Assembly (NCBI RefSeq): GCF_003149515.1
Contig: NZ_CP029145.1
Span: forward strand, 4,650,001 to 4,714,000
DNA from: Hymenobacter nivis
Lineage (GTDB): Bacteria; Bacteroidota; Bacteroidia; Cytophagales; Hymenobacteraceae
Direction: 5' to 3'
Length of the DNA stretch: 64,000 nt
Under the pieces are notes generated by a model. That model searched no databases. It had not been told where the DNA came from and was given only the letters and a program-made list of their open reading frames with translations. A program made the position numbers and the translations under genes. Shown here piece after piece: positions 1 to 64,000 of the stretch. The first letter of the stretch is position 1; each line of letters starts with the position of its first letter.

Positions 1-1623
1 CGGCCGTCGCCGCTGCTCAACATCATTACTGGCGAAACGGGGGCCGGCAAATCCATCATGCTGGGGGCCATTGGGCTGCTGCTGGGCAACCGGGCCGATG
101 GCAAGCTGCTGTTCGATACGGCGCGTAAGTGCGTGATTGAGGGGCAGTTTGATATTGCCAGCTACCAGCTGCAAGATATTTTTGAGGCCGAGGACCTGGA
201 CTACGACGCGCAGTGCATTCTGCGGCGCGAAATCAGCCCCACGGGTAAGTCGCGCGCCTTTGTGAACGACACGCCGGTGACGCTGGAGGCGCTACGGAAA
301 ATCGGGGCCAACCTGATGGACATCCACTCGCAGCACGACACGCTGCTGCTCGGCGACACGGTGTTTCAGCTCAACCTGCTCGACCTCTACGCCGGGTTGG
401 TGCCGCAGCGCACGCACTACAGCAACGCCTTCCGGCAGTACCGCAAGCTGGAAGCTGAGCTGAAAACGCTGGAGGACCAGTCGAACCAAGCTAACGCGCA
501 GCTGGACTATAATAGCTTTTTGCTGAACGAGTTGGAGGAAGCTAGTCTCGACAACGAGGACCAGGAGGCCCTGGAGCAGGAGGTGAAACAGCTGGAGCAC
601 GCCGAGGAAATAAAGTACAAGCTGAGCCAGGCCCTGCACGGGCTGCGCGACAGCGAGAGCTGCGCCACCGGCATTATGAAGGATGCCTCGTCGCTGCTGG
701 GCCAGGTTTCGAGCTATTCCGACAACTTCCGCGAGCTGCGTCAGCGCCTGGAAAGCTGCCTGATTGAGCTGCACGACATTGCCGACGAGGTGGAAACCGC
801 CGAGCGCCGCACCGAGGGCGACCCCGCCCGCGCCGAAGAGTTGCAGGAACGCCTGAACGTGCTCTACACCTTGCAGCGCAAGCACGCGGTGCGCGACCTG
901 GGGGCCCTGGTGGCCGTGCGCGACGAATTGCGTCAGAAAGTGGGCAACGTGCTAAACCTCGACAAGCAAATCAGCAAGGTGCGCAAGGACGTAGAGGCCG
1001 CCCTGACCGCGGTGACCAAGCAGGCGGCCAAGCTCTCGGATAGCCGGTGCAAGTCGTTCCCGCGCTTCGAGCAGGAGCTGCGTGCCCTGGTTGCTGACCT
1101 GGGCATGCCCAACGCCCGCATCGTAGTGGACCACCGCGCCGGGGCCCCCAGCGCCAGCGGCACCGATGTGGTGAACATCCTCTTCACGGCCAACAAGGGG
1201 GCCCAGCCCCAGACGCTAAGCAAGGCCGCATCGGGGGGGGAGTTCTCGCGCTTGATGCTGTGCGTGAAGTACATGCTGGCTGATAAGACGGCTCTGCCCA
1301 CGATAGTGTTCGATGAAATCGACACCGGCATCAGCGGGGAAATTGCCGTGAAGGTGGGCCGCATGATGCAGCAAATGGCGCGTAAGCACCAGCTGGTGGC
1401 CATTTCGCACCTGCCGCAGATGGCCGCGGCTGGCGATGCCCACTACTTCGTGTACAAGGAAGACCGCGCCGACCGCACCGTGAGCCGCATCCGCCAGCTC
1501 GGCGAGGAGGACCGCATCCGGGAAATTGCCCATATGATTGCCGGCGCCAAGCCCAGCGCCAATGCCCTGCAAAGCGCCCGCGAGTTGCTGGCCCTGCGTG
1601 GCGAGGCCGTCGTGGCAGGGTAG
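1..1623 (+). CDS. recN: DNA repair protein RecN (5' truncated)
   Basis: RecN is an SMC-like ATPase that acts in double-strand break repair. The reading frame is open from the first base, so the start lies upstream of the window; 540 residues are visible against about 550-570 for the family, so only a short N-terminus is missing. The Walker A motif GETGAGKS is at visible residues 11-18. A long charged, coiled-coil-like middle (residues about 140-350) follows. The C-terminal ABC half carries the signature around SKAASGGEFSRL, Walker B in TIVFDEIDTGISG and the H-loop AISHLPQM. This is the full RecN order of elements. It is followed by an intergenic inverted repeat and then fabI on the same strand. 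Confidence 0.95.
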   Translation, partial: RPSPLLNIITGETGAGKSIMLGAIGLLLGNRADGKLLFDTARKCVIEGQFDIASYQLQDIFEAEDLDYDAQCILRREISPTGKSRAFVNDTPVTLEALRKIGANLMDIHSQHDTLLLGDTVFQLNLLDLYAGLVPQRTHYSNAFRQYRKLEAELKTLEDQSNQANAQLDYNSFLLNELEEASLDNEDQEALEQEVKQLEHAEEIKYKLSQALHGLRDSESCATGIMKDASSLLGQVSSYSDNFRELRQRLESCLIELHDIADEVETAERRTEGDPARAEELQERLNVLYTLQRKHAVRDLGALVAVRDELRQKVGNVLNLDKQISKVRKDVEAALTAVTKQAAKLSDSRCKSFPRFEQELRALVADLGMPNARIVVDHRAGAPSASGTDVVNILFTANKGAQPQTLSKAASGGEFSRLMLCVKYMLADKTALPTIVFDEIDTGISGEIAVKVGRMMQQMARKHQLVAISHLPQMAAAGDAHYFVYKEDRADRTVSRIRQLGEEDRIREIAHMIAGAKPSANALQSARELLALRGEAVVAG

Positions 1624-1628
1624 GGGGT

Positions 1629-1749
1629 AGTGAATGGGAGAATGGGTGAATGAAAAGGTAAGTGGCTAACTTGCCGCCCTGAACCGAATGGTGAAAGAAA
1701 GGGCCGGGTTGCTTTTTCATTCGCTCATTCACTCATTCACCTATTCACT
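1629..1749. repeat. Inverted repeat with short tandem-repeat arms
   Basis: The left arm (1629-1658) and right arm (1712-1749) are imperfect reverse complements. Each is built from tandem 7-9 base units of the type GAATGGGT and its complement CATTCACT. The structure fills the recN-fabI gap and ends just before the fabI start. It may act as a hairpin in the transcript. Two similar structures occur near 61.9 kb and 63.8 kb. Confidence 0.7.
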
Positions 1750-1751
1750 CC

Positions 1752-2573
1752 ATGCCCAACAACCTGCTCGCCGGCAAAGTCGGCATCATTTCCGGCGCCC
1801 TCAACGAGAAATCCATTGCTTGGAAAGTGGCCCAGCGCGCCCACGCCGAAGGCGCCCGCTTCGTGCTCACTAATGCCCCGCTGGCCATGCGTATGGGCGA
1901 AATCAACAAGCTGAGCGAGGAGTGCAACGCCCCCATCATCCCGGCCGACGCCACGTCGGTGGAGGACCTGGAGAAGCTGTTTACCGGGGCCCAGGAGCAG
2001 TTGGGGGGTAAGCTCGACTTTATGCTGCACTCCATCGGCATGAGCCCCAACATCCGCAAGGGCAAGAACTACGGCGAGCTGAACTACCAGTGGTTCCAGC
2101 AAACCATCGACATTTCGGCCCTTTCGTTCCACAAAATGCTGGCCGTGGCCGAGAAGCAGGACGCCTTCAACGAGTGGGGCAGCGTAGTGGCCCTCAGCTA
2201 TATTGCCGCCCAGCGCGCCTTCCTCGACTACACCGACATGACGCAGGCCAAGGCCATGCTCGAAAGCATTGCCCGCAGCTACGGCCAACGCCTAGGTAAG
2301 CTTAAGAAAGTGCGCGTCAACACCGTGTCGCAGTCGCCCACCAAAACCACGGCCGGCGCCGGCATCAGTGGCTTCGACGCCTTTTACGAATTTGCGGATA
2401 AGATGTCGCCGCTGGGCAACGCCCCTGCCGAGGCCTGCGCCGATTACTGCATCTCGCTGTTTTCAGACCTAACGCGCTACGTGACCATGCAAAACCTGAT
2501 GCACGACGGCGGCTTCAGCACCACCGGCATCTCGCAGGAAATGGCCGACTTGATGGAAAAGGCCAACGCCTAA
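1752..2573 (+). CDS. fabI: Enoyl-[acyl-carrier-protein] reductase FabI
   Basis: This NADH-dependent short-chain dehydrogenase-type enzyme reduces the trans-2-enoyl-ACP double bond in the last step of each fatty acid elongation cycle. The 273 residues match the usual FabI length. The N-terminal nucleotide-binding segment GIISGALNEKSIAWKVAQ is at about 11-28. The catalytic region has Tyr150, Tyr160 and Lys167, giving the FabI spacing Y-x6-K (DYTDMTQAK). HSIGMSP near residue 93 is the usual cofactor-side motif. The start ATG directly follows the tandem-arm inverted repeat, and no better upstream start exists. It is the last gene before a strong hairpin, so it probably ends a transcription unit. 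Confidence 0.95.
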   Translation: MPNNLLAGKVGIISGALNEKSIAWKVAQRAHAEGARFVLTNAPLAMRMGEINKLSEECNAPIIPADATSVEDLEKLFTGAQEQLGGKLDFMLHSIGMSPNIRKGKNYGELNYQWFQQTIDISALSFHKMLAVAEKQDAFNEWGSVVALSYIAAQRAFLDYTDMTQAKAMLESIARSYGQRLGKLKKVRVNTVSQSPTKTTAGAGISGFDAFYEFADKMSPLGNAPAEACADYCISLFSDLTRYVTMQNLMHDGGFSTTGISQEMADLMEKANA

Positions 2574-2643
2574 CCACATCCGGGGCCCCACGAAAAAGCC
2601 TGGCCGTAACTGGCCAGGCTTTTTCGTGGGGCCCCGGATGTGG
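2574..2643. terminator. Perfect 32-bp hairpin after fabI
   Basis: The arms 2574-2605 and 2612-2643 are perfect reverse complements around a 6-base loop, and the hairpin begins on the first base after the fabI stop codon. Each arm contains GGGGCCCC and an A5 or T5 run, so the inner part (AAAAAGCCTGGCC, loop, GGCCAGGCTTTTT) is itself a rho-independent terminator shape. It probably terminates fabI transcription. Confidence 0.85.
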
Positions 2644-2728
2644 TTTTGTAGGCAACGATTGCGGAAAAAAAGACAGATTTTGAGTAGAAGCGCCGCTTAG
2701 TCTGGGGCTCTTTTCGCCCGCTTTTGCT

Positions 2729-3063
2729 GTGAAAACCCAACTGCTTTTCCTGGGCCTGTGGCTGCTGGGGGCCCCGCCCGGGCCTACGATTTCGTGGTGA
2801 CGCAGGACGGCAGCGGGCGATTACGCACGGTGCAGGCGGTGTTTGGCGCGGTGCCCGACTTCTGGAAAAAGATGATTACTATTTTCGTCAACAAAAGCAT
2901 TTATAAAGAGAAGCGTGGCTTAGCCGGCTGCAAACCCCTGGTCACTCTGATTAACGAGGGCCGCGACTGTACCGTGCTTACCTACGATAGTTACCACCAG
3001 ATACTAAGCGCGTTTGTTGAGGAGAAGGGGGCATCAAGTTTAGCCCGCCGCGGGTACGGCGGG
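2729..3063 (+). pseudogene. Pectinesterase N-terminal remnant (frameshifted, truncated)
   Basis: From about 2785 the frame encodes YDFVVTQDGSG, TVQAVFGAVPD and IFVNKSIYKEK, then a segment ending LTYDSYHQ and EEKGASS. This is the N-terminal order of secreted pectinesterases (carbohydrate esterase family 8). A GTG-started hydrophobic signal-peptide-like stretch (VKTQLLFLGLWLLG) begins at 2729, but in a different frame. The two are separated by a single-base shift in the run GGGGGCCCCGCCCGGG. Homology stops after about 95 residues, and the active-site Gln/Asp/Arg region of the family is absent. The 3' end runs into the convergent blh gene. I infer a dead remnant left by a deletion. The exact end of homology is uncertain. 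Confidence 0.75.
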
Positions 3064-3065
3064 GC

Positions 3066-4076
3066 CTACCTTGCGCTCGGCTCGGCCCGCCACCGGGGCG
3101 CGTCCATCACCAGCGTCACGAGCAGGGCGTGGGGCAGTGTGACGATGGAGGCCACCACCAGCGCCAGGCTGAACCAAGCGGCCCCGTTGGCTAGGTAGGG
3201 GGCCAGCAGGCGGCCCAGCACCAACAGCGCCACGCAGCTCAGGAGCAGAAGGGGGGCCGCCCGGCGCAGGAAGAAGGCCAGCCGCGGCCCCAAGTCGGCC
3301 GCGGGGCGCGGCCGATTCGGGGCTGCGGCATAGCCGAGCCAGCCCGTGAGGCGCAGCACGTGCTGCAAGCTGTGCCAAAACACGAAGTATACGGCTACCG
3401 ATAGCTGGGGCGGCAGTGCTAGCAGCAGCAGCACCAGCACCAGCACCTCGCCCAGCTCGGTACGGAGCCGGGCCCATTGGCGGCGGTAGGCCCAGCGGGC
3501 CCAGAGGGCCAGGTGCCCTGCTACCACCACCACGCCGAGGGCTGCGGCCGCGGCGGTCAACGCGGCCGCGGGCACTGTGGGGGCCCCGGTGAAGGCCAGC
3601 AGTCCGTTCACGATGCCCGCCGTTTGGGTGGGCCAGCCCCACAAGGGCACGGCAAACAGCAGCAGGCCCCGCAGGCAGCTGTGCGTCAGCCACAGCCACG
3701 CCGGTGGCCGGGCCCCGGCCGGCGCGTCGGCCGAACCCCAGTGCCACACCGTCAGCAAGAAAAAACCGCCGACCGTAGCCGCCGGCCAGGCCCACCACAG
3801 GGCCCCCACCAAGCCCGCCAAGCCCAGGTAGCCGAGCAGGAAGCTCAGCCAGTACCGCCACCCGCCGGCTCCGGGGCCCCGGGGCTGGCCGGCGGGCAGT
3901 ACCAATTGGTCGCAGGCCCCGTGCGCTACGCCCAGTACCACCATGCCCACGGCCAGCGGCGGCCCCAGCAGTACCCAGGCAGCACTTGGAAACGCCGCGC
4001 CCACGCCGGCCAGTGCCAGCACGGCCGCGTAGGAGTAGCGCCGCCGGGACCAATCAGATGCAGAGTCAAGCGACAT
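3066..4076 (-). CDS. blh: Brp/Blh-type beta-carotene 15,15'-dioxygenase
   Basis: This integral membrane oxygenase cleaves beta-carotene into two retinal molecules, the chromophore of microbial rhodopsins. The protein is 336 residues when started at the ATG at 4076 (MSLDSASDW); a longer frame adds 20 residues with no homology character. It is strongly hydrophobic with about eight predicted membrane segments. It has the family's conserved histidines in VAHGACDQ (His52), HWGSAD and FWHSLQHVLRL. The gene lies 110 bases downstream of the rhodopsin on the same strand, the usual pairing. The frame is GC-rich, and a long overlapping frame in the same orientation is a shadow. Confidence 0.9.
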   Translation of the reverse strand: MSLDSASDWSRRRYSYAAVLALAGVGAAFPSAAWVLLGPPLAVGMVVLGVAHGACDQLVLPAGQPRGPGAGGWRYWLSFLLGYLGLAGLVGALWWAWPAATVGGFFLLTVWHWGSADAPAGARPPAWLWLTHSCLRGLLLFAVPLWGWPTQTAGIVNGLLAFTGAPTVPAAALTAAAAALGVVVVAGHLALWARWAYRRQWARLRTELGEVLVLVLLLLALPPQLSVAVYFVFWHSLQHVLRLTGWLGYAAAPNRPRPAADLGPRLAFFLRRAAPLLLLSCVALLVLGRLLAPYLANGAAWFSLALVVASIVTLPHALLVTLVMDAPRWRAEPSAR

Positions 4077-4186
4077 AGTGCGTGGGGCAAAAGGGGGGGG
4101 AACTAACACGGGCCGCCACGCCGCGGAGCGGAGCAACGGCCCGTGGGCAATGAACTGTCCGGAATCCGGGCGATGGGAGCAGTATA

Positions 4187-4963
4187 CTATGCTAGTACTC
4201 CGGCACCCTGCGGGACAACCTTCTTAGCTGCCGACTCGCTGCGGGCGATGCCGTACACGACCAGTCCGAAGCCAATCTTGTTCACGGCGTCGCCCAAGTT
4301 GTAAATCAGGTCAAGGTCGTGCGGGCGGAGCAATCCGAGCCCGTCGGCGCCCAACCAGCCGCCAGGCATGGCCATGTAGCCAATTGGGTAAATGGCCCAG
4401 CCTACGAGAATGAACCAAGCCAAGGAGCGGACGCCCTTCTGTACGGCCGTCGATTCAGACTTGGCAGCCAGTTGTGCGATTTCCCCCATCCAGGCCGAGT
4501 ACAGGATATACAAGTAGCCCAGCGTGGAAAGCGTGCCCCAAATCATCGAGTGGCTCTTCGAACCGTCCGTGAAGGCCTCACCAATGTAGCCGCATACAAG
4601 CATAAATACCGCTGCGAGGACGAGCTTCCAGAGTAGGCCAATTTTGGCCCCGGCGGCTCGCACCAGCAAGTAAAACTCGACGACCATTAGCGGCACGGTC
4701 AGCGTCCAGTCGATGTAGCGCAGGGCCACGGGCGACGTGTGAGTTTCCATGTAGTAGTTGCGCATGTAATAGTAGTGCACGGCAGCGATTCCGGTAATCA
4801 TCCCCGAAATCAGGAGCGAGGTTTTCCATTTGTCGGCTACACCTCCACGCTCGAAGAGGAAAAATACGGCCGCAGCCGCCATGGCCATGTACCCCGTGAA
4901 AAACGTGAACGCAATCGGATCATCAACCGGAATCTTCAGAACGTCAATTAGGATGGTTTGCAT
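4187..4963 (-). CDS. Light-driven proton-pump rhodopsin (proteorhodopsin/xanthorhodopsin type)
   Basis: This seven-helix retinal protein probably exports protons in the light. The start is set at the ATG at 4963 (MQTILIDVL), giving 258 residues; upstream in-frame residues do not look like rhodopsin. Helix C reads RYIDWTLTVPLMVVEF with Asp85, Thr89 and Glu96, the DTE set of proton acceptor and donor. His63 in AAVHYYYMR matches the proteorhodopsin His next to the counterion. The Schiff-base lysine is Lys229 in DAVNKIGFG. Met93 sits at the spectral tuning site, which suggests green absorption. Gly143 in MIWGTLST aligns with bacteriorhodopsin Trp138, the glycine opening used for carotenoid antennae in xanthorhodopsin. 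The blh gene follows in the same direction. Confidence 0.95.
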   Translation of the reverse strand: MQTILIDVLKIPVDDPIAFTFFTGYMAMAAAAVFFLFERGGVADKWKTSLLISGMITGIAAVHYYYMRNYYMETHTSPVALRYIDWTLTVPLMVVEFYLLVRAAGAKIGLLWKLVLAAVFMLVCGYIGEAFTDGSKSHSMIWGTLSTLGYLYILYSAWMGEIAQLAAKSESTAVQKGVRSLAWFILVGWAIYPIGYMAMPGGWLGADGLGLLRPHDLDLIYNLGDAVNKIGFGLVVYGIARSESAAKKVVPQGAGVLA

Positions 4964-5096
4964 GGCGGATTGGTGTTTGATGTGAAGGTATACCTCATCA
5001 ATAGCTAGATGTGCATTAATGTTTCGTAGCCAGTCAAAAAAAATATTAGCAAACATTTTTCGGGATAGAATTGTCTAACAGTGTTTTTTGAATGTT

Positions 5097-5832
5097 TCAG
5101 TAGCCACGGCTCAAATCTACGGGATTTTCCAGCGGTCCGCCGGCCTGGAAATGAGCTGGGTTGCTTAGAAATAAGTCCCCTTCCCTCGTCTTCCAGGAGC
5201 CGGCCGAGAAAATCCATCGGCGCTGCCGGGTAGGGTGTTGATGACGATATCGGGTTCGGGTAAAACCGCTTTTAAGTCGGCCGCGGAGTGCAGCTCGGCG
5301 GCGGGGCTAGTGCGGGCCAGCAGCTGCACCGGGCACTCGAAGCCACTGAGCTACTGGCGGATGGCCAGTACAATGGCCCCGGCTCCGAGGATAACCACCC
5401 GATTGCCGCGCAGCAGGCCGGCGCGGTTGTGCACCAAAGCTCCGCCCACCCATTGCTTTTCGGCCTGGAGCACGGCCAGCTCGGGCAGGTGGCGGTATAG
5501 GGCCAGCAGGTCCGCCACTATGGTTTCGGCGCGGCCAGGCGAAGAAGTCGCTCAGGTTGGCCACCGGTACGCCCAGTCGCACGCCGCGGTAGCGCTCACA
5601 CCCGGCCGAATCGATTTGCCAGAACTGCAAGCCGGCCGGGGCCCCGGTAGCCAGGCGGGCGGCACGTTGCCCAGCACCGCCTCGGCTTGCTGGAAGGCAG
5701 CGGCCTGCTGGTCGGCCGGCACGTCGGCACGTCGGCGCCGAAGGTGACGGCGTGGCCCGCCGGCAGGTGCTGGTACAGGTAGGCGCGAGTGGCGGGGCTG
5801 AGGGGCGAGTAAACGAAGAGGTGCACGGACAA
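5097..5832 (-). pseudogene. D-isomer 2-hydroxyacid dehydrogenase pseudogene
   Basis: Read on the minus strand from the ATG at 5832, the start MSVHLFVYSPLSPATRAYLY and HAVTFGADVP are followed by pieces in other frames. These include AGLQFWQIDSAG, GVPVANLSDFFAW, LVHNRAGLLRGNRVVILGAG, QLLARTSPAAELHSAADLK, and a C-terminal GGPLENPVDLSRGY. This is the order of a NAD-dependent 2-hydroxyacid dehydrogenase. The lesions I see are: an 8-base tandem duplication (GGCACGTC twice, near 5718-5733), a second frameshift near 5645, an in-frame TAG after VLAIRQ, loss of the last Gly of GxGxxG, and an internal deletion of the catalytic part before the C-terminal tail. Clearly non-functional; substrate not assignable. 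Confidence 0.8.
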
Positions 5833-6002
5833 AAACGGGGAGGACTATAAAAAAGGGCGGTGGCTAAACGGGGTAGTCTGGCGAATTGCCCAAAGGGCTT
5901 CGTCGGGCCACTCTTACTGAAAAAAACAGCGGCTCCGGTCCATTATAAGAATGGTCCGACGACAGAAAAAGCCGCCGGACCACCCCGTTTTGGACCACCA
6001 TC

Positions 6003-6044
6003 AAAAAAAGAACGTCGTGCCCGGATGACCGTTGCACGACGTTC
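6003..6044 (-). terminator. Rho-independent terminator of the RND operon
   Basis: On the minus strand the stem GAACGTCGTGC / GCACGACGTTC (6034-6044 and 6010-6020) is followed by a T7 run (6009-6003). It lies just downstream of the pump gene stop at 6070. Confidence 0.85.
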
Positions 6045-6069
6045 GGCTGATGGTTCAGCGGGGGCGGGG

Positions 6070-9000
6070 CTAGGCCGGGGCGATGGTGCCTTCGGCCGGG
6101 GCCCCACCGTCTTTGGCGGTGGTGTCTTCGGGGTTCCCGTCGTCCTTTTTGGGGCCCCCGTGCTCCTCATCGGGCTTGTAGTTTTTCTCCATTTCGGCCA
6201 GCTTTTCCTTGCCGTAGGCGAAGCGGGTGATGATGACGTAGAGCACCGGCACGATGAAGATGCCCAGGCCGGTGGCCGCCAGCATCCCGCCGAGCACCGT
6301 CCAGCCCAGGGTCTGGCGGCTTTGGGCCCCCGCGCCCGAGGCAAACACCAGCGGCAGAATGCCCAGGATGAAGGCCAGCGAGGTCATGATGATGGGGCGC
6401 AGGCGCAGGTGCACGGCTTCCAGGGTGGCTTGCACCAGCGGCATACCGCGGTCCACGCGCTCCTTGGCAAACTCAATGATCAGGATGGCGTTCTTCGCTG
6501 AAAGGCCAATGAGCGTGATCATGCCGATTTGGGCGTACACGTTGTTGGTGAGCTTGGGCAGGAAAAACAGCGCCAGGATGGCCCCGAAAATACCGACCGG
6601 CACGGCCAGCAGCACCGAGAACGGCACTGACCAGCTCTCGTAGAGGGCGGCCAGAAACAGGAACACGAAAATGATGGAGAGCGCGAAAATGTAAATCGTC
6701 TGGCCGCCGGCCAGCAGCTCCTCGCGGCTCAGGCCTGAGAACTCGTAGCCGTAGCTCCGGGACATGGTTTGGGCCGCCGTTTCCTGCAAGGCCTTGATGG
6801 CGTCGCCGGAGCTGTAGCCGGGGGCTGGGTTGCCGTTAATTTCGGCCGAGCGAAACAGGTTGTAGTGCGAGATGAGGGGCGCGGTTTCCTCGCGCTTGTA
6901 GGTGGTGAGCGTGCTCAGGGGTACCATGCCGCCGGCAGAGTTGCGCACGTAGTACTGGCCCAGGTTGGCAATGTCGCCGCGGTAGGAGGAGTCGGCCTGC
7001 GCCACCACCCGGAACGTGCGGCCGTAGAGCGTGAAGTCGTTGATGTAGGCGCTGCCCAAGTACGTGCGCAGGGCCCCCCCGATATCGGCAATCGAGACGC
7101 CCAGCTTCTTGGCTTTTTCGCGGTCAATGTCGAGCTTGTAGCCCGGCGTGCTGGCCGTGAAGAAGGAGAAGCCCGAGGCAATTTCGGGCCGCTTGCGGAT
7201 GGCCCCCAGGAATTTTTGCAGGTTGGCGTCAAAGGTCTGGATGTTGCCGCCGGCCTCGCGCTCCTGAAAAATGAACGAGAAGCCGCCCGTGTTGCCCAGG
7301 CCCGGAATGGCGGGCGGCGAAATTACCACCGTGGTGGCCTCCTTGAAGCGGGCCATGCGCTGCTGCACGGTGGCGATGAGGCCTTGCAGTTGCAGGGCCT
7401 TGTCCTTGCGGTTTTCCCAGGGCGCAAGCTGGCAGAAAATGGTGCCCGAGTTGGATTTTGAGGAGAAGTTCACCGCGTTCAGGCCCCCCAGGGCGGCGTA
7501 GTGCGCAATGCCCTTAGTTTTGCTCAGCTCCTTCATCATCTCGTGCAACGTAGCCACGGTGCGGCCCGTGGAGGCGCCCTCGGGCAGGTTGAAGGTGACG
7601 ATGATGCGGCCCTCGTCCTCGGTGGGCAGGAAGCCGCTGGGCTTGCTGCGGAATAGTAGCCCGGCCCCCACCACGATGCACACCAGGATGATGACCACGA
7701 AGCGCGAGTGCTTGATGCTGCTCGCCACGCCACTCCCGTACTTCTCGGTGACGCGCCCAAACCAGTTGTTAAACTTGAAAAACAGCTTGTTGAGGCCCGT
7801 CGAGCTGTCGTCGCGCTTGGTGGGTTTCAGCAGTAGCACGCACAGGGCGGGCGTGAGCGAAAGGGCCACGAAGGCCGAAATCAGCACCGAAATAGCAATG
7901 GTGATGGCAAACTGCTGGTACAGGCGCCCCGTGATGCCGGGGATGAAGCCCACCGGCACGAACACCGCCGCCAGAATCAGGGCAATGGCAATAACGGGCG
8001 CCGAAATCTCGCGCATGGCCTCCAGCGTGGCGTCGAGCACGTTCATGTCGCGCTCGTTCATGTTATGCTCCACGGCTTCCACCACTACAATGGCATCGTC
8101 GACCACAATACCGATGGCCAGCACGAAGCCAAAGAGCGTTAGGGTGTTGATGGTGAAGCCCAGTGGGATGAAGAACGTAAACGTGCCGATGATGGACACC
8201 GGGATGGCCAGCACTGGGACGAGCGTGGAGCGCCAGTTCTGGAGGAAGAGGAACACCACGATGACCACTAGCAGCAGGGCCTCCACCAGCGTTTCCACTA
8301 CTTCCTTGATGGATACCTTTATCACGCTCGCTGACTCGAAGGGCACGATGTAGTTGAGGTCGGTGGGGAACTGCTTCTTGAGCTGGTTCATGGTGGCCAG
8401 CACGTTGTCGTAGGTTTCGAGGGCGTTGGCGCCAGGGGCCTGGTACACGAGCAGGTAGGCGGCGCGCTTGCCGTCGACGAACGAGTTGTTGGCGTAGTTG
8501 AACTTGCCCAGCTCCAGGCGAGCCACGTCCTTGAGGTATACCAGTTGCCCGTCCTTCGGATTAGTTTTGACGATGACGTTACCGAACTGCTCGACGGTGG
8601 CGAGGCGGCCCTGCACCGTCACGATGTACTCGAACGGCTGCCCGTGCTCGGCCGGTGGGGCCCCAATGGAGCCGGCCGCAATCTGGGCGTTTTGCTCCGC
8701 CAGGGCAGCCGAAATGTCGCCGGCCGTGATGCCCATCTGGGCCAGCTTGTCGGGCTTCAGCCAGATGCGCATCGAAAAGTCGTCGGCGCGCGACACGATG
8801 TCGCCCACGCCCTTGGTGCGCAGCAGCGCGTCTTTGATGAACACGTTGGCGTAGTTGTCGAGGAAGGTGGAGCTGTGCGTGCCCTTGGGGGCGTACATGG
8901 CCACCAGCATCAGGATGCTCGGGTTGCGCTTGCGCACCGTAAGGCCCAGGCGCTGCACGTCCTGCGGCAGGGTGGGCAGGGCAATGCCCACGCGGTTTTG

Positions 9001-9324
9001 CACGTCGAGGGCGGCAATGTTGATGTCGGTGCCCACGTCGAAGTTCACCGTCATACTCATCTGCCCGTTGCTGGTGCTGTTGCTTTGCAGGTAGGTCATG
9101 CCGGGCGTGCCGTTCACTTGCACCTCCACGGGCGTGGCCACGGTCTGCTCCACGGTCTGGGCGTCGGCCCCGATGTAGCTGCCCGTCACCGATACCGTGG
9201 GCGGCGTGATTTCGGGGTACTGCCCGATGGGCAGGCTGCGCATGGCCAGCAAGCCCACGAGCACAATCACCAACGAGGCGACGATGGCCAGGACGGGCCG
9301 GCGAATAAAGGTTTCTGCAATCAT
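6070..9324 (-). CDS. RND multidrug efflux pump, inner-membrane transporter (AcrB/MexB type)
   Basis: This hydrophobe/amphiphile efflux protein exports drugs or other amphiphiles in exchange for protons, forming a trimer that docks to a periplasmic adaptor and an outer-membrane channel. The 1084 residues match the family (about 1030-1060 plus a tail). The start MIAETFIRRPVLAIVAS is the canonical N-terminal first membrane helix. TM4 has the proton-relay Asp pair in GIVVDDAIVVVEAVEHN, and TM10 has the relay Lys in GLSAKNAILIIEFAKE. The two large periplasmic loops lie in the right places. The C-terminus has an extra low-complexity tail rich in Pro, Glu, Gly and Ala. It is the last gene of a three-gene operon with adaptor and channel upstream. 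No regulator lies next to it. Confidence 0.95.
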   Translation of the reverse strand: MIAETFIRRPVLAIVASLVIVLVGLLAMRSLPIGQYPEITPPTVSVTGSYIGADAQTVEQTVATPVEVQVNGTPGMTYLQSNSTSNGQMSMTVNFDVGTDINIAALDVQNRVGIALPTLPQDVQRLGLTVRKRNPSILMLVAMYAPKGTHSSTFLDNYANVFIKDALLRTKGVGDIVSRADDFSMRIWLKPDKLAQMGITAGDISAALAEQNAQIAAGSIGAPPAEHGQPFEYIVTVQGRLATVEQFGNVIVKTNPKDGQLVYLKDVARLELGKFNYANNSFVDGKRAAYLLVYQAPGANALETYDNVLATMNQLKKQFPTDLNYIVPFESASVIKVSIKEVVETLVEALLLVVIVVFLFLQNWRSTLVPVLAIPVSIIGTFTFFIPLGFTINTLTLFGFVLAIGIVVDDAIVVVEAVEHNMNERDMNVLDATLEAMREISAPVIAIALILAAVFVPVGFIPGITGRLYQQFAITIAISVLISAFVALSLTPALCVLLLKPTKRDDSSTGLNKLFFKFNNWFGRVTEKYGSGVASSIKHSRFVVIILVCIVVGAGLLFRSKPSGFLPTEDEGRIIVTFNLPEGASTGRTVATLHEMMKELSKTKGIAHYAALGGLNAVNFSSKSNSGTIFCQLAPWENRKDKALQLQGLIATVQQRMARFKEATTVVISPPAIPGLGNTGGFSFIFQEREAGGNIQTFDANLQKFLGAIRKRPEIASGFSFFTASTPGYKLDIDREKAKKLGVSIADIGGALRTYLGSAYINDFTLYGRTFRVVAQADSSYRGDIANLGQYYVRNSAGGMVPLSTLTTYKREETAPLISHYNLFRSAEINGNPAPGYSSGDAIKALQETAAQTMSRSYGYEFSGLSREELLAGGQTIYIFALSIIFVFLFLAALYESWSVPFSVLLAVPVGIFGAILALFFLPKLTNNVYAQIGMITLIGLSAKNAILIIEFAKERVDRGMPLVQATLEAVHLRLRPIIMTSLAFILGILPLVFASGAGAQSRQTLGWTVLGGMLAATGLGIFIVPVLYVIITRFAYGKEKLAEMEKNYKPDEEHGGPKKDDGNPEDTTAKDGGAPAEGTIAPA

Positions 9325-9365
9325 AATATTTTTGAATAATCCGCTAAAAGCCAGATTATAAGGTC

Positions 9366-9403
9366 GTCATGCTTCGACTGCGCGGATGCCAGATGAGCAT
9401 GAC
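9366..9403. repeat. Short palindromic repeat (R1 family, minimal copy)
   Basis: GTCATGCT and AGCATGAC enclose a core with TGCGCGGATGCCAGATGA. The same core recurs at about 28.99 kb, and related arms occur at 24.4, 26.3 and 32.0-32.3 kb. It sits between the adaptor and pump genes of the RND operon, so it would be transcribed as a small hairpin. Confidence 0.65.
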
Positions 9404-9437
9404 TGCTTTTGACAATTCTCGGTACAGTAAAACAGCC

Positions 9438-10601
9438 TTACTTGGCCGCGGGGGCCCCGCCGGGGCCCCCAGCCGGGGCCACGGCCGCGCCCGGGGCACT
9501 TATCTGAATTTTGCCGCCGTCGCGCAGCTTCTGCACGCCTTCGGTCACGATTTTGTCGCCCGCCGCAATGCCTTTGAGAATGACCACCTGGTCGACCAGG
9601 CGGGGCCCCAGCTGCACTTTGTGCTGCTTGGCGCTGTCGCCGGCGGCCACGTACACGAAGTTCTCACCCATCTGCTCCACAATAGCTTTATAGGGAATCA
9701 CCAGGTGGTTGCCCGACTGCGTGTTCAGCACTTTGATGACGCCGCTCAGCCCGTCTTTCAGCCGGCGCTGGGGGTTGGCAAATTCCACCCGCACCGTGAT
9801 GGTGCCGGTTTGGGCGTTCACGCCGCGGTCGATGGCCCGGATTTTACCCGGCTCGCCGTAGGGCTGGCCGTCGGGCAGTACGAAGCGGATGGTGGAGTCG
9901 CCCGCGCCGCCGGTCCGGTTTTGCAAAGCCGTAAAGCGCGGGATGTCCGTTTCCGTCACCACGAAGTCCACCCCAATCGGGGTTTCGTTCGAAATCGTGT
10001 TCAGCACCGTGGTGCCTGCGCTCACCTGCGTGCCCAGCCGCACCTGCGAAATGCCGATGCGCCCCGCAAACGGGGCCGTGATGGTGGCAAAGCTCAGGTT
10101 GGTGCGGGCAATGTTGACGGCGGCCTGGGCCGCGGCCACCTGGCTGCCGGCGGTGGCCGCGGCGGTGGTGGCGTTTTCGGCCAGCTGGCGCGCCACGGCG
10201 TCTTGCTGCAACAGGCGCTGGTAGCGGACTTGGTTCACGGTGGCGTTTTGCGCCGAGGCGCGGGCGCTGTTCAGGTTGGCCAGGGCCTGCTGGTAGGCGG
10301 CCTCGTACTGGCGCTTGTCAATCTCGTACAGCGCCTTGCCCTTGGGCACCAGTTCGCCTTCCTGGAAATTCAGGGCCGTGATGAAACCCGTCACCTGCGA
10401 GCGCAGCTCAACCGACTTGAGGGCCACGGCCGTGGCGGGGTACTCGTTGTAGTAAATGGCGTTGGTGGTGCGGGCGGCCACCACGCTCACCGGGGTGGGG
10501 GGCGGGGCCGCGTTTTTGCTTTTGGCGTCGTCTTTTTTGCTGCACGCGGCGCCGGCCACGAGGCCCAGGGTGCAGCACAAGGCCAGGTATTTAGTGTTCA
10601 T
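9438..10601 (-). CDS. RND efflux periplasmic adaptor (membrane fusion protein)
   Basis: The adaptor connects the inner-membrane pump with the outer-membrane channel. The 387-residue protein begins MNTKYLALCCTLGLVAGAAC, a lipoprotein-type signal with Cys near residue 20, so it is probably anchored by lipid. A Pro-rich linker is followed by the HlyD/AcrA layout: a lipoyl/barrel-sandwich half, an Ala/Gln-rich coiled-coil hairpin at about 100-170, the second lipoyl half around TITAPFAGRIGISQV, and a beta-barrel domain. The Gly/Pro/Ala-rich C-terminus is typical of this GC-rich genome. It lies between the channel gene upstream and the pump gene downstream. Confidence 0.93.
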   Translation of the reverse strand: MNTKYLALCCTLGLVAGAACSKKDDAKSKNAAPPPTPVSVVAARTTNAIYYNEYPATAVALKSVELRSQVTGFITALNFQEGELVPKGKALYEIDKRQYEAAYQQALANLNSARASAQNATVNQVRYQRLLQQDAVARQLAENATTAAATAGSQVAAAQAAVNIARTNLSFATITAPFAGRIGISQVRLGTQVSAGTTVLNTISNETPIGVDFVVTETDIPRFTALQNRTGGAGDSTIRFVLPDGQPYGEPGKIRAIDRGVNAQTGTITVRVEFANPQRRLKDGLSGVIKVLNTQSGNHLVIPYKAIVEQMGENFVYVAAGDSAKQHKVQLGPRLVDQVVILKGIAAGDKIVTEGVQKLRDGGKIQISAPGAAVAPAGGPGGAPAAK

Positions 10602-10619
10602 CGAGCGAAAACGGAGGGA

Positions 10620-11996
10620 TTAATAATTGGTGGGCAGGGCCCCCAGCGTGCGCTGTAGCTCCACCTTGTAGCTCAGCACCTGAAACAGGGCGCTGTAGTA
10701 ATTCAGCTGCGAGGTGCGTAGCGTAGTCTGGGCTATCAGCAGGTCGAGGTAGGCCTTGATGCCTTCGCGGTACTGCAAATCGACCACCGTGTACACTTCC
10801 TTCGACAACTCCAGGTTGCGCTTGCCCACTAGGTAGTCGTTGAAGTAGCTCTTGTAATTGGCCAGGGCGGCGGCATATTCCGCCCCAATCTGATTGCGGG
10901 CGTAGAGCACGTCCTGGTCGATGCGCTGGTCCTGGAGGCGGGCCTTGCGCAGGTTTTGGGTGCGCCGGAAACCCGTGAAAATGGGCAGCCCCAGCTGCAT
11001 ACCCGCGTAGGAGTTCGGAAACCGCCGGCTGAACAGGTCGCTGAAGTTATTATTCTGGTAGACCGAGTTGTAGTTGCCGAACGCTGAGAGCGACGGCAGA
11101 AAGCCCAACCGGTAGTAGTCGATGGTGAGGCCCTGCAACGACTTCTGCGTCAGCACCTGCTGGTACTCGATGCGGCTGGCGGGGTTCAGCGGCTCCAGCG
11201 TGTCCACCACCGCGTCTTGCTCCAGGCTGAGCGTGTCGTACTGCAACTGAAAGGGCCGCTCGGCCGAAATGCCCATCAGCTGCTGCAAGTTGGCCGTATT
11301 GGCCTTGATGGCTTCCTGGGCCTGCTTGCGGCCGGCCAGCGAGTTGTTCAGCGAAATCTCGGCTTGCAAGTAGTCCGTCTTGTCCACGATGCCGGCGTCG
11401 TAGCGATCCTTGGCGTCGCGCAGGTTGCGCTGCAAGCGCGTGATGTCTTCTTTATATACATCGAGCTGCCGCTGCGAAAGCAGCACAGTATAAAACGCCT
11501 TGCTCACGTCCGACACCGTGGTGATGGTCGTATTCACGGTGTTTTGGCCGGCGGCGAGTCGCGTGTAGCGGGCCTCCCGGGCGGCCAGGTTTACGTCGTT
11601 GTTGTAAATGACCTGAGTGCCCGACAGCCCCAGCGTCGTCACATTCTTCACCCCCAGCTGGCGCGGGGTGCTGATGCCCGTTACCGCGTCCGGAAACACC
11701 GTGAAGGGTAGCCCAAAGTAGTGCTGCGCCGTGCTGGTGGCCCCAATTTGGGGCAGCCAGGCCGCCCGGTTGATGCGGATATCGGCCTCGTTACTCAGCT
11801 CGTCGAGGCGGGCCTGGCGCACCAGGGGCTGGTTCACCAAGGCGTAGTGCAGGCACTCGGGCAGGGTGAGGGGCCCCGTGGGCGCGGGTGGGGGCGTGGT
11901 GGCCGTTTGGGCTCCCGCCAGCCCCGGCCATAAAAAGCACGCGAGCAGGGCCAACAACCGGCCTTGCACGCGCACCGCGTTGGTTACAATGCTCAT
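10620..11996 (-). CDS. TolC-family outer-membrane efflux channel
   Basis: This is the outer-membrane factor of the tripartite pump and the first gene of the operon. I place the start at the ATG at 11996 (MSIVTNAVRVQGRLLALL), which gives a signal peptide ending at LAGAQT; a longer frame adds 17 residues of no apparent function. The 458-residue protein has two internally similar halves of long alpha-helices, each starting with the family pattern (LTLPECLHYALVNQPLVRQAR near 50-70). The C-terminal half contains YREGIKAYLDLLIAQTTL, a classic OEP-domain segment. It ends 18 bases before the adaptor start, so the two are co-transcribed. Confidence 0.92.
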   Translation of the reverse strand: MSIVTNAVRVQGRLLALLACFLWPGLAGAQTATTPPPAPTGPLTLPECLHYALVNQPLVRQARLDELSNEADIRINRAAWLPQIGATSTAQHYFGLPFTVFPDAVTGISTPRQLGVKNVTTLGLSGTQVIYNNDVNLAAREARYTRLAAGQNTVNTTITTVSDVSKAFYTVLLSQRQLDVYKEDITRLQRNLRDAKDRYDAGIVDKTDYLQAEISLNNSLAGRKQAQEAIKANTANLQQLMGISAERPFQLQYDTLSLEQDAVVDTLEPLNPASRIEYQQVLTQKSLQGLTIDYYRLGFLPSLSAFGNYNSVYQNNNFSDLFSRRFPNSYAGMQLGLPIFTGFRRTQNLRKARLQDQRIDQDVLYARNQIGAEYAAALANYKSYFNDYLVGKRNLELSKEVYTVVDLQYREGIKAYLDLLIAQTTLRTSQLNYYSALFQVLSYKVELQRTLGALPTNY

Positions 11997-12160
11997 AAGG
12001 GGAGACAACCCGTTTGGGTAACAAAAGTTATCGGGCCTAAGACGCATTTCCAGCGCTGGGGTTGCTTGCCGCTCCGCACCAATGAGGCCCCAGCGCCGCT
12101 AAGTATATAAAAGCAGATACTTTAATACATAGCCAATGATTACCGCCGTGGAGGGCCCTG

Positions 12161-12178
12161 CGGCCGCCGCGGCGGCCG
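12161..12178. repeat. 18-bp perfect GC palindrome
   Basis: CGGCCGCCGCGGCGGCCG is a perfect palindrome in the divergent gap (11997-12239) between the efflux channel and the M28 peptidase gene. It could fold or bind a regulator, but there is no direct evidence. The rest of the gap has an AT-rich stretch (12100-12140) that may hold promoters for both genes. Confidence 0.4.
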
Positions 12179-12239
12179 TGCAACCCGCCCCGGCCGGGAG
12201 CGTCGTTAAAGGACTTTTTCATCTCAAAATTCCTGCCCT

Positions 12240-13838
12240 TTGCCTACTTATTCGCTCCGCAAACTACTGCCGCTGGCCGGCCTGCTGGCCCTGGCGGCCG
12301 CGCCCGCCCGCGCCCAGGGCCCCGAAAAAACCGACGCCGCCGCCCTGGCCAAAATCAAAGACGAGGGGATGAACCGCTCCAAAGTGATGGAAACGGCCTT
12401 CTACCTCACCGACGTGTGCGGCCCACGCCTGGCCGGCTCCGAGGGCCTGGCCCGCGCCAATGCCTGGACCCAGAAGAAGCTGACTGAGTACGGCCTGGCC
12501 AACGCTGCCGTGGAGCCCTGGGGCGACTTCGGCCGCGGCTGGGACATTGATAAGTCCTACGTGGCCATGACCAAGCCTTATTACCACGCCATGATTGGCG
12601 TGCCCAAGGCCTGGACGCCCAGCACGCCCGGTGGGGCCCTGCGCAAGCAAGTCATCGTCGTGAAGGCCACCACCGAGGCCGACCTGGCCAAGTACCAGGG
12701 CCAGTTGCGCGACAAAATTGTGCTGCTGCCAGTAGCCACCCCGCCGCAGCCCAACTTCGAGCCCGACGCCAGGCGCTTGACCGCCGACGACCTGCAAAAG
12801 CTGGCCGACGCCCCCGCCACCGCCCCCATGACGGCCGCTAACCGCCCCGTGGAGCCCGCCACCGCCGAGCGCACCGCCGCCTTGCTTGCCGCGCGGGCCT
12901 TGCGCACCAAGCTGAACGACATGCTGATTGCCGAGGGCGCGGCCGCTGTGCTCAGCCCCGGCCGCGGTACCGACGGCACCGTGTTCACCACCAACGGGGC
13001 CCCCTACGCCGCCGATGCCAAGCCCGTGCTGCCCGAGCTGGAAATGTCAACCGAAGACCAGCTCCGCCTCATCCGCCTCGCCGAGGCCGGCATTCCGGTG
13101 GAAGTGGAGCTGGAAACCAAAACCCGTTTCCAAACCCAGGACCTGAAAGGCTACAACGTGGTGGCCGAAATTCCCGGCACCGACCGCAAGCTGAAAAGCG
13201 AAGTGGTGATGCTCGGGGCCCACCTCGACTCGTGGCACGCCGCCACCGGGGCCACCGATAATGCCGCCGGTTGCGCCGTGATGATGGAGGCCGTCCGCAT
13301 CCTCAAAGCCAGCGGGTTGAAGCCGCGCCGCACCATCCGCATTGCCCTGTGGGGCGAGGAGGAGGAGGGCCTGCACGGCTCGCGCAACTACGTGAAGAAC
13401 CACTTCGCCGACCCCGCCACCATGCAGCTCAAGCCCGACCACGAGCGGCTGGCCGGCTATTTCAACCTCGACAACGGGGCCGGCAAAATCCGCGGCATCT
13501 ACGCCCAGGGTAACGAGGCCGTGAAACCGATTTTCACCGCCTGGCTCGCCCCGTTTGCCGATATGGGCGCCACCACCGTGACGCTGCGCAACACCGGCAG
13601 CACCGACCACGTGGCCTTCGACGCCGTGGGCCTACCCGGCTTCCAGTTCATCCAGGACGGCCTCGACTACTTCGCTCGCACCCACCACTCCAACCAGGAC
13701 ACTTACGACCGCCTCGTGGCCGACGACCTCAAGCAGGCTTCGGTGGTAGTGGCCTCGTTCGTGTACAACGCCGCCATGCGCGACCAAAAGCTGCCCCGCA
13801 AGCCCCTGCCGGCCCCCACGCCGCCCCGGGCCCAGTAA
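12240..13838 (+). CDS. Secreted M28-family metallopeptidase
   Basis: This is a zinc-dependent aminopeptidase or carboxypeptidase-like enzyme exported from the cytoplasm. The start is the TTG at 12240: it is the only codon that keeps the signal peptide (PTYSLRKLLPLAGLLALA, cleavage near ARAQ), and a stop lies 11 codons upstream. A PA-like insert spans roughly residues 130-310. Metal ligands of the M28 fold are visible: His and Asp in GAHLDSWHAATGATDNAAG, the Glu pair in WGEEEEGLHGSRNYV, Asp in NLDNGAGK, and His in THHSNQDTYD. The 532-residue length fits the group. Substrate preference cannot be read from the sequence. Confidence 0.9.
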   Translation: MPTYSLRKLLPLAGLLALAAAPARAQGPEKTDAAALAKIKDEGMNRSKVMETAFYLTDVCGPRLAGSEGLARANAWTQKKLTEYGLANAAVEPWGDFGRGWDIDKSYVAMTKPYYHAMIGVPKAWTPSTPGGALRKQVIVVKATTEADLAKYQGQLRDKIVLLPVATPPQPNFEPDARRLTADDLQKLADAPATAPMTAANRPVEPATAERTAALLAARALRTKLNDMLIAEGAAAVLSPGRGTDGTVFTTNGAPYAADAKPVLPELEMSTEDQLRLIRLAEAGIPVEVELETKTRFQTQDLKGYNVVAEIPGTDRKLKSEVVMLGAHLDSWHAATGATDNAAGCAVMMEAVRILKASGLKPRRTIRIALWGEEEEGLHGSRNYVKNHFADPATMQLKPDHERLAGYFNLDNGAGKIRGIYAQGNEAVKPIFTAWLAPFADMGATTVTLRNTGSTDHVAFDAVGLPGFQFIQDGLDYFARTHHSNQDTYDRLVADDLKQASVVVASFVYNAAMRDQKLPRKPLPAPTPPRAQ

Positions 13839-13929
13839 TAGAATAGGCAGTTTCGGCCGATGCCCACTGCTAGCAAAGCCCCGGGGCCCCGGTCAACCCG
13901 CTGCCGCCTAAGCCGCTGCTGAGATCCAT

Positions 13930-13966
13930 AAAAAAGCGCCCCTGCTACGTAGTAGGGGCGCTTTTC
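13930..13966. terminator. Bidirectional terminator
   Basis: The stem AAAAGCGCCCCT / AGGGGCGCTTTT with A and T runs on both sides lies between the convergent M28 peptidase and Spy-like genes. Confidence 0.85.
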
Positions 13967-13991
13967 TTATAAAGAGCTGGCGGGCCGGCAG

Positions 13992-14456
13992 TTACTCGGC
14001 TTTCATCTTCATCTTGTTTTTCTTGATTTTCACCTTGCCCTTGGCGTCGGTGCTGTCGCTGCGGGGGCCCATGCCCCGGCCACCGCGCTGCATGTGCTCG
14101 GCCTGCATGGCGGCGTACTTGGTGTACTGGTCGGGCGTCAGCACGGCTTTGAACTGGCCGTCGTACTTGGTGCGGCCGGCCATCATCTGGTCACGCATTT
14201 GCTCGCGGGTGGCGGTGCCGGCCTGCATCTGGCCGCGCATGGCCTGCATCTCCTGGTCGCGGGCCGTCATAATTTGCTGCACCTTCGTGGTCTGGTCGGC
14301 GCTGAGGCCCAGTCCTTTGGCCATGCGCTCCGATTGGCGAGCGGCCATTTGCTCGGGCGAGGGGCGGCCGCCGCCTTGCTGCGGAGTGGTTTGGGCATTG
14401 GCGATGCCAGCCGTGAGGGCGAACGCGGCCAGCAGCGGAAACAGGTAGTTTTTCAT
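13992..14456 (-). CDS. Exported Spy/LTXXQ-like helical protein
   Basis: The start at the ATG at 14456 gives MKNYLFPLLAAFALTAGIANAQ, a clear signal peptide; the longer frame upstream is untranslated leader. The mature protein (about 130 residues) is helical and rich in Met, Gln and Arg. It has two related segments, GLGLSADQTTKVQQIM and AVLTPDQYTKYAAMQ, which resemble the LTxxQ repeats of the Spy/CpxP group. Those are periplasmic chaperone-like or metal-stress proteins. It ends in a Lys/Met-rich tail. The role here is inferred only from the motif; a Bacteroidota DUF4890-type protein is the alternative name for the same kind of sequence. Confidence 0.7.
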   Translation of the reverse strand: MKNYLFPLLAAFALTAGIANAQTTPQQGGGRPSPEQMAARQSERMAKGLGLSADQTTKVQQIMTARDQEMQAMRGQMQAGTATREQMRDQMMAGRTKYDGQFKAVLTPDQYTKYAAMQAEHMQRGGRGMGPRSDSTDAKGKVKIKKNKMKMKAE

Positions 14457-14722
14457 GTTGCGATGAGATAAAGAAATGAGTGGTTGGGGAAAAATAGGGC
14501 CCCCGGTGGGTTGGACTGGCCGGGGGAAAAGGTTGGAAAAGGAGGGTTGGCGGGGTCTGCTATCCGCCCGATTGGCGAAGACCGGAGCAAGCCGCTCGTA
14601 CCCTGCCCTTTGCAAACCTTCGTCCACATCCGCCCCTTTTTCCGCCCGCTAGACCAACGCCGCCATCCCCTCGACGGGCCCCCGCGAAACCCCGCTCAAC
14701 CCCGCCAAACCTGCCTGGGGCC

Positions 14723-16267
14723 CTACCGCAGCTTCAGGAACTTGCGCCGCATCACGTCCTGCACCGACACGCCCGTAATTTTGCTTTCCAGCCAAGAAAT
14801 CAGGTCGAAGTACAGAAAAGGCCGCCGGTCGTAGGGGTTTTCGTAAATGGCCACTAGCTTGTCTTTCAGCTTGATAAACTCGTCTTTGAGCTGGCCGGGC
14901 GCAATATTGCCTACCCGCCGCAGAAACCGAAAAATCTCAACTTGCATCGGCTGCTGGTCGTCCATCTTGCCCAGGAAGTGGTACACCGACCGCACCTGGT
15001 ACTCCAGGCTGGCGTCGTCGCCGGCCTCGTAGTGCGCCACCAGATTCAGGATGCGCGCGAAGCACTGCAAATCCTCGCGCAGGCTCAGGTCCTTCTGGTC
15101 GATGATGAGGGTCAGGTACTCGATGGCCTTGCGGAACTGCCCGCTGCCGAAGTACAGGCTGGCAATTTTGTAATAAAACACCAGCGTGCGGTGCAAATCG
15201 AGCTGTGAGCGGTATAAAACCAGGTTCTCCAGCAGCTCCGGCACAATGGCCAGGCCCTCGGTGAAGCGCGCCTCCAGGAAGTAGGCGTTGATGCGGTTGG
15301 TGTAGATGTACTGGAACAGCAGCGCCTCGATGTTGGGGCTGGCGCGGCGCGTCTGGTTAGCGGCGAAGTCCTCCAGCTGCTGCAATACTTCCATGAACTT
15401 ACTGTAGTACATGAGGTTAAAAAGCGTCGCCAGTAGGTTGTGGAGCCCTTTGATGTAGAGCATCGCCTGAGTGTCCTTCAGGTGTGGGGCCCCCTCAAAC
15501 AGATCCACCCACTTCTGGGCGTAGCGGTAGCAGGCCCTAAAGTCTTGGTTCAGGGTGTGGTACCACACATGGGCCTGGTAGAAGTACAGCTTCTCAAAAA
15601 ATGTGCTGTCGGGGCCCATCGTCGCCGGCACGTTAGCCTCGAAAAAAGCTGTAATTTGTTCGTGGTCAGTTTGGTTACGGGCATGTCCAGCCTTGAGGTA
15701 TAAGCCGTAGAGCCGCAACGAGGCGTTGGACAGCTCGTGCATCCGGGCGAGGTGCGTTACGGTGTCCAGGGCTTCGGTGGCCAGCGTTTCGGCCCGGTCC
15801 TTGAGGCTGCGCGTGATGTACTGCGACTCGATAAGCTTCTCAAAATCAATAGCTAGCAGGGCCACGTGGGGTAGCTCAGCCTGCTGGGCAGCTACCTTGG
15901 TTTTCTCCAGCATTCGTAGGCTCTGCTGGTAGAAGCCCTTGTTATAGAGCACCCGGGCGTAGTCGAGCTGCTCGTGCAGCTGAATGTCGGGGTTCTGGCC
16001 GGCGTGGTACACGCGCAGGCTACTCAACAGCTGTTTATACAGGTTGGCCTTGAGGTTGGCCAGCTGGGCCCGCTTCAGGGCCGGTACCTGCGCCACAATG
16101 CGGTCCTCGTCGTAGCCATCGAGGGCGTCGAGGGCGTCGAAGAGTTGCAGAAACTTTAGGCCCTCGCCGGCGCCTGGCCGGTCAGTAAACAGCCGGAAAT
16201 GCCGCTTCTCGGAGCGCGTGAGCGACTTGATGAGCTGAAAAACCGGGTCGGTGTGCTTATTGGGCAT
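14723..16267 (-). CDS. Helical-repeat (TPR-like) protein of unknown function
   Basis: The 514-residue soluble protein has no signal peptide or membrane segment. It is almost entirely amphipathic helices with a repeat feel, for example ARVLYNKGFYQQSLRMLEKT at about 104-123 and IASLYFGSGQFRKAIEYLTL near 375-395, both of which look like TPR helix pairs. The N-terminus HTDPVFQLIKSLTRSEKRHF is a pattern I associate with uncharacterised Bacteroidota proteins. It is transcribed away from leuA, with a 167-base gap between the two starts. I do not recognise a function; a scaffold role is a guess. Confidence 0.75.
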   Translation of the reverse strand: MPNKHTDPVFQLIKSLTRSEKRHFRLFTDRPGAGEGLKFLQLFDALDALDGYDEDRIVAQVPALKRAQLANLKANLYKQLLSSLRVYHAGQNPDIQLHEQLDYARVLYNKGFYQQSLRMLEKTKVAAQQAELPHVALLAIDFEKLIESQYITRSLKDRAETLATEALDTVTHLARMHELSNASLRLYGLYLKAGHARNQTDHEQITAFFEANVPATMGPDSTFFEKLYFYQAHVWYHTLNQDFRACYRYAQKWVDLFEGAPHLKDTQAMLYIKGLHNLLATLFNLMYYSKFMEVLQQLEDFAANQTRRASPNIEALLFQYIYTNRINAYFLEARFTEGLAIVPELLENLVLYRSQLDLHRTLVFYYKIASLYFGSGQFRKAIEYLTLIIDQKDLSLREDLQCFARILNLVAHYEAGDDASLEYQVRSVYHFLGKMDDQQPMQVEIFRFLRRVGNIAPGQLKDEFIKLKDKLVAIYENPYDRRPFLYFDLISWLESKITGVSVQDVMRRKFLKLR

Positions 16268-16411
16268 TGTAGAAACAGTTGAGACAACTGATTTATTAAC
16301 AAATATTTAAGATAAAAAAGCGAACGATTGGAAATAGTACAACGCCCAGAAAATAATTTTCGGCTGCTCGCCTGACAACGGTACTTGCAGTGCAATATCC
16401 ACTTTGTTAAT

Positions 16412-16425
16412 GCTCCGGTAGGAGC
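16412..16425 (+). promoter_or_regulatory. Small hairpin covering the leuA Shine-Dalgarno
   Basis: GCTCC-GGTA-GGAGC forms a five-pair hairpin. Its 3' arm contains GGAG at 16421-16424, ten bases before the leuA ATG, one of the few good Shine-Dalgarno matches here. A three-codon frame ATG-CTC-CGG-TAG (Met-Leu-Arg-stop, 16410-16421) runs through the 5' arm. A role in translation control is only a suggestion. Confidence 0.35.
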
Positions 16426-16434
16426 AGTTCCAGC

Positions 16435-17601
16435 ATGTCGGTCCAAAAAATCCAAATATTCGATACCACGCTCCGCGACGGCGAACAGGTACCGGGCTGC
16501 AAGCTAAACCAAGCCGAGAAGCTCGTCATCGCTCGCCAACTCGAGGCCCTGGGCGTCGACGTGATTGAGGCTGGCTTTCCTGTATCGAGCCCCGGCGACT
16601 TTGCCGCCGTGGCCGCCGTTGCGGCCCAAACCAAAGACGCTACCGTGTGTGGCCTCACCCGCGCCGTCGAAAACGACATCCGCGTGGCCGCCGAGGCGCT
16701 ACGGGGGGCCCGCCGCCCGCGCATCCACACCGGCATCGGCACCTCCGACCTGCACGTGCAGCAGAAACTACGCACGACTCGTGAAGACGTGCTGGCCCGT
16801 GCCGTGGCCGCCGTCAAGCTCTCCAAGAGCTTCGTGGAGGACGTCGAGTTTTACGCCGAAGACGCCGGCCGCACCGACAACGAGTTTCTGGCCCGCGTGT
16901 GCGAGGCCGTCATTGCCGCCGGGGCCACTGTGCTCAACATCCCCGATACCACCGGCTACTGTTTGCCCCACGAGTACGGTGCGAAGATTAAGTACCTGTA
17001 CGAGAACGTGAAGGGTATTGAGCGCGCCATTCTCTCCACCCACTGCCACAACGACTTGGGCCTGGCCACGGCCAACTCTATTGCCGGCGTCAGCAACGGG
17101 GCCCGGCAAATTGAGTGCACCATCAATGGGGTAGGGGAGCGGGCCGGTAACACGGCCCTGGAGGAGGTGGTGATGATCCTGCGCCAGCACCCCGACCTCG
17201 GCCTTAGTACCAACGTGCAAACCCGCCGCCTGGCCGAAACCTCGGCCCTGGTCTCGCACCTGATGAGTATGCCGGTGCAGGCCAACAAGGCCATTGTGGG
17301 AGCTAACGCCTTCTCGCACAGCAGCGGCATCCACCAGGACGGCGTGATTAAGTGCCGCGAAACCTACGAAATCATCGATCCTAAAGAAGTGGGCGTCGTC
17401 GATTCGAGCATCGTGCTCACCGCCCGCTCGGGCCGCGCCGCCCTGGCCTACCGCCTCCAAAAGCTCGGCTACGATTTCGAACGCCCGGCCCTCAACACCG
17501 CCTACGCCAGTTTCCTCACGCTCGCCGACCGCAAGCGCGAGGTGGGCGACGAGGACCTGCACGCCCTCGTGGAGCAGGAGAAGCTCGTGGCTGCCAATTA
17601 A
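16435..17601 (+). CDS. leuA: 2-isopropylmalate synthase (short form)
   Basis: LeuA condenses acetyl-CoA with 2-oxoisovalerate, the first committed step to leucine. The protein begins [18 protein letters not shown], the HMGL-like catalytic barrel with the metal-binding Asp and Arg. [13 protein letters not shown] carries the metal-binding histidines, and [14 protein letters not shown] is the LeuA signature that separates it from homocitrate synthase. It has only 388 residues: after the catalytic and helical subdomains it stops, and the C-terminal leucine-binding regulatory domain of the approximately 520-residue enzymes is absent. It heads leuA-leuC-leuD-leuB and is followed by leuC after 12 bases. 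Confidence 0.95.
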
Positions 17602-17613
17602 GCTAAAATCACA

Positions 17614-19005
17614 ATGGCTAGCACCTTATTCGATAAAATTTGGGATGCCCACGTCGTCCGCTCCATCGAGGGGTTGGACGTCGTGTACATCGACCGTCAC
17701 CTCATTCACGAAGTAACCAGCCCCCAGGCGTTTGACGAGATTGCGGCCCGCAACCTGCCGCTGTTTCGCCCCAGCCAGATTCTGGCCACGGCCGACCACA
17801 ACGTGCCTACCCTGCACCAAGACCAGCCCATCCGTGAGTTGCTCTCGCGCTTGCAGGTGGAAAAGCTAACAGAAAACTGCCAGAAGTACGGCATTGAGTT
17901 GTACGGCCTCGGCCACCCGCGCCAAGGTATTGTGCACGTTATCGGGCCGGAGCTGGGCCTCACGCAGCCGGGCCTGACAATGGTGTGCGGCGACAGCCAC
18001 ACCTCGACCCATGGCGCGTTTGGCGCGGTGGCCTTTGGCATTGGCACCAGCCAGGTTGCGCAGGTGATGGCCTCGCAGTGCCTGCTACTGAGCCGCCCCA
18101 AGCGCATGCGTATCTCGGTAGAAGGTGAGCTGCGGCCCGGCGTCACGGCTAAGGATTTGATACTTTACGTTATCTCGCAGCTTGGTACGGGCGGGGCCAC
18201 GGGCCACTTCGTGGAGTACGCGGGCAGTACCGTGCGTAGCCTCAGCATGGAAGGCCGCATGACCATCTGCAATATGAGCATCGAGATGGGGGCCCGCGGC
18301 GGCCTCATCGCCCCCGATGCCACTACGTTTGCCTACGTCGAGGGCCGGCCCTTCGCCCCAAAAGGCCAAGCTTGGAACGACGCCGTGGCCTACTGGCAGA
18401 CATTATATTCAGACGACGACGCTATGTTTGAGACGGAGTATACCTACCAGGCGGCCGCCATTACGCCGATGATTACCTACGGCACCAACCCCGGCATGGG
18501 TATTCCGCTCACCGGCCACGTGCCGAGCGAAGTGCCCGCCAGCGAAGCCGAAAGTTTTGACAAGTCGCTGAAATACATGGGCTTCGAGCGCGGCGAGTCG
18601 CTGCTCGGCAAGCAGATTGACTACGTGTTCATCGGCAGCTGCACCAACTCGCGCATCGAGGACTTACGCGCTGTGGCCGCCTACGTACAGGGCAAACAAA
18701 AGGCGCAGCATGTGGAGGCCATCATCGTGCCCGGCTCCAAGCAAGTAGAGCAGCAGGCTATTGCCGAAGGAATCGATAAGATTTTCGCCGCCGCGGGCTT
18801 CGAGCTACGCGAGCCTGGTTGCAGCGCCTGCCTGGCCATGAACGAGGACAAAATCCCGGCCGGGGCCTACTGCGTGGCTACCTCCAACCGCAACTTTGAA
18901 GGCCGCCAGGGCCCTGGCTCGCGCACGCTGCTGGCTTCGCCGCTGGTGGCGGCCATCACCGCCGTGCAGGGCCGCATCGTGGACATTACGCAGTATTTGA
19001 ACTAA
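17614..19005 (+). CDS. leuC: 3-isopropylmalate dehydratase large subunit
   Basis: LeuC with LeuD isomerises 2-isopropylmalate to 3-isopropylmalate using a [4Fe-4S] cluster. The 463 residues match the family. [17 protein letters not shown], near residues 126-142, is the aconitase-family motif. The three cluster cysteines are visible: Cys in [13 protein letters not shown], and two in [12 protein letters not shown]. The start follows leuA closely, and the stop codon TAA shares its last base with the ATG of leuD, which suggests translational coupling. Confidence 0.97.
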
Positions 19006-19601
19006 TGGAAAAATTTCAAACCCTGCATACCACTGGCCGGCCGCTGCCGCTGGAAAACATTGATACCGACCAGATTATCCCGGCCCGGTTTCTGAAAGCG
19101 ACTACCCGTGAAGGATTTGGTACCAACCTGTTCTGCGACTGGCGCTACCACGCCGACGGCGCGCCCAAAGCTGACTTCGTGCTGAATGACCCGCGCTACC
19201 AGGGCCAGATTCTGGTGGCGGGCAAAAACTTCGGCTGTGGCTCCAGCCGCGAGCACGCCGCCTGGGCCCTGTACGACGCTGGTTTTCGGACCGTTATTTC
19301 AAGCTACTTCGCCGATATTTTTCGGGGTAATGCCTTGAATACCGGTCTGCTACCCCTGCAAGTGAGCGACGAGGTACTGGCCCGCCTGCTAGCCGCTATC
19401 GAGGCCAACCCGCAACTGGAATTAGTGGTCGATTTGCCTTCGCAGACCCTGGCTGTGCCAGCCTGGAGCGAGACGTTCAGTTTCGCCATCGACGGCTATA
19501 AAAAGGAGTGCCTGATTAATGGCTACGACGACATTGACTTTTTAGTAAATCAAAAATCGGCCATTGAGGCCTTTGAAAAAAAACGTGCATGGACCTGGTA
19601 A
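19005..19601 (+). CDS. leuD: 3-isopropylmalate dehydratase small subunit
   Basis: This is the swivelling small subunit that completes the LeuCD active site. The 198 residues match LeuD. Characteristic segments are [13 protein letters not shown] near the N-terminus and [17 protein letters not shown], the aconitase C-terminal signature. It begins on the last base of the leuC stop codon and overlaps leuB by 13 bases at its end, so the three genes are tightly coupled. Confidence 0.97.
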
Positions 19602-20710
19602 CTAAGAAAATAGCCGTATTGCCTGGTGATGGTATCGGGCCGGAAGTCTGTCGGCAGGCCGTCAAAGTGCTCGACGCCGTAGCCGAGCGCTTCGGCCATC
19701 GCTTTGAGTTCTCCTCGCACCTCGTGGGGGCCTGCGCCATCGACGCCACCGGTAACCCGCTGCCCGACGAAACCCTGGCCGCCTGCCGCGCCGCCGATGC
19801 GGTGCTGTTCGGGGCCATCGGCGACCCGAAGTACGACAACGACCCCACCGCCAAGGTGCGCCCTGAGCAGGGCCTACTTCGGATGCGCAAGGAGCTGGGC
19901 CTGTTTGCCAACATCCGCCCCGTCACGGCTTACAAAGCACTTTTAAAGCACTCGCCGCTGAAGGCTGACCGCATCGAAGGGACTGATTTAGTGATTTTCA
20001 GGGAATTGACGGGCGGCATCTACTTTGGCGAGAAGGGCCGCAACGCCGATGGCTCGGCCTACGATAACTGCACCTACTCGCGCCCCGAGATTGCTCGCAT
20101 TGCGCACCTTGCCTTTCAATCGGCCGTGAGTCGCCGCCAGCACCTTACGCTGGTAGATAAAGCTAATGTGCTGGAAACTTCGCGTTTGTGGCGCGAAGTG
20201 GTGAGGAACATCGCCTTGCAGTACCCGGCTGTGACCGTTGATTACCTGTTTGTGGACAATGCCGCGATGCAGATAATCGTGAACCCCAAGCAGTTTGATG
20301 TGATGCTGACCGAGAACATGTTCGGCGACATCATTTCGGACGAGGCTTCGGTGATTGCCGGCTCGATGGGCCTGCTGCCTTCCGCCTCGGTGGGAGCCGC
20401 CGTGGCAGTGTTTGAGCCCATCCACGGCTCCTACTCCCAAGCTACGGGCAAAGGAATTGCCAACCCGCTGGCGGCAATCCTCTCGGCAGCCATGCTACTT
20501 GACCACCTGGGCCTGGTGGCCGAAGCCGAGTTGGTGCGTGAAGCGGTGGACGAAGCGTTGACCAATAATATTTTGACCCCCGAGCTGAACCCCACTGCGC
20601 CCTACACCACCGAGCAGGTAGGCAGCTACGTGGCCTTTTGGATTGCCGACTCGAACGAGCAGCAGTGGAACGCCCATAACATCGCGGTGGGCGTGAGCAC
20701 GATTATTTAA
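19589..20710 (+). CDS. leuB: 3-isopropylmalate dehydrogenase
   Basis: LeuB oxidises and decarboxylates 3-isopropylmalate to 2-oxoisocaproate with NAD. The 373-residue protein starts [15 protein letters not shown] and contains the substrate arginine-bearing segment around GLFANIRPV. It has the tyrosine in [12 protein letters not shown] and the Mg-binding aspartates in [35 protein letters not shown] forms the NAD site. It is the last leu gene before the attenuator, and no terminator separates it from the 80-bp repeat downstream, so transcription may run into the leader. Confidence 0.97.
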
Positions 20711-20712
20711 GT

Positions 20713-20790
20713 GTGGCGTGGACTCTGCGAGTCCGCGCGTTGAACGATACTAAAAACGACCTGCGCGTGGACTCGCAGAGTCTACGCTAC
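20713..20790. repeat. 80-bp palindromic repeat (R2 family), copy 1
   Basis: The left arm begins GTGGCGTGGACTCTGCGAGT and the right arm ends GACTCGCAGAGTCTACGCTAC; 27-base arms match with about three mismatches. The core contains GCGAGTCCGCGCGTTGAACGA, which recurs in copy 2 at 25131. It fills the gap between the leuB stop and the ilv leader peptide. Confidence 0.85.
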
Positions 20791-20798
20791 TCTCCGCC

Positions 20799-20858
20799 AT
20801 GCGCCCTTTCCTACTACCCGTTATTTCCGTGGTCATTATACCTATCCTCGCGGGCTAG
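20799..20858 (+). CDS. Branched-chain amino acid leader peptide (ilv attenuator)
   Basis: A 19-codon frame encodes MRPFLLPVISVVIIPILAG and then TAG. Ten of the 19 residues are Leu, Val or Ile, with runs LL, VI, VVII and IL. The composition and the VISVVIIP pattern strongly resemble the enterobacterial ilv operon leader peptide. It is placed as an attenuator requires: the control codons lie upstream of a segment (20849-20858, including the stop codon) that can pair with the loop and 5' arm of the downstream terminator. It precedes ilvD by 94 bases. The peptide itself would have no function; its translation is the sensor. Confidence 0.85.
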   Translation: MRPFLLPVISVVIIPILAG

Positions 20859-20916
20859 CAGGTATTTCTTACCCCAAAGAAAACCTTCCTAGCTCGCGGC
20901 TCAGGAAGGTTTTTTT
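20849..20916 (+). promoter_or_regulatory. Transcription attenuator: antiterminator and terminator before ilvD
   Basis: The terminator stem is AAACCTTCCT (20881-20890) with AGGAAGGTTT (20903-20912), followed by T to 20916. An alternative stem pairs CGCGGGCTAG (20849-20858) with CTAGCTCGCG (20889-20898): ten consecutive pairs including one G-U, using the terminator loop and the top of its 5' arm. The two cannot form together. A ribosome stalled on the Val/Ile codons leaves 20849-20858 free, so the antiterminator forms and ilvD-ilvB-ilvN-ilvC-ilvA are transcribed. A ribosome reaching the TAG at 20856 covers that segment and the terminator forms. The pairing is seen in the sequence; the mechanism is inferred from known ilv, leu and thr attenuators. 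Confidence 0.8.
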
Positions 20917-20951
20917 AGGGCCAAACCGAATTTATTTGCCGCAATAATACC

Positions 20952-22673
20952 ATGATAATCAACAAATTCAGCCGTATCTACACCCAGGACGACAGTTTGC
21001 CGGCTTCGCAGGCCATGCTCATCGGCGCGGGCTTGTCGGATGCGGATTTGCGCAAGCCGTTCGTGGGAATCTGCTCCACGGGCTTCGAGGGCAATACTTG
21101 CAATATGCACCTCGACGGGCTGGCCGACGAGGTGAAGCGCGGCGTGACCGCCCAGGGGCTGGTGGGGCTGCGCTTCAACACAATTGGCGTGAGCGACGGC
21201 ATCACCAACGGCAATCCTGGGATGCGTTTCTCGCTAGTATCCAGGGAGATAATTGCCGATTCGATTGAAGCCATGGCGGGCGCGCACTACTATGACGCGT
21301 TGGCCACGGTGGTAGGCTGCGACAAAAATATGCCGGGGGCCCTCATTGCCATGGCGCGGCTCAACCGGCCGTCGCTGATGGTGTATGGCGGTACCATTCG
21401 GGGAGGCGAGTTCAAAGGGCAGCAGCTCAACATTGTGTCGTGTTTTGAAGCTTATGGTAAGAAAGTTAACGGAAATATTTCGGAGGAAGACTACCAGGGT
21501 ATCATCCACAATGCCTGCCCTGGGCCGGGGGCCTGCGGCGGCATGTACACGGCCAACACCATGGCCGCTGCCATCGAAACGCTGGGCATGACGGTACCCG
21601 CTTCGTCGTCGCTGCCGGCCGAGAGCCGCGCTAAAATCCAGGAGTGCCTCGATGCCGGGGCCTACCTGCGCAACCTGCTGGAACTGGACCTAAAGCCGCG
21701 CGATATCCTTAATCGTGAGGCGTTTGAGAATGCTATGGTGATGATAACCGTGCTCGGCGGCTCGACCAATGCCGTGCTGCACCTCATTGCCATTGCCCAC
21801 GCGGCCGGTGTGCGGCTGACGATGGAGGACTTCCAAGCCGTGAGCAACCGCGTGCCAGTGCTGGCCGACCTCAAGCCCAGCGGTAAATATCTCATGGAGG
21901 ACCTATCGAAAATCGGGGGCGTGCCCGCTGTGCAGCGCACCCTGCTCGACCTCGGCCTGCTGAATGGCGACCTGATGACCGTAACCGGCCGCACGCTGGC
22001 TGAAAACCTGGCCCATGTGCAACCACTTGGCCCTGAGCAGGATTTGCTGCGCCCGCTCAGCAACCCACTCAAGGCCGACGGGCATATTCAGATGCTGTAC
22101 GGCAACCTCGCTACCAAGGGCAGTGTAGCCAAAATCAGCGGTAAGGAAGGGCTGCGGTTTGAGGGGCCGGCCATCGTTTTCAACTCGGAAGAGGAGCTGA
22201 ACCAGGGCATTATAGCTCACAAAATCGAGGCTGGGCAGGTGGTCGTCATTCGATATGTGGGGCCCAAGGGCGGGCCGGGCATGCCTGAAATGCTCAAGCC
22301 GACCTCGGCCATCATGGGCGCGGGCCTGGGCGACAAGGTGGCGTTGATAACCGACGGGCGCTTTTCGGGCGGTACGCACGGCTTCGTTATCGGCCACATC
22401 TGCCCCGAGGCCTACGACGGCGGCGGCCTGGCCCTGGTGCAAAACGGCGACTGGATTATCCTCGACGCCACCAACAATACCATCGATGTGCAGCTCGACG
22501 AGGCTGAGCTGGCCGCCCGCCGCGCCGCCTGGCGGCGGCCGCCGCTGCCCGTCCGGCAGGGCGTGCTGCTCAAGTATATCCGCACTGTGAGCGACGCCAG
22601 CCACGGTTGCATAACTGATTTACTAGAAGAAGATTATGTTTCAGAACCTGCCTTCAGCCCTGCTCGCCGCTAG
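20952..22673 (+). CDS. ilvD: Dihydroxy-acid dehydratase
   Basis: IlvD dehydrates 2,3-dihydroxy-isovalerate and -methylvalerate to the 2-oxo acids of valine and isoleucine. It is an Fe-S enzyme of 573 residues, the usual length. Three candidate cluster cysteines are visible in [16 protein letters not shown] and [18 protein letters not shown], and [17 protein letters not shown] is the family's C-terminal signature. It is the first gene after the attenuator. Its 3' end overlaps ilvB by 38 bases, so the two are probably translationally coupled. Confidence 0.96.
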
Positions 22674-24381
22674 TCCAGCCGTGCCGGTCCTCGCGCCTGC
22701 CACAGGCGCGGTAGCCACGCTGCAAGCCCTGGTGGCCGAGGGCGTCGACACGATTTTTGGCTATCCCGGCGGGGCCATCATCCCGATTTACGACGTGCTT
22801 TACGACTTCAAGGAGCAGCTGAACCACGTGCTGGTGCGCCACGAGCAGGGCGGCATTCACGCGGCGCAGGGCTATGCGCGCAGTTCGGGCCGGGTGGGCG
22901 TGGTGCTCGCCACGAGCGGGCCGGGTGCCACGAACCTCGTGACCGGGCTGGCCGATGCGCTGATTGACAGTACGCCGCTGGTATGCATCACGGGGCAGGT
23001 ATTTGCGCATTTGCTGGGCACCGATGCGTTTCAGGAGACGGATATCATCAACATCACTACCCCCGTTACGAAGTGGAATTACCAGGTAACCAACGCCGAA
23101 GAGATTCCGGAAGCGCTTGCCAAGGCGTTTTACATTGCGCGTAGCGGCCGGCCGGGCCCTGTGCTAGTGGACATCACTAAGAACGCGCAAATCCAGACGT
23201 TCGACGCGCCGGAGTATCAGCCGTGCCACCATATCCGCAGCTACCGGCCCGCGCCGGTGGTACGCCCCGAGTACATCGAGCAAGCGGCGGCGCTGATTAA
23301 TAACGCCCAGCGGCCGTTTATTCTCTGGGGGCAGGGCGTGGTGCTGGGTTCGGCAGAGCAGGAATTCCGGGAGTTTGTGGAACACAGCGGTATCCCGGCG
23401 GCCTGGACCATCCTGGGCGTGGGGGCCCTGCCCACCGGCCACCCCCTGAACGTGGGCATGCTGGGCATGCACGGCAACTATGGCCCCAACGTACTCACCA
23501 ACGAGTGTGACGTGCTGATTGCCATTGGGATGCGCTTCGACGACCGCGTGACCGGCCGGCTGGATAAGTATGCTAAGCAGGCCCAGGTCATTCACCTCGA
23601 CATCGACCCGACCGAGATTGACAAAAACGTGAAGGCCACCGTGCCGGTGTGGGGCGACTGCAAGGAAACTCTCCCCTTGCTCACGGCACTCGTTGAGCCC
23701 AGGCAACATACGGCTTGGCTCGCCCGCTTCAACGACCATACGGAGCAGGAGGTGAATGCCGTGATTCGGGAGGAATTATTTCCGACAACAGAAGAGTTGA
23801 CGATGGGCGAAATCATGCAGCAGCTCAACGAAATCACGCAGGGCGAGGCCATTATTGTATCGGATGTGGGTCAGCACCAAATGATTGCTTGCCGCTACGC
23901 GCAACTCAATCACTCGCGTAGCAACATCACGAGCGGCGGGCTGGGCACCATGGGCTTTGCGCTGCCGGCGGCCATCGGGGCCAAGCTGGGGGCCCCCGAC
24001 CGCACCGTGGTGGCCGTCATCGGCGATGGCGGTTTCCAGATGACCATCCAGGAGCTGGGCACCATTATGCAGACGGGTGTGGACGTGAAAATCATGATTT
24101 TCAACAACCAGTTTCTCGGCATGGTGCGGCAGTGGCAGGAGTTATTTCACCAGCGTCGCTACTCGTTTGTGGATATTCAAAGCCCTGATTTTGTAGCTGT
24201 TGCCGCCGGCTACCGCATTGCCGGCCAGCGCGTAGACGCCCGCGCCGACCTGCGCCCCGCGCTGGAACGGATGCTGGCGCACCCCGGCTCGTTTCTGCTG
24301 GAGGTAATGGTCACCAAGGAGAACAATATCTTTCCAATGGTGCCGCAGGGGTGCAGCGTAGCGGAAATAAGGCTGCGGTGA
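22636..24381 (+). CDS. ilvB: Acetolactate synthase large subunit
   Basis: This ThDP-dependent enzyme forms acetolactate or acetohydroxybutyrate, the first common step of valine, leucine and isoleucine synthesis. The 581 residues have the three ThDP-enzyme domains. The N-terminal domain has [16 protein letters not shown] and the catalytic Glu in [15 protein letters not shown]. The central FAD-type domain lies at about 215-350. The ThDP-binding motif starts at [15 protein letters not shown] and ends at NN. The first 25 residues are a poorly conserved extension encoded inside the ilvD overlap, so a slightly later start is possible. Confidence 0.96.
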
Positions 24382-24403
24382 GGCAATTGAATATAAAAAG
24401 AAT

Positions 24404-24492
24404 GTCGTGCTGAGCGCAGCTGAAGCATCTCTACCGCGGCAGTAATCATGATCAGCTGAGCAGTAGCGATGCTTTGATAAGCTCAGCATGAC
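24404..24492. repeat. Palindromic repeat (R1 family) between ilvB and ilvN
   Basis: The outer arms GTCGTGCTGAGC and GCTCAGCATGAC, with GAAGCATC and GATGCTTT further in, enclose a middle with CAGTAATCATGATCAG. It lies in the 139-base gap between ilvB and ilvN and would be transcribed as a hairpin. It may be an unoccupied form of the site that carries the 143-bp element at 32.1 kb. Confidence 0.75.
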
Positions 24493-24520
24493 GGCCCATA
24501 CTGATTAAAACCTAATTGCC

Positions 24521-25126
24521 ATGAGCACCGAACCCGTTGACCGCCAAGAGTACAACATCACCGCGTACACTGAAAACCAGGTGGGCCTGCTCAATCGCAT
24601 TGCCATCATCTTTTCGCGTCGTAAAATCAATATTGAGAGCCTCAACGTGTCGCCTTCGGAGATTGAGGGCATCCACCGCTTCAACATCGTGATTGTGGAG
24701 ACGGAGGAGGTCGTAGAGAAGCTCGCCAAGCAGATTGAGAAGCAGGTGGAGGTGCTCAAAGTGTACTACAACACCAACGCCGACGTGATTTGGCAGGAAA
24801 TGGCGCTCTATAAAGTGCCCACCGACGTGATTGCCGAAAAAGTGCTCGTGGAGCGCCTGCTGCGAGAAAACGGCGCCCGTGCCGTGGTGATTCGCAAGGA
24901 TTACACGGTGTTTGAAACCACTGGCCACCGCGAGGAAACCGACAGCTTAATCAAGGCTCTGCAGCCTTATGGGCTGATTGAGTTTGTGCGCTCGGCGCGC
25001 ATTGCCATCATCAAGGCCAGCGACGGCTTTCACCATAAGCTCAAGGATTTTGAGCGCCGCGAGCCGAGCGAAGAAGTGGCCGAGAACGAGTTTTTGAATG
25101 ACCGCGAGCAGGTTTTTACGATGTAA
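24521..25126 (+). CDS. ilvN: Acetolactate synthase small (regulatory) subunit
   Basis: This subunit activates IlvB and carries valine feedback inhibition. The 201-residue protein has an N-terminal ACT domain (YNITAYTENQVGLLNRIAIIF at about 10-30, then NIESLNVSPSEIEGIHRFNI) and the C-terminal ALS_ss domain. Its length is between the short IlvH type and longer fused forms. It follows ilvB after an R1 hairpin and precedes an R2 hairpin and ilvC. Confidence 0.95.
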   Translation: MSTEPVDRQEYNITAYTENQVGLLNRIAIIFSRRKINIESLNVSPSEIEGIHRFNIVIVETEEVVEKLAKQIEKQVEVLKVYYNTNADVIWQEMALYKVPTDVIAEKVLVERLLRENGARAVVIRKDYTVFETTGHREETDSLIKALQPYGLIEFVRSARIAIIKASDGFHHKLKDFERREPSEEVAENEFLNDREQVFTM

Positions 25127-25130
25127 GAAT

Positions 25131-25212
25131 GTAGCGTGGACGCTGCGAGTCCGCGCGTTGAACGACACCCTTTTTTAAACCCACGCGCGCAGACTCGCAG
25201 CGTCTACGCTAC
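25131..25212. repeat. 80-bp palindromic repeat (R2 family), copy 2
   Basis: The left arm starts GTAGCGTGGACGCTGCGAGT and the right arm ends AGCGTCTACGCTAC. The core GCGAGTCCGCGCGTTGAACGA is shared with copy 1 at 20713-20790. It fills the ilvN-ilvC gap, in the same orientation as copy 1 relative to the operon. Confidence 0.85.
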
Positions 25213-25229
25213 AACAACCCCCAATCCCC

Positions 25230-26291
25230 ATGGCTACCATCAACTTCGGCGGTGTACCCGAAACCGTTATTACCCGCGATGAATTTCCGCTCGCCAAGGC
25301 CCTCGATTTCCTGAAGGACGACACCATTGCCATAATCGGCTACGGCGTGCAGGGCCCCGGCCAGGCGCTGAACATGCGCGACAACGGCTTCCACGTCATC
25401 GTGGGCCAGCGCGAGGGCACGCCGTCGTGGGAGCGCGCCCTCAAAGACGGTTGGGTGCCAGGCGAGTCGCTGTTCAGCATCGAAGAGGCGGCCGACAAGG
25501 GTACCATCATCTGCAATCTGCTCTCGGATGCGGGCCAGATTGCGCTGTGGCCCACGCTCCAGAAATACCTCACGCCGGGTAAAACGCTGTATTTCTCGCA
25601 CGGCTTCGGCATCACGTTTAATGAGCAAACTAACATCATCCCGGCCAAGGATATTGACGTGATTTTGGTAGCGCCGAAGGGCAGCGGCACCAGTCTGCGG
25701 CGCCTGTTTGTGGCTGGCGGCGGCCTGAATTCGTCGTTCGCCGTGTTCCAGGATGCTACGGGTAAGGCCTGGGAAAAGGCCATTGCGATGGGCATCGGCG
25801 TGGGCTCGGGCTATTTGTTCGAAACCGACTTTAAGAAGGAAGTGTACTCCGACCTTACCGGCGAGCGCGGCGTGCTAATGGGGGCCCTGGCCGGCATCAT
25901 CGAGGCCCAGTACCAAGTGCTGCGCCAGCGCGGCCACTCGCCCTCCGAGGCCTTTAACGAAACCGTGGAAGAACTCACCCAGAGCCTCGTGCCACTGGTG
26001 GGCGAAAACGGCATGGACTGGATGTTTAGTAACTGTTCGGTAACCGCCCAGCGTGGGGCCCTCGACTGGAAAGGCAAGTTCCGCGACGCTGCCCTGCCCG
26101 TACTTAATGATCTGTACGACAGCGTGGCCAGCGGTGAGGAAGCCCGCCGTACCATTGAGCGCGGCAGCACGCCCAACTACCGCGCCGAGTTAGAAGCCGA
26201 GCTGAAAGAAGTGCGCGACTCGGAACTCTGGCAGACGGGCGCCACCGTGCGCGAGCTGCGTTCGCGCACGAGCGAGAACGTGGAGGCGTAG
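25230..26291 (+). CDS. ilvC: Ketol-acid reductoisomerase
   Basis: IlvC rearranges and reduces acetolactate or acetohydroxybutyrate to the dihydroxy acids used by IlvD. The 353-residue protein follows the Bacteroides-type sequence closely: an N-terminal FGGVPETVITRDEFPL segment, the Rossmann motif IGYGVQGPGQALNMRDNG, SHGFGITF, VAPKGSGTSLR, and the metal-binding acidic residues in DLTGERGVLMG. GHSPSEAFNETVEELTQS carries the second acidic set. Start and length fit this group. It is followed by an R1 hairpin with a T run that may partly terminate transcription before ilvA. Confidence 0.97.
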   Translation: MATINFGGVPETVITRDEFPLAKALDFLKDDTIAIIGYGVQGPGQALNMRDNGFHVIVGQREGTPSWERALKDGWVPGESLFSIEEAADKGTIICNLLSDAGQIALWPTLQKYLTPGKTLYFSHGFGITFNEQTNIIPAKDIDVILVAPKGSGTSLRRLFVAGGGLNSSFAVFQDATGKAWEKAIAMGIGVGSGYLFETDFKKEVYSDLTGERGVLMGALAGIIEAQYQVLRQRGHSPSEAFNETVEELTQSLVPLVGENGMDWMFSNCSVTAQRGALDWKGKFRDAALPVLNDLYDSVASGEEARRTIERGSTPNYRAELEAELKEVRDSELWQTGATVRELRSRTSENVEA

Positions 26292-26311
26292 TCCGCTTCT
26301 GCGCTGACTCA

Positions 26312-26411
26312 GAACGTCATGCCGAGCAAAGCGAAATAGCTCTACCGCGCCGCAGGGTTTTCCAACCTAACGAAGCGGTAGAGCTGCTTCACTGCGCTCA
26401 GCACGATGTTC
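26312..26411. repeat. Palindromic repeat (R1 family) between ilvC and ilvA
   Basis: The arms GAACGTCATGCCGAGC and GCTCAGCACGATGTTC, with internal AGCTCTACCGC and GCGGTAGAGCT pairing, form a roughly 100-bp hairpin. It is followed on the + strand by T6 (26412-26417), so it has a terminator-like shape inside the ilv operon, 20 bases before ilvA. Confidence 0.75.
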
Positions 26412-26430
26412 TTTTTTAAGCTGTTAATCA

Positions 26431-27714
26431 ATGCCCTACTCCATGCCCGACCTGGAAGCTCCGGCGGCTACCGCCGTTACCCTGGAAAATGTAGAACGTG
26501 CCGCGCGCCGTCTCAAAGGCGTGATTACCAAGACGCCCTTGATGTTGAATCTAGGGCTTTCGCGCACGTACGACGCTACTATTCTGCTCAAGCGGGAAGA
26601 CTTGCAGGTGGTGCGCTCCTACAAAATCCGGGGGGCTTACAACAAGATTTCGACGCTGCCCACCACCGTGCCGGGCCGCCAGATAGTGTGCGCCAGCGCC
26701 GGCAACCATGCCCAGGGTGTAGCCTACGCCTGCCAGCTGCTGGGCTTGCAGGGCGATATTTTCATGCCCGCTCAAACGCCCGCGCAGAAGGTGGACAAGG
26801 TGCGCCTATTCGGCAAGGATATGGTGACGGTGCACCTCACCGGCCGCACGTTTGATGACTGCTACCACGCGGCGCAGGCGTTTTGCGACGCGCGCGGCAG
26901 CACGTTCGTGCACCCGTTTGACGACCTGGCCATTGTGGAAGGGCAGGCCACGGTGGGCCTGGAAATTCTGAAAGCCACCAAAGCGCCGATTGATTTTTGC
27001 TTCATGCCCATTGGCGGCGGCGGGCTGGCCTCGGGCTTATCAAGCGTGTTCCGGCAGCTTAGCCCGCAGACGCGGCTTATCGGCGTACAGCCACTAGGGG
27101 CCCCGAGTATGCACGATGCCCTCCGGGCCGGGCAGCGGCAGGCGCTGGCCAGCCTCGACACTTTTGTGGATGGCGCGGCCGTGAAGTGCCCCGGCGAGCT
27201 GACGTTTGGCATTTGCCAGGCCTTGCTCGACGAGGTACACCTCGTGCCCGAGGGGCAGGTGTGCGAAGATTTGCTGAAGATGTACAACGAGGAAGGCATG
27301 GTGCTGGAGCCGGCCGGCACGCTCGCCATCTCGGCCCTGCACGCCTACGCCGACCAGATACGGGGCAAAACAGTGGTGTGCATCGTGAGCGGCTCCAACA
27401 ACGACATCACCCGCATGGAGGATATCAAGGAACGCGCCCAGCGCCACCAGGGCCTCAAACACTACTTTATGGTAACCTTCAACCAGGCACCGGGCGCGCT
27501 CCGCCGCTTCGTGAACAACGTGCTCAACGAGGGCACCGACATCATTCAGTTTCAGTACATCAAGAAGAACAACAAGGAAAAAGGCCCCGTCTTCATCGGC
27601 GTCGAGGTCAAAAACCCGCACGACGTAGAGGGTATTAAGGTCCGCATGGCCGACGAAGGGTTTGGGTTTGAGTACCTGAACGGCAAGCAGGATTTTCTGA
27701 GTTTGCTGGTGTGA
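26431..27714 (+). CDS. ilvA: Threonine ammonia-lyase (threonine deaminase)
   Basis: IlvA converts threonine to 2-oxobutyrate, the entry to isoleucine. The 427-residue protein is a PLP fold-type II enzyme with the PLP lysine in RSYKIRGAYNK, CASAGNHAQGVAYAC, the phosphate-binding IGGGGLASGLSSV, and SGSNND. The C-terminus (from about residue 340) is one ACT-like regulatory domain, beginning HYFMVTFNQAPGALRRFVNN. It is the short biosynthetic form. It closes the block of leu/ilv genes. Confidence 0.95.
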   Translation: MPYSMPDLEAPAATAVTLENVERAARRLKGVITKTPLMLNLGLSRTYDATILLKREDLQVVRSYKIRGAYNKISTLPTTVPGRQIVCASAGNHAQGVAYACQLLGLQGDIFMPAQTPAQKVDKVRLFGKDMVTVHLTGRTFDDCYHAAQAFCDARGSTFVHPFDDLAIVEGQATVGLEILKATKAPIDFCFMPIGGGGLASGLSSVFRQLSPQTRLIGVQPLGAPSMHDALRAGQRQALASLDTFVDGAAVKCPGELTFGICQALLDEVHLVPEGQVCEDLLKMYNEEGMVLEPAGTLAISALHAYADQIRGKTVVCIVSGSNNDITRMEDIKERAQRHQGLKHYFMVTFNQAPGALRRFVNNVLNEGTDIIQFQYIKKNNKEKGPVFIGVEVKNPHDVEGIKVRMADEGFGFEYLNGKQDFLSLLV

Positions 27715-27730
27715 TTTTTATGGAATGGCT

Positions 27731-27779
27731 TATAAATCAGGGGCCCCGCTACTGCCAGCAGCGGGGCCCCTGATTTATA
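27731..27779. terminator. Bidirectional hairpin after ilvA
   Basis: TATAAATCAGGGGCCCCGCT and AGCGGGGCCCCTGATTTATA pair almost perfectly around a short loop between the convergent ilvA and hydrolase genes. The hairpin contains GGGGCCCC on both arms. It lacks a strong T run, so termination strength is uncertain. Confidence 0.65.
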
Positions 27780-27795
27780 AATGCGGGAGAATTGC

Positions 27796-28653
27796 CTACG
27801 CTAGCTTATCCTTGAACAGTTTCAGCGTGCGCTCCCAGGCCAGCTTGGCGGCCTCGGCGTTGTAGCGGGCGGGGGAAGTGTCGTTGTTGAACGCGTGGTT
27901 CACATTAGGGTACACGAACAGCTCGTAGGGCGTGTGGTTAGCCTTGAGCGCGGCTTCGTAGGCCGGAATGCCGGCGTCGATGCGCTCGTCGAGGCCGGCG
28001 TAGTGAAGCATCAGGGCGGCCTTGATTTGGGGCACGTCCTCGGCTTTGGGCTGCTGGCCGTAGTAAGCCACGGCGGCGTTCAGCTTGGGGTCGTGCACCG
28101 CCAGTTGGTTGGACAGGCCCCCGCCCCAGCAGAAGCCCACGCAACCGGTGCGGCCGTTGCAATCGGGCCGGGCGCGGAGGTAAGCGAGGGCGGCGAGGTA
28201 GTTGTTCAGGTTTTTGGCGGGGTCGAGCTGGCCGATGAGCGTGCGGCCCTGGTCCTCGTCGGTGGGCGTGCCGCCCAGGGGCGACAAGGCATCGACGCCC
28301 AGGGCCAGGTAGCCGGCCTGGGCCACGCGGCGCGTCACGTCCTTGATGTGGGGCGTGAGGCCCCGGTTTTCGTGGATGACCACTACGGCCCCGCGCTTTT
28401 TGCTGCCTTTGGGGCGGGCCAGGTAGCCCTTCACGGGGTCCCCGTCGCCGGGCCAGGTCACGTCTTCGAGCACGAGGTCATCGGCCGAAGTGCTCACGGT
28501 GGCGGCCTGGGCGTAGCCGGGCTCTAGCACGGCCAGGGCTGCCAGGGCCAGGGCCGTGCCGCCGGTCAGCTTGGCCAGCCGGTCCAGAAAATTTTTCCGG
28601 GTGAGCGGAGCGTGAGTGTACTCGTCGAACAGGTTGATGATGCGCTGGTCCAT
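27796..28653 (-). CDS. Dienelactone hydrolase family protein (exported)
   Basis: This alpha/beta-hydrolase resembles carboxymethylenebutenolidase. With the ATG at 28653 (MDQRIINLFDEYTHAPL) it has 285 residues. A basic stretch TRKNFLDRLAKLTGG is followed by a hydrophobic segment and ends near YAQA, consistent with an export signal placed after a short leader, perhaps Tat-like. The DLH catalytic triad is visible: Cys in GFCWGGG, Asp in GLDERID and His in NVNHAFNND. HENRGL is the typical oxyanion-side motif. The substrate is unknown. The 403-base gap upstream holds a 143-bp repeat element. Confidence 0.85.
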   Translation of the reverse strand: MDQRIINLFDEYTHAPLTRKNFLDRLAKLTGGTALALAALAVLEPGYAQAATVSTSADDLVLEDVTWPGDGDPVKGYLARPKGSKKRGAVVVIHENRGLTPHIKDVTRRVAQAGYLALGVDALSPLGGTPTDEDQGRTLIGQLDPAKNLNNYLAALAYLRARPDCNGRTGCVGFCWGGGLSNQLAVHDPKLNAAVAYYGQQPKAEDVPQIKAALMLHYAGLDERIDAGIPAYEAALKANHTPYELFVYPNVNHAFNNDTSPARYNAEAAKLAWERTLKLFKDKLA

Positions 28654-28810
28654 ACGGCGGAAGTAGGGTGAGAAAGAAAAGGAGGCTCCGGCAGGCGTTT
28701 CGCCAGGTAATAACTTACTGTGCAATAGTAGCTATTAATGTCTCAATTTCAATTGCTTAGAAGCTGCCCGAATAAACAAGAAAAGCGCCGCCGAAGCGCC
28801 GCCGCTGCAC

Positions 28811-28953
28811 AACTATACTCGTCACGAAGTAGGGTGCGGGGTTTGTCCCTACCCGTCGTTGAACGAAAGCCGACCGAACCGTTCAAGGACGGGCGGGGGC
28901 AAGCCCCGCACCCTACTTCGTTTTCGCATTCCACTTCGTGAGCAGTATAATCC
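28811..28953 (-). repeat. 143-bp palindromic element, copy A
   Basis: This is the reverse complement of copy B (32092-32234), with only about four differences by eye. It starts AACTATACTCGTCACGAAGT and holds two long arms (GTAGGGTGCGGGG and CCCCGCACCCTAC) around a core with CGTTGAACGAAAGCCG and ACCGTTCAAGGACGGG. It ends CACTTCGTGAGCAGTATAATCC. No protein is encoded. An R1-family half-repeat follows. The rest of the 28654-29056 gap shows nothing else I can identify. Confidence 0.9.
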
Positions 28954-28980
28954 AGTCAGCAGGATTACTTGCGCGGGAGA

Positions 28981-29013
28981 GAGGCTTCGCCTGCGCGGAC
29001 GCCAGATGAGCAT
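28981..29013. repeat. R1-family partial repeat next to element A
   Basis: GGCTTCGCCTGCGCGGACGC followed by CAGATGAGCAT matches the minimal R1 copy at 9366-9403 with few changes. It directly follows the 143-bp element. Confidence 0.6.
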
Positions 29014-29056
29014 AATAGTTCTTATTCGGACGGGCTCTTGGCAGAGGGCCCCGGCA

Positions 29057-29869
29057 TCAGTGGCCCGAGTCCCAGTCGTAGCCTTGCTCGGCCCAGAAAT
29101 CAGCCGGCCGCTCGTCCACGAAGGCAATGGTACCGATGCGCTTGAGGTGCTTGATGCCGTATTTGAGCGGGATGACCAGGCGTAACGGCGCGCCGTGGGG
29201 GCTCGTCAGGGGCTGGCCGTTCATCTCATAGCACAGCAGCGTTTGGGGGTGCACGGCGTTGGACAAATCCAGGCCCACGTAGTAAGCCTTGTCGGGCGTG
29301 ACGACGCTGACGTAGCGGGCTTCCCGGCCGTTGGCGGTGGCCAGCGGGTACTTTTCGAGGAAGTCGGAAAACCGGGCCCCCACCCAATTCACCTTGATAC
29401 TCCAGCCTTCGATGCACTTCAGCTCGGTGGTCATGTCCACGCGCGGCAGGGCTTTGATGTCGGCCAGCGTGAATTCCTGCACGCGCGCCGGGGCCCCGGC
29501 CGGGGCGTAGGCCTGCACCCGCATGCGCCAGTCGGCGGTTACGAAAGATTCCTTGAGGCCGATGTTACCGTTTTGGCGGCTAGTGGCCATCGACTTAGGA
29601 AACGTAGGCGCCAGCCGGGTTTCGCGGAAGTAGGCCTGCGAGAGACGCCCGTTGGCGTCGAGCACCCGGCGGAAGGGCCACGGCGTGCCCTCGTCGGCGG
29701 GGCGCGTGAGCAGCCAGCGCCAGCCGCCGACGCCAGCCAGGGCTGCTAGTCCGCCCACAATAAAGGCCCGGCGCGAGCGGCCGGCCGCTTCCCGGGCCAC
29801 GTCGGTTTCGGGCGTGTCGGCGGATGAGGTGGGTAGCGGCGGGGCGGAATAATCGGGATTGTTGTCCAT
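29057..29869 (-). CDS. Tat-exported molybdopterin oxidoreductase (sulfite oxidase/MsrP family)
   Basis: This is a periplasmic molybdenum enzyme of the sulfite-oxidase fold. The N-terminus has a twin-arginine signal, GRSRRAFIVGGLAALAGVGG, near residues 30-50. The molybdenum-ligand cysteine is in TELKCIEGWSIKVNW. SPHGAPLRLVIPLKYGIKHLK is the family's C-terminal cofactor-binding segment. The 270 residues, without a fused heme or dimerisation domain, resemble the catalytic subunit MsrP/YedY more than full sulfite oxidase. The membrane cytochrome b partner lies directly upstream (11 bases), supplying electrons. The substrate (sulfite, methionine sulfoxide or another) cannot be decided from the sequence. 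Confidence 0.88.
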   Translation of the reverse strand: MDNNPDYSAPPLPTSSADTPETDVAREAAGRSRRAFIVGGLAALAGVGGWRWLLTRPADEGTPWPFRRVLDANGRLSQAYFRETRLAPTFPKSMATSRQNGNIGLKESFVTADWRMRVQAYAPAGAPARVQEFTLADIKALPRVDMTTELKCIEGWSIKVNWVGARFSDFLEKYPLATANGREARYVSVVTPDKAYYVGLDLSNAVHPQTLLCYEMNGQPLTSPHGAPLRLVIPLKYGIKHLKRIGTIAFVDERPADFWAEQGYDWDSGH

Positions 29870-29880
29870 TACAAAACGAG

Positions 29881-30603
29881 CTAGGCGGGTAGGGTAGGAG
29901 AGGTAGGCCGGCCCGGGGCCCCGGCCACCGGATCACCGACCACCGGGTGCTGCGCGTCCACAATTTGGAAGCCGGCCACCATCGAGCGGAAGTTGTTCCA
30001 GCCGGCCCGCGTTACTTGCGCGATGTGTACCACAAAGAACAATACGTAGCCGATGGTGAGCGCGAAATGCTCGGCGCCGGCCCACTCGTAGCCGCCGAGT
30101 AACTTCGTGAGCCAGGCAAACTGCACCGGCTTATAAATGGCCAGGCCCGTGAGCAGTGAACCCACGCCCATGAGCACCACGGCGGTGTAGGCAATCTTCT
30201 GAGCCCCATTGTACTTCACCACCGGCGGCGCGCCCTTGCGCAGGCCCAGGTCGTGGAGCGTCACCAATATGGCTTCGCGAAAGGAGTTGCGGTCGGGCAG
30301 CAGGTGGCGCCATTCGCCCGAAACCAGCGTGTAGCCCACGTACAGCAGGCCATTGAGCAAGAATAGCCACATCAGGGCGAAGTGCCAGTTCATGCCCTGG
30401 GCGAGCTTTTGGGGCATGCCCAAGGCCTTGTAAAAGCCGTCGGGAAAAAACTTGAACAGCGTGGTAGAGCCCCAGCCGATGCGGTACACATCGTTGGCCC
30501 AGTAAATGAGCAGCCCGCTCCAAATCATGAGCGTGAGGATGGGAAAGTTCAGCCAGTGGAACCAGCGGATGGCCAGCGGGTGCTTCTCGACGAGGCGTTT
30601 CAT
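29881..30603 (-). CDS. Membrane cytochrome b subunit (b561/thiosulfate reductase type)
   Basis: The 240-residue integral membrane protein has four to five hydrophobic segments and histidines placed for heme b: HPLAIRWFHWLNFPIL (TM1), MNWHFALMWLFLL (TM2) and EHFALTIGYVLFFVVHIAQV (TM4). This is the cytochrome b561 / NiFe-hydrogenase / thiosulfate-reductase b-subunit fold, not the six-helix MsrQ fold. It is transcribed just before the Tat-exported molybdoenzyme, so it probably passes electrons between quinone and that enzyme. Confidence 0.85.
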   Translation of the reverse strand: MKRLVEKHPLAIRWFHWLNFPILTLMIWSGLLIYWANDVYRIGWGSTTLFKFFPDGFYKALGMPQKLAQGMNWHFALMWLFLLNGLLYVGYTLVSGEWRHLLPDRNSFREAILVTLHDLGLRKGAPPVVKYNGAQKIAYTAVVLMGVGSLLTGLAIYKPVQFAWLTKLLGGYEWAGAEHFALTIGYVLFFVVHIAQVTRAGWNNFRSMVAGFQIVDAQHPVVGDPVAGAPGRPTSPTLPA

Positions 30604-30666
30604 AGCGAATAAAAAATGGGTCAGGGAAATTCTTAAGCGAGATACTGGGGCCCCGGTCGCCGCCGA

Positions 30667-31992
30667 CTAACGCTTCGGCTCGTTCCGGTACACTTTGCCG
30701 TCCTTCATCACGAACTGCACTGTTTCCAGGGCCTGCACGTCGTCGAGCGGGTTACCGGGCACGGCCACGATGTCGGCCAGCTTGCCGGCCGTGAGCGAGC
30801 CGGTGCGGTCCTGCCACTGCAACAACTCTGCCGCCCGAATAGTGGCCGACTGAATGGCTTGCATGGGCGTAAGACCAAACTTTACCATGTAGAAAAACTG
30901 CTTGCCGTTGCCGCCGTGCGGGTACACCGCGGCGTCGGTGCCGAAGGCCACTTTCACGCCGGCCCGCACGGCTTTCTGGAAGTTCTCTCGCTGCAACTTG
31001 CCCACGCTGCGTTCCTTCTCGATTATTTTTTCAGGAAAGCCCTTCTTGGCGTATTCGCTCAGGATGTAGTCATCGTCGTAGAGGTCGGCTACCAGCCAGG
31101 TGCCGTTTTTCTTCATCAGCTGGATGCCTTCGTCGTCGAGCAGCGAGCCGTGCTCGATGCTGGTGACGCCGGCACGCACTGCTAGCTTGATGCCCTCGGC
31201 CCCGTGGGCGTGGGCCGCCACCTGGCGGCCCCAGCGGTGGGCCTCGTCCACGGCGGCTTTCAGCTCCTCAAACGAGTACAGGGCCGCGCCCGCGCTGCCT
31301 TCCTCCGAGAGCACGCCGGCCGTAGCCAGCACCTTTATCCAGTCGGCCCCAAATTTTACGTTGTTCCGCACGCGCTTGCGGATTTCCTCGGGCCCGTCGG
31401 CAATGCCCGTGAAATCGGGGTTTTCGCCAAATTTCAGGCCGGGCGCGAAGCCGGTGGTGGGGTCGCCGTGGCCGCCGGTGGCGCTCAGGGCGAAGGTGGC
31501 CACCAGCATCCGGGGCCCCGGCAGGGTGCCAGCGTTGATGGCGTTGCGCAGGCTCACGTCGATGAGGCTGCCGCTGCCCAGGTCGCGCACCATCGTGAAG
31601 CCCGCCTGCAAGGTGCGCGCCGCGTACACCGGGGCCACCACCGCCCGGTCAATCGGCGACTTGCGGAACATGTCCTCGTAGTAGTTGTCGCCCGGCTCGC
31701 CGCTGAGGTGGGTGTGGCAGTCCATGAGGCCCGGCAGCACCGTGGCGTTGCTCAGGTCGACGACGGTGGCGCCAGCCGGAATGGCCAAATTAGGGCCCAC
31801 GGCCGTGATTTTGTCGCCGCTGACCAGAATAATTTGATTGGTGAGCAGCTTGCCGCCCACCACATCCACCAGCCGCCCGGCCCGGATGGCCGTGACGGTG
31901 GGCGCGGTGGGGGCCGGCGCCGGGGCGCTGGGGGTTTGGGCGGCGGCGGCTACGGAAACGGCCAAGCACAAGGCGAGTAGGAATTTTTTCAT
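30667..31992 (-). CDS. Secreted amidohydrolase family protein
   Basis: The 441-residue protein starts with a signal peptide (MKKFLLALCLAVSVAAAAQ) and a Pro/Ala-rich linker. The metal-dependent amidohydrolase fold follows: LPGLMDCHTHLSG with the HxH pair, the metal lysine probably in the KFGADWIKVLATAG region, His in VAAHAHGAEG and SIEHGSLLD, and Asp in AFGTDAAVYPHGG. TGSLTAGKLADIVAVPGNPL is the usual C-terminal strand. Relatives include imidazolonepropionase-like and Xaa-Pro dipeptidase enzymes. The substrate is not assignable. An unusual repeat cluster lies upstream. Confidence 0.87.
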   Translation of the reverse strand: MKKFLLALCLAVSVAAAAQTPSAPAPAPTAPTVTAIRAGRLVDVVGGKLLTNQIILVSGDKITAVGPNLAIPAGATVVDLSNATVLPGLMDCHTHLSGEPGDNYYEDMFRKSPIDRAVVAPVYAARTLQAGFTMVRDLGSGSLIDVSLRNAINAGTLPGPRMLVATFALSATGGHGDPTTGFAPGLKFGENPDFTGIADGPEEIRKRVRNNVKFGADWIKVLATAGVLSEEGSAGAALYSFEELKAAVDEAHRWGRQVAAHAHGAEGIKLAVRAGVTSIEHGSLLDDEGIQLMKKNGTWLVADLYDDDYILSEYAKKGFPEKIIEKERSVGKLQRENFQKAVRAGVKVAFGTDAAVYPHGGNGKQFFYMVKFGLTPMQAIQSATIRAAELLQWQDRTGSLTAGKLADIVAVPGNPLDDVQALETVQFVMKDGKVYRNEPKR

Positions 31993-32043
31993 CGATTAGA
32001 ATTTACAAAGGAGAGTTGTTCTCGAAAAAACTGCACAAAAAAA

Positions 32044-32282
32044 GAATGTCATGCAGAGCGTAGCGAAGCATCTTTCCGGCGCCAGTAATCAGGATTATAC
32101 TGCTCACGAAGTGGAATGCAAAAACGAAGTAGGGTGCGGGGCTTGCCCCCGCCCGTCCTTGAACGGTTCAGTCGGCTTTCGTTCAACGACGGGCGGGGAC
32201 AAGCCCCGCACCCTACTTCGTGACGAGTATAGTTACGCGGGAAAGATGCTTCGTCTCTGCTTGATGCGCTGCATGACTTCTG
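32044..32282. repeat. R1-family palindrome interrupted by a 143-bp element
   Basis: The arms GAATGTCATGCAGAGCGTAG (from 32044) with GAAGCATCTTTCC, and GGAAAGATGCTTCG to CTGCATGACTTC (to about 32282), are reverse complements. They lie on both sides of copy B of the 143-bp element, giving a nested palindrome. With copy B it fills the 309-base gap between the amidohydrolase and ACT-domain genes. Confidence 0.8.
32092..32234 (+). repeat. 143-bp palindromic element, copy B
   Basis: The sequence runs GGATTATACTGCTCACGAAG through arms GTAGGGTGCGGGG and CCCCGCACCCTAC to GACGAGTATAGTT. It is nearly identical to copy A but in the opposite orientation, and sits inside the R1 palindrome at 32044-32282. 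Confidence 0.9.
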
Positions 32283-32301
32283 CTTCTTCTCTAATTCAAG
32301 A

Positions 32302-32718
32302 TTAAGTCTGGGCGGCCGTGGCTGTGGCCGACAGCGTGCGCAGGGCCTCCAGGGCCCGGTCGGCGTCGGCGCGGGCCACAAATAAATGGTCGTGGTGGTA
32401 CGCAGCCACCACGTTGCAGCTAATGTTTTCCCGGGCCAGGGCCCCCGCCACAGCGGCCGTCAGCCCCACGGCGGCCAGCGACGAGTGCACCGTCAGCGTC
32501 AGCCAGGCGGCCACGTATTCGTAGGGGAGGCCTTGGGCGTCGGCCTCGGCCCGGGGCAAAATGAGGGTGACGCCCTCCGCCTCCCGGAACCAGCCCAGAG
32601 ACCCCGCCGGCACGGGCTCGCCGGGCCCCACCGCGCAGAACACGTAGTCGCCGGGGTGCAGCGCGGGCTGCAAAGTGGCCAGCAGGCGCGCCAGGTCGGT
32701 TCCGCCGGGGGCCCGCAT
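32302..32718 (-). CDS. ACT-domain protein
   Basis: With the ATG at 32718 (MRAPGGTDLARLLATLQP) the protein has 138 residues. An N-terminal half with DYVFCAVGPG is followed by an ACT-like fold: LTLTVHSSLAAVGLTAAVAG and ISCNVVAAYHHDHLFVARA. Such small ACT proteins usually bind an amino acid or similar ligand; the ligand is unknown. The start overlaps the stop of the cupin gene by one base, so they are coupled. Confidence 0.75.
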   Translation of the reverse strand: MRAPGGTDLARLLATLQPALHPGDYVFCAVGPGEPVPAGSLGWFREAEGVTLILPRAEADAQGLPYEYVAAWLTLTVHSSLAAVGLTAAVAGALARENISCNVVAAYHHDHLFVARADADRALEALRTLSATATAAQT

Positions 32719-33092
32719 CAGTCGTCCTCGCGGTTCACCGTGTCGGGGCTGAACGCCGGCACGCAAATCGACCAGTATTCGCACTCCTCATCGAAGGGGT
32801 TGGCGTAGCGTACCCGGGCCCCGCCCTTGATGAGCAGGGCCTGCCCGGCGCGCAGCTCCACGGTGTCGCCGTCGATTTCGAACCGTTTGCGGCCGCGCAC
32901 CACAATGGTGATTTCGTCGAACGTGGGCGTTTGGTAGGGCTCGCTCCAGTGGGGCGGGGCCACCATGTGGGCTAGGCTGTAGGCGGCCGTGCCGGTGCTG
33001 GCCTGGCCCACGTGCTCCTCAATGAGCTTGCCGTCGGTGGTGGGCACCACGAAGGGCGCGGGGTTGAGGACGTAGCGTTTTTCGGTAGCCAT
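32718..33092 (-). CDS. Cupin-domain protein
   Basis: The 124-residue protein (start ATG at 33092, MATEKRYVLNP; an alternative ATG is nine bases upstream) is a single beta-barrel cupin. The segment MVAPPHWSEPYQTPTFDEIT resembles cupin motif 1, with reduced His content. RAGQALLIKGGARVRYANP resembles motif 2. It may be a sugar- or small-molecule-binding or isomerase-like protein; no activity can be assigned. It lies between the acyltransferase and the ACT-domain gene in a compact unit. Confidence 0.78.
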   Translation of the reverse strand: MATEKRYVLNPAPFVVPTTDGKLIEEHVGQASTGTAAYSLAHMVAPPHWSEPYQTPTFDEITIVVRGRKRFEIDGDTVELRAGQALLIKGGARVRYANPFDEECEYWSICVPAFSPDTVNREDD

Positions 33093-33112
33093 AAAGGGCA
33101 TCGGTGAAGAGG

Positions 33113-34051
33113 TTAGTTTTTCAATTTGTCCAGCCATTCAAACAGGCGGGAATGGTATTTCCAGACGAAAAAGTACGGCGTTTGGACTGCTCCGAACCGC
33201 ACTCGCATCCGCGCGACGCCCGGTAGCATGCTGCCCTCAAAATCGAAACAGTTGAGCCCCAGTACTTCGGCGGCGTAGCAGATGCACGTCCAGGCCAGTA
33301 AAATGCCCGCGCCGCTGGCTCGCAGCGCGGGGTCGTCGCCGGTCAGGTGGTAGTAGGCTGTAGTAGCATCCCAAATCAGGTAAGCCACCGAGTGCACCCG
33401 GCCCTGGGTATCGACGGCAAAAAATAGCTGCCGGGCCCCTTGCGCCGCCAGGGCCCCGTCGAGCCGCTGGAACTGCGCTTCCGAGTACGGCACGGCCAGG
33501 CCCTGGCGCGCGAAGCTCAACCGGTTCACCGCCCAAAAAGTGGCTAGCCCCAGGTCGTGCACCACGCGCACCTTGCGCCGCGCCCGCCGGATGTCGCGCC
33601 GGATGCCCTGGTGCAGCCCGGCCTCCACCCGCGCCAGGTCGCGCAGGGGCCCCAGGCGGTAGGTATAAGCTGTGGTGTGGCCGAAGCCCTGCCCGCGCAG
33701 CAGCTGCCTGTCGGTGAGCGTGGGGTAGCAGTTTTGCTTAAAGGCAGCCAGCGGCGGTAGCTGGGCCAGTAGCGCCGTCAGCGCGGCCGCTTCGCGGGGC
33801 GGATCGGCACGCAGCTCGGGCAGCAAATAGGGCCCTAGCCACTTCACAAAGGGCGGCATGGTGGCGTAGCGCCAGGGCCCCCGCCGCTTGTGGAAATAGG
33901 GCCAGGCGGCCACCACGCGGCCGTTTTCGCGGGCCAGTACCGCATCCCAGGCGCCGCCCGCAGCGCAGGCGTCGAGGTACCACGGCTGGGCAAACACCGG
34001 CAGGTCGGGGGCGGTGCGGCAGAAGGTGCGGTAGTCGGCGTGGGCGGGCAT
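33113..34051 (-). CDS. GNAT/FemAB-like acyltransferase
   Basis: The 312-residue protein has two GNAT-like lobes. The first contains QPWYLDACAAGGAWDAVLARE, typical of BioF2/FemAB-like N-acyltransferases. The second contains FFAVDTQGRVHSVAYLIWD and YYHLTGDDPALRASGAGILL, the usual acyl-CoA or aminoacyl-tRNA-binding lobe. GLNCFDFEGSMLPGVARMRVRFGA is the FemAB-type end (FDFEGS). The acceptor may be a cell-wall or surface glycan component, which is inference. It is the first gene of the acyltransferase-cupin-ACT unit. Confidence 0.8.
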   Translation of the reverse strand: MPAHADYRTFCRTAPDLPVFAQPWYLDACAAGGAWDAVLARENGRVVAAWPYFHKRRGPWRYATMPPFVKWLGPYLLPELRADPPREAAALTALLAQLPPLAAFKQNCYPTLTDRQLLRGQGFGHTTAYTYRLGPLRDLARVEAGLHQGIRRDIRRARRKVRVVHDLGLATFWAVNRLSFARQGLAVPYSEAQFQRLDGALAAQGARQLFFAVDTQGRVHSVAYLIWDATTAYYHLTGDDPALRASGAGILLAWTCICYAAEVLGLNCFDFEGSMLPGVARMRVRFGAVQTPYFFVWKYHSRLFEWLDKLKN

Positions 34052-34220
34052 GGGGCGGGGGCGGGGCGAAAATACGCGCCACCGGGCACAGGCCCGTAAA
34101 ATTTGCGGCCACTATCTCAACCCTCGCCGCGCCGTAGCGTATTAGGCTCTGACACACCCCGCCGGGGCCCCGGGCCCGCGGCTTCTTCACGATTCTTTCA
34201 CTCTCTTTCATTCCTTCCCC

Positions 34221-34655
34221 ATGTCGTACCAAGAAGAAGACAACAACGCCGGCAAAATCCTCCTCGCTGCCCTCGCCGGTGCCGGCGCTGGCATCATCGC
34301 CGGCATCCTGCTGGCCCCTGACAAAGGTTCGAACACCCTCGAAAACTGGAAAGGCGCTGCCACCAAGTACAGCGGCCAGCTGGGCGAGCAAGCCACCAAA
34401 ATTAGCTCGGACCTCGAAGCCAAATTCAAAGAGTATTCGGACAAGCTCGAAGATATGACCGGTGCCGGTGGCCTACGCCTGCAAGGCAACTGGGATGAGC
34501 TGAAAGGCAAACTGAAGCAGCAGTACGCTCAGCTCACCGACGAGGACCTGGTCTTTGCCGAAGGCAAAGGCGACGAGCTCATTGGCAAGCTCCAAGACAA
34601 ACTCGGCAAAGGCAAAGCCGAAATTATCAAAATGCTAAACGACCTAAAAGCCTAA
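34221..34655 (+). CDS. YtxH-CsbD fusion stress protein
   Basis: The 144-residue protein starts with a YtxH-type hydrophobic glycine-rich helix (ILLAALAGAGAGIIAGILLAP, about residues 13-33). A charged coiled-coil-like stretch follows. From about residue 87 it has a CsbD-like segment, LQGNWDELKGKLKQQYAQLT, then GKGDELIGKLQDKLGKGK. CsbD and YtxH proteins are small general-stress proteins in many bacteria; their molecular role is poorly known. The 169-base gap upstream is GC-rich and ends in a CT-rich stretch. A terminator follows. Confidence 0.82.
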   Translation: MSYQEEDNNAGKILLAALAGAGAGIIAGILLAPDKGSNTLENWKGAATKYSGQLGEQATKISSDLEAKFKEYSDKLEDMTGAGGLRLQGNWDELKGKLKQQYAQLTDEDLVFAEGKGDELIGKLQDKLGKGKAEIIKMLNDLKA

Positions 34656-34678
34656 GTGCTTTTTAATTAGTTAGTTTG

Positions 34679-34713
34679 AAAAGCCCCGTGCCACCCAGCA
34701 CGGGGCTTTTTTC
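34679..34713 (+). terminator. Rho-independent terminator
   Basis: AAGCCCCGTG / CACGGGGCTT with a T6 run follows the YtxH-CsbD gene. Confidence 0.9.
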
Positions 34714-34815
34714 ATCGCCGATTTCGACTGACTAACCGTGATTTCGCTGGTTCCTGGCAAGCTGGAGAACGGGTTTTGACGGTGGCTTTTGACCGGCTAT
34801 TTTCTTTGGATTATT

Positions 34816-35088
34816 ATGAACGACGACAAAGGCAAAGTGATCTTCTCGCTGCTGGTCGGCGCCACGGCCGGCATCGTGGCCGGCCTGCTGCTGGCGCCCG
34901 AAACCGGCGACGACGCCCGCTCCCAAATTCGTGAGTCGGCCACTAAGTGGGCTGACGACCTGAAAAAGCGCGCCCAACGGGCCCTGGGCCAAACCCCCGC
35001 GGTCCCCGCGCCCGGCACCGGCGATCAGGCCGCCGCCGACGCCCTCCTGCGCTCGATGAGCCAGGAAGCGGCCGAGGCCCTCGATTGA
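34816..35088 (+). CDS. Small YtxH-domain protein
   Basis: With the ATG at 34816 (MNDDKGKVIFSLLVGATAG) the protein has 90 residues: one glycine-rich membrane-like helix (about 8-28, ending LLLAPETGDDARSQI, the YtxH signature) and a charged tail. An upstream TTG in the same frame gives nine extra residues and is less likely. It is a paralogue of the N-terminal part of the previous gene but has its own promoter region after a terminator. The 273-base gap downstream to lysS holds only a terminator. Confidence 0.8.
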   Translation: MNDDKGKVIFSLLVGATAGIVAGLLLAPETGDDARSQIRESATKWADDLKKRAQRALGQTPAVPAPGTGDQAAADALLRSMSQEAAEALD

Positions 35089-35308
35089 GCGGGCCTCCGC
35101 AAAAAAAATAGTACAACTGCGCAACCCTGCCTCAGCAACTGCGTAATACTCTCTACAACAGCTTTAAAAGAAGGCTGCCCGCGCTATTCGTAAAATTGCC
35201 GGTCGTAGGAGCTTCTATTGAAATTGGTCAAACACTTCAGTAGCAAAATCAGACGTACCCATCGCAAACTTCCCATAGCTAAAGCTGCCCCATTGGTTAA
35301 GCTGACGT

Positions 35309-35345
35309 AAAAAGGCCCGCACGATTCGTCGTGCGGGCCTTTTTT
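35309..35345. terminator. Rho-independent terminator of lysS
   Basis: AAAAGGCCCGCACGA / TCGTGCGGGCCTTTT with A and T runs on both sides; it serves lysS (minus strand) and could also stop + strand transcripts. Confidence 0.9.
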
Positions 35346-35361
35346 GCGTTCTGCGCTCGGG

Positions 35362-36891
35362 CTAGTCCAGCTTTTCGGCCTTCATCTGCGGGAAAAACAA
35401 CACGTCCTGGATGGATTTGGAGTTGGTCATGATCATGCTCAGGCGGTCAATGCCGATGCCCAGGCCGGCCGTGGGCGGCATCCCGTACTCCAGGGCCCGC
35501 AGGAAGTCTTCGTCGAGCACCATCGCCTCCACGTCGCCGCGCTTGCCCAGCTCCAGCTGGTCCTCGAAGCGCTTGCGTTGGTCAATTGGGTCGTTCAGCT
35601 CGGAGAAGGCGTTGCAGATTTCCTTGCCGTTGCAAATGGCCTCGAACCGCTCCACCAGGCCCGGGTGGTCGCGGTGCTTCTTGGCCAGCGGCGACATTTC
35701 CACCGGGTAGTCGGTGATGAAGGTAGGCTGGATGAGCTTGGGCTCCACGTATTCCCCGAAAATCTCGTCGATGATTTTGGACTTGCCCATGCTGGGGTCC
35801 AGCTTCACGTGCAGCGTGTCGGCCACGGTGCGCAGGGCCGCCTCGTCCAGGGCCCCAATGGCGTGGCCGGTGAACTTCTCGATGGCCTCGAACATCGTCA
35901 GGCGCTGCCAGGGGCGCTGGAAGTTGATGACGTTTTCGCCCACCTGCACCTCGGTTTTGCCGTGCAGCGTCATGGCCACGCGCTCCACCATTTCCTCCAC
36001 CAGGTCCATCATCCAGTTGTAGTCCTTGTAGGCCACGTACAGCTCCATCTGGGTGAACTCGGGGTTGTGGAACCGCGACATGCCCTCGTTGCGGAAGTCC
36101 TTGCTGAACTCATATACGCCGTCGAACCCGCCCACAATCAGCCGCTTGAGGTACAGCTCGTTGGCAATGCGCAGGTACAGCGCCATGTCCAGCGTGTTGT
36201 GGTGCGTTTTGAAGGGCCGTGCCGCCGCGCCGCCGTACAGCGGCTGCAAAATCGGCGTTTCCACCTCCAGGTACCCTTTGTCGTTCAAGAAGTTACGCAT
36301 AGACTGCACCAGCTGCGTCCGCTTGATGAAGGTGTCGCGCACGTGGGGGTTCACTACTAAGTCTACGTAGCGCTGGCGGTAGCGCTGCTCGGGGTCCGTG
36401 AAGGCGTCGTACACAACTTTCTCGCCGGTGGCCTCGTCCACTTTTTCCTTCACCACGGGCAGGGGGCGCAGGGCCTTGGCCAACAATTTTAGCTCCGTCA
36501 CGTGGATGGACGTTTCGCCCACCTGCGTCACGAACACGCGGCCCTTCACACCGATGAAGTCGCCCAGGTCGAGCAGCTTCTTGAATACGTTGTTATACAG
36601 CGTCTTATCATCGCCAGGGCATATTTCGTCGCGGTTGATGTAGAGCTGAATGCGGCCCGAGGTGTCCATCAGCTCCGCAAACGAGGCCTTGCCCATCACG
36701 CGCTGCGACATCAGCCGGCCCGCCAGGCTCACTTCCTGGAAGTTATTGAGCTCGGGGTGGTAGTTGTCGAGGATTTCCTTGGCGTAAAACGTCACGTCGA
36801 ACAGCTCCGACGGGTAGGCTTCCACGCCCAGCTTTTCCAGCTCTTCGAGCTTATGGCGACGCTGGAGTTCTTGTTCGCTTAAATGAATCAC
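35362..36891 (-). CDS. lysS: Lysyl-tRNA synthetase (class II)
   Basis: LysS charges tRNA-Lys. The 509-residue protein has an N-terminal OB-fold anticodon-binding domain (about 60-150, including [18 protein letters not shown]) and the class II catalytic core. Motif 2 is [16 protein letters not shown] and motif 3 is [11 protein letters not shown]. The start is GTG at 36891, immediately before [11 protein letters not shown]; an in-frame TAA lies a few codons upstream and no ATG is near. This GTG lies inside the palindromic arm of an intergenic repeat (36887-36906). The gene is followed by a clear terminator. Confidence 0.95.
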
Positions 36892-37166
36892 GGATTTTGC
36901 GGATTAAGGCGGATTTTTCGGATTTTGGGGACGGCAGCCGGGGTTCTGTGGCCGCTAGGGCCCCACGCCCAGGGCTCTAGCGGGCAGGCAGGCGGCGGGG
37001 TAATGCCGCCGTAAAAGTAGCCAATGAAAAAGCCGCTCCTAAAAGAGAGCGGCTTTTCAGTAATAAAACTCCGGTAAGCGCGACTGGTTCGCTCGTCAAA
37101 AATAATATTGCGAACGGTCGTTCCCAGAATCTGCAAAATCCGTCCCTAATCCGCAAAATCCGTGAT
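36887..37166. repeat. Paired-arm palindromic repeat E, copy 1
   Basis: Arms 36887-36906 (ATCACGGATTTTGCGGATTA) and 37147-37166 are perfect 20-base reverse complements. Each arm is followed inward by related GGCGGATTTTTCGGATTTTG-like and AAATCC-like sequence. The left arm contains the lysS GTG start codon. The right arm ends on the base next to the stop codon of the gene at 37167. The middle holds a hairpin terminator (37027-37057). Copy 2 is at 53138-53338. Confidence 0.85.
37027..37057. terminator. Hairpin terminator inside repeat E1
   Basis: AAAAGCCGCTC / GAGCGGCTTTT around an 8-base loop; it probably ends transcription of the orphan gene at 37167 (minus strand). Confidence 0.75.
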
Positions 37167-38258
37167 TTAGGCGGCCATGCGGTAGGTGGGGGCCTCCACC
37201 GCCACAGCCGGGGCCGTGGGCGGCGTGGGGGCCAGCACGGGCTCGACGCGGGTGCGCAGGCGCTCCTGCACAAAGCCGGCCTGCAAGTGCGCGGGCAGCT
37301 CGGCCACTAGTTGGCGGTAGCGCTCCAGGCCCAGGGCCTTGGCCACGTAGGTTTCGTGGATGCCGTTGAGGTAGCTCACAATGTTGAGCAGCGAAGCGTG
37401 GAAGAGCTTAAAGTCAATGTCGGCCTCCACATAGCGCTCAATCTCGCGGCTGCTCTGCGAGATGCGCAGGCGGCCCAGCAAGTCGAAGATGGTGGTGTAG
37501 CCCAGCCGCCAGGTAATCTGCTGCCAATGCGCGCTGGTCCACTTGTCGAGGGGCCGGCCAGTTTTCTGGCTACGGATGGCCGTGTTGGGGTTGGCCTGCA
37601 CCTGGGCGCGGGTCCACTGAGCCTTCATCTTGCGCGTGGTGCGCAGGAACTGGCCGATCTGGGCCTGGGCGTCAATCCCTTTACTGGCAATGTGCAGCCC
37701 GGCCTTGTAGCCCGCCAGCGGCAGCCGGTGAATGCTGAAGTCGCCGTAGGCCCCCGCGGCGTAGAACGAGACCGGGCGCGGGTAGGCGTTCTTCACCACC
37801 AGCCGGCCTACCTCGCGGCGCACCAGCTGGTTGTTGTTGCTGCGCACGCCGGTGGTGTACAGGAAAGCCTGGAGGCCCGAAAGAATGGCGTGGTAAGCCT
37901 GCGGGAACGTCCAGTGCAGGGCGTTGCGCAGGAAATTGTCGTCGCCCAGCTCAGCCGTGGCGCGCAGGGCGTACTCCGTGCTCCAGCACGTGTGCAGCAG
38001 CTTAGTGAGGGCCCCCGCATCGGCATCGCCCAGCTCGGCCGCGTGGTTGCGGAAGAACGGCAAGTTCTGCAAGCCGCCCAGCACGTCGTCGCTTTCCTGG
38101 ATGTGGTAGTTGATGGCAAAGAAGTAGTTCAGGAAGACCTGCGCCGGAATAGACTTGCGCCAAGCCTCGTCGGCCACCAGTTGCTGCGGCTCAGGGGCCC
38201 CCAGGTCGGCCTGCGGGATGAGCGGAATGATGCGGGTTTCTTCGTGCGTCGTCGTCAT
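37167..38258 (-). CDS. Orphan helical protein of unknown function
   Basis: I do not recognise this 363-residue protein. It has no signal peptide or membrane segment. It appears mostly helical, with aromatic- and His-rich segments such as VFLNYFFAINYHIQESDD (about 41-58), LHWTFPQAYHAILSGLQAFL and IVSYLNGIHETYVAKALG. The last 30 residues are a Pro/Ala/Val-rich linker. The layout recalls helical HEPN-like folds, but I see no conserved R-x4-6-H motif. The upstream 38259-38435 region is strikingly AT-rich for this genome. The gene sits alone between lysS and the processing protease. Confidence 0.7.
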   Translation of the reverse strand: MTTTHEETRIIPLIPQADLGAPEPQQLVADEAWRKSIPAQVFLNYFFAINYHIQESDDVLGGLQNLPFFRNHAAELGDADAGALTKLLHTCWSTEYALRATAELGDDNFLRNALHWTFPQAYHAILSGLQAFLYTTGVRSNNNQLVRREVGRLVVKNAYPRPVSFYAAGAYGDFSIHRLPLAGYKAGLHIASKGIDAQAQIGQFLRTTRKMKAQWTRAQVQANPNTAIRSQKTGRPLDKWTSAHWQQITWRLGYTTIFDLLGRLRISQSSREIERYVEADIDFKLFHASLLNIVSYLNGIHETYVAKALGLERYRQLVAELPAHLQAGFVQERLRTRVEPVLAPTPPTAPAVAVEAPTYRMAA

Positions 38259-38431
38259 ACCAGATAAACACCCGATGGCAGCTTTTTAGTTGCCTGTTTA
38301 CTAACTAATTTAACGATCCTTAATATTTAGTATAATGCTGATTGTTAACAAGTTGAAAAGCGCATTTGGCAGTTATTAAAAATTATTTTTAGCAGGCAAT
38401 TTACTAATTTTTATAGTAGCTAAGGAAACGT

Positions 38432-38466
38432 AAAAAAAAGCCCTCAACCGCAAGGTTGAGGGCTTT
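38432..38466 (-). terminator. Rho-independent terminator of the processing protease
   Basis: On the minus strand AAAGCCCTCAACC / GGTTGAGGGCTTTT is followed by a T8 run. It lies just downstream of the protease stop codon. Confidence 0.9.
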
Positions 38467-38489
38467 GAAAACGGTAGGCGCCAGGGGCC

Positions 38490-40652
38490 CTACAACTGGT
38501 CTTCGATGATTGAAACGGCCTCGCCGATGATAATATCTTTCTTAAGGTTCTTAGTGAAGCGCTGGTCGCGGTTCACCTTTACCGTGTCACCGTTAGCTGC
38601 TTGCACATCAGCACGCAAGGGCGAAAAAGCCAGGTTAGTGGTTGCCTTCTGTGCAGCTTCGTACTTGTCTGCCTCCACCTTATTCTGGCGCTGCCTGACG
38701 CGATACGCCACCAGGTTTAGCGGCTCGATGGACTCTTTCTTGCGCGCCAAGGACATCTGGGTTACTTCGCTCATCACGTTAAAGCTTGGGCTTGCGGCCA
38801 CGCGGGCTTTGCTGGCAGCACGCAGCTTGTCGTAGGCTGGCTGGGTATTCCAGGTGCGGTAGCGGGCGGGGGAAATCTCGTCCCACTTCAGTGGATAATC
38901 AGAGCCCTTTTCGCCTTCCTCCAAGTACGAATACATATCAGGAAGTACAATATCGGGCACCACGCCCTTGAACTGGGTCGAGCCCCCGTTCACGCGGTAG
39001 AATTTTGAAGTAGTGAACTTCAACGAACCGAACGGCTTGAGGTTGTTCAACTCGTTTGGCAGGCTCTCATCCAGGTCCACAATGCGCTGCACAGTGCCTT
39101 TGCCGTACGTGCTGGCCGAGCCCACAATCACGGCGCGCTTATAGTCCTGCATGGCCGCAGCCAGGATTTCCGAAGCCGAAGCGCTGTACTTGTTCACCAG
39201 AATTACCAGAGGCCCGCTGTACTGCACCCGGGGATCTTTGTCTTCCAGCACGGTGGTGCGGCCGCGGCCGTCGCGAATTTGTACGATGGGGCCACTGTCA
39301 ATGAACAAGCCGCCCATGTCCACGGCATCGTTCAGCGAACCGCCGCCATTGTAGCGCAGGTCCAGAATCACACCCTTTACGCCTTCCTGGTTCATTTTAG
39401 CCAGCTCCTTCTTCACGTCCTGCGACGAGTTGGGGCTGCCGTCGTTGTTGAAGTCGGCGTAAAACGTCCGCAAATCCAGGTAGCCAAACTTCTGGTTTTT
39501 GCTGGTAATGGCCGCCGAGCGGGCATATGCTTCGTCGTTGATTACCACATCGCGGATAATGGGCACCACTTTGGTAGTACCATCGGCCTTGCGTACGGTG
39601 AGGCGCACTTCCGAGCCTTTTTTGCCTTTGATGAGGGTTACGGCTTTCGTGATGCGCCAGCCCTCGATGCTCACCGGCTCGGCAGCACCCTGGGCCACGC
39701 GCAGAATAGCGTCGCCTTTTTTCAATTCGCCCTGCCGGGCCGAAGCCGAACCGGGGATAATGTCCTCTATGTAAATCAACCCATCTTTTTCCCGCAGCTG
39801 GGCCCCAATGCCTTCAAAACGGCCGGTGAGCTGGTAATCAAAATCCTCCTTGGCCTTGGGCGCGAAGTAGTCGGTGTGCGGGTCGTAAGTGTTGGCGATG
39901 ACGTTGGCATAGCTGGCCAACTGCTCGCTAGCGTTCACTTCCAGCAAGTCAGCAAACTGGTCATCGTAGGTCTTTAGTACGCGCTTGCGGGCCTCGGCTT
40001 CCATTTGGGCGGGCGTACGTACTGGTTCGGGGGCCGTGGGGGCCTTGGCGTTGGCCGCCGCAGGGGCGGCGGTGGCGGCCGAGGGCTTTGCCGTTTTAGC
40101 TTTTTCCTGGGCGTCCATCATCTCCGATACCCGGCTTAGGGTTTCAAACTTCAACATCTTACGCCACGACTCGCGCTGAACCGCCTTGTCGGCCGGCCAG
40201 GTAGCTTTTTCAAAGTCGGTTTGGAACATCTCGTTCGTTGTGAAGTCGAAGGGTTTAGCTAAGATTTCGCGGTAGAGAAGCTGCATTTCCTTCACCCGCT
40301 GGGTCATTAGTTGGGTGCTGAGGTCGAAGAAGTCGCGCCGGCCAGTTTTTACTTCATCGTCGATGTCGTTCTGGTAACGGCGCAGGTTCTCGATGTCGCT
40401 GGCCAGCAAAAAAGTCTTGCGGTAATCGTCGCGCTTCAGCGATAAGTCAAACACCCGTTTGGAGAACATGTCGTCCAACTTTTCGGGCTGGTAATGGGCA
40501 CTATTCAGACCCTGCACCATGGTGCCAATGAGCACTTGCTCCTTGGTGGGACCCGCCGAAGTGCTGCGGCGAAACAGCCGGTACGAAGCCAGGACAAATA
40601 CTGCCATCACCAGGAAGGCATATAATCCAATTTTTAGGCGAGGAAATGACAT
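38490..40652 (-). CDS. C-terminal processing (tail-specific) protease Prc/CtpA
   Basis: This is a periplasmic S41 serine protease. I place the start at the ATG at 40652 (MSFPRLKIGLYAFLVMAVFV), which gives an N-terminal membrane anchor and 720 residues; the longer frame is upstream non-coding sequence. A helical N-terminal region with a low-complexity Ala/Pro insert (about 200-230) precedes the PDZ domain (GIGAQLREKDGLIYIEDIIP). The protease domain follows with the catalytic Ser in NKYSASASEILAAAMQD and Lys in STYGKGTVQR. A C-terminal helical domain of the Prc type (DUF3340-like) completes it. It follows a promoter region of about 230 bases. Confidence 0.92.
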   Translation of the reverse strand: MSFPRLKIGLYAFLVMAVFVLASYRLFRRSTSAGPTKEQVLIGTMVQGLNSAHYQPEKLDDMFSKRVFDLSLKRDDYRKTFLLASDIENLRRYQNDIDDEVKTGRRDFFDLSTQLMTQRVKEMQLLYREILAKPFDFTTNEMFQTDFEKATWPADKAVQRESWRKMLKFETLSRVSEMMDAQEKAKTAKPSAATAAPAAANAKAPTAPEPVRTPAQMEAEARKRVLKTYDDQFADLLEVNASEQLASYANVIANTYDPHTDYFAPKAKEDFDYQLTGRFEGIGAQLREKDGLIYIEDIIPGSASARQGELKKGDAILRVAQGAAEPVSIEGWRITKAVTLIKGKKGSEVRLTVRKADGTTKVVPIIRDVVINDEAYARSAAITSKNQKFGYLDLRTFYADFNNDGSPNSSQDVKKELAKMNQEGVKGVILDLRYNGGGSLNDAVDMGGLFIDSGPIVQIRDGRGRTTVLEDKDPRVQYSGPLVILVNKYSASASEILAAAMQDYKRAVIVGSASTYGKGTVQRIVDLDESLPNELNNLKPFGSLKFTTSKFYRVNGGSTQFKGVVPDIVLPDMYSYLEEGEKGSDYPLKWDEISPARYRTWNTQPAYDKLRAASKARVAASPSFNVMSEVTQMSLARKKESIEPLNLVAYRVRQRQNKVEADKYEAAQKATTNLAFSPLRADVQAANGDTVKVNRDQRFTKNLKKDIIIGEAVSIIEDQL

Positions 40653-40828
40653 CAGCGAAGAGAAAACGATAGAAAAATCAAATATACGCGAAATCATCAG
40701 CGGCCTTGCGGCGTAGCCGTTCGCCTTACAAACGCCCACAGCAAGTAAATAAGTGCCCCGCCCCAGCCAACTAAAAACCTCTGTTAGCTCTACGTAAGGT
40801 TCCTTTTTGCGGATGCCGTGGCACAATA

Positions 40829-40863
40829 AAAAAGGCCACTCCCAGAGGGAGAGGCCTTTTTAC
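40829..40863. terminator. Rho-independent terminator
   Basis: AAAAAAGGCCACTCCC / GGGAGAGGCCTTTTT, with one internal mismatch, lies downstream of the YflT-like gene (minus strand). Confidence 0.8.
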
Positions 40864-40886
40864 TAGGGCAGTATACTACCAGAAAA

Positions 40887-41612
40887 CTAGTACCGATAAA
40901 TTTTGTCGCCGTTGTTGCGACGGAACTCATCTTCAAAGTATTGGGCATCTTCGGCGTTACGGGGTTTTACGCCCATCACGATTCCACCGTTGTTGACGCC
41001 TTCTTCGTATTCAGCCGCGTGCTCTTCGGGAATGCCCGAGCCAACGAGTGCGCCCACCAAACCGCCGGTGAGGCCCCCAGCCCCGGCACCAGCTAAGGCT
41101 GCGGCCAACGGACCAGCAATGATCAAGCCCAAGCCGGGCAAGGCTACCGACGTGCCAATGGCCGCAATGGCCCCGATGATAGCCCCGGCCGTACCGCCGA
41201 TGGCCGAGCCTACGCCCGCACCTTCCATGGCTTTATCACCTAAGTCCGTGTGAAAGTTGTCGTCGCCGAAGTGGGTCTTACGGGTTTCGTCCGACATGAG
41301 CAGGTTTACGTCATCTTTGCCGTAGCCGCGCGAATGCAGGGAGTTGTAGGTTCTTTCGGCGCTATCACGGTCACGGAAAATACCGCTCATTGTGCTGCCC
41401 TCGGTGTAGCTACTGCCGGCCGGATCGGTACCATAGGAAGTAGTGGTGCTGCTGCTTGCGGCAGGGTCGACGCCGGTGCCAGCGTTGTAGACAGTACCCT
41501 CATTGCTGAGGCCACTGCTGTTGCCTACGCCCGTACCTGTGGCGGCCGAACCGTAGTTGGCGCCGGCGCCAGTGCCTGAATTTTGCGGGTTGTTCCGATC
41601 GTTGGTATTCAT
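40887..41612 (-). CDS. General stress protein (YflT/GSP17M-like)
   Basis: The 241-residue protein has a Gly/Ser/Thr/Asn-rich disordered N-terminal 70 residues. A YflT-type domain follows, with GIFRDRDSAERTYNSLHSRG and VNLLMSDETRKTHF. A long Gly/Ala hydrophobic stretch (about 130-190, AGAIIGAIAAIG to GLVGALVGSGIP) resembles a membrane-associated glycine-zipper. It ends in an acidic C-terminal region (MGVKPRNAEDAQYFEDEF). Relatives are heat- or salt-induced proteins whose molecular role is unknown. Confidence 0.8.
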   Translation of the reverse strand: MNTNDRNNPQNSGTGAGANYGSAATGTGVGNSSGLSNEGTVYNAGTGVDPAASSSTTTSYGTDPAGSSYTEGSTMSGIFRDRDSAERTYNSLHSRGYGKDDVNLLMSDETRKTHFGDDNFHTDLGDKAMEGAGVGSAIGGTAGAIIGAIAAIGTSVALPGLGLIIAGPLAAALAGAGAGGLTGGLVGALVGSGIPEEHAAEYEEGVNNGGIVMGVKPRNAEDAQYFEDEFRRNNGDKIYRY

Positions 41613-41755
41613 AGTAGCGTGGGAGTTGTGAATGAAGAAAAACAGGGCCCCGGCACAGCCGCGGGCCGCGTTTGTAACGGGGTAGCCCCGTGAGGGGTTG
41701 CGTTATCCTTCATTGTTCGCTGTGCGAACGGTCCTGCGCCATCCCTGCGCCGGGC

Positions 41756-42124
41756 TTAGGCAAACTCTTGAAAAATAGCGTCATCAAGCCAGAAGTCCCG
41801 GCACGCACGCACAAGATTTTTTAGAAACTCTTCGTCTTGCTTGAGAGTACGCCACTCGCCCATGCCGAGCTTCTCGCACAATTTGTAAAAATTATCGCCT
41901 TGGCCTTTGGAGCCGGGTACTTTCACCAGGCAGCTTAGCAGGGGCCTGCCTTCGGCGTACTCAGTAGCGGATATTTCCGCGAGCATTTCATTCAGGCGCG
42001 ATTTTTCGTGCGCTATGTCGAGGTTCAGGCCCAATTCGGCTTCCTGCACCAGGGTGAGGTAACTAGCGGTGCCGGTTTGCTGGCGGGCGTAGCGGATGAG
42101 GTAGGTTCGGATGCGACCAGTCAT
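41756..42124 (-). CDS. Small protein of unknown function
   Basis: With the ATG at 42124 (MTGRIRTYLIRYARQQTG) the protein has 122 residues. It is basic at the start, with a winged-helix-like opening (YLTLVQEAELGLNLD). The conserved-looking centre GRPLLSCLVKVPGSKGQGDNFYKLCEKLG resembles a motif seen in scattered uncharacterised bacterial proteins, sometimes near nucleases. No catalytic residues can be named. The longer upstream frame is not supported. It stands alone between the stress protein and proline dehydrogenase genes. Confidence 0.6.
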   Translation of the reverse strand: MTGRIRTYLIRYARQQTGTASYLTLVQEAELGLNLDIAHEKSRLNEMLAEISATEYAEGRPLLSCLVKVPGSKGQGDNFYKLCEKLGMGEWRTLKQDEEFLKNLVRACRDFWLDDAIFQEFA

Positions 42125-42324
42125 AGTAAACGAAAAGGGGGCAGCCTGTGCGAATGAAAACAGGGGGCCGGCGTGCCAGTCCATGAAAATAGCCGAACCG
42201 GGTGGTGCCACCCCACGCAGGGGTATGGCACCACGGTTCGGAAACGGAGCGGCCGGACGATTCCGGCCGCGACCGGCGCATTACTGAAGGCAATTGTGAT
42301 GCCAAGCTACGCGCTGGGGCCCCG

Positions 42325-43518
42325 TTACCGGCCCCGGCGGCGGCGCAACTCGCGCCGCACCAGCAAAAACTCACGGCTGCTTTGGCCAGCAATGGCCGTA
42401 TTTTCGTTGGCGCGGCGCAGCAAGTACGGCATTACCGATTCGATGGGGCCATAGGGTAAGTACTTAGCTACGTGGTAGCCAGTATAGGCCAGGTTATAGC
42501 TGAGGTTGTCGCTCATACCGTAGAGCTGGGCAAACCAAACGCGCACGTCGCCCGGGGCCAGGCCCGCCTCTTGCATCAGTTGGGTGAGCAGCAGCGAACT
42601 AGCCTCGTTGTGGGTACCAGCGCAAAAGCTGATGCGGGCCACGTGCTGCACGCAGTAGCGTAGGGCTTCGTTGTAGAGGTCGTCGGTGGCCTGCTTGCTG
42701 GGGTTGATGGGCGTGGGGTAGCCACGCTGCCGAGCCACGCGGGCCTCTTTTTCCATGTAGGCCCCGCGCACCAGCTTGGCGCCCACGTAAAAGCCCGCTT
42801 GGGCCCCCGCGTCGTGGGCGGTTTGCAGCGCCTCCAGGCGGTCGTGCCGGTAGAACTGGTAGGTGTTCCACACAATGGCTTGCTCGCGGTTGTACTTGGC
42901 CATCATCTCATCGGCCAGCGCGTCGATGGTGTGCTGGAACCAACTTTCTTCGGCGTCAACAAACAGCCGGATGCCGTACTGATGGGCCCGGTCGCAGAGG
43001 GTTTCCACGCGGGCCACAGCGCGGGTGTGGGCCGTTTGCTCGGCAACGGTCAGGGCCTGCCCCGCCTGAATCTTCTCCAGGATGGCTGCGCTGGCCACGC
43101 CCGTTACTTTGAACACCGAAAAAGGGATGTGCGCCGAGCGGTTCGCCTCTTCAAGGGTGGCCAGCAACTCGTCGCGGGTGCGGTCGTAGCTGGCGTCGTT
43201 GCCCTCGCCTTCCACCGAATAATCGAGGATGGTGCCGATGCCGTAACGCCCCAGGGCGGCCACTACCGGGCGGCATTCGGCGATAGTTTCGCCCCCGCAA
43301 AACTGTTCAAAAATGGAGTGCTTGATGAGAAACTTGGTGCCCGGCAGGCCCCATTTCAGCGCGGCTTGCATCAGGCCGCTGCCGGTCTTAACGAGGTCGT
43401 TGTTGTTCATGGCCGCAAACAACCCGTACATTTTGCGCAGCTGGGCGTCTGATTTAGCCGCGAAGGCAATCTCGGTATTGTCGAACGAGACGGGGGAAAC
43501 CAGGGTGGGAGTGGTCAT
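42325..43518 (-). CDS. Proline dehydrogenase
   Basis: This monofunctional FAD enzyme oxidises proline to pyrroline-5-carboxylate. The 397-residue protein has the TIM-barrel features of the PRODH family: TILDYSVEGEGND near 96-108, RLFVDAEESWFQ, GAKLVRGAYMEKE, and a C-terminal segment starting RVWFAQLYGMSDNLSYNLA. These place the FAD and proline sites, and the final YLLRRANENTAI (the RRxxEN motif) binds substrate. No fused P5C dehydrogenase or DNA-binding domain is present, so it is the short type common in Bacteroidota. Confidence 0.93.
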   Translation of the reverse strand: MTTPTLVSPVSFDNTEIAFAAKSDAQLRKMYGLFAAMNNNDLVKTGSGLMQAALKWGLPGTKFLIKHSIFEQFCGGETIAECRPVVAALGRYGIGTILDYSVEGEGNDASYDRTRDELLATLEEANRSAHIPFSVFKVTGVASAAILEKIQAGQALTVAEQTAHTRAVARVETLCDRAHQYGIRLFVDAEESWFQHTIDALADEMMAKYNREQAIVWNTYQFYRHDRLEALQTAHDAGAQAGFYVGAKLVRGAYMEKEARVARQRGYPTPINPSKQATDDLYNEALRYCVQHVARISFCAGTHNEASSLLLTQLMQEAGLAPGDVRVWFAQLYGMSDNLSYNLAYTGYHVAKYLPYGPIESVMPYLLRRANENTAIAGQSSREFLLVRRELRRRRGR

Positions 43519-43630
43519 ACAGTAGCAATTGTGGCGGGTAGCGAGAGGCCCCAGCGGGTACGAAGATAGCCGCTAAATAGCAGCCTGGTAGCCGAACGTT
43601 TCACGGGTAGGGCCCCATCTTTGCGGTGAT

Positions 43631-44761
43631 ATGGAAATCATGGCGTCCCCGACTACTTTTTTTACGCGTTTGCTGGCCCGTAAGGGCCGGCCGCTTCTCA
43701 TTGCCGGGCCCTGCTCGGCCGAAACTGAGGCCCAAACCCTGGCCACTGCCCGCGGCGTGCAGGCCCTGGGCAACATCGATTTGTTCCGGGCCGGGGTGTG
43801 GAAGCCGCGCACCCGCCCGGGCTCGTTCGAGGGCGCCGGGGCGGCGGCGCTGCCGTGGCTGCAACGCGTGACGCAGGAAACCAGCCTGCCCGTGGCCATT
43901 GAAGTGGCCACGCCGCGCCACGTGGAAGAAGCCCTGGCCCACGGCATCCAGGTGCTCTGGATTGGGGCCCGTACTACCGCCAACCCCTTCGCGGTGCAGG
44001 AATTGGCCGATGCATTGGCCGGAACCGGGGTGCCGGTGATGGTGAAAAACCCGGTGAACCCCGACGTGTCGCTGTGGGCCGGGGCCCTGGAGCGACTGGC
44101 GCGCGCTGGCATCACCGATGTGGCGGCCATCCACCGCGGGTTCAGCACATTTGCGCCCAGCAAGTACCGTAACCCGCCCACTTGGATGCTGGCTATCGAG
44201 TTGAAAACCCGCTTTCCGCACATCCCGCTCATCTGCGACCCCAGCCATATGGCCGGCCGGCGCGACTTGCTGCTGCCCATTGCTCAAAAGGCGCTGGACT
44301 TGGATTACGACGGCCTAATGATCGAAACCCATCCCGACCCCGACCACGCCCTCAGCGATGCCGAGCAGCAGGTGACGCCCGTGCGACTGGGCGAAATCCT
44401 CAGCGAGTTAAAGTACCGCCGCCGCTCTTCCAGCAACGAAGACTACCAAGCCAAAGCCGACGAGCTACGACAGAAGATGGACGTGGCCGACCGCGAAATA
44501 ATAGAGGCCCTGGCCCGCCGCATGGCTTTGGTCGAGGAGCTAGCTGAGTACAAGAAAGCCAATGACGTCAAGATTCTCCAGTTCGACCGCTGGAAGGAAA
44601 TCTTCGCGACCCGTTCGGCCTGGGCCGAAACGCTGCACCTGAATAAGAACTTCGTGGGCGAACTCTACAAACTGGTTCACCTCGAAAGCATCCGCAAGCA
44701 AACCGAAGTGCTGAACGGCCCCCCCGCCGAGGGCTCTCTGCACTTGGGCCCCGGGCTGTAA
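43631..44761 (+). CDS. DAHP synthase / chorismate mutase, bifunctional
   Basis: The 376-residue protein fuses two shikimate-pathway activities. Residues about 12-270 are the KDO8P-like type I DAHP synthase barrel, with RPLLIAGPCSAETEAQ, RAGVWKPRTRPGSFEG, CDPSHMAGRRDLLLP and EIHPDPDHALSD-type metal residues (MIETHPDPDHALSD). Residues about 275-360 are an AroQ-type helical chorismate mutase domain (ELRQKMDVADREIIEALARR). DAHP synthase forms the first intermediate of aromatic synthesis, and the mutase makes prephenate. A second ATG three codons in is possible. A terminator follows; aroB and aroA are about 5 kb away. Confidence 0.94.
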   Translation: MEIMASPTTFFTRLLARKGRPLLIAGPCSAETEAQTLATARGVQALGNIDLFRAGVWKPRTRPGSFEGAGAAALPWLQRVTQETSLPVAIEVATPRHVEEALAHGIQVLWIGARTTANPFAVQELADALAGTGVPVMVKNPVNPDVSLWAGALERLARAGITDVAAIHRGFSTFAPSKYRNPPTWMLAIELKTRFPHIPLICDPSHMAGRRDLLLPIAQKALDLDYDGLMIETHPDPDHALSDAEQQVTPVRLGEILSELKYRRRSSSNEDYQAKADELRQKMDVADREIIEALARRMALVEELAEYKKANDVKILQFDRWKEIFATRSAWAETLHLNKNFVGELYKLVHLESIRKQTEVLNGPPAEGSLHLGPGL

Positions 44762-44795
44762 TAAAGAGCCAAGTACTTATGCGCAAAACAGGTAA

Positions 44796-44829
44796 AAAAA
44801 AGGGCTGCTCGTGAGAGCAGCCCTTTTTT
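44796..44829. terminator. Bidirectional terminator
   Basis: AAAAAGGGCTGCTC / GAGCAGCCCTTTTT around GTGA, between the convergent DAHP synthase and susD-like genes. Confidence 0.92.
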
Positions 44830-44850
44830 ATTTAAGCAAGTACCAGTACG

Positions 44851-46461
44851 TTAATCAACTACGTCCCAGAAGATTTTCGTGAACTGAGTAGTGCCGGTCG
44901 GAATGTTTGACAGGTTAGTGTTCACCTCAGTTTGCGGATAGAACAGGCGTTTGGGGAATGGGTTAGAGCCAGCTTGCAACGAAATCTCAATTTTAGGTTG
45001 TGCAGCGCGGCGATAATCATTCCACGCCTCAGTACTAGCGACGGTATTTTCAGCGAGATATTTTTGGTAAAGAATAACCGACTGTTTACCCAAGCTACCA
45101 TTGGTAGCAGCTAGTTCGTAGTTCACTAACGGGTTGGTGGTATTAGCTGCTATGTACGTGTTATATTGTACTACGCCGGGGGTTGCCGTGGTCGCGCCGG
45201 CTATCGTACCAGGAGCGGTAACAGCATCCCGATAAGTAGACAAAAACGACGCTTCAATACCATTGAGGTAATCCGTTTTGGCAGCGGCTTGGCCGCCCGC
45301 CATTAGGTTGCGCGTTTCGGCTTCAGCCTTCGAAAGAAGGTGCTCTGATAAGAGCATGAGCACGGTTGGAGCATTGGGGCCTAGTAAGAAAGTGCCGCCC
45401 TGTAGAAAGCGCGAACCAACGATGTCATTAGTAGGAATAAAGGTAGGAGAGGTGCCTTCGCCTGCATTAGCTCCAACGTAAGTAGTGGCGCCGTAGCCAG
45501 GACTCTTGCCAGTGTTATAGAGCTGCGAGATGCGTGGGTCTGCGTTTAGGGTATCCTGCCGGATGACATAGCCGGTGGGCATTACAAAGCTGTACTCCGT
45601 GGTGGGAGCAGTGAGGCCTACACTGAACCCATAGCGGTCATAAAATGGGTTCTGCTGATTCGAGTTGGCCGCATAGCCGGGTTGGACCACCACATCTGTC
45701 TTAATGAAGCCATCAGCTGCGCTTTGCAGAGCCATCATCTCCGTTGCAACAGATGCATTTATTGTGGCGTCAGTGGTCTGAGACTCACGAAGCAGGATGC
45801 GAAGCAGGAGACTGTTAGCAAACTGTTTCCACTTCGTCATATTCCCCTGAAATACAATGTCTTCAGACCCCACCGTGCGAGCGCCGGTAACGGCAGCTGC
45901 CGCATTAATATCCGCAACTGCACCTTTCAGCTGCACAATAAAATCCTTGTAGATATCGGATGCTTTATCGTAGGAAGGAGCTGTATTTCCTGCTGCTTGC
46001 AACGCATTCGTGTAAGGAATATCCCCGTACTCGTCCACTAGTAGCAAAAAGTTATACACTTTCATAATGCGGGCGATTGCTGCGTGGTTGGGGTAACCGT
46101 TTGCAGTGCCGCTTTGCTGAATAAGATTGTAGTTGTTCAGGTTACCGTAGGTACCACTCCACAAGCCTTGGTAGTAAGTGGAAGAGTAATTGTACGTTCG
46201 CTCCTCAGAGAAACCACTAACCGTACCCGACTTAGCCCAGTAATCAGCAGCAAAGCTTGCGTAACTGTTGTAGCTAACACCAGTGCTAGGGTTTGAGCCT
46301 GTATAATTCGCGGCAGTGGTGGCCAGCGCGGTAGCCAAGATTGCGTCCGGGGTTACCGAGGTTGGCTGGTTGGGGTTAGTGTTAATGTCAAGAAACGTCT
46401 TACAACCGGTCACTGCGGCGGTAAGCGCCACGGCCATTAAAGCTCTAGAAAATATTTTCAT
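44851..46461 (-). CDS. SusD/RagB-family outer-membrane lipoprotein
   Basis: This surface lipoprotein acts as the lid of a SusC-type transporter. The 536-residue protein has a lipoprotein signal, MKIFSRALMAVALTAAVTGC, with Cys20. The SusD-like helical fold follows: FLDINTNPNQPTSVTPDAIL at about 23-42 and AIARIMKVYNFLLLVDEYGDIPYTNAL, the classic TPR-like SusD segment. SEHLLSKAEAETRNL and EAWNDYRRAAQPKI come near the end. It is the SusD-like 2 (RagB) type. It ends the susC-susD unit, 13 bases after the susC stop. No glycoside hydrolase gene is nearby, so the substrate is unknown. Confidence 0.93.
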   Translation of the reverse strand: MKIFSRALMAVALTAAVTGCKTFLDINTNPNQPTSVTPDAILATALATTAANYTGSNPSTGVSYNSYASFAADYWAKSGTVSGFSEERTYNYSSTYYQGLWSGTYGNLNNYNLIQQSGTANGYPNHAAIARIMKVYNFLLLVDEYGDIPYTNALQAAGNTAPSYDKASDIYKDFIVQLKGAVADINAAAAVTGARTVGSEDIVFQGNMTKWKQFANSLLLRILLRESQTTDATINASVATEMMALQSAADGFIKTDVVVQPGYAANSNQQNPFYDRYGFSVGLTAPTTEYSFVMPTGYVIRQDTLNADPRISQLYNTGKSPGYGATTYVGANAGEGTSPTFIPTNDIVGSRFLQGGTFLLGPNAPTVLMLLSEHLLSKAEAETRNLMAGGQAAAKTDYLNGIEASFLSTYRDAVTAPGTIAGATTATPGVVQYNTYIAANTTNPLVNYELAATNGSLGKQSVILYQKYLAENTVASTEAWNDYRRAAQPKIEISLQAGSNPFPKRLFYPQTEVNTNLSNIPTGTTQFTKIFWDVVD

Positions 46462-46474
46462 TGGACAGATCAGA

Positions 46475-49400
46475 TTAAAGAGTTACGTTGATGCTAGCCC
46501 CGTAAAACTTGGTAGGGGGAGTTTGCAAAATAGTGTTGATACCAACTGCGTTGCTGCCAACGGCCGCACCGCTGAACTCAGGGTCGGTGTAGATATTCTC
46601 TTTCGGCACATACGTGAATACGTTTCGTCCAAAAATATTTACCGAAGCTCCCTTCACCAAACCAAATTTCGATACCAAGGCAACCGGAACTATATAACTC
46701 AACGACACTTCCCGAATCTTAAAGAACATACCGGAAGTAACGTAGTTTTCAGCTACTCCTGTGTTCCAGTTGGGAGTATTGGCCCAGAACTCTGAGCCGC
46801 CCGGGGTCAAGCCAGCCGTATTGCGGACGTAAGTGACTCCGCCGTCGTTAGAAATGGCCGAGTTTGGGTAGACGAAATCCTTCCGCCCGTATGTTACACT
46901 ACGCTGACCACCTCCCGTAAAGTCGAGGTTTTCACCGATAGCATTGTATACCACGTAACCCGTGCGAAGTTCGCCCTGCCCAGCCAACGTTAACCCTTTG
47001 TAAGTAAAACTGGTGTTGAAACCATACTTATACTTGGGCTGGGTGTTGCCAAAGATTTTGGTATCGGCAGCCTTCACAGGGGCATAGCGGGTTAAGGTGC
47101 CATCGCTCCGGTCGGTTACTTTCATCATCTTGACGAGGCCATCACTGGTGCGTTCGTAGTACGTTCCTTGTATTACAGGGAAAGGCTGCCCAGGAATGGC
47201 GTATAAGTCGGCGTTGCCAGTTTGTCCGCCAACGCCGCTGCCAGACAGATTCAGTTGCGGGAGTCCGTTGGGCAGCGAAATTACTTCGTTGTTATTGTAG
47301 TTGAAGTTGCCACCAACCGTAAAGCTGAAGCCATTGTCAAGGCGAATTGGCGTGATGTTCAGGTCAGCTTCAATACCCCTATTTTGTACCTCACCGGCGT
47401 TGAGCAGTAAAGTGCTGTAGCCAGTCGCCGTTGAAATACTTGTCGTAATCGTCTGGTTGACGCTATTTTGGGAGTAGTAGGTGACAGCACCCGCAACCCG
47501 GTGCTTAAGAAAGCTGAGTTCAATGCCGGCTTCAATCGAGCGTGTTTGTTCGGGTAGAAGGCCCGGCTGTACCAAACCGTTGTTGGCCGAGTAAGAGGCT
47601 ACATTACCGAAGGGGAAACCGCTGCCGGGTGCATAGGTAGAATTAAGTGCGTAGGCACCACCCGTCTGGTAGACGCCAATACCCGTTGCACTGGGCAAGT
47701 TAATTTGACTAACCTTGGTGATGCCGCCCCGAATCTTACCGTAATCCAAGAAAGAAACATCTTTCAGCGCTGGAATGGCATTGGTGAATATGAATGACGC
47801 GTCGACCCCGGGATAAAAGAAGCTACGGTTCGAAGCGCTAAGTACTGAGGTGTTGTCATAACGCCCCGACCCATGTAAATATAGAAAGTCCTTGTAGCCT
47901 AAGGTAAGGTCGGCATAGAAGGCGTATAAACGGCTTTGAGCCCGTCCATCGCTGCCATCTAGGTTACCAATACGGTTTGCCAGGTTAAATCCATCTCCTA
48001 CAACTGGTACGGCAAGTGCTGTAGAAGCCACGTAGCCGTAACGGCTATCAAGCTGTTGCACGTTGTTGCCCACAATAGCTTGCACGCTGTAGTTACCGAA
48101 AGTTTTATCAGCACTAACGAATAAGTCCGAGTTGAGGCGCGTCAGGTTGCTGCTCAAGTCTTGCACGAAGCCGGAGTAGCTGGAGATTTGCTTGGGCGAA
48201 TTGGGGTCAAGTGTAAACTTGTTCTGAGTAGTTAAGCTTGTCTGGCCGGTGGAAGTGGTGCCTAAGCGGTACTGCACGCGCAGCCAGTCGGACACTTTGT
48301 ACGACAAGTTGATGTCGCCTTGTACCGTATTCCGGCGGTCCTTTTTGCGGTTAGCATCCAGGATGAAGTACGGGTTGTAATAGTAAGCGTTGAAGTAGCC
48401 ATAGTTCGGCTCAGAATATTTGTCGTTCACGTAGTCTTTGTACGACGTAAGCGGAGCCAGTACCGTGGTGTTGAACACATTCCAATACACCGAGGTATTT
48501 CGATCAAGATTCGAAGCGACATCGGTTACCTGCTGCGAGTACGAAATGTTGAAACCAACTGTCAAACGTCCTAACTCACGCGAGGCGTTGAAACGAAAGC
48601 TGTTGCGATCAAACTTGTCCTTAGGGACGATGCCATTGTTGTGCACGTTCTGGTAAGAGGTGTAGAACTTGGTTTTCTCGTCGCCACCCGAGAACGTCAC
48701 GCCGCTTTGCTCCTGATAGCCCGTGTTAAAAAAATTGCGTTTCTCATTCGGCCGGGCCTCGTAAGCTAGCATTTGTACGCTTCCATCGGCCAGGGTTTGT
48801 CCAAAAGGTCGTAGAGAACCGTCGAAGCGGGGCCCGTACTGCTGGTTTTCGAAGCCCTGGTATTGGTACCCATAACCATTATCCGGAGTATTATCTGGCC
48901 TGAAGAATACTCCCGCCTTACCGTTAGCTGAATTGTTGTACCAGTCGGGAGACCCAGGACCGAATTCCGTCTGGAACTTGGGTAGAAACGAAATAGATTC
49001 GAGCTGCGAGGTGTGCGAGAAAGTAGTCTGAGGAGTGATGCCTCCTTTCTTGGTGGTGATAACCAGTGCGCCGTTAGAGGCCTGCGAACCGTACAATGCC
49101 GCCGCGTTAGCCCCTTTCAGTACAGAAATAGAAGCAACATCGTTAGGGTTCAGGGCTCCCAGCACGTCGTTTGTCGAAATAACACCGTCAATCACGATCA
49201 GAGCTTCGTTATTACCAGTCAAGGAGCGGCTGCCACGCAAGGTTACGCGGGGCGTCGGGTTGACTCCGTTGTCTAGGGTTTGAATCTGTAAGCCCGATAC
49301 CTTACCAGTCAAGCCATTGACCACATTAGTTGGCTGGGCTTGGGTGATTTCTTTACTGCTAAGGTTAGCAGTGGCATAGCCTATTTGACCGGATTGCCGC

Positions 49401-49744
49401 TGAATGCCCAAGGCTGCTGTTACAACCACTTCGCCGAGTTCCTTGGCATCGGGGGCCAGCGTCGCGTTGATGGTGGCGGAAGTGCCGATGGGCTGATCAA
49501 TTGTCGTGTACCCTACGAAGCTGAACGTGAGGGTGGTCGCCGTTGCCGGCAGGCTCAGTACAAAGATGCCGTCGCTATTGGTTGACGTGCCAATGGTCGT
49601 GCCTTTGGCCAGCACCGTTACTCCAGGCAGACCTTGGTTGTTAGTGCGGTCGGTTACTCGGCCGGAAATACTCCGATTCTGGGCGAAAGCCTGCTGCAGC
49701 AAGCTGGTCATCGCCAGAAGGAATAAAAGAGTAAACTTCTTCAT
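46475..49744 (-). CDS. SusC/RagA-family TonB-linked outer-membrane transporter
   Basis: This is a large outer-membrane beta-barrel that imports a polymer or peptide with energy from TonB. The 1089 residues include a signal peptide (MKKFTLLFLLAMTSLLQQAFA). A carboxypeptidase-D-like N-terminal extension follows (SISGRVTDRTNNQGLPGVTV). The plug contains GLTGKVSGLQIQTLDNG, PTPRVTLRGSRSLTGNNE and SVLKGANAAALYGSQASNG, and the barrel ends in NVTL with Leu. It pairs with the susD-like gene downstream. The promoter region of about 200 bases upstream is AT-rich. Confidence 0.95.
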   Translation of the reverse strand: MKKFTLLFLLAMTSLLQQAFAQNRSISGRVTDRTNNQGLPGVTVLAKGTTIGTSTNSDGIFVLSLPATATTLTFSFVGYTTIDQPIGTSATINATLAPDAKELGEVVVTAALGIQRQSGQIGYATANLSSKEITQAQPTNVVNGLTGKVSGLQIQTLDNGVNPTPRVTLRGSRSLTGNNEALIVIDGVISTNDVLGALNPNDVASISVLKGANAAALYGSQASNGALVITTKKGGITPQTTFSHTSQLESISFLPKFQTEFGPGSPDWYNNSANGKAGVFFRPDNTPDNGYGYQYQGFENQQYGPRFDGSLRPFGQTLADGSVQMLAYEARPNEKRNFFNTGYQEQSGVTFSGGDEKTKFYTSYQNVHNNGIVPKDKFDRNSFRFNASRELGRLTVGFNISYSQQVTDVASNLDRNTSVYWNVFNTTVLAPLTSYKDYVNDKYSEPNYGYFNAYYYNPYFILDANRKKDRRNTVQGDINLSYKVSDWLRVQYRLGTTSTGQTSLTTQNKFTLDPNSPKQISSYSGFVQDLSSNLTRLNSDLFVSADKTFGNYSVQAIVGNNVQQLDSRYGYVASTALAVPVVGDGFNLANRIGNLDGSDGRAQSRLYAFYADLTLGYKDFLYLHGSGRYDNTSVLSASNRSFFYPGVDASFIFTNAIPALKDVSFLDYGKIRGGITKVSQINLPSATGIGVYQTGGAYALNSTYAPGSGFPFGNVASYSANNGLVQPGLLPEQTRSIEAGIELSFLKHRVAGAVTYYSQNSVNQTITTSISTATGYSTLLLNAGEVQNRGIEADLNITPIRLDNGFSFTVGGNFNYNNNEVISLPNGLPQLNLSGSGVGGQTGNADLYAIPGQPFPVIQGTYYERTSDGLVKMMKVTDRSDGTLTRYAPVKAADTKIFGNTQPKYKYGFNTSFTYKGLTLAGQGELRTGYVVYNAIGENLDFTGGGQRSVTYGRKDFVYPNSAISNDGGVTYVRNTAGLTPGGSEFWANTPNWNTGVAENYVTSGMFFKIREVSLSYIVPVALVSKFGLVKGASVNIFGRNVFTYVPKENIYTDPEFSGAAVGSNAVGINTILQTPPTKFYGASINVTL

Positions 49745-49836
49745 TATGAATGAAAAAAAGTGAGAAAAAGGAAGGTCATACCTCTAAAATTTGAGGGCAA
49801 ATTATCACTTGTTTTCTATTCGGGGACTACCCTGGA

Positions 49837-49844
49837 CAAATTTA
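49837..49844 (-). promoter_or_regulatory. Possible Bacteroidota -7 element for susC
   Basis: On the minus strand TAAATTTG matches the Bacteroidota -7 consensus TAnnTTTG and lies about 93 bases upstream of the susC start in an AT-rich region. No clear TTG -33 element is visible, so this is a weak call. Confidence 0.3.
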
Positions 49845-50025
49845 TTAAAGATTACCTTTTGATTTGATAACACTTTTATTAATCAATTGCTCGAATATCA
49901 AGGATATAGCTATTTTAGTAACGGGGTAAATACCTGGTAAACACAACATGGCCTTACCCGCCTGTCCGCTAAGTATTGCGGTACAGCTTGAGAATATTGC
50001 CAGGTTTTGTGCGGACTTTTACCAC

Positions 50026-51066
50026 ATGAACGCCTCCGTCACCATTGGTTCCGCTGCCCTGGCCGAGCTGGCCGCCTATCTGCGCCGCTCGGCTTTCAGC
50101 CAGGTATTCGTACTGGTTGATTCCAACACCGCCCGCCTGTGCCTGCCGGTGCTGGAAGCGCAACTGCCCCCGGGCCACCAAATAATTGAAATTCCGGCCG
50201 GCGAAGAATTCAAAACCCTGGCCACCTGTGACTTAGTGTGGGACGCGCTTACCCAGCGGCAAGCCGACCGCCACGCCCTGCTGGTGAACGTGGGCGGCGG
50301 CGTGGTGACGGACCTGGGCGGGTTCTGTGGGGCCCTGTACAAGCGGGGGCTGGCCTTTGTGCAAGTGCCCACCACGCTGCTGGCCCAGGTAGACGCCAGC
50401 GTGGGTGGCAAAACGGGCGTTGATTACCAAGGATTTAAGAACCAACTGGGCGTGTTCCAGGAGCCGTTGGCGGTATTCATTGCGCCGGTGTTGCTTGATA
50501 CCCTCGACCCGCGCCAATTGAAGGCCGGCTACGCCGAGGTGCTGAAGCACTGGCTGATTGCCGACGCCGACGCATTTGAGCGGCAACGCCGCCTGGGCTG
50601 GCTCACTGACGACTGGACGCCCATTATCCGGGAGTCGGTGGCGCTGAAGCAGCGCATTGTGGCCAGCGACCCGCTCGAAGCGGGGCCCCGCAAGCTGCTC
50701 AACTTCGGCCACACCGTGGGGCACGCCCTCGAAAGCTACCTCCTCACCCAGCCCGGCCGCGAAGTGCTGCACGGCGAGGCCGTGGCCGCGGGCCTGGTCT
50801 GCGAAAGCTGGCTCTCGGTGCAGCGCGGCCTGCTGAGCGCCGAGGAGCTGGACCGCATCGAAACCTTCGTGTTCTCAGTATTCGACAAAATCCAGTTCGT
50901 GCTGCTCGAAACCGAAGCCATTGCGGATTTTGCCCGGCAAGACAAAAAGAACGCCGGCGGCGTCATCAACTGCACGCTGTTGCAGGGCATCGGCCACGGC
51001 GTGTACGACCAGCCCGTGACCGAAGCCGACATCGTGGCCGCCCTGCGTTACTACCACAAGTTGTAG
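50026..51066 (+). CDS. aroB: 3-dehydroquinate synthase
   Basis: AroB converts DAHP to 3-dehydroquinate with NAD and a divalent metal. From the ATG at 50026 (MNASVTIGSAAL) the protein has 346 residues, the normal length; an upstream ATG at 49948 would add 26 residues without family character. Conserved features are VNVGGGVVTDLGGFCGALYKRG (NAD site, about 88-109), QVPTTLLAQVDASVGGKTGVD, and the metal ligands in AGYAEVLKHW, NFGHTVGHALE and LHGEAVAAG. aroA follows after 27 bases, forming a two-gene shikimate unit. Confidence 0.95.
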   Translation: MNASVTIGSAALAELAAYLRRSAFSQVFVLVDSNTARLCLPVLEAQLPPGHQIIEIPAGEEFKTLATCDLVWDALTQRQADRHALLVNVGGGVVTDLGGFCGALYKRGLAFVQVPTTLLAQVDASVGGKTGVDYQGFKNQLGVFQEPLAVFIAPVLLDTLDPRQLKAGYAEVLKHWLIADADAFERQRRLGWLTDDWTPIIRESVALKQRIVASDPLEAGPRKLLNFGHTVGHALESYLLTQPGREVLHGEAVAAGLVCESWLSVQRGLLSAEELDRIETFVFSVFDKIQFVLLETEAIADFARQDKKNAGGVINCTLLQGIGHGVYDQPVTEADIVAALRYYHKL

Positions 51067-51093
51067 GGCCCCGCGGCTCGCTACTAATCCATC

Positions 51094-52377
51094 ATCTATA
51101 CGAATCCCATCGACGCTTCCATCTCCCTGCGCTGGCCCGGGCGCCCCCTGCGCGGCCTGGCCCACCTGCCCGCCTCTAAAAGTGAGGCCAACCGCGCCCT
51201 TATTCTGCACGCCTTGGCCGGCGGCGGCCAGCTCAGCAACCTGTCCGACGCCCACGACACCCAGCTGATGCAGGCCTTGCTGGCCGCTGCGCCCGGCACC
51301 GACCAGCTCAGCGCCGAAGACGCGGGCACCGTCATGCGGTTCCTGACGGCCTACTTGGCCGTAACTGGCTGGCGCGGCGAGCTGACCGGGACCCCGCGAA
51401 TGCAGGAGCGGCCCATTGGCGTGCTCGTGGGGGCCCTGCGCCAGGCCGGGGCCGACATTGCTTACGAGGCCAACGACGGGTATCCGCCGCTGCGGCTGGG
51501 CGGGTTTGCGCCCGGTACGGCCGTGGCGGGGCCCACGTGCCTGAGCGTGCGCGGCGACATCAGCAGCCAGTACATTTCGGCGCTGCTGATGGTGGGGCCC
51601 TACCTGCCCGGTGGGTTGGAGCTGACTCTGACTGGCGCCGTCGGCTCGCGGCCTTACATAGCTATGACGGTGACGCTGATGGCCCGCTTTGGGGCCTTGT
51701 GCCGGACCAACGCCGACGCTACCCAGCTAACTGTGGCCGCGGGCCGCTACCAGGCCGCCGACTACACGGTGGAAAGCGACTGGTCGGCAGCTAGCTACTG
51801 GTACGCGCTGGTAGCTCTGGGGCCCGTCGGCTCCGAGATTATGCTGCCGGGCCTGCGGCGGCACTCATTGCAGGGCGACCAGGCCATTGCGGGCATCATG
51901 GCGCATTTTGGCGTCGAAACCACGTATTTGCCTGCTGAGCAGGGCGTGCAACTGCGCCAGGGGCCCCGGCTGGGTGGCCCGGAAATTCTCCGCCTGGATT
52001 TCACCGATTGCCCCGACTTGGCCCAAACCGTGGCCGTGGTGGCCACCGCTCTGTCCCTGCCCGTCGATATGACCGGGCTCGAAAGCCTACGCATTAAGGA
52101 AACCGACCGCATCGCCGCCTTGCAAACCGAGCTGGCCAAGTTTGGCGGCGATTTGCAGGAGGTGGAGCCCGGCGTGTTCCGGGCCGTATCCACTGGCTTT
52201 CGCGTGGCGGGCCAAACCGTGGCCACTTACCACGACCACCGCATGGCCATGGCCTTCGCGCCGCTGGCCATGCGGGGGCCCCTGGCGGTAGCCGCGCCGC
52301 AGGTGGTGCGCAAGTCGTACCCGCAGTTTTGGAGCGAGCTGGCTGGCGCTGGCTTTATGGCTGGCGAAGCTGGCTGA
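51094..52377 (+). CDS. aroA: 3-phosphoshikimate 1-carboxyvinyltransferase (EPSP synthase), start codon unclear
   Basis: AroA joins PEP to shikimate-3-phosphate. The frame must begin well upstream of the first canonical start (TTG at 51214), because 51118-51213 encodes SISLRWPGRPLRGLAHLPAS and KSEANRAL, the N-terminal PEP-binding segment with the essential Lys. Between the in-frame TAA at 51085 and this segment there is no ATG, GTG or TTG; ATC at 51091 and 51094 are the best candidates. Later motifs are present: SAEDAGTVMRFL, RGDISSQYISALLM, ESDWSAASYWYAL, and the final RIKETDRIAAL and YHDHRMAMAFAP. The protein is about 427 residues. It overlaps the convergent downstream gene by 23 bases. Confidence 0.9.
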   Translation: MYTNPIDASISLRWPGRPLRGLAHLPASKSEANRALILHALAGGGQLSNLSDAHDTQLMQALLAAAPGTDQLSAEDAGTVMRFLTAYLAVTGWRGELTGTPRMQERPIGVLVGALRQAGADIAYEANDGYPPLRLGGFAPGTAVAGPTCLSVRGDISSQYISALLMVGPYLPGGLELTLTGAVGSRPYIAMTVTLMARFGALCRTNADATQLTVAAGRYQAADYTVESDWSAASYWYALVALGPVGSEIMLPGLRRHSLQGDQAIAGIMAHFGVETTYLPAEQGVQLRQGPRLGGPEILRLDFTDCPDLAQTVAVVATALSLPVDMTGLESLRIKETDRIAALQTELAKFGGDLQEVEPGVFRAVSTGFRVAGQTVATYHDHRMAMAFAPLAMRGPLAVAAPQVVRKSYPQFWSELAGAGFMAGEAG

Positions 52378-53170
52378 GGTAAGCGGCCGAGTGCAGCAGC
52401 CGGCTGCCGTACCAGCTAAATAATTCGCCATCAACTAATTGAATACGGGCCGATGGGCAGATTGCCTGAAGCTCGGCCATGTGCTTCTCCTTAAATGGGT
52501 ACGGCTCTGAGGACAGCAGAATGCGCTGGGGCGCGGCGCTGGCCAGTTGCTCCGGCGCGATTTCGGGGTAGCGCCCCAGGGCCCCAAACACGTTGGTAAA
52601 GCCGGCTCGTGCCAGCAGGTCGTCGATGAACGTGCCGGCGGCAGCCGCCATGTAGGGCTTGCGCCAGATGAGGTAAGCTACCGGCTCCGGGGCCGCCGCC
52701 GATAGGGCCTCGAACCGCTCGGCCACGGCAGCGGCCATGGTATCGGCCGCCGGGGCTCTGCCCGTGATTAGGCCTATTTGCTTGATCATGCGCAGGGCCC
52801 CCGGCAAGTTGGCCACGTCGCTCAGCCACACCGGGCATTGCGCGGCCAGCTGCTCAATGCCCTCCTGGTAATTTTCCTCCTTGTTGCCGATGATGAGGTC
52901 GGGCTGGCAGGCAGCAATCTTGGCAAAATCAAAGTTTTTGGTGCCGCCGATGACCGCTGCTTGTTGGCGGGCCTCCGGTGGGTGAATGCAAAACTTGGTG
53001 ACGCCCACCACCTGCTGGCCTAGGCCTAAATCGAACAACAGCTCCGTTTGAGACGGCACCAGCGACACGATGCGCCGCGGTGGAAACGGCACCACTACCC
53101 GCCGGCCCAGCTGGTCGGTAACAGCAAGCGGTGTCTGAACCACGGATTTATCGGATTGGTCGGATGCCAC
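52355..53170 (-). CDS. Helical-backbone metal receptor (BtuF/FhuD-like binding protein)
   Basis: The protein resembles the substrate-binding proteins of cobalamin and iron-siderophore ABC transporters: RIVSLVPSQTELLFDLGL at about 34-51, VGVTKFCIHPPEARQ, the backbone helix around GIEQLAAQCPVWLSD, and PQRILLSSEPYPFKEKH. It has about 271 residues. No signal peptide or lipobox is visible, which is unusual for a periplasmic receptor. Start codons are GTG at 53170 or GTG at 53143; both lie inside the repeat arm of element E2, which encodes SDQSDKSVVQ. Its 3' end overlaps the convergent aroA. No transporter genes are adjacent. Confidence 0.82.
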   Translation of the reverse strand: MASDQSDKSVVQTPLAVTDQLGRRVVVPFPPRRIVSLVPSQTELLFDLGLGQQVVGVTKFCIHPPEARQQAAVIGGTKNFDFAKIAACQPDLIIGNKEENYQEGIEQLAAQCPVWLSDVANLPGALRMIKQIGLITGRAPAADTMAAAVAERFEALSAAAPEPVAYLIWRKPYMAAAAGTFIDDLLARAGFTNVFGALGRYPEIAPEQLASAAPQRILLSSEPYPFKEKHMAELQAICPSARIQLVDGELFSWYGSRLLHSAAYLSQLRQP

Positions 53171-53338
53171 GGGTTTTGGGGACGATTGGTAGGAAATGCA
53201 ATTTTCGTTGGTGCGCTGTTATTTAAGGTGTTTGGAGATGGATGCAACAATAGAAAGGCCGCTAAAGAAGCGGCCTTTCCTATAATCAATTAGCCAGAAT
53301 CGTCCCCGAAATCCGATTCATCCGATAAATCCGTGGTT
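53138..53338. repeat. Paired-arm palindromic repeat E, copy 2
   Basis: Arms 53138-53157 (AACCACGGATTTATCGGATT) and 53319-53338 match as reverse complements in 19 of 20 bases. Inner sequences GTCGGAT, GGTTTTGGGGACGATT and AATCGTCCCCGAAATCCGAT also mirror each other. The left arm supplies GTG codons at the start of the BtuF-like gene. The right arm touches the TAA stop of the M42 peptidase gene. A hairpin lies in the middle. The architecture matches copy 1 at 36887-37166. Confidence 0.85.
53253..53279. terminator. Hairpin inside repeat E2
   Basis: GAAAGGCCGCT / AGCGGCCTTTC around a short loop; the T run is weak, so termination is uncertain. Confidence 0.55.
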
Positions 53339-54408
53339 TAGACGAAATACCGGAAATCGTGGCCGTCCTCAATTCGCAGCAAGGTTTCGTAGATTAATTG
53401 GATAACCGCTTCCACATCGTCCTTATGCACCGTTTCAACGGTGGTGTGCATGTACTTAAGGGGTAGTGAGATGAGGGCCGAAGCCACGCCCATGCCCGAG
53501 TAGGCAAACGCGTCGGTATCGGTGCCGGTCGAGCGGGTGGCGGCGGCGCGTTGGAAGGCAATGTCTTGCTCTTTAGCCGTATCGATGATGAGGTCGCGCA
53601 GGTTGTTCTGCACGGCAGGGCCGTAGGTGATGACGGGGCCCTTGCCGCAGGAAATGTCGCCGGCCGTCTTTTTGTCGTACATCGGCGACTGGCTGTCGTG
53701 GGTCACGTCCGTCACGATGGCCACGTCGGGGTTGATGCGGTGGGCTACCATTTCGGCCCCGCGCAGGCCAATTTCCTCCTGCACAGCGTTTACGATGTAC
53801 AGGCCGAAGGGCAGCGTTTTGCCGTTTTCCTTCAGCAAGCGGGCCACTTCGGCAATCATGAAGCCGCCCATGCGGTTGTCGAGGGCCCGGCCTACGTAAA
53901 ACTTGTCGTTCAGCACCATAAGCTCGTCCTCGAACGTGACGACCGAGCCCACGTGGATGCCCAGTTCCTCCACTTCGTCGGCGCTGGCCGCCCCGCAGTC
54001 CAGGAACACTGTTTCGATGGTGGGGGCCTTGTCCTGGTCGGCTTTGCGCACGTGAATGGCCGGCCAGCCAAACACGGCCTTCACAATGCCCTTGGTACCG
54101 AAGATGTTGACGCGCTTGCTGGGGGCCACTAACGGATCGGAGCCGCCGTTGCGGCGCAGGTACAAGTAGCCTTCCTTGGTGATGTAGTTGACGAAATAAG
54201 AGATTTCGTCGGCGTGGGCCTCAATAACGACCTTGTACTTCGCCTCGGGGTTGACGACGCCCACCACCGTGCCGTACGTATCAACGAAGTAGCTGTCGGT
54301 GTAGGGCTTAATGTACTCCAGCCACAGTTTTTGGCCTTCTTTTTCGAAGCCGGTGGGGGAGGGGTTATTAAGGTATTTCTGGAGAAAATCGAACGATTCG
54401 GGGCGCAT
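53338..54408 (-). CDS. M42-family metallo-aminopeptidase
   Basis: This cytosolic aminopeptidase (glutamyl aminopeptidase/FrvX type) probably forms large tetrahedral oligomers and degrades peptides. The 356 residues fit the family. The metal ligands are seen in order: His and Asp in IEAHADEIS, Asp in VGRALDNRMGGF, the Glu pair in NAVQEEIGLRGAEM, Asp in IVTDVTHDSQS, and His in LKYMHTTVETVHKDD. The stop codon is fused to the arm of repeat E2. Confidence 0.93.
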   Translation of the reverse strand: MRPESFDFLQKYLNNPSPTGFEKEGQKLWLEYIKPYTDSYFVDTYGTVVGVVNPEAKYKVVIEAHADEISYFVNYITKEGYLYLRRNGGSDPLVAPSKRVNIFGTKGIVKAVFGWPAIHVRKADQDKAPTIETVFLDCGAASADEVEELGIHVGSVVTFEDELMVLNDKFYVGRALDNRMGGFMIAEVARLLKENGKTLPFGLYIVNAVQEEIGLRGAEMVAHRINPDVAIVTDVTHDSQSPMYDKKTAGDISCGKGPVITYGPAVQNNLRDLIIDTAKEQDIAFQRAAATRSTGTDTDAFAYSGMGVASALISLPLKYMHTTVETVHKDDVEAVIQLIYETLLRIEDGHDFRYFV

Positions 54409-54530
54409 AAGAAGCAGGTTGTCAATGACTGACGGAGAAATTAGCCAGCGGAACTAGTTGAAGGGTGAAAAAAATTCGCGCAAAAGCCATTTATCGGGAT
54501 CGAATGCGCAGGCGGCTAGCAAATATCAAA

Positions 54531-56099
54531 CTACAAAGGAATGTTTCCGTGCTTCTTGCGTGGTAGGGTATCCACTTTGTTCTCCAACATTTTAAAGGCG
54601 CGGATGAGCTTCTGGCGAGTTTGCGAGGGCAGGATTACTTCATCTACAAAGCCGCGGTGGGCGGCGCGGTAGGGCGTGGCAAATTTTTCCTGGTAATCGG
54701 TTACTTTCTCCTGAAGCTTGGCGGCGGGGTCGTCGGCGGCGGCTATTTCGCGCTTGAAAATAATTTCGGCCGCGCCTTTGGCGCCCATCACGGCGATTTC
54801 GGCGGTGGGCCAGGCAAAGTTCAGGTCGGCCCCGATGTGCTTGGAATTCATCACGTCGTAGGCCCCGCCGTAGGCCTTGCGGGTGATAACGGTGATGCGC
54901 GGCACGGTGGCCTCGCAGAAGGCGTAGAGCAGCTTAGCCCCGTTGGTGATGATGCCGCGCCACTCCTGGTCGGTGCCAGGTAGGAAGCCGGGCACGTCCT
55001 CCAGCACCAGCAGCGGGATGTTGAACGAGTCGCAGAACCGCACGAAGCGCGCGGCCTTGGTGCTGGCGTTGATGTCGAGCACGCCGGCCAGCACCGCCGG
55101 CTGGTTGCCCACAATGCCGAGGCTACGGCCCGCTAGCCGCGCAAAGCCCACCACGATGTTCTCGGCAAAGTTCTTGTGCACTTCCATGAACGAGTCGCCA
55201 TCCACCAGACCCTCAATTACTTCGCGGATATCATAGGGCTGGTTGGCATTGTCCGGAATGATGGTATCCAGCACCGGGCGGCTTTCGTCGCCCTGGGCCG
55301 CGTAGGGTTGGGCGGGGGCCGTTTCCTCGCAGTTTTGGGGCATGTAGCTCAGCAGCTGCTTGAGTTGCTGGATACACACGACCTCGTTGGCGGCCGTGAA
55401 GTGCGTGACGCCGCTCTTGGTGCTGTGGGTGCTGGCGCCGCCCAGCTCTTCGCTGGTCACGTTCTCGTGGGTTACGGTTTTCACCACGTTGGGGCCCGTC
55501 ACGAACATGTAGCTCGTGTCTTCCACCATCAAGATAAAATCGGTAATGGCCGGCGAGTACACCGCGCCGCCCGCGCAGGGCCCCATGATGGCCGAGAGCT
55601 GCGGCACCACGCCGCTGGCCAGCGTGTTCTTATAGAAAATGTCGGCGTAGCCACCCAGGCTCACCACGCCTTCCTGGATGCGGGCCCCGCCCGAGTCGTT
55701 CAGGCCAATCACGGGGGCCCCATTCTTCAGAGCCAGGTCCATGATCTTCACGATTTTCTCGGCGTGGGTTTCGCTCAGCGAGCCGCCGAATACCGTGAAA
55801 TCCTGCGAGAAAACATATACCAGCCGGCCATGCACCGTGCCGTAGCCCGTCACCACGCCATCGCCCAGGTAGTGCTCTTTATCAAGGCCGAAATCGCGGG
55901 CGCGGTGCATTACAAATTTGCCAATTTCTTCAAACGAGCCCTCGTCGAGCAGTAAATCCAGCCGCTCGCGGGCCGTGAGCTTGCCTTTTTTGTGCTGCGA
56001 GTCGATGCGGGCCTGGCCACCGCCGAGCAAAGCTTCCTCGTTCTTGCGGGCTAGTAAATCGGTTTTGGAAAGGGCGTCGTGAACGTGCGGGTCGGGCAT
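54531..56099 (-). CDS. Acyl-CoA carboxylase carboxyltransferase (beta) subunit
   Basis: This is the biotin-dependent carboxyltransferase, most like propionyl- or methylmalonyl-CoA family beta subunits. The 522 residues contain [20 protein letters not shown] near the start, the crotonase-like halves with [20 protein letters not shown] and the oxyanion glycines [12 protein letters not shown]. The second half has [20 protein letters not shown] and [16 protein letters not shown]. It ends with the typical KHGNIPL tail. No alpha (biotin carboxylase) subunit is nearby. Acyl specificity cannot be set from the sequence alone. Confidence 0.93.
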
Positions 56100-56176
56100 T
56101 GTGGGTGGGAGCGAAGCGAGAAAAGCAGGGCCCCAAAGATAGGCGGCGGGCCAGGCAAAACCACTGGAATGCTGGC

Positions 56177-58315
56177 TTAGGAATTCAAACCCAGCACCAG
56201 CAGCAGGAATGCGAATTGCCGGGCCGTGTCGTCAATGGACTTGAATCGGCCGGAGGCCCCACCGTGTCCGGCGGCCATGTCGGTGTGCAGCAACAGCAGG
56301 TTGTGGTCGGTTTTGGTGGCGCGCAGCTTGGCCACCCATTTGGCCGGCTCGTAGTATTGCACCTGCGAATCGTGCAAGCCAGTGGTCACCAATAGGTTGG
56401 GGTACGCCTGGGCCTTCACGTTATCGTAGGGCGAATATGAGAGCATGTATTTAAAGTAGAGTTCATCGGCGGGGTTGCCCCACTGGTCGTATTCGCCGGT
56501 GGTGAGCGGAATGCTGGGGTCCGACATGGTGGTTACCACGTCCACAAATGGCACGGCGGCGATGACGCCCTTGTACAAATCAGGCCGCAGGTTCACGATG
56601 CCACCCATGAGCAGGCCTCCAGCGCTGCCGCCCATGGCAAAGAGCTTAGCCGTGGATGTGTACTGGCGCTGGCCGGCATCGCTGGGCGAGGCGTGGGGCT
56701 TGGTGAGGTATTCCGAGCAGTCGATAAAGTCGTTGAAGCTGTTCATTTTGTGCAGCATCCGCCCGTCTTCAAACCACTGCCGCCCCATTTCCTGCCCGCC
56801 CCGAACGTTGCAGATGGCATACACAAACCCGCGGTCGAGCAGGCTTAGGCGCGCCGCGCTGAAAGTAGGATCGGTGGAATAGCCGTAGGAACCGTAGGCG
56901 TACTGGAGCAGCGGCGCGCTGCCGTCGAGCTTCGTGCCCTTTTTGTACACGATGGACATGGGGATCATCACCTTGTCGCGGCTCTTTACAAACAGCCGGT
57001 CCGTCACGTAATCCGCCCGGTTGAAGCCGCCGAGCACGGCCTGCTCCTTGCGCAGCGTGCGCTTGTGCGTCACAAAGTCGTAGTCGTACACCGACGACGG
57101 CGTGGTGAGCGACGTGTAGTTGTAGCGCAGCGTCGGCGTATCAAACTCCGGGTTCACGCCAATGGTGGCCGTGTAGGCCACTTCGTCGAAGTTAATTTTC
57201 TGTTCCTGCTTGTCCTTCCAGCGGATGGTGCGCAGCTGTAACAGGCCATCCCGGCGCTCATTCAGCACTAGATAGTCCTTAAATAAGTTGAAACCATCTA
57301 GGAACACTTCGGGCTGGCGCGGCAGGGCATCCTGCCAGCCGGTCTTGGCGGGGCTGGCCACGGGCGCCATCACCAGCCGGTAGTTGGGGGCCTGCCAGTT
57401 GGTGCGGATGTAAAACTTGTCGCCCATGTTTTCCACCTCATACAGGTGGTCGGGCTCGCGGGGCGCCAGCACTTTGAAGGTGCCCGCCGGGGCCCCCGCG
57501 TCGAGGTAGCGGTACTCCGACGACAGCGAGCTGGCCAGCTCAATACCAATGTACTTCTTTGATTTCGTGCGGCTTACCTCCACGCTGAAGGTGTTATCCT
57601 TCTCCTCGTATACCAGGGTATCCTGTTGGGGGTCGGTGCCCAGCGTGTGGCGGTATACCTGGTAGGGCAGCAGGGTGGTGACATCCTTTTTGGTGTAGAA
57701 CACTGTTTTGTTGTCGGCGGCCCACACCGCTTCGCCGCCGGTGTTGGTAATGCTCTCGGGGTAGAGCTTGCCAGTAGCCAAGTTCTTGAAGCGCAGCGAA
57801 TAAAGCCGTCGGCTCACCACGTCGTCTGAGTACGCCAGTACTTGGTTGTTGTCGCTCACGGCCCAGCCCCCAAGCTGGAAGTAAGGCTTGCCCTGGCCCA
57901 GTTGGTTGGCATTCAGCAACACTTCCTCGGGGGCCCCCAGGCTGCCTTTTTTGCGGCAGTAGATGGGGTACTCGCCGCCCTGCTCGAAGCGGGTGTAGTA
58001 GTAGTAGCCGTTGTCGCGGTAGGGCACCGAGGTATCGTCTTCCTTAATGCGGCCCTTAATTTCGGCCACCAGCTTCTGCTGCAACGCTTTGGTGCCGGCC
58101 ATTTGCTGGTCGTAGTAAGCGTTTTCGGCGTTCAGGTGGGCCAGCACTTCCGGGCTTTCCGGCTGGTTGAGCCAGTAGTAGTCGTCCGTTCGCGTGGTGC
58201 CGAAATTGGTGAATACCTTGGGCTTAGGAGCCGCCACGGGGGCCATCTGGGCCAGGGCCCCGGTGGCCAGGGCTGCGCCTGCGCCGGCCATGGCCGCTCG
58301 TTGTAGAATCCGCAT
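56177..58315 (-). CDS. Exported S9-family peptidase (oligopeptidase B-like)
   Basis: This serine peptidase acts on short peptides. The 712-residue protein has a signal peptide ([23 protein letters not shown]), a seven-bladed propeller domain (about 70-440) and a C-terminal alpha/beta hydrolase domain. The triad is visible: Ser in [13 protein letters not shown], Asp in [16 protein letters not shown] and His in [28 protein letters not shown] is the prolyl-oligopeptidase-family segment. The acidic residues for Arg/Lys preference are hard to judge by eye. Confidence 0.92.
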
Positions 58316-58390
58316 AAAATCAGAAAAATTAGGATGTAATCAATGCGGCCGCTACCGGTCAATGACGCGTCAAGATAACAGCGGCGCAAC

Positions 58391-58424
58391 AAAAAAGCCG
58401 GCTCCCTCACAGGAGCCGGCTTCT
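58391..58424. terminator. Rho-independent terminator of clpC
   Basis: AAGCCGGCTCC / GGAGCCGGCTT with A6 upstream (a T6 run on the minus strand), between clpC and the S9 peptidase gene. Confidence 0.88.
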
Positions 58425-58442
58425 TAATGTTGCGCTTAGCGC

Positions 58443-61046
<2,604 letters not shown>

Positions 61047-61203
61047 GCAGATAAACGTAATGAAAAAAATGGATAGTCCCGCGTCGGGAATAGAAATAAT
61101 TGACGAAAACGGGCTGGGCCAGGGTAGCTTGAAAACAAGCTAATTCGGGCGAAGGTTCGGGCAAAATAGAAACGAAAACGGGCGGGCGAAGTTTGCTAAA
61201 CTT

Positions 61204-61839
61204 TCAATCTAAATATGCGCCCGCCGCCGGCCCTTGGGCGAACAGCAAATCCAGGACGCTCAACCCGGGCTCAAAACCTGGGCCAAACACCTGCGGATAG
61301 GGCCGCACTAGGCCCAAAGCTGCCGGACTGTCAGGCTCGGGGCTACCGGCCTTGGGGCTCAGCCAGTCGCGCCGGTCGAGGCAACCCGGGGGAGCAGGCT
61401 GCCCGGGGAGGCAGTAATCGGTGCTAAACTTAATGGGCAACGTAAGGCGGAAGCAGCGCATTTCCAGGTGTAAGAAGGCCAGGTTCAGCTCAAAAAGCCG
61501 GGCGGGCTTTGTGCGGTAGATGTCGTGCAGGTAATCGGCGTAGTACTCGAAATACGGGCTGTTGCCGTAGGCGGTTTGCAACGTGCGCCAGTGGCGGTGC
61601 ACCCAGTTTTGGCGATAATCAATTTCAATATCGGACGTTTTGACTTTTCCGGCGCGGTTGCCGTCCACTACTGGCACCGTGAGGGCCTGCACACCCTGCG
61701 CCGTGCGGATGAGGCAGCGGTTGCGGTAGGTTTGCTTGCGGTAGTTTTCCTGGGCTTCCAGCACCAGGCCATCGGCCTGGAGCAAGGCGGCAAAAAACGC
61801 CGCTGGCGGGTGGTACGGCAGTTCAGAAAGGACGAGCAT
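61204..61839 (-). CDS. WbqC-family protein
   Basis: The 211-residue cytosolic protein matches the WbqC family: ELPYHPPAAFFAALLQADGLV near the start, then QTYRNRCLIRTAQGVQALTVPV and NWVHRHWRTLQTAYGNSPYF, the most conserved segment. Members occur beside O-antigen or glycan genes, where they are thought to modify sugars, but none has a firmly known role that can be read from the sequence. The C-terminal 60 residues are Pro-rich and variable. Confidence 0.85.
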   Translation of the reverse strand: MLVLSELPYHPPAAFFAALLQADGLVLEAQENYRKQTYRNRCLIRTAQGVQALTVPVVDGNRAGKVKTSDIEIDYRQNWVHRHWRTLQTAYGNSPYFEYYADYLHDIYRTKPARLFELNLAFLHLEMRCFRLTLPIKFSTDYCLPGQPAPPGCLDRRDWLSPKAGSPEPDSPAALGLVRPYPQVFGPGFEPGLSVLDLLFAQGPAAGAYLD

Positions 61840-61960
61840 TTATTAGTGAACAGTTATCAGTGAATAATGACCAGTGAGCAGTTGCCTGTGGTCAATTTGT
61901 GATAAAAGTCAAAGATGTCTACTTTTTAACATTCACTGATAACTGCTCACTGCTAACTAA
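61840..61960. repeat. Inverted repeat with tandem CAGTTATCAGTGAA units
   Basis: The left arm (61840-61880) has AGTGAACAGTTATCAGTGAA and CCAGTGAGCAGTTG; the right arm (61931-61960) has ATTCACTGATAACTGCTCAC. Both are built from the same short unit on opposite strands. The structure fills the divergent gap between the WbqC gene and the next exported-protein gene and probably overlaps both promoters. Confidence 0.7.
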
Positions 61961-61978
61961 GGGTTTTACTTTTGCACC

Positions 61979-62839
61979 ATGCGTTTCCTTCTAATTTTAT
62001 GGGCTTGCCTAGCCCCGGCGCTGGCCGCCCAGGCCGGCCCGCCGCGTCTGCTGCTCGACGTGGCTCGCTTTCGCAACCTGAACCAGGTGGAAAAAGGCGC
62101 CGAAGTGGAGGTGTACGTCACGGTGCCTACCCAGTCGCTCACCTACCGGCAACGGGCCCCCCGGGCGTTTCAGTCGGCGGCCACCGTCACGCTCGAAATC
62201 CTCAGGGCCGACGGCAAGCCGGCCTACAAGGAAACGGTCATTTTGAAGCCGCCGGTCATCAATGACACCACGCTGGCCCTGAAGAACCCGGTCAGCTTCC
62301 TCAAGCGCATTCCACTGCCCGACGGCCACTACACGCTGCGCGGCACCGTGCGCGACCAGTACCGCGCCGCCAACGGCGAGGCCGTGGTGGAGCGCCCGCT
62401 GGTGCTGGAGGCCCCCGTGGGCCCCACGCTGAGTGACGTGCTGCTGCTGGCCCGCCCCGCCGTGAAAAGCAACGGCGACGACACTTTCCTGCGTGGTGGC
62501 TACCTGCTGACCCGGGCTCCCAGCGGCTTTTTCGGTCGCGGGGCAGATAATCTGTACTTCTACACCGAGCTGCAAGGGGCCCCCGCTGGCCAGCCGCTGC
62601 GCCTGCACTACCACCTGGCCGCCCCCGACGGCACGGCTGCCGACGCCGACGCGCCCCTCACGCCCCAGGCCGGGCGGCCCACCACCATCATCGGGCAGCT
62701 ACCGTTTGGGCCCCTACCCGAGGGCGAGTTCACGCTGCTGGTGGACGTATACAGCGGCAAAAAGCTGCTCACCAGCCACCGCGCCACCGGCCAGCGCAGC
62801 ACCACCGAGTACGCCCCCGCCGGGGCCGCGTCGCGGTGA
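61979..62839 (+). CDS. Exported beta-rich protein of unknown function
   Basis: The 286-residue protein has a signal peptide (MRFLLILWACLAPALAAQA). It appears to be beta-sandwich-like: VEVYVTVPTQSLTYRQR, ATVTLEILRADGKPAYKE, HYTLRGTVRD and a second half beginning DNLYFYTELQG. The layout resembles the N-terminal part of GWxTD-type exported Bacteroidota proteins, but the GWxTD motif is not present. The gene ends GTGA, sharing four bases with the next gene's GTG start, so the two are translationally coupled. A lipid- or envelope-related role is only inferred from that neighbour. Confidence 0.7.
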   Translation: MRFLLILWACLAPALAAQAGPPRLLLDVARFRNLNQVEKGAEVEVYVTVPTQSLTYRQRAPRAFQSAATVTLEILRADGKPAYKETVILKPPVINDTTLALKNPVSFLKRIPLPDGHYTLRGTVRDQYRAANGEAVVERPLVLEAPVGPTLSDVLLLARPAVKSNGDDTFLRGGYLLTRAPSGFFGRGADNLYFYTELQGAPAGQPLRLHYHLAAPDGTAADADAPLTPQAGRPTTIIGQLPFGPLPEGEFTLLVDVYSGKKLLTSHRATGQRSTTEYAPAGAASR

Positions 62840-63741
62840 GGGGCCCCCAGGGCCGACCCTACCCCTGGTACTACGCGCCGCTGAATTGGCTGCTGCTGGC
62901 CCTGGCCCACCTGCCGCTGGGGGCCCTGTACGTGGTGGCCGACGGGCTGTGTTACCTGCTGGCCCACGGCCTGCGCTACCGGGGCCGGGTGGTGCAGGAA
63001 AACCTACGGAACTCCTTCCCCGATAAGAGCGAGGCGGAAATCCGGCGCGTTACCTGGGATTTCTACCGCCATTTCAGCCAGCTCGTCGTTGAAATTCTAA
63101 AGCTGGCCGCCATCAGTCCGGCCGAGCTGGCGCGCCGGGCCACCTGGGTGAATCCTGAGTTGATGGCCGGGGCCCTGGCGCGGCAGCGGCCCGTCATCAC
63201 GCTGGGCTCGCACATGGGCAACTGGGAATGGATACTGGGCAGTGGGGCCCTGGCGCTGCCCGGCGTGATGGCCGGCGTATACAAGCCCTTCAAAAACCCG
63301 TTTGTTGAAGCCTTCATGCGGCGGGTGCGCACCCGCACCGGGGCCGAGGCCGTGCCCATGCTGGGCACCCTGCGTTACCTGGTGCAACACCGCCGCGGCG
63401 GCCGCAACATCAGCCTGCTCACCGACCAGGCCGCGGGCCCCGAAGACCGGCCCTACTGGACCACCTTCTTGCACCAGGATACCGGCTTTTACAGCAGCGC
63501 CGAGCGGTTGGCGGCGCAGTTCGATTGCGCTGTGCTGTACGTGGGCATCCGGCGGCTGCGGCGGGGCTACTACGAAATTAAGTTCACAGAAATGCCCTCG
63601 GGGTCCGCCGTGGCGGCGGCTCCCGAGGGCATATTTCCCATTACCGAGGCGTTCGCCCGGCAGCTGGAGCTGGATATTCAAGCCGCGCCCGAGCAATATC
63701 TCTGGACGCACCGCCGCTGGAAGCATAAGCGGCAAATATGA
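62836..63741 (+). CDS. Lipid A biosynthesis-type (LpxL/HtrB) acyltransferase
   Basis: This membrane-bound enzyme probably adds an acyl chain to lipid A or a related lipid. The GTG start overlaps the previous gene by four bases. The 301-residue protein has a hydrophobic N-terminus (YPWYYAPLNWLLLALAHLPL). The HX4-5D-type catalytic motif is in VITLGSHMGNWEW; the position after His holds M-G-N-W, as in HtrB-like HxGNWE. VYKPFKNPFVEAFMRRVR, LLTDQAAG and the C-terminal YLWTHRRWKHKR are all family features. It is well supported as an LpxL-family member. Confidence 0.9.
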   Translation: MRGPQGRPYPWYYAPLNWLLLALAHLPLGALYVVADGLCYLLAHGLRYRGRVVQENLRNSFPDKSEAEIRRVTWDFYRHFSQLVVEILKLAAISPAELARRATWVNPELMAGALARQRPVITLGSHMGNWEWILGSGALALPGVMAGVYKPFKNPFVEAFMRRVRTRTGAEAVPMLGTLRYLVQHRRGGRNISLLTDQAAGPEDRPYWTTFLHQDTGFYSSAERLAAQFDCAVLYVGIRRLRRGYYEIKFTEMPSGSAVAAAPEGIFPITEAFARQLELDIQAAPEQYLWTHRRWKHKRQI

Positions 63742-63743
63742 AT

Positions 63744-63829
63744 TGTGAAAATGTGGGAGGAATGTGAAAATGAGAAAAAGTGCGAAACTACTGTCTCATT
63801 CATTTTCACATTCCTCCCACATTTTCACA
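63744..63829. repeat. Inverted repeat between convergent genes
   Basis: The left arm 63744-63775 starts TGTGAAAATGTGGGAGGAAT and the right arm 63794-63829 is its reverse complement, with a four-base insertion. The arms contain repeated TGTGAAAATG units. It lies between the acyltransferase and the Sua5-like gene and may end both transcripts. Confidence 0.75.
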
Positions 63830-63839
63830 TCTCTCACAT

Positions 63840-64000
63840 TTATTGTAAGTACTGCTCGATGTCGCCGGCGCCTTGGCGTATCAGCTCGAAGTCGTCGTTG
63901 GTGCAGTCAATAATGGTGCTGGGTACATTGCCACCAAAGCCGCCGTCGATAACCAGGTCCACCAGGGCCCGGTATTTTTCGAAAATCAGGTCCGGGTCGG
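63840..64000 (-). CDS. Sua5/YciO/YrdC-family protein (5' part outside window)
   Basis: On the minus strand the frame is open from the window edge to the TAA at 63840-63842. The visible 52 residues read DLIFEKYRALVDLVIDGGFG, then GNVPSTIIDCTNDDFELIRQ and a short end. This matches the C-terminal end of Sua5/YciO/YrdC proteins, including the VPSTIIDCT segment. They form threonylcarbamoyl-AMP for tRNA t6A or are related paralogues. TsaC versus the YciO paralogue cannot be separated from this piece. Confidence 0.85.
   Translation of the reverse strand, partial: DPDLIFEKYRALVDLVIDGGFGGNVPSTIIDCTNDDFELIRQGAGDIEQYLQ

Follow-up and report, generated by a model that had tools for sequence, protein, structure and literature searches.

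The gap between leuB and ilvD of Hymenobacter nivis very probably holds a ribosome-coupled transcription attenuator of the ilv genes that senses valine and isoleucine, a reading drawn from comparison and calculation. The gap is 241 nt long and contains a repeat hairpin, a leader frame and an overlapping antiterminator and terminator; it lies in a 64,000-nt stretch of the 5.03 Mb genome which was analysed as a whole (the window; Table 1). An initial annotation had proposed a leader-peptide attenuator of ilv at this place. Its frame, antiterminator and terminator were all re-found in position, the leu genes that it had placed upstream on the same strand were named by NCBIfam models, and its reading of the element is well supported by the comparisons and calculations given here.

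Table 1. Features of the leu-ilv region of the window and related leaders elsewhere in the same genome.
Feature	Position	Strand	Basis or remark
Candidate shared promoter region before leuA	16330..16388	+	Alignment with DNA before leader-ilvE, 11 relatives
Boxes before leuA: GGAAATAGT; TTTT; TACTTGC	16330..16338; 16357..16360; 16382..16388	+	Same alignment, 11 relatives
leuA-leuC-leuD-leuB	16435..20710	+	NCBIfam models over cut-off; upstream of attenuator
Leader peptide frame MRPFLLPVISVVIIPILAG-stop	20799..20858	+	Sequence reading; ATG in 87/89 frames including the window (start rule used prefers ATG)
Likely control codons Val11-Val12-Ile13-Ile14	20829..20840	+	Codon conservation; computed switch point here
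Antiterminator 5' arm	20848..20858	+	Fold, co-variation, arm swaps; overlaps leader stop codon
Antiterminator 3' arm	20889..20899	+	Fold, co-variation, arm swaps; within terminator 5' half and loop
Predicted intrinsic terminator hairpin with T7 (20910-20916)	20877..20916	+	Fold and co-variation
ilvD, first gene behind attenuator	20952..22673	+	NCBIfam model over cut-off
ilvB (acetolactate synthase large subunit)	22636..24381	+	NCBIfam model over cut-off
ilvN (acetolactate synthase small subunit)	24521..25126	+	NCBIfam model over cut-off
ilvC (ketol-acid reductoisomerase)	25230..26291	+	NCBIfam model over cut-off
ilvA (threonine ammonia-lyase)	26431..27714	+	NCBIfam model over cut-off
trp leader, AWWWPLRTS core, before trpE-type gene, then terminator	G000:C1:1654981-1655058 (L283:382-459)		Same genome as window
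Phe/Tyr-rich leader before prephenate dehydratase gene, then terminator	G000:C1:3710658-3710551 (L285)	minus	Same genome as window
His-rich leader HGHHYHHR before hisG	L282:142-237		TACCTTTG just upstream; same genome as window

The leader frame of the window has 19 codons between its ATG and a TAG stop (20856-20858). Ten of these are branched-chain codons (three Leu, three Val and four Ile), the number originally counted, so that a short Val/Ile/Leu-rich frame stands before genes that make these amino acids, as in leader-peptide attenuators. No Shine-Dalgarno sequence is visible by eye before the ATG, in agreement with the initial annotation, and initiation there is for this reason an assumption; Bacteroidota are said to start translation largely without such sequences. 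When the gap was shuffled 3000 times with its dinucleotides kept, an ATG frame with at least nine Leu/Val/Ile among 12 codons appeared once, and one other forward-strand frame in the 64 kb is equally dense (starts at 8984, 9017 and 9023). It is conservation that decides whether the leader is real; the single sequence does not.

A first reading of the DNA upstream of 80 ilvD loci and of 67 close ilvD places showed that 14 further loci of the genus have this frame and these hairpins in their leuB-ilvD gap. A covariance model built from these and the window (R1, 15 loci) and searched over 120 Hymenobacter genomes gave matches in 106 at E<=0.01, and also located the element before ilvE-ilvD; the name ilvE comes from an NCBIfam match at one of these loci (L191). 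Examination covered the 70 better R1 places, leaving out weaker ones, opposite-strand echoes of the terminator and a second match at a contig end in genome G112; 61 were kept, 60 of them with ilvE or ilvD behind. None of the nine dropped places (L185 and L218-L225) has an ilv gene behind it; L220-L222 are the C-termini of a small membrane-like protein with a terminator after them, which cautions that tails rich in Ile/Val/Leu can stand before terminators by chance. A second model (R2), searched over 204 genomes of the family for full-length matches below 1e-6, matched 67 of 120 genus genomes and 23 of 84 others, adding five genus loci and 23 others, all 28 with ilvE or ilvD.

In total, 66 of the 120 Hymenobacter genomes have the element and one further genome a remnant of it; among the 84 other genomes of the family 23 have it. 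ilvE or ilvD follows it at 88 of 89 loci; at the exception, L159 behind leuB, the contig breaks off. The 89 exclude the remnant (L272, in genome G019), one locus with no match (L273) and four with weak matches (L274-L277), among them L275, which lies beside ilvE-ilvD but has a poor frame; a partial R2 match in G041 (E 5.6e-7, model positions 68-122, the terminator half) was not counted. The leader is present in 56 of 67 genus genomes with ilvD against 1 of 34 without it, the one being the G019 remnant (Fisher p 5e-16, without correction for kinship between genomes, which all our counts, being raw, ignore). A full-length match was absent from 11 of the 67 ilvD-positive genus genomes, in a search whose filters may lose weak ones. 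The frame, on whose conservation in relatives the initial annotation had staked its proposal, is therefore kept together with both hairpins, their spacing and the ilv genes downstream. Two genomes show other arrangements: in G083 (L096/L273) leuB adjoins ilvD and no leader was found, perhaps a natural loss, and in G019 (L185/L272) a leader remnant and terminator lie behind leuB with no dense frame and no ilvD match.

Conservation within the frame follows its codons. The 89 leaders end in TGA (44), TAG (43) or TAA (2), have 17-20 codons in 78 cases and differ in length mostly by multiples of three, as judged by eye. Codon positions were counted back from the stop in the 62 leaders ending Gly-stop, with Gly-Gly-stop leaders left aside: codon -8 is Val, Ile or Leu in all 62, its second base invariant and its first and third bases variable, codon -7 is Ile in 50 and codon -6 is Ile in 42. 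At every codon from -7 to -14, although not at -6, no base varies less than the second, which is expected if Val, Ile and Leu are free to replace each other. The Val-Ile-Ile core stands eight to six codons before the stop in the commonest leader type, and one codon earlier or two later in leaders with other endings. Leu codons have no fixed place across relatives. Of the Leu, Val and Ile codons first counted, it is thus the Val-Ile-Ile codons that are conserved, and the control codons are probably those for Val and Ile and not for Leu. Single-base codon differences within the window's clade (135 synonymous versus 106 non-synonymous) are not on their own a strong coding signal.

Downstream of the control codons two alternative hairpins can be drawn. 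The ten-pair antiterminator originally described (20849-20858 with 20889-20898) was confirmed and gains a terminal U-G, making 11 pairs with one internal G-U (20853-20894); the segment 20830-20900 folds at -27.7 kcal/mol (z -5.28), and none of 200 shuffles was as good. The terminator has 18 pairs (20877-20894 with 20898-20916, 20902 being bulged) and folds at -21.5 kcal/mol (z -4.63), again with 0 of 200 shuffles as good. As both structures use bases 20889-20894 and 20898-20899 they are mutually exclusive, which upholds the proposal that the antiterminator excludes the T7-ended terminator. A generic terminator scan of the window did not list the latter, probably because of the bulge. The stop codon is part of the antiterminator arm in the window and its clade; at L171 the frame is one codon longer and by eye the arm is still paired. 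A 1:2 (protector-type) pairing is present in the window fold, and by eye the complementary leader stretch is absent from some relatives.

Both stems co-vary among 61 aligned leaders (60 distinct). For the terminator 88.2% of cells are paired, with two-sided changes at 6 of 18 pairs and in 50 cells against 11.9 in shuffled alignments, so that structure and co-variation together predict an intrinsic terminator between the frame and the structural genes. For the antiterminator 80.3% of cells are paired, with two-sided changes at 4 of 11 pairs and in 30 cells against 17.2; its inner pairs, GGGC/GCCC, are near-invariant in the genus and give little co-variation there. By eye the arm cores differ by genus, being GGGCT/AGCCC in Hymenobacter, CCGGGT/ACCCGG in the Pontibacter type and GGTGG/CCACC in the Rufibacter type. 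When arms were swapped between leaders the 5' arm found its best partners among 3' arms of its own clade: mean duplex energies were -20.7 to -23.4 kcal/mol within clades and -14.6 to -19.9 between them, compared with -22.6 for a leader's own arms (weakest -5.5) and -13.3 for a shuffled 5' arm.

These observations bear on whether the hairpin might be a plain constitutive terminator of the leu operon, with a chance frame and a separate promoter for ilv. An operon end directly behind leuB is an expected site for a terminator, and a strong repeat hairpin (-59.6 kcal/mol) also stands there; we nevertheless regard this explanation as improbable, as family-wide conservation extends to the frame, its codon core, the position of the stop and the antiterminator arm, all of which track ilv rather than leu, relatives that lack an adjacent leuB keep the element before ilvE, and a constitutive terminator would need no conserved competing arm. 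A real attenuator whose RNA responds directly to a protein, a small molecule or an uncharged tRNA is very improbable. It would fit the linker between stop and terminator being partly kept within clades, but this linker is variable between clades, the clearest conservation is codon-wise in the frame, and no Rfam 15 family (T-box, riboswitches and known leaders included) reached its gathering cut-off in the window. Searches at E up to 1 (L161, L286, L316 and L282) returned nothing relevant, the sole match near the element falling on the repeat hairpin, to a miRNA family and well short of its cut-off. The distance from leader stop to the end of the model match is 57-71 nt over the 89 loci. We give the same very small probability to leader translation acting in another way, for instance on Rho access or by coupled re-initiation at the next gene; short upstream frames can do so according to the accessible text of PMC4833913, yet in the window 93 nt separate the leader stop from ilvD and an intrinsic terminator with a co-varying stem is present.

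The geometry of ribosome-coupled attenuation was examined with a stall model in which 12 nt downstream of the A site were taken as covered. At equilibrium the window RNA forms the antiterminator as long as the A site is no further than Val12, and the terminator from Ile13 on. When the RNA ends at 20899 the antiterminator keeps ten pairs with the A site at Ile13, eight at Ile14 and five at Pro15. Over the leader set the equilibrium structure is the antiterminator in 45/88 leaders at codon -14, 29 at -8, 27 at -7, 5/89 at -6 and none from -5 on, so that the drop falls at the conserved Val-Ile-Ile core. Even at codon -14 no more than 45 of 88 leaders favour the antiterminator at equilibrium, so the switch has to depend on the order of folding. 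While the terminator is still incomplete, the antiterminator forms in 88/88 leaders at codon -14 and 88/89 at -13 to -6, then in 87, 83 and 48 of 89 at -5, -4 and -3 respectively, and in 0/89 from -2 to the stop. In a control with one arm-and-linker shuffle per leader the corresponding counts were 35-50 of 88-89 over codons -14 to -6, 12-50 of 88-89 over -14 to -3 as a whole, and 0 from -2 on. By this calculation the 5' arm is free when the ribosome is at the control codons and covered when it is at the stop; waiting at the core would therefore allow antitermination and reaching the stop would allow termination. With no ribosome the window leader forms the antiterminator if cut at 20918, and the terminator with a 5' hairpin if cut at 20920.

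In the mechanism we infer, RNA polymerase arriving from the leu genes would transcribe the short frame and a ribosome would translate it. If Val- or Ile-tRNA were short, the ribosome would wait at the Val-Ile-Ile codons, leaving the RNA from 20848 on free to pair with 20889-20899; the terminator would be blocked and ilvDBNC(A) transcribed. With enough of both amino acids the ribosome would reach the stop and cover the 5' arm of the antiterminator, the terminator would form and transcription would end before ilvD. As the element lies 4.4 kb downstream of the probable promoter, every transcript would serve to express leu, and ilv would be expressed only when Val or Ile is short.

The place of the promoter was approached through TAnnTTTG, a promoter consensus, calibrated here on the trp leaders of the genus: it lies within 60 nt of the ATG at 28/30 trp leader loci against 1/89 ilv leaders. 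At the ilvE-first loci it is absent from the 450 nt next to the leader in 13/13, so another promoter form must serve them. A survey of neighbours at 48 loci (some genomes twice; L161 is the window and L185 the G019 remnant) found leuB upstream of the leader at 29 of 30 loci (L156-L185) and at 5 of 17 (L227-L243), and not at L018. Where leuB is missing, 12 of the 13 loci examined have instead a divergent relative of the window's 14723-16267 gene, its start lying 259-352 nt before the leader match; at L183 this gene was missed by the pattern search but is visible in the neighbour survey. Alignment of the DNA upstream of leuA with that before leader-ilvE, leaving out L233 and L183, showed GAAATAGT and TTTT in 11/11 relatives and before leuA in the window, and TACTTGC in 9/11, the others having TACTTGT (L234) and AAATTGT (L235). 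TACTTGC perhaps serves as the promoter form at ilvE-first loci, and the boxes before leuA are a putative promoter. These sequences are most simply read as going back to one ancestral promoter that the leu genes have come to separate from the attenuator, the alternative being that the leu genes were lost in the other relatives; the attenuator thus seems to be operon-internal, separated by leu from an ancestral ilv promoter. That the element could decouple ilv from leu expression, as originally suggested, gains support from the want of TAnnTTTG at ilv leaders and from the likeness between the DNA before leuA and that before leader-ilvE in relatives without adjacent leu.

Dispersed palindromic repeats occupy several gaps of the cluster. 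A REP-like repeat lies at 20710-20791 between leuB and the leader (z -9.2 for its fold) and at 25130-25212 between ilvN and ilvC, with 23 match rows in the genome, itself included, at about 19 distinct places; by eye several relatives have unrelated sequence in place of the copy behind leuB. Another lies at 24400-24490 (ilvB-ilvN gap) and 26310-26415 (ilvC-ilvA gap) and has 69 match rows, some places being matched on both strands.

Leaders of similar design precede other amino-acid genes of the genome (Table 1). Searched as DNA, the trp element had matches in 49/61 genus genomes including the window's, the weakest by terminator alone; all 30 loci read have WWW, and 29 of them, L288 being the exception, have five or more consecutive T within 110 nt. 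Matches to the Phe element were found in 9/61 genus genomes, again including the window's, and 8/8 of those read have a Phe/Tyr-rich frame and a T-run. These Trp and Phe/Tyr leaders are further candidates for attenuators of this design in the genus. Behind the his leader of this genome no terminator with a T-run of at least six was seen, and upstream of its homoserine dehydrogenase gene there is no convincing leader.

The ilvL leader of E. coli ilvXGMEDA is a proven attenuator. It resembles the present element in having a leader with Val/Ile/Leu codons (MTALLRVISLVVISVVVIIIPPCGAALGRGKA, from E. coli DNA), a T-tailed terminator and ilv genes downstream, and even in peptide cores that look alike (VISVV and IIP), a likeness which, with the sequences simply set side by side, may be convergence. 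Hymenobacter-type leaders differ from ilvL in being shorter; the window element also has its stop inside the antiterminator arm, is operon-internal and shows no conserved protector hairpin that we noticed. Closer in taxonomy is Flavobacterium, for which the accessible text of PMC9723704 describes 'strong clues' to leader-peptide attenuation before amino-acid operons of F. psychrophilum, as well as 5' elements that are conserved at pheA and hisG. In our set 19 of 26 Flavobacterium ilvD loci have a Val/Ile-rich leader before ilvD and behind leuB, with a T-run terminator and a computed antiterminator, and the other seven have none of this sort. Their peptide and arms differ from the Hymenobacter type, and a TAnnTTTG box lies within 60 nt upstream in 19/19 (a one-base variant at L065), whereas Hymenobacter-type leaders are without it. 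More generally, a dense Val/Ile/Leu frame with a T-run was found at 25 of 79 ilvD loci with enough upstream DNA (of 80), namely the 19 Flavobacterium loci, two from Hymenobacter's family (L009 and L011), Myroides, Sinomicrobium, an Ignavibacteriae and a Chitinophagaceae MAG, and 21 of 22 examined have a TAnnTTTG-like box. Tandem leader-terminator units stand upstream of ilvD at L105 and L107 and also in Sinomicrobium (L076); the first unit of L105 has TACGTTTG just before its ATG.

Corynebacterium ilvBNC, compared by its description in the accessible text of PMC10272879 and PMC11857589, likewise has a short frame before its ilv genes and alternative hairpins, but belongs to the Actinobacteria and has another gene order. 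In 2010, the accessible part of PMC2965389 indicates, its authors knew of no leader-peptide systems beyond Proteobacteria and Actinobacteria, ermC apart. The initial annotation had called the system undescribed. This holds for the Hymenobacter ilv leader in so far as no description was found among the best literature matches, which leave most subscription journals uncovered, and less so for the phylum, where attenuation has already been inferred in Flavobacterium (PMC9723704, as accessible).

The mechanism is therefore classical, and it is the taxon and the operon-internal arrangement that are fresh: an attenuator design is conserved across a family in which such control has hardly been studied. 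A model of the leader finds the element across the family, which is of use for annotation given that the window leader has no Rfam 15 match. On balance we lean towards a wider view, in which ribosome-coupled attenuation would be general for amino-acid operons (ilv, trp and phe, perhaps his) in Hymenobacter, and probably in much of the Bacteroidota, and in which one promoter would feed ungated leu and Val/Ile-gated ilv genes in the window's lineage. If true, the operon-internal place would be a compact way for one promoter to run leu and ilv at different set points; and, as such control needs a ribosome close behind RNA polymerase, these leaders would make transcription-translation coupling in Bacteroidota directly testable.
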